Source: a virus
IMG/VR virus record: IMGVR_UViG_3300027734_000320
Location: 1-23,577 of that record
DNA length: 23,577 bases
Direction: 5' to 3' (one strand)
Shown: positions 1 to 23,577 of the stretch, piece by piece
Position numbering within the stretch: the stretch's first letter is position 1
Layout: each line of letters starts with the position of its first letter
Position numbers and translations under genes: made by a program
Notes under the pieces: model-generated
Told to the model about the DNA's origin: nothing
The model's database searches: none
The model's input: the letters and a program-made list of their open reading frames with translations, nothing else

Positions 1-1
1 C

Positions 2-307
2 GTGGAAGACTGGGTCACCACCGAGGTGGAGGCGTGGGTATACGCGACGATGCAGGGACTACTCGCTGCCCGCGAGCGGTTGCCCTCGGTGGAGGGGCGC
101 GAGCTGCTCGTCATCGGTGACCGGCCTGACATCGCGCAGGTCGTACGCCGCGCATACACGGGTCGCCTTGGTGATGCCGTCGCTATCCGTGATGCCAAGT
201 TCCCAGGCGTGACCTACCGGTGCCGGCGCTTCGTAGACAGGATGCGTCTGCGCTCCATACTGCGCGAGCTTGTCGTCACCACCAAGGCATCCGAGGAGGC
301 AGCGTGA
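2..307 (+). CDS. Hypothetical phage protein, possibly 5'-truncated
   Basis: The frame is open from a GTG at the second base of the window, so the true start may lie upstream and the 101-aa product may be incomplete. I do not recognise a family. The protein is a compact mix of acidic and basic residues with no membrane segment, signal peptide or cysteine cluster. A central stretch (ELLVIGDRPDIAQVV) looks like a beta strand followed by a helix, and the C-terminal third is arginine-rich (YRCRRFVDRMRLRSILREL). The next gene starts at 304 with a GTG overlapping this stop (GTGA), which suggests translational coupling. It is the first visible gene of a four-gene plus-strand group ending at 1375. Confidence 0.6.
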   Translation: MEDWVTTEVEAWVYATMQGLLAARERLPSVEGRELLVIGDRPDIAQVVRRAYTGRLGDAVAIRDAKFPGVTYRCRRFVDRMRLRSILRELVVTTKASEEAA

Positions 308-603
308 GCATCAACCTTGAGGAGATCGTTGAACGCGCAGTACCAATGTCAGGAGGACACTACCTCGCTGTGCGCGCCGAGGACTTCAACGCGCTCGTCG
401 CAGAGGTTGAGTGGCTCCGAGCGCAGCGCGTGTTGAGCAACGAGGACTTCTCGCGTGCGTTCGACATGGGCCTTGCAGCGGGGGAGAAGCGGGAGCGCGC
501 CGCCGTGGTGGAGTGGCTTCGCTTGTTGCGGCCGGTTGCCTCGACCTACCTACTGGCAGACGCCATCGAACGCGGCGAGCACCGCCGCGAGGAGGGGACA
601 TGA
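304..603 (+). CDS. Hypothetical phage protein, 99 aa
   Basis: I chose the GTG at 304 because it overlaps the previous stop (GTGA) and follows a strong SD (GAGGAGG, then six bases). A longer reading of the same frame from 220 would lie entirely inside the previous gene. The 99-aa product begins with a short helix (INLEEIVERAV), has a central helical stretch (FNALVAEVEWLRAQRVL) and ends in a charged tail (ERGEHRREEGT). I recognise no domain. It resembles the small helical early proteins common in phages, but no function can be assigned. The next start overlaps its stop by ATGA at 600-603. Confidence 0.7.
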   Translation: MSINLEEIVERAVPMSGGHYLAVRAEDFNALVAEVEWLRAQRVLSNEDFSRAFDMGLAAGEKRERAAVVEWLRLLRPVASTYLLADAIERGEHRREEGT

Positions 604-1076
604 AGGAGAAGCACATCCGCGTCCGCATCGAGCAGTGCCTATTCCTCGCCAGCCTGTCGCCATGTCCGCGTCGTTCGTTCGGTGCGGTGCTCATCGACCC
701 GCACACCAACAGCGTCATCTCGGACGGCTACAACGGCACCAGTCGTGGCAGTCCGAACCCGCTGTGCGGTGGCCTGACCTGCGAGCGTGAGCATGTGGAG
801 TCGGGCACGCGGCTAGAGCTGGGATGCCATCACGCCGAGAGCAACGCCCTCGCGAACGCAGCCAGGCGAGGCGTCGCCACCAACGGCGCATGGCTCATCG
901 TCACTGGCCAGCCGTGCTTGATGTGCGCGAAACTCATCTTCCACGCCGGCATCGGTCGCGTCTACTGCGTGAAGAACGGCTACGCTGGTGGCGACGCTGG
1001 GCCTGCGTTCCTCACCAGCAACCATGTCGAGGTCATCTACGTCGATGGCCCTGCTGACCCACGGTTCAGCGCATGA
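600..1076 (+). CDS. dCMP deaminase-family protein (ComE-like)
   Basis: This 158-aa product is a zinc-dependent cytidine/deoxycytidylate deaminase-family protein. dCMP deaminases convert dCMP to dUMP, feeding thymidylate synthesis in the cytoplasm. The zinc site is visible as H78-A-E80, with E80 the proton-shuttling glutamate, and P105-C106-L-M-C109. The N-terminal SFGAVLID and DGYNGTSRG segments match the substrate-binding strand and loop of phage dCMP deaminases. Extra Cys/His residues at 56, 61, 65 and 77 could form the second, structural zinc site known in some dCMP deaminases. The ATG overlaps the previous stop (ATGA) and follows GAGGAGGGG. No thymidylate synthase or dUTPase is visible in this window. 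A general nucleoside deaminase is the alternative; the length and the NG-rich N-terminus favour dCMP. Confidence 0.9.
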   Translation: MKEKHIRVRIEQCLFLASLSPCPRRSFGAVLIDPHTNSVISDGYNGTSRGSPNPLCGGLTCEREHVESGTRLELGCHHAESNALANAARRGVATNGAWLIVTGQPCLMCAKLIFHAGIGRVYCVKNGYAGGDAGPAFLTSNHVEVIYVDGPADPRFSA

Positions 1077-1375
1077 GCTGGCTCATGGTTGCGACAGCCT
1101 ACGTCGCGAACTGTGATGGCTGCACGGGAACGATGGCTTCAGGTCTGCGAGCGGAGCACGAGTACGGCTACGTCGCAGCCTCGCCAGCGTGGGCGTTCGG
1201 TACATGCCTTGAGTTGTACATCGACCGACGCTGGCAGCGAGTGACCGTGCAGGACAGAGGCTCAAAGGTACGCAAGCGCAACAGGCTGGACATCCTCGCG
1301 CCCACAGTCGAGGAGGCGCGTACCTGGGGAAAGCGAAAGGTCAGAGTCCGTTACTGCGACGACTTCAACCTGTAA
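1073..1375 (+). CDS. Small 3D-domain (double-psi beta-barrel) protein
   Basis: This 100-aa protein matches the 3D domain (named for three aspartates) of bacterial cell-wall-associated proteins such as YuiC and the MltA core. The domain is a double-psi beta-barrel linked to peptidoglycan cleavage. The matching stretch runs from TAYVANC near residue 8 to the end. D61 in the VQDRG motif and D73 in NRLDI are kept, followed by the typical EEARTWGKRKVRV ending. The aspartate normally found in the VAVDP-like motif is a serine here (VAASP, S37), so the catalytic set is incomplete. There is no signal peptide, so it may be a virion or endolysin-type hydrolase accessory or a non-catalytic binder. Start by ATGA overlap with the deaminase gene; the SD is weak. 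It is the last gene before a terminator. Confidence 0.65.
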   Translation: MSWLMVATAYVANCDGCTGTMASGLRAEHEYGYVAASPAWAFGTCLELYIDRRWQRVTVQDRGSKVRKRNRLDILAPTVEEARTWGKRKVRVRYCDDFNL

Positions 1376-1444
1376 GAGTTACTTACACGTTGATGCGCGT
1401 ATCAGCCTCTGCTCAGCAAGCCTTCCATCGATACGCCAGTAAGT

Positions 1445-1472
1445 AGGCCCACCCGGATCTCCGAGTGGGCCT
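1445..1472. terminator. Bidirectional hairpin terminator between convergent genes
   Basis: AGGCCCAC at 1445-1452 pairs perfectly with GTGGGCCT at 1465-1472. The stem can extend inward (CGG/CCG) after one mismatch. CTTGCTTT follows on the plus side. It lies between the 3' ends of the plus-strand 3D-domain gene and the minus-strand helicase gene, so it could end transcription from both sides. A second, looser inverted repeat (TACTTAC at 1380-1386 with GTAAGTA at 1439-1445) flanks the same gap of about 100 bases, which contains no gene. Confidence 0.75.
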
Positions 1473-1478
1473 CTTGCT

Positions 1479-3731
1479 TTACCAGAGCGGCTGCTGCTCT
1501 GTGCTCTCGCTTGCGATCTCCTCGCGGCGCTCATCAATGGCCTCGTCCATCGTCTCAAGCACGTTGAACTTCGCCTGGTTGTTCACGTCGTACTTGGCCT
1601 GCGCCTTGACGACGATGAGCCGCACCACCGCACCCGACATGGTCATGGTCGAGGTGATGTGGTTCGCATCGCATCGCGTCCACCCGCGCTCCTTCCACGT
1701 CGCGAGGATGGCTGCTGCGTCGTAGCCCCAGAAGCGCAGACGATCCTTGCAGATGTCGGGACGTACGCCGATGAACTCCCACATGTCGCCGCCCTGCCAG
1801 CGACCAGACCAGCCCTGCGGGGGAGCATCCTTGCTCACACCAGGAGCCTTCTCAAGACTCGCTTGCATTGATGCAAGGTACGACAGCATGTCGTGCATGG
1901 CCGAGGTTGCACGGTCAGCATTCACCATCGACGCAGCCACGCCACCGTAGGCTTCCGTGATGGGGCTACGGATGAACTGCGGTGCGCCCGTGCGCTGGTA
2001 CAGGAACTCCGCACACGCAAGCACGGCGAGGTACTGCGCGATGCGTCCACCGATGGGATTGAACTTCAGCATGTCGCTGAAGCCATCCACGCTGCGGTCG
2101 TACTGGTCACGCAGGGCAGACACCATCGCAGGGTCGTTCAACATCTGCACGATGCGAGGGCCGAGGTGACCGTGGTACCGGTGCGCGTCGCGACTGGTCA
2201 GGCGTGCAATCTCACCGTGCGATAGCGGCTCGTGCTTGGAGAACGGCGAACCCCACAGCGACAGGATGCGTGCAGCAGCTCCACCCTCCGTAGCGTAGTG
2301 GGTGAGCGGAGCCTCGCCCGTGGACAGCAGCACCGTGCGCCAGTGAGTCTGCTCTTGCAGTCCTTGGATCGTGGCGCGGCCTCGACCCATGCCCTGCGCC
2401 ACAGCGTAGACGATAGAGCTCACGCGGTCTGGCTTCGCTCGCTTGCTGTCATCGAGGATGAGCGGCATGTCGCACACGAACGCAGCAGCGCGCTCGATCC
2501 AGGTCTGCGTCGCGTCCCACGACCACACCAGCCCGTTGTCTCGCTCGCTCGGTGAACCCCACACGCTCGCCGCCAAGCGCAGCGCCGTGGTCTTGCCCTT
2601 GCTCGTCTCTCCACCGAAGTCGAGGCAGAAGTTCGGAGCTTCAGGGAGATGCTTGAGGATGGGCGGGCAGATGGACGCGAGGATGGCTAGCCCGAAGCGC
2701 GGGTGCTGGCGCAGCCGGCTGACCATGCTGCACCATTCGTCCCACGTTCCACGCTGGAAATAACCTTTCGCCATGCTGGACAAGCCAGGCTTATTGATGT
2801 CGAGGTGGATAGGCGCCGCTTCCCACGAACCCGTGTCGAGGTCAGCCATGACGATACCGTCAGGCGTGATGAGGTTACGGCCCCACATGTAGCCGCTCTG
2901 GTTCCAGCCGAGGTGGCCGACCGTCACGGCCTCGTTGATAGCCGCCTCGTTCTGGTGCAGGTAGGCTTCGAACCAGTCGACCAATCCGCGTGCGCTGTTG
3001 CTGCTGACCGGGACGTTGAACGCAGAGAGCTGCGATAGTTCGGTCGCGACGAGCACGCTCTTGCGTCCGCAGACGTGCTGGTGCCAGCGACCCTTGGAAC
3101 GCCAGCGCAGCATGACGTAGGAGCCTTCGCTGTCCACGTCACGCATGATGCCGGTGATGAGGATGGGTGTGCGGCACAGGTTCTCCGACCGCTCGCTTCC
3201 GTCCTCGTCGGTGACGATCTTCCACACGCCGCCGGCATCCACGCGGAAGCCCACGGGGCAGGTCACGTCGTCAGAGATATCGATCTCGTCAACGATGTCG
3301 CCAAGCGATGCGCGGATCTTCTCGGTCAGCGTGGTGATGCGACGCGTGCCGCCCTTGCCGGCTCGGCCATGCGACAGACGGCGAGCCTCTGACCGCACCA
3401 TGGTCAGGAGTTGCGCACTCCACTTGCTCCAGCCTGGCGTCTGCCCAAGCAGGAAGACCTCGCGCATGAGCGGCTCCTGCTCCAAACTCCACTGCGCTCC
3501 GAGCGCAAGCATGAATCGCGGCGTGCAGAGCGATGCCCAATCGACCATGCCTTCTGCCTTGGGCTTGCCGGCAGCGTTGCGACAGAAGGCGACGAAAGAC
3601 TTCATGGCCCAGGCTGCGAGCTTGGCGCGGGTCTTGTCGTCCTTGAGGTCAGACGGCTTGACCTCCGCAGCGTTGAGCAGGTCGGGAAGAGTCAGTCCTC
3701 CGGCGAGGAGACTAGGCAGGTCATGCGACAT
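1479..3731 (-). CDS. DUF927-type replicative helicase/ATPase
   Basis: This 750-aa protein looks like the DUF927 family of phage and mobile-element proteins, which are DnaB/SF3-like ATPases often paired with a primase. The ATPase core is visible: Walker A GGETSKGKTT at residues 373-382, Walker B LILDD at 424-428, and a downstream polar strand LLSTGEAPL near 468-476. The region before it (about 155-370), with VGFRVDAGGVWKI, has the layout of the DUF927 N-terminal part. I chose the ATG at 3731 rather than the longer frame from 3800. An AAGGAA SD lies seven bases upstream of it, and it overlaps the primase gene by only 11 bases. It is the last gene of the minus replication block. Its likely job is to unwind the phage replication fork together with the adjacent primase. 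Confidence 0.8.
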   Translation of the reverse strand: MSHDLPSLLAGGLTLPDLLNAAEVKPSDLKDDKTRAKLAAWAMKSFVAFCRNAAGKPKAEGMVDWASLCTPRFMLALGAQWSLEQEPLMREVFLLGQTPGWSKWSAQLLTMVRSEARRLSHGRAGKGGTRRITTLTEKIRASLGDIVDEIDISDDVTCPVGFRVDAGGVWKIVTDEDGSERSENLCRTPILITGIMRDVDSEGSYVMLRWRSKGRWHQHVCGRKSVLVATELSQLSAFNVPVSSNSARGLVDWFEAYLHQNEAAINEAVTVGHLGWNQSGYMWGRNLITPDGIVMADLDTGSWEAAPIHLDINKPGLSSMAKGYFQRGTWDEWCSMVSRLRQHPRFGLAILASICPPILKHLPEAPNFCLDFGGETSKGKTTALRLAASVWGSPSERDNGLVWSWDATQTWIERAAAFVCDMPLILDDSKRAKPDRVSSIVYAVAQGMGRGRATIQGLQEQTHWRTVLLSTGEAPLTHYATEGGAAARILSLWGSPFSKHEPLSHGEIARLTSRDAHRYHGHLGPRIVQMLNDPAMVSALRDQYDRSVDGFSDMLKFNPIGGRIAQYLAVLACAEFLYQRTGAPQFIRSPITEAYGGVAASMVNADRATSAMHDMLSYLASMQASLEKAPGVSKDAPPQGWSGRWQGGDMWEFIGVRPDICKDRLRFWGYDAAAILATWKERGWTRCDANHITSTMTMSGAVVRLIVVKAQAKYDVNNQAKFNVLETMDEAIDERREEIASESTEQQPLW

Positions 3732-4716
3732 GGTGGTGTTCCTTCGTGGTAGCGAAGAGTGCGAGGTTGATTCGTCGGAGGCTGTATCCCGCGAGGGCAT
3801 CTGCTATCTCGCTGGCGTATCTCTCCCCTACAGCGTCTTGGTCGGTGGCGATGTAGACGGTAGCGTGTCCCGGCACGCGTCCGGAGGCAAGGTGCTTCCA
3901 TGAGCCAGCACCACCACCGATGACTGCGGTAGCGTCATCACTGCGGGCAGCGCATGCAGCAGCGAGGTAGTCCGTCAGTCCCTCAACGATGATGACCTGA
4001 CTCACCTCGTTGGGCTTGCCCTGCATCATCGGTCGAGCACGCCACGGGTCGAGGAAGAGCCAGCCAGCAGCGTAGCCTCGCGGCCAGCGGGTCTTGCCCA
4101 TCACGTTGTCGGTGATGGCGCGAGCATGGCAAGAGCGGAGACTCCCCATACCATCGTACGCCCCGACCATGAGCGGGTAGTTGCGACCCCACGGCCACCA
4201 GTCAGGGTAGACGTCGAGCACGGGCAGCGCACCGCATGGAGCGTCGACAGGGATGCCGCGTCGCTCAAGGTAGGCGGCTACCTCTGCATCGGTAGAGGCA
4301 GGCCGGCAGCAGCGCAGGAGCGCGGCGACCTGGTCAACAGGTGGAGGTGGCGTCTGCTCGATGACGACAGGCGCAAGGTCAGCACGGTTGACCTCGACGT
4401 GCTCGCCATGACCAGCAAGCAGGTTGACGCCCTGAAGCCACGAGCGCACACGCGACCAGTCATCACCTGACTGCGGAGCACGACCGAAGACGGCAGCAGC
4501 TGCAAGCCACAGCCCGCCAGAGTGAACGCCGCAGGCGAGACACTTCACGGATGCGCCATTGTGGTCGAACATCATGGGCAGACGCTTGTCGCTACGCGAG
4601 CGGCGCTGCGCTCCACACGTAGGGCATGGGCCGAGCGCACGGCGTGACACGGTGAGTCCGAGCGCCTGCACCACGGCAGCAGCAGGGATGGCGCGTGCTT
4701 CATCAAGCCACGACAT
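3721..4716 (-). CDS. DNA primase, CHC2-like zinc finger plus Toprim
   Basis: The 331-aa product has a primase layout. The N-terminal zinc-binding motif is CPTC (C31, C34) with CLAC (C59, C62), and the C-terminal Toprim domain has IIVEGLTDYLAA (E245) and YIATDQDAVG (D292, D294). Toprim acidic residues bind the metal ions for RNA primer synthesis. The length suits a phage-type stand-alone primase whose helicase partner is a separate protein, here the next gene. I chose the ATG at 4716 over the adjacent GTG at 4719 because GGAGG sits six bases from the ATG but only three from the GTG. The gene overlaps the helicase start by 11 bases, suggesting coupled expression. Confidence 0.88.
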   Translation of the reverse strand: MSWLDEARAIPAAAVVQALGLTVSRRALGPCPTCGAQRRSRSDKRLPMMFDHNGASVKCLACGVHSGGLWLAAAAVFGRAPQSGDDWSRVRSWLQGVNLLAGHGEHVEVNRADLAPVVIEQTPPPPVDQVAALLRCCRPASTDAEVAAYLERRGIPVDAPCGALPVLDVYPDWWPWGRNYPLMVGAYDGMGSLRSCHARAITDNVMGKTRWPRGYAAGWLFLDPWRARPMMQGKPNEVSQVIIVEGLTDYLAAACAARSDDATAVIGGGAGSWKHLASGRVPGHATVYIATDQDAVGERYASEIADALAGYSLRRINLALFATTKEHHHVA

Positions 4717-4735
4717 CACTCACCTCCAATAAGGA

Positions 4736-4787
4736 GGGACGTTCCCCCGCCTGCCACACCACCAGCACAGCGACGAGGGAACGTCCC
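4736..4787. repeat. Perfect 11-bp inverted repeat upstream of the primase gene
   Basis: GGGACGTTCCC at 4736-4746 is the exact reverse complement of GGGAACGTCCC at 4777-4787, with 30 bases between. Each arm is itself one base short of a palindrome, so each could also bind a dimeric protein. The pair lies in the gap of about 96 bases between the resolvase stop and the primase start. It could be an operator pair, an RNA stem controlling the primase and helicase genes, or an origin-type site. There is no U-run on either side, so a simple intrinsic terminator is less likely. Confidence 0.6.
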
Positions 4788-4812
4788 AAGGCGCAACCAC
4801 GAGCTACCACCT

Positions 4813-5307
4813 TCATGGCTGCGACATGCCCCACATAGCAAGGCACGCAGCATCGGCAAGCCCGTCATGCGGAGTACGCCTACCTTGAAGCACGAGGTCA
4901 AGGGAAGGCAGGCGACGCTGCACAAACGCGATGGTGCAGTCCTTCTTCTCTGCTTGTGTGTTCCATGTCTTGCTGCCGAGGATGGCCCTCGTCCACACCG
5001 AAGCGATGGGTTCAAGCACGGGGTAGCCGTGGCACGCACCGATGATGGTGCCCCAGTTCTTGCCGATCTTGAGGATGCTGGTGCGGCCTTCCATAGGGCG
5101 GCACTGCTGCTGCTCGATGACGATGCGTACGGGGCCGGCCTTCGCTGCAAAGTCGATGAAGCCACGGATGGCCTTTGCGTCAATCTGACCTGCGCGGCAG
5201 TAGCCTCCGTTCTTGTCGTCAGCTGCACACGCGAAGATGACGTTGCCGCCATCGGAGATGCCGACGATTGCCCCGCTCATGCCTGGGTCGATTCCGAAGG
5301 TGATCAT
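4813..5307 (-). CDS. RuvC-like Holliday junction resolvase
   Basis: This 164-aa protein has the RNase H-fold arrangement of RuvC-type crossover junction endonucleases. These nick four-way DNA junctions as dimers with two metal ions. The acidic catalytic set is visible: D7 in FGIDPGMSGA, E65 in IVIEQQQ, and D148/D152 in PHDGLADAACLA. The length is close to that of bacterial RuvC. In phages such enzymes resolve recombination or replication intermediates and debranch DNA before packaging, consistent with the primase/helicase neighbours and the ERF/SSB block nearby. I chose the ATG at 5307 because it overlaps the methyltransferase stop (ATGA) and follows GGAGG six bases upstream. Starting further upstream would run well into the methyltransferase gene. 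Confidence 0.87.
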   Translation of the reverse strand: MITFGIDPGMSGAIVGISDGGNVIFACAADDKNGGYCRAGQIDAKAIRGFIDFAAKAGPVRIVIEQQQCRPMEGRTSILKIGKNWGTIIGACHGYPVLEPIASVWTRAILGSKTWNTQAEKKDCTIAFVQRRLPSLDLVLQGRRTPHDGLADAACLAMWGMSQP

Positions 5308-6470
5308 GCTTCCTCCACCGCTTGAATGCGTGCGCCGATCCAGCGCATGCAGTTGACTGCCATACTGTTGCCGAGCGCCTTGTACCGAGGCCCATCGGGA
5401 CACTCGCTGGCCGACTTGCCCTTCCACGGGATGGCCGTCCATCCGTCAGGGAAACCTTGCAGGCGTTCGCACTCGGTCGGCGTGAGGCGACGGACGGCCA
5501 TGGAAGGCTGGAGCACGGCGTTCATGTTCGTTCCGTGCTGCTCGCGGACGACGCCGCATACATCTCCAGTGGTCTTGTGGTTGTAGACGTCGAAGTGAAC
5601 AGCGGGCTGCACCACCGCAGCGTGCACGACCATCTGCATTCTGTTCTTGTCGGGCATGCGCTGGTCATCGCTCGTGCAGGTCAGCGACTCTGCTACGTCT
5701 GCGCCGTTCCAAAAGCGTGCTTCAGGCACAAACAGCGAGGCGCCTCCGAGCGCATGCTGGTCTTCTAGTCCGAGCTTCTCGCCGAAACATGCGGCGAGCG
5801 TGCATGCTACGTCGCTGGGCCACTGACGCTCCGCAGAGCCGCGAGCAACATCGGAGGCAGCTCCTTTCCTCGACGTTCGGCGCGGCGCAGAATCCCCTCG
5901 CACGCCTTCCGGCTCAAAAAGTACCGAGGCAGCACGAGCTGCGTCTCCTCCAGAATGTCCGACAACGAACACACGGCGTCGTCGCTGTGGGACGGCGTGA
6001 GGGTAGCCGTCCACTCTGGCATACTGCGCGTCCAGCACTCGGTAGGCGAACCCATACCCGAGGTCGCCCAACGCCCCGAGGAAGGAGCCAAACGCCCGTC
6101 CGTCGTCTTGTGACAGGACGCCGGGGACGTTTTCCCAGACGATCCACCTTGGGCGAAGTGCTTGCGCCAGTCGGACAAACTCCAGCGTAAGGCCACCGCG
6201 AGGGTCGGCGAGTCCTTTGCGGAGTCCTGCGACGGAGAATGCTTGGCATGGGGTTCCACCGACGAGGACGTCGATTGGAGTAGATCGAACAGGGTGATCT
6301 GGTTCGGAGAGACGAGTGAAGTCTCCGTAGTTTTGGACATGTGGGTATCGCTCCTTGATGACAGCAGAGGGAAAAGGCTCGATCTCGCAGAACCACGCAG
6401 GCGTCCACCCCAAGGTGTGCCATGCGACGGATGCCGCCTCGATGCCTGAACAGACAGAACCGTAGACCAT
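5304..6470 (-). CDS. C5-cytosine DNA methyltransferase
   Basis: The 388-aa protein carries the conserved motifs of m5C methyltransferases in order. They are the S-adenosylmethionine-binding start VYGSVCSGIEAA, catalytic GGTPCQAFS with C75, WENVPG (E113-N114-V115), QRRRRVFVVG at 162-171, the RRLTPTECERLQGFPD motif, and the closing ALGNS. The region between QRRRRVFVVG and the RRLTP motif, about 180 residues, should hold the target-recognition domain, so the recognised site cannot be read from the sequence. No restriction endonuclease lies beside it, so it is an orphan enzyme likely to protect phage DNA from host restriction. The ATG at 6470 follows GGAGG four bases upstream. Longer in-frame starts lack such an SD and intrude on the divergent control region. 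Confidence 0.93.
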   Translation of the reverse strand: MVYGSVCSGIEAASVAWHTLGWTPAWFCEIEPFPSAVIKERYPHVQNYGDFTRLSEPDHPVRSTPIDVLVGGTPCQAFSVAGLRKGLADPRGGLTLEFVRLAQALRPRWIVWENVPGVLSQDDGRAFGSFLGALGDLGYGFAYRVLDAQYARVDGYPHAVPQRRRRVFVVGHSGGDAARAASVLFEPEGVRGDSAPRRTSRKGAASDVARGSAERQWPSDVACTLAACFGEKLGLEDQHALGGASLFVPEARFWNGADVAESLTCTSDDQRMPDKNRMQMVVHAAVVQPAVHFDVYNHKTTGDVCGVVREQHGTNMNAVLQPSMAVRRLTPTECERLQGFPDGWTAIPWKGKSASECPDGPRYKALGNSMAVNCMRWIGARIQAVEEA

Positions 6471-6591
6471 TGAGCCTCCGTCGTCTGATGTAGCAGCGTG
6501 CATCATGGAGCGCAAGATAGAGAAAGCGAAAGAAAGATGTTGCCGCTGCGTGAGCGTGCGAGTAGATGGAGAGTGCCACCAAGGAGAAGGC
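6471..6591. promoter_or_regulatory. Divergent intergenic region with promoter-like elements
   Basis: This 121-base gap separates the minus replication block from the plus recombination block, so it must hold or relay promoters for both unless they are read through from afar. A weak sigma70-like pair facing right is TTGCCG at 6540-6545, 17 bases, then TAGATG at 6563-6568. For the left direction a TATCTT-like -10 lies at 6514-6519 (reverse strand) without a convincing -35. A purine-only tract with few exceptions runs from about 6514 to 6539. No strong dyad is visible. These calls are by eye and tentative. Confidence 0.35.
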
Positions 6592-7287
6592 ATGATCACG
6601 CAGAGCAACGAGATCGGGGCGCTTGCCCTGGCGCTGTCGAAGGCGCAGGGTGTGATGAGGCACGCCATCAAGGACAGCAACAACCCTCACTTCAAGAGCA
6701 AGTACGCCGACCTCACCTCGTGCCTTGAGGCTGTGCGTGAGCCGCTGTCCAAGAACGGGCTGGCTATTGTGCAGCTTCCGTCCCGCAGCACCGAAGGTCT
6801 GGTCGAGCTGACCACAATGCTCATCCATGAGAGCGGCCAGTGGATCGGCAGCACTGCGTCCACCCGCATCGCCAAGGACGATCCTCAAGGCATGGGCAGC
6901 GCCCTGTCTTACCTCCGCAGGTACTGCCTGATGTCCATCACCGGACTCGGCGCGGACGACGACGATGGCGAGCAGGCCATGCACCGCAATCTTCAGATGC
7001 GTGACGACGGTCGCAAGTTCAAGCAGGAGGCCGAGCGCATCGGCAAGCAGGTCACGGGTCAGAATGTCGTCGCTGACGTTCACCACGAGTCGTGGCCGGC
7101 AGCGCGTCAGCTCTTCTGCGCTGTGCTTGGCGACCTTGGTACGGACTACGCCATCGTCGCGAACTGGTGCGAGTCGCTCGGTCGTGCGCGTCCGTCTGCC
7201 ATGGACAACGAGCAGCGCGAGAAGCTCCTCGCCTTCATCAAGAGCGAGAAGGGCAAGGCGTCCCTCTCTGCCTACACCAACCAGTAA
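6592..7287 (+). CDS. ERF-family single-strand DNA annealing protein
   Basis: The 231-aa product matches the ERF superfamily of phage recombinases, which anneal complementary single strands during recombination and genome circularisation. The N-terminal core shows the usual pattern. The helix ALALALSKAQGVMRHAIKDS leads into NPHFKSKYADLTSCLEAVREPLSKNGLAIVQ in consecutive parts. A conserved GMGSALSYLRRYCLMSITGL segment, an acidic GADDDDGEQA and a charged C-terminal part follow. The ATG at 6592 follows AAGGAG five bases upstream, while the longer frame from 6505 would start in the purine tract without an SD. SSB is next, 12 bases downstream, which is the common ERF-SSB phage pairing. Confidence 0.88.
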   Translation: MITQSNEIGALALALSKAQGVMRHAIKDSNNPHFKSKYADLTSCLEAVREPLSKNGLAIVQLPSRSTEGLVELTTMLIHESGQWIGSTASTRIAKDDPQGMGSALSYLRRYCLMSITGLGADDDDGEQAMHRNLQMRDDGRKFKQEAERIGKQVTGQNVVADVHHESWPAARQLFCAVLGDLGTDYAIVANWCESLGRARPSAMDNEQREKLLAFIKSEKGKASLSAYTNQ

Positions 7288-7299
7288 GGAGAAGCAGTC

Positions 7300-7689
7300 A
7301 TGGTCAACAAAGTCATCCTCATCGGAAACGTCGGACAGGACGTCACCACCCGCGACGTCAGCAACGGCATAGTCGCCAACACCAGCCTCGCTACCAGCGA
7401 GAAGCGCAACGGCGAAGAGAAGACGGAGTGGCATCGACTCGTCTTCTTCGGCAAGCTCGCTGACCTGGCGAAGCAGTACCTGACCAAGGGCAGCAAGGTC
7501 TACGTCGAGGGCAAGATCTCGTACCGCAAGTACACCAACAAGGACGGCGTCGAGGTCAACAGCACCGAGATCATCGTTGACCAGATGCGCTTCATGGGCG
7601 GCGGCAAGAGCGACGACAGCCGTCCGTCGAACAGCCGGCCCGCCCCATCCCGCAACGCTCCCGGCCCTGACGAGGAGATCCCGTTCTAA
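7300..7689 (+). CDS. ssb: Single-stranded DNA-binding protein
   Basis: This 129-aa protein is a bacterial-type SSB. It opens with [14 protein letters not shown] and contains [19 protein letters not shown] and [13 protein letters not shown], the hallmarks of the OB fold (roughly residues 1-105). A flexible Ser/Pro-rich linker follows, and the protein ends in the acidic tip DEEIPF, the docking tail for partner proteins in cellular SSBs. It coats single-stranded DNA during replication and recombination and probably works with the ERF protein just upstream. An AAGGAG SD precedes the ATG. Its TAA stop shares one base with the next start. Confidence 0.96.
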
Positions 7690-8192
7690 TGTCTACCTCT
7701 ACCTACGAACTGCTGACGATGAGCCGCGACCTACTCGACATGGTCGAGATGGACAACGGCGTGCTCACGGTCGATGCCGAGCAGACGCTCATCGACTTCC
7801 TCGCGAAGAGTGAGGACAAGCTATACGCCTGTATGACAGTAATCCGTCGCCTCGACGCTGAAGCGGAGTTCATCCGTGCAGATGAGAAGCGCCTGGCTGA
7901 ACGCCGCAAGGGCTACGAGGTTGCAGGCGAGCGCATCCGTGACCTCGCGGCTGCTCTGCTTGAGGCCCGTGAGAAGCTCGGTGAGGAGCCGAAGGTCAAG
8001 ACGCCGCAGTACACCGCGTGGCTTCAGGAGACTGAAAGCATCCTCGCTCCTGAAGACATCACCGACTGGCCTGCGGAATGGACGCGTACCAAGGTCGAGC
8101 CTGACAAGCGTGCTGCTCTTGCTGCGCTCAAGGCAGGCACCTCCAAGCCAGGCTTCTGCATCTCGCGTAAGCGCGGCGTGAGGTTCCGTTGA
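7689..8192 (+). CDS. Siphovirus Gp157-like protein
   Basis: The 167-aa product matches the Gp157 family of siphoviruses. It has an N-terminal helical part (about 1-110) rich in Glu, Arg and Lys, with ACMTVIRRLDAEAEFIRADE and KRLAERRKGYEVAGERIRDL as the coiled-coil-like core. The ending is LKAGTSKPGFCISRKRGVRFR, in which a short beta hairpin follows a lysine/alanine segment, as in that family. Family members often sit beside SSB and ERF/Bet-type genes and are described as accessory to recombination or linked to phage resistance. The biochemical role is not settled. The start shares one base with the SSB stop, so it is probably cotranslated. Confidence 0.8.
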   Translation: MSTSTYELLTMSRDLLDMVEMDNGVLTVDAEQTLIDFLAKSEDKLYACMTVIRRLDAEAEFIRADEKRLAERRKGYEVAGERIRDLAAALLEAREKLGEEPKVKTPQYTAWLQETESILAPEDITDWPAEWTRTKVEPDKRAALAALKAGTSKPGFCISRKRGVRFR

Positions 8193-8416
8193 CCAACGAG
8201 AACGCCAGGCGTCTGCGAGCATTCATTGTCGTGGTCATGGAGATGCACGAGCGAGACAGGTACGCCATGCGTGCCAAGGTCGCTCGCGACATCCTCGACT
8301 ACATGGATGACCTGCTAGACAGAGAGCATGACGATGACGAACGAAGCGCTAGCATCGAAGCAGACAGCATCGATGCGGCACAGCTAGCCAAACTCATGGC
8401 AAAGGATTCACTGTGA
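8189..8416 (+). CDS. Small hypothetical acidic protein, 75 aa
   Basis: I place the start at the TTG at 8189, which overlaps the previous stop (TTGA) and has GAGG five bases upstream. A later in-frame ATG at about residue 17 is possible. The product is helical and charged, with a short hydrophobic run (FIVVVMEM) too short and isolated for a clear membrane span, then YMDDLLDREHDDDERSAS. No family is recognised. The next gene's GTG overlaps its stop. Its place in the early recombination/regulation group suggests a small modulator, but this is context only. Confidence 0.65.
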   Translation: MTNENARRLRAFIVVVMEMHERDRYAMRAKVARDILDYMDDLLDREHDDDERSASIEADSIDAAQLAKLMAKDSL

Positions 8417-8637
8417 ACCCACGCTACCTGACCTCCAAGGAGGTCGCCACGCTACTGCGGGTGTCGCTGCCGACTCTGCGTAAGCTCATGCGAGACTACG
8501 GAGACACGGAGCATTGCCCGTGGCTGCGGTTCGGTAACCGCTATCGCTGGGACATCGAGCGTCTTCAGGGATGGTTCACCTACATCGACACTTGCAGCGA
8601 GTTGAACCATGGCGAGGCCGCTGAGATGGACAACTGA
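8413..8637 (+). CDS. Excisionase-like winged-HTH DNA-binding protein
   Basis: The 74-aa protein begins with YLTSKEVATLLRVSLPTLRKLM, the helix-turn-helix of the HTH_17/MerR-like excisionase family. A wing (WLRFGNRYRWDIERLQGWF) with the typical basic R-W-D-I-E-R-L ending follows. Such proteins bind DNA as accessory factors for recombinases or as small transcription regulators. No integrase is visible in the window, so control of gene expression is at least as likely as excision. The GTG at 8413 overlaps the previous stop (GTGA) and follows AAGGA. Its end overlaps the next gene by 29 bases. Confidence 0.8.
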   Translation: MNPRYLTSKEVATLLRVSLPTLRKLMRDYGDTEHCPWLRFGNRYRWDIERLQGWFTYIDTCSELNHGEAAEMDN

Positions 8638-9316
8638 CCTCGTCGCAGAGATGTGCCGTAGGGTCGATGCTGGCGAGCGATACGACAGCATCGGTGAGAG
8701 CTACGGCATCTCTGCGAGTGCTGTCTACAAGGTGATCTTCAGGTCAGGTAGCAAGCAGAGGCAGAGCATCAACACTCGCAAGAAGTGGACGAACCCTTTG
8801 GTGAAGTCCATCTACCACCGGTACTACATCGGTGGAGAGTCTGTTGATGCTCTCGCCAAAGAGCATGGAGTCACGCCTTGTGCGATCAAGCAGCTCTTCC
8901 ACAAGCGCGGTCTTCGCTTGAGGATGGACATCAAGATGTGGAAGCGCACCGAGGTCATCGAGGCGCACAAGCGCATCTCTACTGGTGAAGACCTAGACAA
9001 GGTGGCTAGCGACTACGGCGTGTCCTACCAGAGTCTGTACGCTGCGTTCCGTCGTTTCGGTCTGCACACGCGTGCGGCCTTCCGAACGAGGCGTAGCCGC
9101 GACAGTCTGGGCCGCAAGATCTGGCAGCTGCGGCGTGATGGCAAGACCTACCAGCAGTGCGCGGACATCGTCGGTGCATGGTCTGGCAAGCAGGCCAAGC
9201 ACAACGCCGCGATGACGCTGCGCCGGTACTGCGAGAGGAACAACCTGCCGATGCCTACCGCTGGTTCTGCATCTGCATCAGCAGGCTCTCGATCCTCTCA
9301 AGCCGACGCTCGATAG
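8609..9316 (+). CDS. Four-repeat helix-turn-helix protein
   Basis: The 235-aa protein is made almost entirely of four related helix-turn-helix-like units, at residues about 11-46, 64-102, 115-153 and 168-212. Each has a first helix, a Gly-Glu or Gly-Lys turn (AGERYDSIG, GGESVDALA, TGEDLDKVA, DGKTYQQCA), a short Y/H-G-V/I-S/T turn and a recognition-type helix. The resolvase-like pattern 'I-A-x-x-Y-G-V-S-x-x-x-[VL]-Y' is clear in units 1 and 3. Unit 4 is the most divergent. The tail (about 216-235) is Ser/Ala-rich. There is no catalytic domain, so it is probably a sequence-specific DNA-binding regulator or a terminase-small-subunit-like DNA recogniser. The ATG at 8609 has no strong SD; the ATG at 8651 is an alternative. 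Its 3' end overlaps the opposing gene by 62 bases. Confidence 0.7.
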   Translation: MARPLRWTTDLVAEMCRRVDAGERYDSIGESYGISASAVYKVIFRSGSKQRQSINTRKKWTNPLVKSIYHRYYIGGESVDALAKEHGVTPCAIKQLFHKRGLRLRMDIKMWKRTEVIEAHKRISTGEDLDKVASDYGVSYQSLYAAFRRFGLHTRAAFRTRRSRDSLGRKIWQLRRDGKTYQQCADIVGAWSGKQAKHNAAMTLRRYCERNNLPMPTAGSASASAGSRSSQADAR

Positions 9317-9491
9317 AGTCGACACGCTGGATGATCGCATCGTCGCTCTCATGCTGGCCGGTGGGGTTGCCGAACATGGCGGCTCCACCGGTTCCTGCAA
9401 TGGCTGCACCGATAGCGAGCAAGGCCCACACGGGAACCTTGACCGGAGCAGACATCCACGGAGCAGACGTAGTCGTCGTGTCGTTGCTCAT
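9255..9491 (-). CDS. Small one-TM protein, holin- or spanin-like
   Basis: The 78-aa product has a short polar N-terminus (SNDTTTTSAPWMSAP), a single hydrophobic segment (VPVWALLAIGAAIAGTGGAAMFG, about residues 18-40) and a C-terminal coiled-coil-like helix (IIQRVDSIERRLERIESLLM). That plan fits a small holin/antiholin or an inner-membrane spanin-like subunit. It directly follows the endolysin gene, so a part in lysis is the best reading. The ATG at 9491 follows AGGGGG four bases upstream. Longer in-frame starts would lie inside the endolysin gene. The last 62 bases are antisense to the end of the four-HTH gene. I cannot tell holin from spanin by sequence alone. Confidence 0.65.
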   Translation of the reverse strand: MSNDTTTTSAPWMSAPVKVPVWALLAIGAAIAGTGGAAMFGNPTGQHESDDAIIQRVDSIERRLERIESLLMQMQNQR

Positions 9492-9499
9492 GGTGCCCC

Positions 9500-10204
9500 C
9501 TACGCGATCTTCACGCCGCGAACGGTCAACGGCGTTTGGAGGTTCCAGAAGTTGTTGTCTACGAGGATCTGGAACGCGTCCATCCGGTAGACCGTCTTCT
9601 GAACCAGCGGGTTGGCGTTGCTCTTCAGCCAGTCCTCGCGGGCCTGGAGATACTGCTTGATGAACAGCACCTCGTCTCCACCACGGCTCGGGGGCGACGC
9701 TGCGAACCTCTTCCGCATGTTCGCTACCATTCCAGGGCCAGAGTGGATGCATGTGTCGTAGATAACAGCCCACGACAGAGCATGCTTCAGGCCCATGTCA
9801 TTGCACATGTTCGCGGCAGGCGCGAAGTAGTGCTCGTCAAAGACCTCGTCCTGCGCCTCTCGCATCTTCGGGTCAGCACCAGCGATGCGGAGAAGGTTCA
9901 TGAGGCTCTGGAGCCAGTGCGGGTGCGGGCCAGCAGGAGGAACCTTCGTGCTCTCGTTCGTCGCGAGCTGCGGAAGGAACTCCGCGATCTCGTAGGCGTG
10001 CTGCCCACCCTTGGCGATGTACTTCTTCACGACCAAGTCGAGCGAGCCGGCCTTGTCGGTGCATTGGTGCTTGCCGTAGGAGATTCCGGCCCCGTCAGCG
10101 AGCACGGTGCAGGCGCTGTAGGCGCTAGGGCTAGGCACCTTGCCAGTCTCAAAGATGGCGATGATGCAGTCAACGACGTGCTTCTGCGCGGGGGTGATGC
10201 TCAT
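9500..10204 (-). CDS. GH46 chitosanase-like endolysin
   Basis: The 234-aa protein begins with TPAQKHVVDCIIAIFETG, then ADGAGISYGKHQCTDKAGSL. This is the arrangement of glycoside hydrolase family 46 chitosanases, where the first catalytic acid (E19 here) follows a hydrophobic helix and the second (D37) precedes a Gly-Ile-Ser/Thr-Tyr/Phe-Gly strand. Phages use related lysozyme-fold enzymes as peptidoglycan-cleaving endolysins, and its place between two membrane-protein genes supports that role. I see no signal peptide, so export would depend on a holin. I chose the ATG at 10204 (GGAG five bases upstream). It begins two bases after the preceding stop. The same frame is open upstream to 10282, which matters for the frameshift signal described separately. 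Confidence 0.72.
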   Translation of the reverse strand: MSITPAQKHVVDCIIAIFETGKVPSPSAYSACTVLADGAGISYGKHQCTDKAGSLDLVVKKYIAKGGQHAYEIAEFLPQLATNESTKVPPAGPHPHWLQSLMNLLRIAGADPKMREAQDEVFDEHYFAPAANMCNDMGLKHALSWAVIYDTCIHSGPGMVANMRKRFAASPPSRGGDEVLFIKQYLQAREDWLKSNANPLVQKTVYRMDAFQILVDNNFWNLQTPLTVRGVKIA

Positions 10205-10206
10205 AG

Positions 10207-10707
10207 TCACTCCGAGGTAGGAGGTGCAGCGGGAGAAGAGGCCGTCTTCGTCCCAAAAAAATACGCAAATACCAATAAACATGTGTCTTTAATAAATCCG
10301 ACGATGGCCGACCGCTCGCCTTCGCGCAGGAGGAGCACGTCGGGGCCAGCGATGAGCAGGTCGCAGACGTAGATGCCGACGAGGACGGCGATTATGCTCG
10401 TCGCGAAGTAGGTCAACGCTTCGATGACGTTCTTCGCGCTGCCGAAGATGCGGGCGACCTTCACCTGGATGGCGATGATGATGAGAACGCCAGCAACGAT
10501 GGCGCAAATGGTTCCCCACGCAGAATGGTAGAGCGAAGAGAACGGTGCGGTCGGCTCCACGGCTACGGGGGCGGCGACAGAAGCCAGCTCTTGTACATCA
10601 GCCACAAGCGCGTCCACTCCAGCAGGAACAGGAAGCGGAACTTCCTCCACCGGTACTGACGGAGCCGGCGCTGCCTCGATTGGTGTAGGTTCAATGGCGG
10701 GATCCAT
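10207..10707 (-). CDS. Holin-like multi-TM membrane protein
   Basis: The 166-aa protein has a Pro/Ala/Val-rich soluble N-terminus (about 1-55) and three hydrophobic segments. They are GTICAIVAGVLIIIAI (about 63-80), YFATSIIAVLVGIYVCDLLI (about 100-119) and IVGFIKDTCLLVFAYFFG (about 135-152). A short Ser/Pro/Ala tail follows. A holin makes inner-membrane holes that let endolysin reach the wall, and the endolysin gene follows two bases downstream. AAAGGA precedes the ATG. Codons of the third segment are strikingly AT-rich compared with the rest and contain a slippery T run. The long N-terminus is unusual for a holin, so another phage membrane protein remains possible. Confidence 0.68.
   Translation of the reverse strand: MDPAIEPTPIEAAPAPSVPVEEVPLPVPAGVDALVADVQELASVAAPVAVEPTAPFSSLYHSAWGTICAIVAGVLIIIAIQVKVARIFGSAKNVIEALTYFATSIIAVLVGIYVCDLLIAGPDVLLLREGERSAIVGFIKDTCLLVFAYFFGTKTASSPAAPPTSE
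10231..10261 (-). promoter_or_regulatory. Candidate -1 ribosomal frameshift signal (U_UUU_UUU plus stem-loop)
   Basis: On the minus strand the holin-like gene reads GCG TAT TTT TTT GGG at 10266-10252. This places T TTT TTT (10261-10255) exactly in the X_XXY_YYZ phase of a -1 slippery site. A stem follows at once: GGGA (10254-10251) and GAAGA (10249-10245) pair with TCTTC (10239-10235) and TCCC (10234-10231). There is one bulged C and a CGGCC loop. After a -1 slip the frame reads W-D-E-D-G and stays open into the endolysin, giving a predicted 402-aa holin-endolysin fusion. Normal reading ends 15 residues later at 10207. Whether it is used is unknown. Confidence 0.4.
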
Positions 10708-10718
10708 CTGTTTTTCCT

Positions 10719-12353
10719 TTAGAATAGGTCGACTTCAACAACGAGGTCAGCGGCAGCGTTTGCGTTCCCGATGCCCGTGACTTGAACTGCGAGGAAGTCG
10801 AACTGCGCAAAGTCCACGCTGGTGAGGTAGTTCGTGGCCGAGGTCGCAGCGCCTGTGATGGTCGCCGTCATTGCTGTGGGTACGCCGCTTCCTGCCACAC
10901 CCGTGCTCGACTTCAAAATGGTCACGACCACAGACTGCCCGACACCAGGAGCGGTACGCAAGTTGATGAACAACCCTTGCATGACGCTCTTCTGTTGGAT
11001 CCTGTAGAAGACCTGCGTCGTGTCGCCACCGCTGGTCAACGTTCCCGGCCATGCGTATCGCACGGTTCCAACTGCGCTCGATGCGATGCCTGCGTTGAGG
11101 CCATAGATCAACGTGGACGGCGTGACGTAGGTGGTGAAGGCATGGTTGCATGCCGTCCGCGTGACTAGGTCGGTTCCGGGGCCGATCTGAATACCGTTCG
11201 TCCCGAAGCCAGCCTGCGGGGCGTTCTGAAGAATGTCGCCGCCCGCGTACCGCTGGACGAACGTGAGCGCGACCGCTCCTACGTTACCTACCGTCGTACA
11301 CTCCCATCCCGTGTGAACGTACGTCCCGCCGTCCGAAAAGACATAGGCTCCGAGAGCAGCAACGCCGGCAGCGTAGTCAAGGGCGCGTGTCCACACTCCA
11401 GCCGCGACGACGTAGATTCCGTTCTGCGTACCCACGGTCTGCGCCGCAACAAGGACACGGTCGCCTGCGACGAGAGTGACGCCTTGGATCACGGGGGTTC
11501 CGGTCAACACCGCAATGTTGGCATCCGTTCGGAGCACGACGGGCAGTTTCAGCGCAACGGCGGGGTAAGGCGAACCCGCCACACTCGTCGTCCGCAACTG
11601 AACCTGCGAGTTGATGTTGTCGGTGTAGCACCCGACGTACAATCCCGTGCTCGTCGCCGTCGTGGGGGCCGCAACGTAGATGTTCATGTCGCGGGTGCTG
11701 ATCTCCGACGCCGATGTGCTGGGCATGAAGATGCCGAACTTGTTGCCACCGCCGTTAGACTTCACGTTGATGGTCGAACCCTTCAGCATGTTGAAGCTGA
11801 ACGTGGCGGGGCCAAGCGCTCCAGCTCCGCTGCACATGACGCCGTACACGTTCGTCGTCGTCCCGACCGCGAGAGTGGAGTTGTCTACGGTGAGGACAGA
11901 CACCCGCAGCTTGCTGTTTACGCTAGTCGTGCCGGGGAGCGCGATGCCCACGAGGTTCGTCGTGGCATCAGTCGAGGTAAGCGTAAGGCTCAAGTCCTCG
12001 ACGCGAGTGTTCTCGCCCATCGTGAGAAGAGTAGCGGTCGATCCTGGAGCCGACGCGGCCCATGTGATGCGCGTCGTCTGAAGCGACAGTCCACGCATCG
12101 AACAGGTGTCCCGCATCGTGATGCCAGACGTCAGCGCGTAGGTTCCAGGCATGACCCAGATGGTCACACCACCAGCAGGAAGCGTGAGTCCAGCGACGTA
12201 GGCGACCGCAGCGTTCACCGTCTTGAACGGAAGCCCGTTGATTGCACCAGTCGTGTCGTCGCCGTTGACCTGATCGACCACGACGGCATTGCCGAGCTTT
12301 GCCGATGCAGCACCGACAAACTCAACAAACCTAGACGGGAAGATCTGGCTCAT
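10719..12353 (-). CDS. Beta-helix-like tail fibre/tailspike protein
   Basis: The 544-aa product looks like a phage tail spike or fibre. The N-terminal half has the pectate-lyase-like opening VDQVNGDDTTGAINGLPFKTVNAAVAYV, followed by many short Thr/Val/Gly-rich strands typical of a right-handed beta-helix. At about residues 270-370 sits a separate module (DANIAVLTGTPVIQGVTLV, then AGDRVLVAAQT...NGIYVVAAGVWTR) that recurs in many phage tail fibres. The C-terminal part is again strand-rich and may be the receptor-binding or trimerisation tip. No catalytic residues can be assigned. The start ATG has only a weak SD (GGA). It is the last structural gene before the lysis cassette. Confidence 0.78.
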   Translation of the reverse strand: MSQIFPSRFVEFVGAASAKLGNAVVVDQVNGDDTTGAINGLPFKTVNAAVAYVAGLTLPAGGVTIWVMPGTYALTSGITMRDTCSMRGLSLQTTRITWAASAPGSTATLLTMGENTRVEDLSLTLTSTDATTNLVGIALPGTTSVNSKLRVSVLTVDNSTLAVGTTTNVYGVMCSGAGALGPATFSFNMLKGSTINVKSNGGGNKFGIFMPSTSASEISTRDMNIYVAAPTTATSTGLYVGCYTDNINSQVQLRTTSVAGSPYPAVALKLPVVLRTDANIAVLTGTPVIQGVTLVAGDRVLVAAQTVGTQNGIYVVAAGVWTRALDYAAGVAALGAYVFSDGGTYVHTGWECTTVGNVGAVALTFVQRYAGGDILQNAPQAGFGTNGIQIGPGTDLVTRTACNHAFTTYVTPSTLIYGLNAGIASSAVGTVRYAWPGTLTSGGDTTQVFYRIQQKSVMQGLFINLRTAPGVGQSVVVTILKSSTGVAGSGVPTAMTATITGAATSATNYLTSVDFAQFDFLAVQVTGIGNANAAADLVVEVDLF

Positions 12354-12356
12354 GGT

Positions 12357-12542
12357 TTAGTCCAAGATGTCGCGGGTGATCTTCGCGGCCAGCGGAGCCA
12401 GCATCTTGAGCAGCACGACCATCTCGGCCTTGTCGAGCTTCTTCTTGCCGTCCTCGTCAACCTTGAGCGCCTTCTGGAGGAAGAGGACAACCTCGTAGGC
12501 GTCGGTGCCGATGTCGACGGCTTCCACGGAAGTGATGGGCAT
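12357..12542 (-). CDS. Small hypothetical protein, 61 aa
   Basis: The ATG follows AGGAGG four bases upstream, a strong start. The short product (PITSVEAVDIGTDAYEVV, then LFLQKALKVDEDGKKKLDKA) is helical and charged, with a Lys-rich centre and a hydrophobic C-terminal helix (MVVLLKMLAPLAAKI). I recognise no family. Similar small helical proteins occur between tail-fibre genes and lysis genes in phages and could be fibre chaperones or virion components. That is inference from position only. Confidence 0.72.
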   Translation of the reverse strand: MPITSVEAVDIGTDAYEVVLFLQKALKVDEDGKKKLDKAEMVVLLKMLAPLAAKITRDILD

Positions 12543-12550
12543 GATGCCTC

Positions 12551-12748
12551 CTAGACGTTGTCGGGCGTTACCGGTTCGGGGATAGACTCCGCATAGATGT
12601 GCGGAAGGATCCAGCCTTCCTCATCCGCAAGAGTCTGAAGGCTAGCCGGGATTCCACGGAGGATGCCGACGCAGTTGTTCTGCTGCGCCATGGCGATGTA
12701 GTCAGCGACAACAGCATCAGCGGGAATGATGAGGATGTTCTGGGTCAT
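12551..12748 (-). CDS. Small hypothetical protein, 65 aa
   Basis: I chose the ATG at 12748 over the GTG at 12751 because it sits six bases from GGAGG and shares one base with the upstream stop (TGATG). The product (TQNILIIPADAVVADYIAMA, then QQNNCVGILRGIPASLQTLA) starts with a beta strand and continues with mixed helix and strand, ending in an acidic Pro-rich tail. No domain is recognised. It lies between the glycine-rich adhesin-like gene and another small gene, so it may assist tail-fibre assembly or be a minor virion protein. Confidence 0.7.
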   Translation of the reverse strand: MTQNILIIPADAVVADYIAMAQQNNCVGILRGIPASLQTLADEEGWILPHIYAESIPEPVTPDNV

Positions 12749-13641
12749 CACTGGCCTCCGAAGCTCAAGATAAGGACAGATCCAGCCGCTCCTAGGTTGC
12801 CGTTGAGGCCACCGGTTCCTGCGCCAATACCAAAGGCACCAGCGTTAGCAAGGACGTTGCCCAACTGGTTTACGGGCGTGTTCGTGGTGATGAGCACATA
12901 GCCTCCACCGCCTCCACCACCGCCACCCACGTTGTTCGACGCAGGGGTGGTCACGCTGCCGTTGCTGCCCGCGCCACCGTTCGCGGAGATGCGACCTCCG
13001 TTGGAGATCTGATTGGCAATGAGGCACACGCCGCCGCCGCCGCTCCCGCCGCCTCCCGACACGGATGTCGTTGCAGCAGTGTTCGTAAGCGCACCGCTAC
13101 CGCCACCGCCTCCACCTTTGAGGTAGCCGTTCGGGTGACGGCCCGCCCACGGGCTTGCTTGGTTGATCTTCGCCAGCCCGCCACCCACATGACCGGCGGC
13201 ACCACCAGCACCACCGGAGCGCGTCGTGGAGTTGCCACCCGCGCCGCCCGTGGGGAGCACATCCACGGGGTTGTAGACGCTGCCCGCGCCCGTCGCACCC
13301 GTCGTACTGCTTCCGGCGTTGCCGTTCGCGTTGGTGACGATGGACGACGTAAACCCAGCGCCACCAGCGCCAGCCTGAGCGTCAAGCTGGCCGCGAGCAC
13401 CTAGTGCCGCACCACCCGTGGCGCCGACGCCGGGGTTCCCATCGTCGTTGATCGAACCCAAGATCCCGATGCTCAAGGTACCCTTGACGAGGATGCGGTA
13501 GCCGGCGGGCTTGTAGTTGTATGGGCCAACGTCTAGGTTGTTCCAACGCTTCTCGGTGGTCTGCGTGTAGTCACCAACGAGCGTGAAGTCTCCGTCAGCA
13601 CCATCCCCAAAGAGGCCCACGACGTTTGCGAGGTTACTCAT
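12748..13641 (-). CDS. Glycine-rich tail fibre/adhesin-like protein
   Basis: The 297-aa protein begins with a motif common in phage fibre proteins (LFGDGADGDFTLVGDY, then NNLDVGPYNYKPAGYRILVKGTL). From about residue 75 it is dominated by glycine, with several runs such as GGGGGGSGAL, SGGGGSGGGG and GGGGGGGGGY separated by short hydrophobic strands (VCLIANQI, YVLITTNTPVN). This pattern suggests packed polyglycine-II helices, as known for the tip adhesin gp38 of some T-even phages, where loops between glycine strands bind the receptor. I start it at the ATG at 13641, which overlaps the upstream stop (ATGA), rather than at the GTG at 13650. The family assignment is by composition, not by alignment. 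Confidence 0.75.
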   Translation of the reverse strand: MSNLANVVGLFGDGADGDFTLVGDYTQTTEKRWNNLDVGPYNYKPAGYRILVKGTLSIGILGSINDDGNPGVGATGGAALGARGQLDAQAGAGGAGFTSSIVTNANGNAGSSTTGATGAGSVYNPVDVLPTGGAGGNSTTRSGGAGGAAGHVGGGLAKINQASPWAGRHPNGYLKGGGGGGSGALTNTAATTSVSGGGGSGGGGVCLIANQISNGGRISANGGAGSNGSVTTPASNNVGGGGGGGGGYVLITTNTPVNQLGNVLANAGAFGIGAGTGGLNGNLGAAGSVLILSFGGQ

Positions 13642-14114
13642 ACCGTCCACCAGTTCGAGCCGTCGCAGACGACGGTGATCGACTCAAGGTTGTTGAGCGT
13701 GCGGTTAAGAGCACCGTCAATAAGCCCGCCTAGAGAGGCTATGGTGACGGTTGGGGCAGAGATCCCGATGCGCTTGACCGTGATGGTGCGGCCCGTCAAC
13801 CCAGCAGCGGCTGCGGGAAGGTTGATCGTCTGCGCGACACCGGAGTTGACGAAGACGATGTTGTCGGTGCTGGTCACCGCATACGGCGTCGCCGCCGTCG
13901 TCACGGTGTTGAACCGCACAGCACCAGACAAGGCCGCAACAGTGACCGTGCTTCCGGCCCCTCCGTCCGTGAGCGTGATGTTCGCTCCCGCCGTTAGCAC
14001 ACGCTCGTTCGTGAGCGTGGCGTCCGTCGCCAGCGTGACGTACTGCGCTGACGTAGGTGCGCCGCCACCGCCACCGCCACCGTCCAAAGGAGTCGGAAGC
14101 ACTTGGTCAGACAT
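13638..14114 (-). CDS. Tail fibre-like protein, 158 aa
   Basis: The product begins with a flexible Gly-rich linker (TPLDGGGGGGGAPTSAQYV). It continues with TLATDATLTNERVLTAGANI and TLTDGGAGSTVTV, a strand pattern I know from many phage fibre or base-plate-attached proteins. The C-terminal half (FVNSGVAQTINLPAAAAGLT, then GRTITVKRI and a closing GSNWWTV) looks like a small beta-sandwich head found at fibre ends. GAGGT lies four bases before the ATG. The gene overlaps the next by ATGA. Most likely a virion-exposed fibre or adaptor piece; the exact position in the tail cannot be told. Confidence 0.75.
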   Translation of the reverse strand: MSDQVLPTPLDGGGGGGGAPTSAQYVTLATDATLTNERVLTAGANITLTDGGAGSTVTVAALSGAVRFNTVTTAATPYAVTSTDNIVFVNSGVAQTINLPAAAAGLTGRTITVKRIGISAPTVTIASLGGLIDGALNRTLNNLESITVVCDGSNWWTV

Positions 14115-14116
14115 GC

Positions 14117-14488
14117 CTACCTCACGATCTCAAAGTAGACTTCGTACTGAAAGGTGTTGTCCGCACCAGCGTCAGGGCCAGGCTCAAGGTAGAGCTGACC
14201 GTTCGTATCGGTGAAGACGTACACCTCTGCGACCGTGTCGAAGAGGCTGGCGACAGCCGTTGCGCTACCAAGGAACTCTTGGTTGATGCTACCAGACGTC
14301 GCACCGCTCACCTTGTAGATGCGCGGCGTGAAGTTCGCAGCCGTACCAGCAGTACGCTTGATCTTGACGCGACGGATGATCACCTTCACGCGGCTATCCG
14401 AGATGACGAGCGCGGTCTGCGTCGTCGCACTGGAAGCAGCCGTCGTGCCCGTCAACCGCGAGACGGGCTGCGGGGCGATGGCGCTCAT
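14117..14488 (-). CDS. Hypothetical structural protein, 123 aa
   Basis: The ATG shares its first base with the preceding TAA stop. The 123-aa product is Thr/Ala/Val-rich with alternating strands (TALVISDSRVKVIIRRVKIK, AANFTPRIYKVSG, EVYVFTDTNGQLYLEPGP, FQYEVYFEIVR). That is typical of an all-beta virion protein. No specific family is recognised. Its position between two strand-rich genes in the fibre block supports a tail-associated structural role. Confidence 0.65.
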   Translation of the reverse strand: MSAIAPQPVSRLTGTTAASSATTQTALVISDSRVKVIIRRVKIKRTAGTAANFTPRIYKVSGATSGSINQEFLGSATAVASLFDTVAEVYVFTDTNGQLYLEPGPDAGADNTFQYEVYFEIVR

Positions 14489-14952
14489 TAGGCCACGCGC
14501 AGGACGGTTACGTAGACGATGCAGGCGCTGTTGGTGCCAACCTTCGTGCTCGTGACCTTCAGCAGGCCAGCGGCAGCGACGTCCATCTGCGCGTCGTCAA
14601 TGGAGAAGCCCGTGGTCTGAAGCACCTGGTCGTTACCAGAAGCCACGATGGCTCCGGTGATGGCGCTAGCACCGTTGAAGACCTGCACGGTGTTGTTGCC
14701 GCCAGCGTTCGCCGCGACCTTGAGATGGCTCACGTTGATGACGCGCACCTTGTAAGGCATCGTCACGGAGACGGTGCCAGTACCGTCAGCGAAGGCGAAC
14801 GGGACGACGAGCGGAGACACCAGCGTAGGAGCGGTGTTGTCGGCGCTGAACGTCGTAGCGTTCGCGAGGATGGTGCCGCTGAAGGCGTTGCTAGAAAGCT
14901 TGGGAGCGGTGACTTCGCCGTTCTTGATGAAGTCGCGACGGATGTAGGGCAT
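14488..14952 (-). CDS. Hypothetical structural/tail-associated protein, 154 aa
   Basis: This is the first gene of the minus late block, with GGAGG eight bases before its ATG. The N-terminus (PYIRRDFIKNGEVTAPKLS) resembles the short docking segments of fibre-associated proteins. The rest is a Thr/Val/Ala-rich all-beta sequence (VSVTMPYKVRVINVSHLKVA, TVQVFNGASAITGAIVASGN), suggesting a beta-sandwich. It overlaps the next gene by one base. I cannot name a family; a fibre base or virion-surface protein is the best guess. Confidence 0.68.
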   Translation of the reverse strand: MPYIRRDFIKNGEVTAPKLSSNAFSGTILANATTFSADNTAPTLVSPLVVPFAFADGTGTVSVTMPYKVRVINVSHLKVAANAGGNNTVQVFNGASAITGAIVASGNDQVLQTTGFSIDDAQMDVAAAGLLKVTSTKVGTNSACIVYVTVLRVA

Positions 14953-15068
14953 TGTTGAGTCCTCCGGAGCCTTGCGGCCTCCCGCCCTCCAGCACGGGAT
15001 GTGCTACGCGGGATGCGCTAAACTACCACCATCACTCATGCTGCGCTAGACCACGGTCGAGGTGAAAG
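14953..15068. promoter_or_regulatory. Divergent late control region with tandem 12-bp repeats
   Basis: This 116-base gap separates the minus fibre/lysis block from the plus packaging/head block. CGGGATGTGCTA at 14995-15006 and CGGGATGCGCTA at 15009-15020 are tandem repeats differing at one base, with a 14-base period. A third, partial copy, TGCGCTA at 15042-15048, lies exactly 28 bases after the matching part of the second. A -10-like TAAACT overlaps the end of repeat two (15018-15024 area). A palindrome CTCCGGAG overlaps the SD of the leftward gene. The repeats look like operators for a protein binding on one face or in a tandem array. Confidence 0.5.
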
Positions 15069-15221
15069 ATGCCGCTATCTGAAGAGTTTAGCCGTAAGGC
15101 CATCGGTGAAAACATCAGCAAGATGAAGCACGAGAAGCCAAAGATGTCTCGTGCTCAGCGCATCGCCATCGCGCTTTCTGTGGCAAAGAAGGCAGGCCAT
15201 GGAAAGTTGCCGAAGAAGTAG
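15069..15221 (+). CDS. Small basic phage protein, 50 aa (DUF6496-like)
   Basis: A 50-codon frame opens at an ATG with GAGGT five bases upstream and closes with TAG. The product is strongly basic (SRKAIGENISKMKHEKPKMS, then RAQRIAIALSVAKKAGHGKL). It matches the short lysine-rich pattern 'K-H-x-x-[KR]-x-x-[KR]-x-Q-x-I-A-I-A-L-[SG]-x-A-x-[KR]-A-G' that I know from many phages, often near packaging genes. The function is not known. It might bind DNA or RNA. It stands exactly where a terminase small subunit often lies, but is too short to be a typical one. Confidence 0.7.
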   Translation: MPLSEEFSRKAIGENISKMKHEKPKMSRAQRIAIALSVAKKAGHGKLPKK

Positions 15222-15233
15222 ATAAGAGCGAGC

Positions 15234-16820
15234 ATGGCCCGAACTACCACAGGTGTGCCGCTCGATGCTGCTGCTGTCCGCGCTGCGATGGAGCGCGACA
15301 AGTTCATCAGCATCTGCCGCATCGTCCGTGAAGACGAGAGCATCGGCTCGCTCAACATCACGCCGACCCAGCGACAGGTGCTCGACGCCTGCATCAACCA
15401 TCGCTGGGTGATGATCAAGAAGTATCGTCAGGCGAAGATCACGACGCTGATGATCCTCGACCTGCTCGGCCAGTGCATGTACACACCTGGCGTTCAGGGC
15501 GTCCTCATCGCAGAGAAGTACGACACGGCAGAGACTGCGTGGGGCCGTGCTCGCTACGCCTACGACTACCTGCCGGATGCCATCCGCATCCCGACTCGGT
15601 CAGGTCGTGACCCTGCGAAGCGCGAGATGGAGTTCGTCCACGGTGGACGCATCAAGACCATCACCGCAGCCACGGGTACGCCGGCCATCGGCAACAGCCC
15701 TGACCGTGTGGTCGTGACCGAGTACGACGAGTTCAGCGACCAAGACAACTTCAACGCGCACTTCTTCCCGTCTGTCGCCAAGCGGCAGAACGCACGCGTG
15801 GTGATGGAGTCTACGCCAGGCCGGCAGGGCACGACGTCCCACACCATGTGGCTGAAGGCTCTAGAAGGCTCCAGTCAGTTCCATCCGGTGTTCCTCAAGT
15901 GGTGGCTGGATGACTCCTGCACCGTGATTGACCCGACGTTCGTTCCTGACCAGAGCGAGCTGCGGATCATGGAGGAACTAGAGGGCATCACCTACGCTCA
16001 CCTCGCCTTCCGTCGTCAGCGTCTCGACACGGAGTTCGTCGGTGAGGACTCCAAGTTCCGGCACAAGTACCCGTACGGCCCGTACGACGGATGGACGACG
16101 GAGAGCGGCAACGTGCTTCCGTCTGACTCGCTCCTTCACATGCTTACGGATGCGACCACTACTATCGACAACAACGAGCACTACTACGAGGAGCGCGAGG
16201 AAGGATGCCCGTACGTCCTGACCTGCGACCCTGCCGGCTACGGTAGCGACGGTGACCCTAGCGCCATCACGCTGTGGAACGCGTGGGATCACAGCGAGGT
16301 CATGTCGTGGTCGGGTCGTGAAGACCCAGGTCGCCTCGCTGCTCGCATCCTCCGCATCCAGCAGGCATGGGACTGCGAGGTTGTCGTAGAGTCGAACGCT
16401 CCTGCGTGCGTGCAGGCGCTCGTAGGTATGCGCTGCCCGAAGCTCTACCACACGGGGCCGAGTCATCCCGGTTGGTACATGACCAGCGTCGGCAAGAGCG
16501 CCGCCATCGTCGTCCTCGTAGAGATGCTGCGAGCCGGTGAGATGAAGCTCCACACCAAGGCGACCATCCATCAGCTGCTTCAGTGGGATGGCGAAAGCCG
16601 TAAGCGCGGCAAGGGTGAGCATGGACGCCATCACTTCGACCGAGCCATCACGGTGATGATTGCTGCTGCGGTGTTCCGCAAGCGGGGATACGGCTTGCGG
16701 CCAGCATCCTCCACGCGTAACGTCGTCATGAAGCCGGGGCAGACTGCATCAATCTCTGTAGAAACCCTCGACAAACTCTTCAAGCCGCGTCGCAACAAGA
16801 CCCTAGGGATCCACCCATGA
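15234..16820 (+). CDS. terL: Terminase large subunit (TerL)
   Basis: The 528-aa product is the packaging motor ATPase/nuclease that drives phage DNA into the prohead. The ATPase half shows KKYRQAKITT at about 62-71 as a divergent Walker A, VVVTEYDE at 159-166 as Walker B, and ESTPG at 192-196 as the coupling motif. The nuclease half has the acidic RNase H-like set: D332 in TCDPAGYG, E386 in VVVESN and D469 in HHFDRAIT. The length fits a phage TerL. The Walker A lacks the usual glycines before the lysine. The ATG at 15234 has a weak SD. The portal start overlaps its stop by ATGA. Confidence 0.93.
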   Translation: MARTTTGVPLDAAAVRAAMERDKFISICRIVREDESIGSLNITPTQRQVLDACINHRWVMIKKYRQAKITTLMILDLLGQCMYTPGVQGVLIAEKYDTAETAWGRARYAYDYLPDAIRIPTRSGRDPAKREMEFVHGGRIKTITAATGTPAIGNSPDRVVVTEYDEFSDQDNFNAHFFPSVAKRQNARVVMESTPGRQGTTSHTMWLKALEGSSQFHPVFLKWWLDDSCTVIDPTFVPDQSELRIMEELEGITYAHLAFRRQRLDTEFVGEDSKFRHKYPYGPYDGWTTESGNVLPSDSLLHMLTDATTTIDNNEHYYEEREEGCPYVLTCDPAGYGSDGDPSAITLWNAWDHSEVMSWSGREDPGRLAARILRIQQAWDCEVVVESNAPACVQALVGMRCPKLYHTGPSHPGWYMTSVGKSAAIVVLVEMLRAGEMKLHTKATIHQLLQWDGESRKRGKGEHGRHHFDRAITVMIAAAVFRKRGYGLRPASSTRNVVMKPGQTASISVETLDKLFKPRRNKTLGIHP

Positions 16821-18514
16821 AGCTCTCCGAGTACCGTCCGACAATCGACCGTCATGTACAGTCGTTCAAGAGCACGGAGAAGCTGGCCTTCGACCGGCTG
16901 CTGCGCTTCTATCAGGGCAAGTTCTACACCGACCGTGAGTCTGCTGGCCCGACCGAGAGCGAGCTGCTGGTCACCAGCATCAACCTCACGTTCGCCATCA
17001 CCGAGACTGCGCTCTCTACGCTCGTGCCTCGCAACCCGCAGGTCACTGCGCTGTCGCGTGGGCCGGCGCCTGGTGATGCGCTCAAGGGAATGGAGGGCGT
17101 AGTCAATCTCTCGCTCGACCACAGCGACTACTACAGTGAGCTTGTGCTGGCCGTGCAGGACGCAGTGCTCTACGGTCGCGGCATCCTCAAGACCGTGTGG
17201 GACGAGAAGAACGACCTGCCCTTGGTGCGGGCCTGTGACATGCGGGCTGTGTTCTTCGACCTCACGGCGCGTCGTCCGTCCGACATCCGCTACTGGGTCG
17301 AGGCCACGGTCATCAGCGAGGACGAGTTCAAGTCCCGCATCAAGAACGGGCTGTACAAGCCGTGGGCCAACAGCATCCACGGCGACACCTATCCGAAGTG
17401 GCTCGGCTACGACCTTGGTACGGCTGTCTCTCGTCAGCAGCTCAAGGACTGGCAGAACTGGATCACGGTCTACGAGGTCTACGACATCGAGAGCAACCGT
17501 GTCGTCCACATGCACCTCGACCATGATGAGCCGCTCCTTGAGGACGCGCTCCTCTACTGCCCGTACTCTGTCCTCACGCTGAACAACAACGGCGAGGACT
17601 GCCGTGGCCTCTCGGACATCGCACTCATCAGCGACAATCAGGAGGAGTTGAACCACATCCGCACCTACCTGCTGAACATCGCTCGTCTGTCCATCCCGAA
17701 GACTGGGTACGACAGCACGGCGCTTCAGAGCGAAGATGTTGCGGTGGCGCAGGAGGCTCCTGTCGGCAGCATGGTGGGTATCCGCACCACCAGCGGCAAG
17801 AGCATGGCCGACTCGTTCTACGCGTGGCCGATGCCGCAGCCTCCTGGTGCGCTGTTTGAGATGGCGTCCTCGCTGGAGAAGAGCATCGCCACGGTGTCTG
17901 CGCTCGCTGATGCTCAGCGTGGTCAGGTCACTGGCGCTCGTACCGCGACCGAGTTGGCGCTTGTCGAGGGCCAGCTCCGCAACCGTCTGTCTGCTCGTCA
18001 GCGCAAGATCGACACGGTCACTGTGCAGGTCGCAGAGAAGATGGCCTTCCTCGCCATGAAGTTCATGCGTGAGGAGAAGATCGTAGAGTTCACTGGCTAC
18101 TCCGACGCCGAGCCGATCCACCCGTCCTCGCTTGAGAACGTGCGTGCGAAGTTCAAGGTCGTGCCGTACTCCCCGATGGAGTCGAACCGTGCGGTGCTTC
18201 AGGAGCAGTTCAAGGCTGCGATGCAGTTTCTGCTCAACAACCCGTACGTCGATGCTCTTGAGGTCACCAAGCAGTTCCTTGAGGTCTTCCAGCTTTCGCC
18301 TCGTCTGCTGAAGCCAGAGCAGGCTCCGCAGGGCGCTCCCGGTGTGCCGCCGCAGCCTGCACAGGCTATGGCTGCACAGCCACCTGTTGATCAAGCAGCC
18401 GTGCTTGAGGCTCAAGGCGTTGCTCCTCCCGCAGCGCAGATGCCTCCTCAGCAGCAGGCTGTCGCCAACGAGGCGGCTGCACCGATTAGTGAAGAGGAGA
18501 TCGCTACCACATGA
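16817..18514 (+). CDS. Portal protein
   Basis: The 565-aa protein is a phage portal, the dodecameric ring at one head vertex through which DNA enters and to which the tail attaches. Position directly after TerL, size and the pattern of a helical N-terminus, a central part (DAVLYGRGILKTVWDE, DISYR-like strand-rich wing) and a long helical crown all fit. The end (about 490-565) is Gln/Pro/Ala-rich and low-complexity, as in many portals. The repeated ALADAQRGQVTGARTATELA and LRNRLSARQRKIDTV segments fit the stem/crown helices. It shares ATGA with TerL and with the next gene. Family is inferred from size, motifs and context rather than an alignment. Confidence 0.87.
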   Translation: MKLSEYRPTIDRHVQSFKSTEKLAFDRLLRFYQGKFYTDRESAGPTESELLVTSINLTFAITETALSTLVPRNPQVTALSRGPAPGDALKGMEGVVNLSLDHSDYYSELVLAVQDAVLYGRGILKTVWDEKNDLPLVRACDMRAVFFDLTARRPSDIRYWVEATVISEDEFKSRIKNGLYKPWANSIHGDTYPKWLGYDLGTAVSRQQLKDWQNWITVYEVYDIESNRVVHMHLDHDEPLLEDALLYCPYSVLTLNNNGEDCRGLSDIALISDNQEELNHIRTYLLNIARLSIPKTGYDSTALQSEDVAVAQEAPVGSMVGIRTTSGKSMADSFYAWPMPQPPGALFEMASSLEKSIATVSALADAQRGQVTGARTATELALVEGQLRNRLSARQRKIDTVTVQVAEKMAFLAMKFMREEKIVEFTGYSDAEPIHPSSLENVRAKFKVVPYSPMESNRAVLQEQFKAAMQFLLNNPYVDALEVTKQFLEVFQLSPRLLKPEQAPQGAPGVPPQPAQAMAAQPPVDQAAVLEAQGVAPPAAQMPPQQQAVANEAAAPISEEEIATT

Positions 18515-18936
18515 GTTTCATCACGTTCGACCTGAACTGCGAAGACGGGCACTGGGAGATTGGCGTCCTGTACCGTCGCTCTGAAGGCCCGCCTCCGTGC
18601 CCTGACTGTGGCAAGCCTCGCAAGAACGGGTGGTATCCGCAGGGTGCAAAGGTCGCGTCCACGTCCCAGATGTGGAAGCCGCTCACGCACGACGGCATCA
18701 CCTACGAGTCTCGCGAAGACTGGAACGCCTACAAGGCTGTTGTTGAGCGCAACACCGGTCAGAAGATCGTTGAGGTCAGCAACTCGGATCGTGCCGAGCG
18801 TGCAGACTTCCACAAGCATCGAGCATGGGAAGCGCGCCGTGCCCGTGGTCTTGACTCACAGCAGTGGGCCGAGGTCATCCGTGAGCGCAATAACGGGTAC
18901 GACCCGCTTAGTGGTCGACACTTCAGGAGGCAGTGA
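18511..18936 (+). CDS. Hypothetical protein with N-terminal zinc-ribbon-like motif
   Basis: The 141-aa product opens with FITFDLNCEDGHWEIGVLYR and continues to PPPCPDCGKPRKNG. C10 (and perhaps H14) with C30 and C33 would form an FmdB-like zinc ribbon. The rest is charged and helical (EDWNAYKAVVERNTGQKIVE, then RADFHKHRAWEARRARG) and ends in a basic GRHFRRQ. It lies between portal and the Met-rich gene, so it may be a head-assembly or head-to-tail accessory protein. No catalytic motif is visible. The start overlaps the portal stop (ATGA). Confidence 0.68.
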   Translation: MSFITFDLNCEDGHWEIGVLYRRSEGPPPCPDCGKPRKNGWYPQGAKVASTSQMWKPLTHDGITYESREDWNAYKAVVERNTGQKIVEVSNSDRAERADFHKHRAWEARRARGLDSQQWAEVIRERNNGYDPLSGRHFRRQ

Positions 18937-19376
18937 TGGACGACATGATGAGCAAGGACGACTCCATGATGGCGAACCGCCTTCGTGAGACGCTGATGAA
19001 GATCGTGGACAAGGCCGAGTCCGAGGGCAAGCTTGAGCCGCTCGCCGCCATGATCAAGGAACTCAACCTCACCACGGACGCCAAGGCGCTGTTCATGGCG
19101 AGCCAGCTCGATGACAAGACCAAGGGCAAGTCGCCTGAGGAGCTTGCATCGATGTACAAGTCCGAGCCGGCCATGGTCAAGATCGTCCTCGCGAAGGTCG
19201 AGAAGCCTGGCGCGGAGATGGGCATGGAGGAGGAGTCTACCTCCGAGGAGGCCATGCCTTCTGTCTCGTCCAAGATGGACAAGATGAAGAAGGAGGCCGA
19301 GATGTCTGACATGGCCGAGGATGGCATGGAAGACGACGGCAAGGCTAAGGCGTACCGCATGCGTATGGGCATGTGA
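18936..19376 (+). CDS. Methionine-rich acidic protein
   Basis: I start it at the ATG at 18936, which shares a base with the preceding stop (TGATG) and lies five bases after AGGAGG. A GTG at 18933 is less well spaced. About 21 of 146 residues are methionine, clustered at both ends (DDMMSKDDSMM, AKAYRMRMGM), in an acidic, helix-forming background with a KLEPLAAMIKELNLTTDAKA helix near the middle. No domain is recognised. It could be an internal head, scaffold-assisting or portal-associated protein. The composition is unlike its neighbours, but the gene is well placed in the operon. Confidence 0.65.
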   Translation: MDDMMSKDDSMMANRLRETLMKIVDKAESEGKLEPLAAMIKELNLTTDAKALFMASQLDDKTKGKSPEELASMYKSEPAMVKIVLAKVEKPGAEMGMEEESTSEEAMPSVSSKMDKMKKEAEMSDMAEDGMEDDGKAKAYRMRMGM

Positions 19377-19789
19377 TGGCTTCTTACGGAGACACCATCC
19401 GTACCATGCGGCAAGGTGCAGAGTCTGAAGACAATGCATCTTGTCCGCTTGCGACTGAAGACATCAAGACGAACCTGAAGAACAGGCAGAAGGCAATCGA
19501 CACTGCGGCCTATGGGCCGGCTAACCCTGGTGAACCCAACGAGGATTACTGGGCTGGAAAGGCAAAGCGTATGCGCACCTCTGTTGAAGAGGCGAAGACG
19601 ATGCTTTGCGGTAACTGTGCTGCGTTCAACCAGAAGCCTGCGATTCTAGCGTGCATCAAGGAAGGCATCGGTCGCGACGCGAATGACGTCGTAGAAGCCG
19701 GTGACCTTGGATTCTGTGAGTTCTTCGACTTCAAGTGCGCGTCGTCTCGTACATGCGATGCTTGGGTCGTTGGTGGGCCAGTAAAGTAG
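19376..19789 (+). CDS. Cysteine-rich HiPIP-like protein
   Basis: The 137-aa product has seven cysteines (C23, 78, 81, 93, 114, 121, 127). C78-G-N-C81-A-A-F, then C93, then DLGF-C114-EFF, closely resembles the iron-sulfur ligand pattern of high-potential iron-sulfur proteins (HiPIP): C-x2-C, C, C followed by an aromatic residue. Two further cysteines lie in FKCASSRTCDAW. The HiPIP loop between the last ligands is longer here. Similar short Cys-rich proteins occur next to head genes in some marine phages, with unknown function. I chose the ATG at 19376 (TGATG overlap with the previous stop). A zinc-binding protein is the main alternative. Confidence 0.6.
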   Translation: MASYGDTIRTMRQGAESEDNASCPLATEDIKTNLKNRQKAIDTAAYGPANPGEPNEDYWAGKAKRMRTSVEEAKTMLCGNCAAFNQKPAILACIKEGIGRDANDVVEAGDLGFCEFFDFKCASSRTCDAWVVGGPVK

Positions 19790-19806
19790 AACTACTAGGA
19801 GAAGCC

Positions 19807-20679
19807 ATGGAAACGAGCACTACCGAGGTTGTGCAGGATACAGGCGCGGAGGCTGCGTCCTCGCCATCGTCGCCCGTTGGTGGAGACACTTCTCCCTCTG
19901 CTACCGTGAGTAGCGGTGGCGAGGGCGTATCCTCTGAATGGAACGGCGAGCTTGACAGTCTCAAGACCCAACCGTGGTGGAGCACGCTGCCCGAACAGGC
20001 ACGCGCTACCGTCGAGAACGGCTTGAAGTCAAAGTACGGCAACTGGCAGCGCGGCTACCAGTCGAAGTTCGATGAGTTCAAGAAGGGACAGCAGTCTTGG
20101 CAGCAGGAGAAGACTGAACTTCAGAAGTCTCTTGAGTCTGCGAAGGACAACGGAGAGTGGCTCCAGCGCCTCCTTGGTTCTGACGATTCCATGGCTGAAC
20201 TGAACGAGAAGATCTCGTCGCTCACCAAGGCGCTTGAAGAGAAGGATGGTTCGCTGTCCTCTCTTCAGCGCGAGCGTGATGAGTGGCAGAACAAGTTCCT
20301 CTCCTACGAGGAGCAGGTCGTTGCGAAGGAGGCCGAGGCTTTCGACGCAAAGTTCAAGGCCGACTTCCCCGACATCTACGAAGACTACAGCGTGGATGAA
20401 GGTGGCAACGAGAGCGGCGCGTTCGCTCACTTCCTCCGTCTGCTGGAGTCTGGCTTCGATAGCGACACCGCAGCGAAGATGACGCGAGCCATCATGCCGC
20501 AGAAGCCGCAGCCTCTTGGCCCTCGTAAGGTCGAGCCGCCTCCGAGTGTGCGAGCCAGCAAGGCGCCTGGTGATGGGCCGAACCCGACCAGCACACGCAC
20601 GTCCAAGGAGTTCAACTCCTACGACGACGCCATCCGTGCGCTGCGTCAGCAGGCCATGGGTGAGCCTGACGACGAGTGA
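19807..20679 (+). CDS. Scaffold-like protein, 290 aa
   Basis: The protein begins with a long low-complexity Ser/Thr/Gly/Glu-rich region (about 1-45). A WWSTLPEQARATVENGLKSK helix follows, then a long coiled-coil-like stretch (about 95-175: FDEFKKGQQSWQQEKTELQK and SLTKALEEKDGSLSSLQRER). It ends in a Pro-rich region and a charged tail (AIRALRQQAMGEPDDE). A helical coiled-coil protein just before the major capsid gene is the usual place and form of a scaffold, which guides capsid assembly and then leaves. The ATG at 19807 follows AGGAG five bases upstream; the longer reading from 19735 would overlap the previous gene. The family is inferred from form and place. Confidence 0.72.
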   Translation: METSTTEVVQDTGAEAASSPSSPVGGDTSPSATVSSGGEGVSSEWNGELDSLKTQPWWSTLPEQARATVENGLKSKYGNWQRGYQSKFDEFKKGQQSWQQEKTELQKSLESAKDNGEWLQRLLGSDDSMAELNEKISSLTKALEEKDGSLSSLQRERDEWQNKFLSYEEQVVAKEAEAFDAKFKADFPDIYEDYSVDEGGNESGAFAHFLRLLESGFDSDTAAKMTRAIMPQKPQPLGPRKVEPPPSVRASKAPGDGPNPTSTRTSKEFNSYDDAIRALRQQAMGEPDDE

Positions 20680-20706
20680 CATTCTGTCGCGCTTGACAGA
20701 CTGTCA
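20677..20706. repeat. Two TGACA-N3-TGTC dyads around the capsid promoter -35
   Basis: TGACA-TTC-TGTC-G at 20677-20689 and TGACA-GAC-TGTCA at 20694-20706 are two dyads with a 17-base period. A further inverted repeat, TCTGTC (20683-20688) with GACAGA (20695-20700), joins them. The second dyad overlaps the TTGACA promoter box. The first begins at the scaffold stop codon. This looks like an operator, or an RNA hairpin at the gene end; there is no U-run. Confidence 0.55.
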
Positions 20707-20722
20707 TGCACATGCTTACGGT
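20693..20722 (+). promoter_or_regulatory. Candidate sigma70-type promoter before the capsid gene
   Basis: A perfect TTGACA at 20693-20698 is followed 18 bases later by TACGGT at 20717-20722, a weak -10. The -35 overlaps a TGACA/TGTCA dyad. It could provide extra capsid transcripts, matching the high demand for capsid protein. The call rests on motif only. Confidence 0.45.
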
Positions 20723-20766
20723 GACGATAGCCCCCACCTAGAGCATCCGTAGGCTTCGGCACGGTC

Positions 20767-20827
20767 TGGCTCCTATGATGGGAAGGCGAGCAAGCACTCT
20801 TCCTCATCTTCCTTTATTCAGGAGCCA
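20767..20827 (+). promoter_or_regulatory. Leader hairpin that can sequester the capsid SD
   Basis: TGGCTCCT at 20767-20774 is the exact complement of AGGAGCCA at 20820-20827. The latter contains the capsid SD (AGGAG, eight bases from the ATG). Within the 45-base loop, GATGGGAAG (20777-20785) pairs with CTTCC-T-CATC (20799-20808) with one bulged base. The two nested stems would hide the SD until opened, for example by ribosomes, a protein or temperature. The upper stem with the following TTCCTTTATTC could alternatively act as an attenuator. Confidence 0.5.
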
Positions 20828-20832
20828 CGACT

Positions 20833-21906
20833 ATGTCGGTTTCCGTCGAACTTCTCAATACTACGCTGGCCGACCTCAAGGGGCCGATGGTCAGCGCGTT
20901 CTACCAGAACGTCCCCACCTTCCGTGCCCTTGAGAAGAAGGGCCGCATCACCGCTGACGGCGGTACTCAGATCGAGCGTTCGATCATGTCCGGTTCGCCC
21001 GCTCGCGGCACCGGCATCTTCAACGGCGACGAGACGCTGGACATGACTCGGTACAAGAAGAGCCAGAAGTACCAGGTCGAGTTCCACCGCGTGGTGCTGC
21101 CGATCAACATCCCGAAGAAGGAGCTGCTCCAGAACAAGGGGCGTCTCGGCGCGATCAAGCTCATCGACACCTACCCCAAGGTGACGATGGACGGCTTCAC
21201 GGTCGACTACGAGAAGTACCTGCTCACGGGTGCGTCGTCTGGCATCGCCATCGACAGCGCGGAGCTTGCTGGCTTCACGACCTTCAACGGTCAGTTCACG
21301 GCTGGCATCGGCACTGGCGTGACGAACGGCCTGCTCGACTTCGCGGCTCCCGCGAACCAGACGCAGACTGTCCAGAACGTCGCCAAGAGCCAGGCGAACT
21401 ACCACTTCAACCAGGCGCAGCAGATCACGTCCTTCGCGACGGACGGCATCAGCAAGATCCGCAAGCTGTACCGTCAGTGCGCGCAGTACGCTGGCAAGCC
21501 GAACGGTGGCCCGGACATCATCGTGATGGACGACGACACGTTCGGTAACTACCAGAATGCAAAGCTCGACCTCGTTCGTCTCACCGCTCTGCCGGAGAAC
21601 ACGGACAAGTCGTCCAACCTCATTCAGGACGTGATCGGTGTCGGCGGCGTCTACGCCTCCAACCTGATCGACCTGACCACGGACTTCTCTGCTCCGGGCG
21701 GCAGCGAGTTCGACCCGCGTACCGGTGTTGTCTACATGATCAACACCGACTTCCTTGAGCTGATCCACGTCCAGAAGATGACGATCTCCGACTTCACCGA
21801 CCAGATCGCTCAGCAGGACGCGGTTACCGCGAAGGTCGAGCTGCACCATCAGATGGTGCTCACCAAGTTCCCCGCCCACGGCTGCATTGCCGGCGGCGCG
21901 GCTTAA
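20833..21906 (+). CDS. Major capsid protein
   Basis: The 357-aa product lies between scaffold and decoration-like genes, as major capsid proteins do. The N-terminus (VSVELLNTTLADLKGPMVSA) and the segment YKKSQKYQVEFHRVVLPINI look like the N-arm and the extended loop strands. DIIVMDDDTFGNYQNAKLDL and GVVYMINTDFLELIHVQKM fit the spine/axial regions of HK97-fold capsid proteins, and the end HQMVLTKFPAHGCIAGGAA is typical. There is no linked protease gene in view, so assembly is likely protease-independent or uses an enzyme outside the window. The SD (AGGAG) can be hidden in the leader hairpin. HK97 fold is inferred from pattern, not structure. Confidence 0.85.
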   Translation: MSVSVELLNTTLADLKGPMVSAFYQNVPTFRALEKKGRITADGGTQIERSIMSGSPARGTGIFNGDETLDMTRYKKSQKYQVEFHRVVLPINIPKKELLQNKGRLGAIKLIDTYPKVTMDGFTVDYEKYLLTGASSGIAIDSAELAGFTTFNGQFTAGIGTGVTNGLLDFAAPANQTQTVQNVAKSQANYHFNQAQQITSFATDGISKIRKLYRQCAQYAGKPNGGPDIIVMDDDTFGNYQNAKLDLVRLTALPENTDKSSNLIQDVIGVGGVYASNLIDLTTDFSAPGGSEFDPRTGVVYMINTDFLELIHVQKMTISDFTDQIAQQDAVTAKVELHHQMVLTKFPAHGCIAGGAA

Positions 21907-21923
21907 TAAAGGAGGACTGAAAC

Positions 21924-22409
21924 ATGCTTCCCGAATTTACCGCTGATGCGGTGACTGCGACCAGCACCACCGCTCTCTACAAGCTCGGCTACAAGGTCGT
22001 CACCCGTGACGCCGTGTACGGCACGAAGTTCTGGCGCTACGTCCTGAACAGCGAGGCTTCCACCGCGTTTGCGGCTGGCACCGTCGTGCAGCGCAAGGCG
22101 ACCACGGTGTCCTCTGGTACGGGTATCGTGTGCGTTACTGCCAAGACCCCGCGCTACAAGGTGCTGGGTGTTTCGCAGAACGCTATCGCCGCTGGCTCCT
22201 ACGGCTTCATCCTCTGTGAGGGTGTTGGCACCGTTCTGTGCGACGGGTCGGTCACGGCTGACTCCACGCTCATCACCGACGCCACGTCTGGCCGCACCAA
22301 GAATGCGACCCTGACCAACGCCGATGAAGTGGCTGGCGCGATTGCCATCGCTCTCGCGGACGATGGCGCGGCTGGCTCGACCACCACGGCGTACGTCAGC
22401 GTTCCCTAG
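21924..22409 (+). CDS. Head decoration-like protein, 161 aa
   Basis: The product follows the capsid gene by 17 bases, with a strong SD (GGAGG, seven bases before the ATG). It is a Thr/Ala/Val/Gly-rich small beta protein (TTALYKLGYKVVTRDAVYGT, CVTAKTPRYKVLGVSQNAIA, SYGFILCEGVGTVLCDGSVT, NADEVAGAIAIALADDGAAG). This plan fits DUF2190-type or lambda gpD-like proteins that clamp the expanded capsid. No sequence motif proves the family; position and form carry the call. A hairpin overlaps the stop codon. Confidence 0.7.
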   Translation: MLPEFTADAVTATSTTALYKLGYKVVTRDAVYGTKFWRYVLNSEASTAFAAGTVVQRKATTVSSGTGIVCVTAKTPRYKVLGVSQNAIAAGSYGFILCEGVGTVLCDGSVTADSTLITDATSGRTKNATLTNADEVAGAIAIALADDGAAGSTTTAYVSVP

Positions 22410-22421
22410 TCCTAACTAGGG
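22404..22421 (+). terminator. Hairpin at the end of the decoration gene
   Basis: CCCTAGT (22404-22410) pairs with ACTAGGG (22415-22421) around a CCTA loop. The TAG stop lies in the left arm. No U-run follows, so on its own it may protect the mRNA end or tune read-through rather than terminate. Confidence 0.5.
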
Positions 22422-22429
22422 CGACACAG

Positions 22430-22463
22430 GCCGGTGGCAGGGGTATATGCTCCTGTCACCGGC
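22430..22463 (+). terminator. Strong 12-bp hairpin before the next gene
   Basis: GCCGGTGGCAGG (22430-22441) pairs with CCTGTCACCGGC (22452-22463) with one G-U pair and a ten-base loop. It ends eight bases before the AGGAGG SD of the next gene. Only TTCGT follows, so it is a weak terminator, an attenuator or an RNase-processing site separating the highly expressed capsid and decoration genes from the downstream genes. Confidence 0.55.
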
Positions 22464-22482
22464 TTCGTGCTAGGAGGTCAAC

Positions 22483-23577
22483 ATGAACAAGAAAGACTGG
22501 CGCGACAGGCTGCTTACCGTGCGGGCGTGGAACGCCGACACGACCAAGGGCTTCTCGTCCGAGCTTGACGACGTGTTGAACCTCGCACTCCAGCGCATCG
22601 CGTCGGACGTGCCTGCTGCTGTCATCCCTGACGTTGACCATGTGGTGGTCAACAAGGACTTCACGCAGGCAGACTTCGGTCGCGGAGTGTCGTCTACGAC
22701 TGACTCGTACGTCATGTCGTTCGGTCTTGGTGTTGGCCTCAACATGGTTCCGGAGACTGACGGAACGTGGAACGGCATCTACCACATCGAGTTTCAGGAC
22801 GCGAAGGGCGTGTGGCATCGTCGCCAGTGCCGTGAGTTCTGGCTTGAGACGGTGAAATTGACGCACCTGAACCAGTACCTCGTGAGCCTTGATCGTCCGC
22901 TGCAAAGCACGATCCTTCCGATCACGAACGTGACCTTCCGGCTGTACCAGCCCGACTTCTTCTTTGCTGACGACGTGATGGAACTTGTGGATGGTGGCAT
23001 CCACGACCCGAACGTCTCGCAGATCATCTGCCTTCCGCAGTCGTTCGCCTCCTACATGGAGCACGACAACATCCGAGGCAACGTCATCGGGCGTCCGCAG
23101 TACTGCGCTCGTGGCAAGCACTTCCAGATCGACGCTCCGGTCAAGTCTGCACTGACTGCGCTTGGCGAGCAGGGAACGTGGGTCGGCCCTGAACCCATCG
23201 GGTCGTTTGAGTACGTCTTCACCTACTGCTGGGGCAAGCGCGACGCAGAGTTCAGCAGCAACAACGGTACGCCGCTTCCGATGTGGGAGAGCGCACCGTC
23301 GCCTGTGAGCAGCGTGGCTACGGTCGGAACGTACCCTGGCCCGTCTGTGGTGCTGACGCTTCCAGAGATCGACTGGCAGTTGAACTTCGGAGACAGCGCC
23401 TCGCTGCGCTACAGCCGAAGCGGAATCTACAAGCGCATCTACCGTCGCCGTAGCGTGACCGGTGCTAGCCCGTCGCATCCGACCATCGAGGCTGGAAGCA
23501 TCTTCCAGTACCTTGCCGACATCGACGGCGTGACCACGACGTACACGGACAACGGTTCGGTCATCCCTGACTACTAC
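22483..23577 (+). CDS. Head/neck-region structural protein, 3'-truncated by window end
   Basis: The frame opens at an ATG five bases after AGGAGG and stays open for 365 codons to the last base, so the end is missing. The N-terminus (NKKDWRDRLLTVRAWNADTT, then LDDVLNLALQRIASDVPAAV) resembles the helical start of small head-to-tail adaptor or tail-tube-like proteins. The rest is mixed, with many Trp/Tyr/Phe residues (FEYVFTYCWGKRDAEF, YSRSGIYKRIYRRRS, then TDNGSVIPDYY), suggesting a beta-rich virion protein. Following capsid and decoration genes, a neck, adaptor or tail-tube-type component is likely. I cannot assign a family. Confidence 0.72.
   Translation, partial: MNKKDWRDRLLTVRAWNADTTKGFSSELDDVLNLALQRIASDVPAAVIPDVDHVVVNKDFTQADFGRGVSSTTDSYVMSFGLGVGLNMVPETDGTWNGIYHIEFQDAKGVWHRRQCREFWLETVKLTHLNQYLVSLDRPLQSTILPITNVTFRLYQPDFFFADDVMELVDGGIHDPNVSQIICLPQSFASYMEHDNIRGNVIGRPQYCARGKHFQIDAPVKSALTALGEQGTWVGPEPIGSFEYVFTYCWGKRDAEFSSNNGTPLPMWESAPSPVSSVATVGTYPGPSVVLTLPEIDWQLNFGDSASLRYSRSGIYKRIYRRRSVTGASPSHPTIEAGSIFQYLADIDGVTTTYTDNGSVIPDYY

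Follow-up and report, generated by a model that had tools for sequence, protein, structure and literature searches.

Does a protein resembling the HiPIP iron–sulfur proteins have a place in the head module of a phage? The question is raised by one ORF in IMG/VR virus record IMGVR_UViG_3300027734_000320, whose positions 1 to 23,577 are analyzed here as a single stretch of 23,577 nucleotides (the window). The original prediction, made from the sequence itself, described the product as a HiPIP-like cysteine protein encoded among head genes, and named a zinc site as the alternative.

The gene, its neighbors, and its viral relatives

The ORF starts with an ATG at position 19376, ends with a TAG at 19787–19789, and encodes a product of 137 amino acids. 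Its start codon overlaps the TGA (19374–19376) of the gene upstream, and the order of genes on the plus strand is terminase large subunit, P22-like portal, small CxxC protein, acidic protein, HiPIP-like gene, probable scaffold, and major capsid protein (Table 1). The protein contains seven cysteines (C23, C78, C81, C93, C114, C121, and C127), with CGNCAAF at residues 78–84 and GDLGFCEFF at residues 110–118. Elsewhere, the window encodes a glycosyl hydrolase of family 46 (chitosanase; 9500–10282, minus strand; PF01374, E = 1.6e-21), a C5 cytosine methylase (5304–6671, minus strand), a single-strand binding protein (7300–7689, plus strand), and a DUF927 protein (1479–3800, minus strand). A viral chitosanase from soil is reportedly the topic of PMC9485262.

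Table 1. Features of the head module and of the HiPIP-like gene, in window coordinates
Feature	Coordinates	Strand	Basis
Terminase large subunit	15234..16820	+	phrog_2, E 6.5e-17
P22-like portal protein	16817..18514	+	PF16510, E 1.3e-12; phrog_156
Small protein with a single CxxC, between portal and HiPIP-like gene	18511..18936	+	No family match
Acidic Met/Lys-rich protein, stop overlapping the start of the HiPIP-like gene	18936..19376	+	No family match
Cysteine protein of predicted HiPIP fold, 137 aa	19376..19789 (stop included)	+	ORF, family, predicted fold
C23 codon, clade-only Cys, possible partner of C93	19442..19444	+	48/92 rows, same rows as C93
C78-G79-N80-C81 codons, CxNC pair, proposed ligands 1 and 2	19607..19618	+	C, N, C in 92/92 rows; hhalign onto HiPIP CxNC
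C93 codon, clade-only Cys	19652..19654	+	48/92 rows
C114 codon (G-aromatic-C), proposed ligand 3	19715..19717	+	92/92 rows; aligned with third HiPIP Cys
C121 codon, extra near-invariant Cys at HiPIP aliphatic position	19736..19738	+	91/92 rows; 236/237 ORFs
C127 codon (RxC-x2-W), proposed ligand 4	19754..19756	+	92/92 rows; aligned with fourth HiPIP Cys
Probable scaffolding protein (coiled, charged)	19807..20679	+	Weak: phrog_1793 head scaffolding, E 0.096; sits before capsid gene
Major capsid protein	20833..21906	+	phrog_9953, E 1.3e-13

The protein belongs to a large and almost exclusively viral family. A scan of IMG/VR with the window protein returned 44 relatives among 68 candidate stretches, and two profile scans gave at least 571 and at least 488 candidate relatives, each from 600 candidates and in sets that may overlap; the best 80 relatives from each of these two scans were kept. 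A third clade, around the Roseobacter phage CRP-13, comprised 32 relatives among 35 IMG/VR candidates. Eight of the 50,697 GenBank phage records matched the window protein, seven of them under the product name "high potential iron-sulfur protein", and three further queries, taken from the second clade (two members) and from the CRP-13 clade (one member), recovered the same records or fewer. The plasmid search yielded no relatives. The searches did not support the idea that this is a bacterial gene family: bacterial genome contigs contained no relatives when the window protein was the query and one when the alignment of a distant clade was used, on a 16.8 kb contig of an Alphaproteobacteria MAG. 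The window protein matched no Pfam (including the HiPIP family, PF01355), NCBIfam, or PHROG entry, and PDB sequence searches with this protein or with family profiles gave no significant match. Among 92 members, weak PHROG matches were to phrog_4020 (seven members) and phrog_17061 (four members), with a best E of 0.0022, and PF23601 (DUF7140) matched 14 members (best E 0.0026). In BFVD, family members occurred under labels such as XkdF, portal, prohead protease, and Dps, as given there.

Conserved cysteines and candidate ligands

Conservation was assessed over 92 non-redundant rows, that is, 95 representatives minus four (L046, L048, L050, and L051) plus the window protein. The window's own copy (L045) was counted among the 239 loci collected and was left out of the 237 ORFs used for motif counts. 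Four cysteines (C78, C81, C114, and C127), together with N80, G47, and G112, were identical in all 92 rows, and C121 was present in 91 rows, with alanine in the remaining one (L240), and in 236 of the 237 ORFs. The cysteine motif is therefore beyond chance. At 237 of the 239 loci, the window's own included, the arrangement was C-x-N-C, 19–40 residues, G-x-C, exactly six residues, C, exactly five residues, and C-x2-aromatic or His; the two exceptions were L158, which is truncated at a contig end, and L240. The latter (L240:5986-6354) is a natural variant in which C121 is replaced by alanine and the other four cysteines are kept, and its sibling L204 retains C121. C23 and C93 were both present in 48 of the 92 rows and both missing from the other 44, and because they are always co-present or co-absent, the alignment suggests that they form a pair confined to one clade, possibly linked by a bond.

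CGNCAAF, a further cysteine, and GDLGFCEFF are all present as originally described, and three more cysteines do lie outside them (C23, C121, and C127), but the further cysteine, C93, is conserved in only 48 of the 92 rows. Since it is missing from 44 rows, C93 was dropped as a ligand, and the set C78/C81/C93/C114 that the signature had implied was rejected. Conservation and profile alignment point instead to C78, C81, C114, and C127, in a HiPIP-like arrangement, as the most likely cluster ligands, and this set is also favored because L240 lost only C121, the predicted non-ligand.

The fifth near-invariant cysteine, which is no HiPIP feature, could mean a different metal site. The main rival to a [4Fe-4S] cluster is a structural zinc domain, in which the conserved cysteines hold zinc in a head-assembly adaptor that merely resembles the HiPIP fold. 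We regard this as unlikely. Phages often encode small zinc-binding proteins, and five near-invariant cysteines rather than four, along with the weak sequence link to PF01355, would suit such a domain. Two of the 92 members also match Znf_XAF1_N (E 0.07) and one a zinc ribbon (E 0.039), matches that are as weak as those to the HiPIP family. On the other side stand the invariant asparagine of the CxNC pair and the C-x12-C-x2-W register, which agree with HiPIPs, and the fold searches described below, in which no zinc protein rose above noise with either model.

Relationship to HiPIPs in sequence and predicted fold

PF01355 matched seven of the 92 members when E values up to 1 were admitted, the best E being 0.025, which is not significant, and unrelated Pfam models matched family members as weakly or better; taken on their own, the PF01355 matches would prove nothing. 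Four weak PF01355 matches from bacterial genomes were checked for phage likeness; three were ordinary short HiPIPs, and the fourth (L279) had no four-cysteine HiPIP motif in the frame examined. A first hhalign comparison with six HiPIPs gave a probability of 23% over 14 columns, and comparison with a larger HiPIP set, taken mainly from the genomes of one phylum plus plasmids and picked with the G[WY]C motif, gave 65%, with C78, C81, C114, and C127 falling on the four HiPIP cysteines. The score on match columns (28.7) was reached by none of 150 column shuffles (maximum 23.7) and by none of 150 shuffles in which the cysteine columns were fixed, although one of these came close (maximum 28.1).

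The PROSITE HiPIP pattern, which we take to be C-x(6,9)-[LIVM]-x(3)-G-[YW]-C-x(2)-[FYW], matched all 35 reference HiPIPs, themselves picked by the G[WY]C motif, and none of the 237 phage ORFs. The likeness to the HiPIP signature noted from the window protein held in part: this pattern fails throughout the family, but the four cysteines follow the HiPIP order with a HiPIP-like spacing between the third and fourth. That spacing is 12 residues in all 237 phage ORFs, and in HiPIPs it is 12 (4 of 35) or 13 (31 of 35). Asparagine is the third residue of CxxC in all 237 phage ORFs and in 34 of the 35 HiPIPs, and the position three residues after the fourth cysteine is tryptophan in 235 of the phage ORFs and tryptophan, tyrosine, or phenylalanine in all 35 HiPIPs. 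The gap between the second and third cysteines is longer, at 21–42 residues in the phage ORFs versus 8–16 in HiPIPs. In the PROSITE pattern given above, C121 would occupy the aliphatic position. When read by eye, the N-terminus of the window protein (MASYGDTIRTMRQGAESED) showed no twin arginine and no hydrophobic stretch. HiPIPs are exported via the Tat pathway, and the reference HiPIPs have SRRSFM-type (twin-arginine) starts.

The window protein was modeled with AlphaFold2, without templates, from a 92-row alignment (pLDDT 87.3). A second template-free AlphaFold model (pLDDT 86.6; 54 rows) was obtained for L128, a member of the CRP-13-type clade, which was used in place of L049; these two proteins are identical to each other and 28% identical to the window protein. 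The two alignments have many rows in common, so the models are not fully independent. Foldseek returned 35 PDB matches for the window model, of which ranks 1–14 were all HiPIP chains (probability 0.10–0.87), led by 1hlq (E 0.27, probability 0.87, target TM 0.63), and the remaining 21 had probabilities of 0.06 or less. For the L128 model, 45 matches were returned; ranks 1–14 were HiPIPs or 2y8n_B, a glycyl radical enzyme subunit (probability 0.66–1.00, best E 0.012), and the probability then fell to 0.08 or less. VIA-align 2 listed 14 entries for the window model, comprising 13 HiPIPs at Z 4.0–5.1 and 2y8n_B at 2.9, and 18 for the L128 model, comprising 14 HiPIPs at Z 4.9–6.7 followed only by four chains of glycyl radical enzyme subunits. 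Neither model had a Foldseek match at E 0.001 or below, and the VIA Z values were middling. Despite these weak E values, one and the same fold heads both lists of matches to the predicted structures, with a clear gap to noise. Known iron–sulfur tail-tip proteins were absent from the fold-search results, which excludes nothing.

The 14 best PDB matches of both models were HiPIPs or a HiPIP-like glycyl radical enzyme subunit, so the comparison with HiPIP folds for which the original prediction had called came out in its favor, and the idea of a HiPIP fold in the phage protein is supported at the level of predicted structure. On these models, the protein is best described as a cytoplasmic variant of the HiPIP fold that stands outside PF01355, because the Pfam match and the PROSITE pattern both fail.

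Association with the phage head, proposed role, and known systems

The phage HiPIP-like family is tied to head assembly. The head-module setting seen in the window recurs among its relatives: genes for terminase, portal, protease, scaffold, or capsid lay within 5 kb of the gene or were fused to it at 203 of the 239 loci, as judged with seed proteins from a few loci. Fusions to portal were found at 23 loci and fusions to protease at 10. With the seeds used, 36 loci showed no head gene, and because many loci are short, these misses are uninformative. Fusion-size ORFs (at least 280 amino acids) accounted for 53 of 236, and 51 of the 53 came from the C93-bearing clade. Profile scans of selected ORFs identified as partners the lambda-type portal (PF05136), another portal (PF04860, in L093), prohead protease S78 (PF04586), XkdF protease (PF14550), and ADP-ribosyltransferase (PF03496); in scans of four other fusions (L088, L099, L095, and L122), no known partner was found. 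Elsewhere, the gene occupies the interval from terminase to portal, follows the portal, or lies upstream of terminase. The last position, outside the portal–capsid interval, is found in many podovirus-like relatives, and in CRP-13 the gene lies upstream of terminase and next but one to the endolysin gene.

Two features of the fusions were observed in passing. In fusions to portal, XkdF, and S78 protease (L003, L004, L041, and L224), phrog_2859, a domain of unknown function, stands ahead of the HiPIP-like one, as if the two were travelling together, and the phrog_2859 motif occurs in 15 of the 53 fusion-size ORFs. In L001 and L063, the HiPIP-like domain and an ADP-ribosyltransferase domain (PF03496) share one ORF, and this type of fusion is possibly an injected phage effector.

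The head association bears on another reading, in which the protein would be a genuine redox carrier or an auxiliary metabolic protein, shuttling electrons within the infected cell, and its place near head genes would be accidental. The HiPIP fold itself and the GenBank product label would fit that reading, but the phage protein lacks a signal peptide, whereas HiPIPs are exported, and the repeated portal and protease fusions, together with the recurrent head-gene neighborhood, favor a head role. We consider a carrier function very unlikely.

The reading that we consider rather probable is a phage-specific form of the HiPIP fold, located in the cytoplasm and holding one [4Fe-4S] cluster, that serves as a cluster-stabilized docking domain in the prohead. 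The gene, its family, the conserved residues, the predicted fold, the fusions, and the neighboring genes were observed here; the bound cluster, its structural role, and the placement of the domain inside the prohead are the parts of this explanation that we infer. C78, C81, C114, and C127 would hold the cluster, which would be loaded by the iron–sulfur machinery of the host and would lock a compact domain of about 100 amino acids rather than carry electrons. A structural role is proposed by analogy, because the same has been proposed for the HiPIP-like subunits of glycyl radical enzymes. The docking module would be free in phages like that of the window, and in others it would be fused to the C-terminus of the portal, to the prohead protease, or to an ADP-ribosyltransferase protein. 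Its fusion to several unrelated head proteins would be best accounted for if they all operate at one site, the prohead interior.

A more active role is conceivable, in which the cluster is lost or oxidized and thereby sets off a stage of prohead maturation or of DNA ejection, with C121 contributing an additional thiol. C121 occupies a column that presumably corresponds to a position touching the cluster in HiPIPs, and the domain is repeatedly fused to maturation proteases and portals. The cluster of the tail-tip hub is also reported (PMC10276861) to be essential for tail assembly and activity. Nevertheless, C121 is lost in the natural variant L240, and we judge such a redox or oxygen switch very unlikely. 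Somewhat less unlikely, although still doubtful, is a broader proposal: tailed phages would have brought a HiPIP-fold domain with a [4Fe-4S] cluster and an additional thiol into the head interior more than once, placing it on portal, maturation protease, or injected effectors, where the cluster would be a latch that responds to redox state and acts in assembly or in release at infection. If that reading were true, the domain would represent a class of virion iron–sulfur site separate from the tail-tip cluster.

Returning to the docking domain, if its cluster is real, many environmental phages would have a portal, protease, or scaffold module that bears an iron–sulfur domain, and head assembly would be linked to the iron–sulfur supply and oxygen state of the host. 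The domain would also provide a second phage iron–sulfur site beside the known tail-tip cluster, with a bearing on the iron carried by phage particles. The gene is carried by Roseobacter phage CRP-13 and Actinomycetia phage DSL-LC01, both with a named host, and these ideas are thus directly testable.

Part of this picture was already on record. The "high potential iron-sulfur protein" entries of the Manatee Spring phage genomes and of phage DSL-LC01 belong to the same family, but the GenBank records examined give no ligand set, fold test, or function. The Manatee Spring study used Cenote-Taker 2 (PMC8388828), and the labels are probably automatic annotation. Our search of the open-access literature found no paper on a phage HiPIP-like protein and none on DSL-LC01, and a term search of the text of the CRP-13 paper (PMC8528129) found no mention of gp68, iron, or mass spectrometry. 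The name was already in GenBank, but the open-access literature searched contained nothing on the set of ligands, the extra cysteine, the comparison of folds, or the fusions to portal and protease.

Among characterized proteins, HiPIPs (PF01355; 1hip, 1cku, and 1hlq) share with the phage protein the predicted fold, the CxNC pair, the gap of 12–13 residues between the third and fourth cysteines, and the aromatic residue three positions after the fourth. The phage protein differs in its extra near-invariant C121, in having R-T-C in place of G-W-C, in its longer gap between the second and third cysteines, in lacking a Tat signal, in falling under the Pfam cut-off, and in being encoded beside phage head genes. 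The HiPIP-like subunits of glycyl radical enzymes (HPAD gamma, 2y8n_B; BSS, 4pkf_B and 9pzj_B; MASS, 9o8u_B), which were recovered by the fold search, are likewise cytoplasmic and have a CX2CXnCXnC arrangement, but their partner is an enzyme, whereas the setting of the phage protein is the head. The window proteins scanned included no glycyl radical enzyme, the neighbors being head genes, and family profiles did not match these subunits among PDB sequences. In the subunits, the [4Fe-4S] cluster lies far from the active site, with proposed roles in solubility or conformation, and loss of the cluster leaves BSS beta liable to proteolysis, as described in PMC12358834 and PMC12590467. The iron–sulfur domain of the lambda gpL-type tail tip or hub (RcGTA, roseophage R4C) has a four-cysteine cluster that is needed for tail assembly, according to PMC10276861 and PMC7296036. 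It provides a precedent for such a cluster in a phage particle, but it is located at the tail tip, whereas the phage HiPIP-like protein is encoded in the head module.
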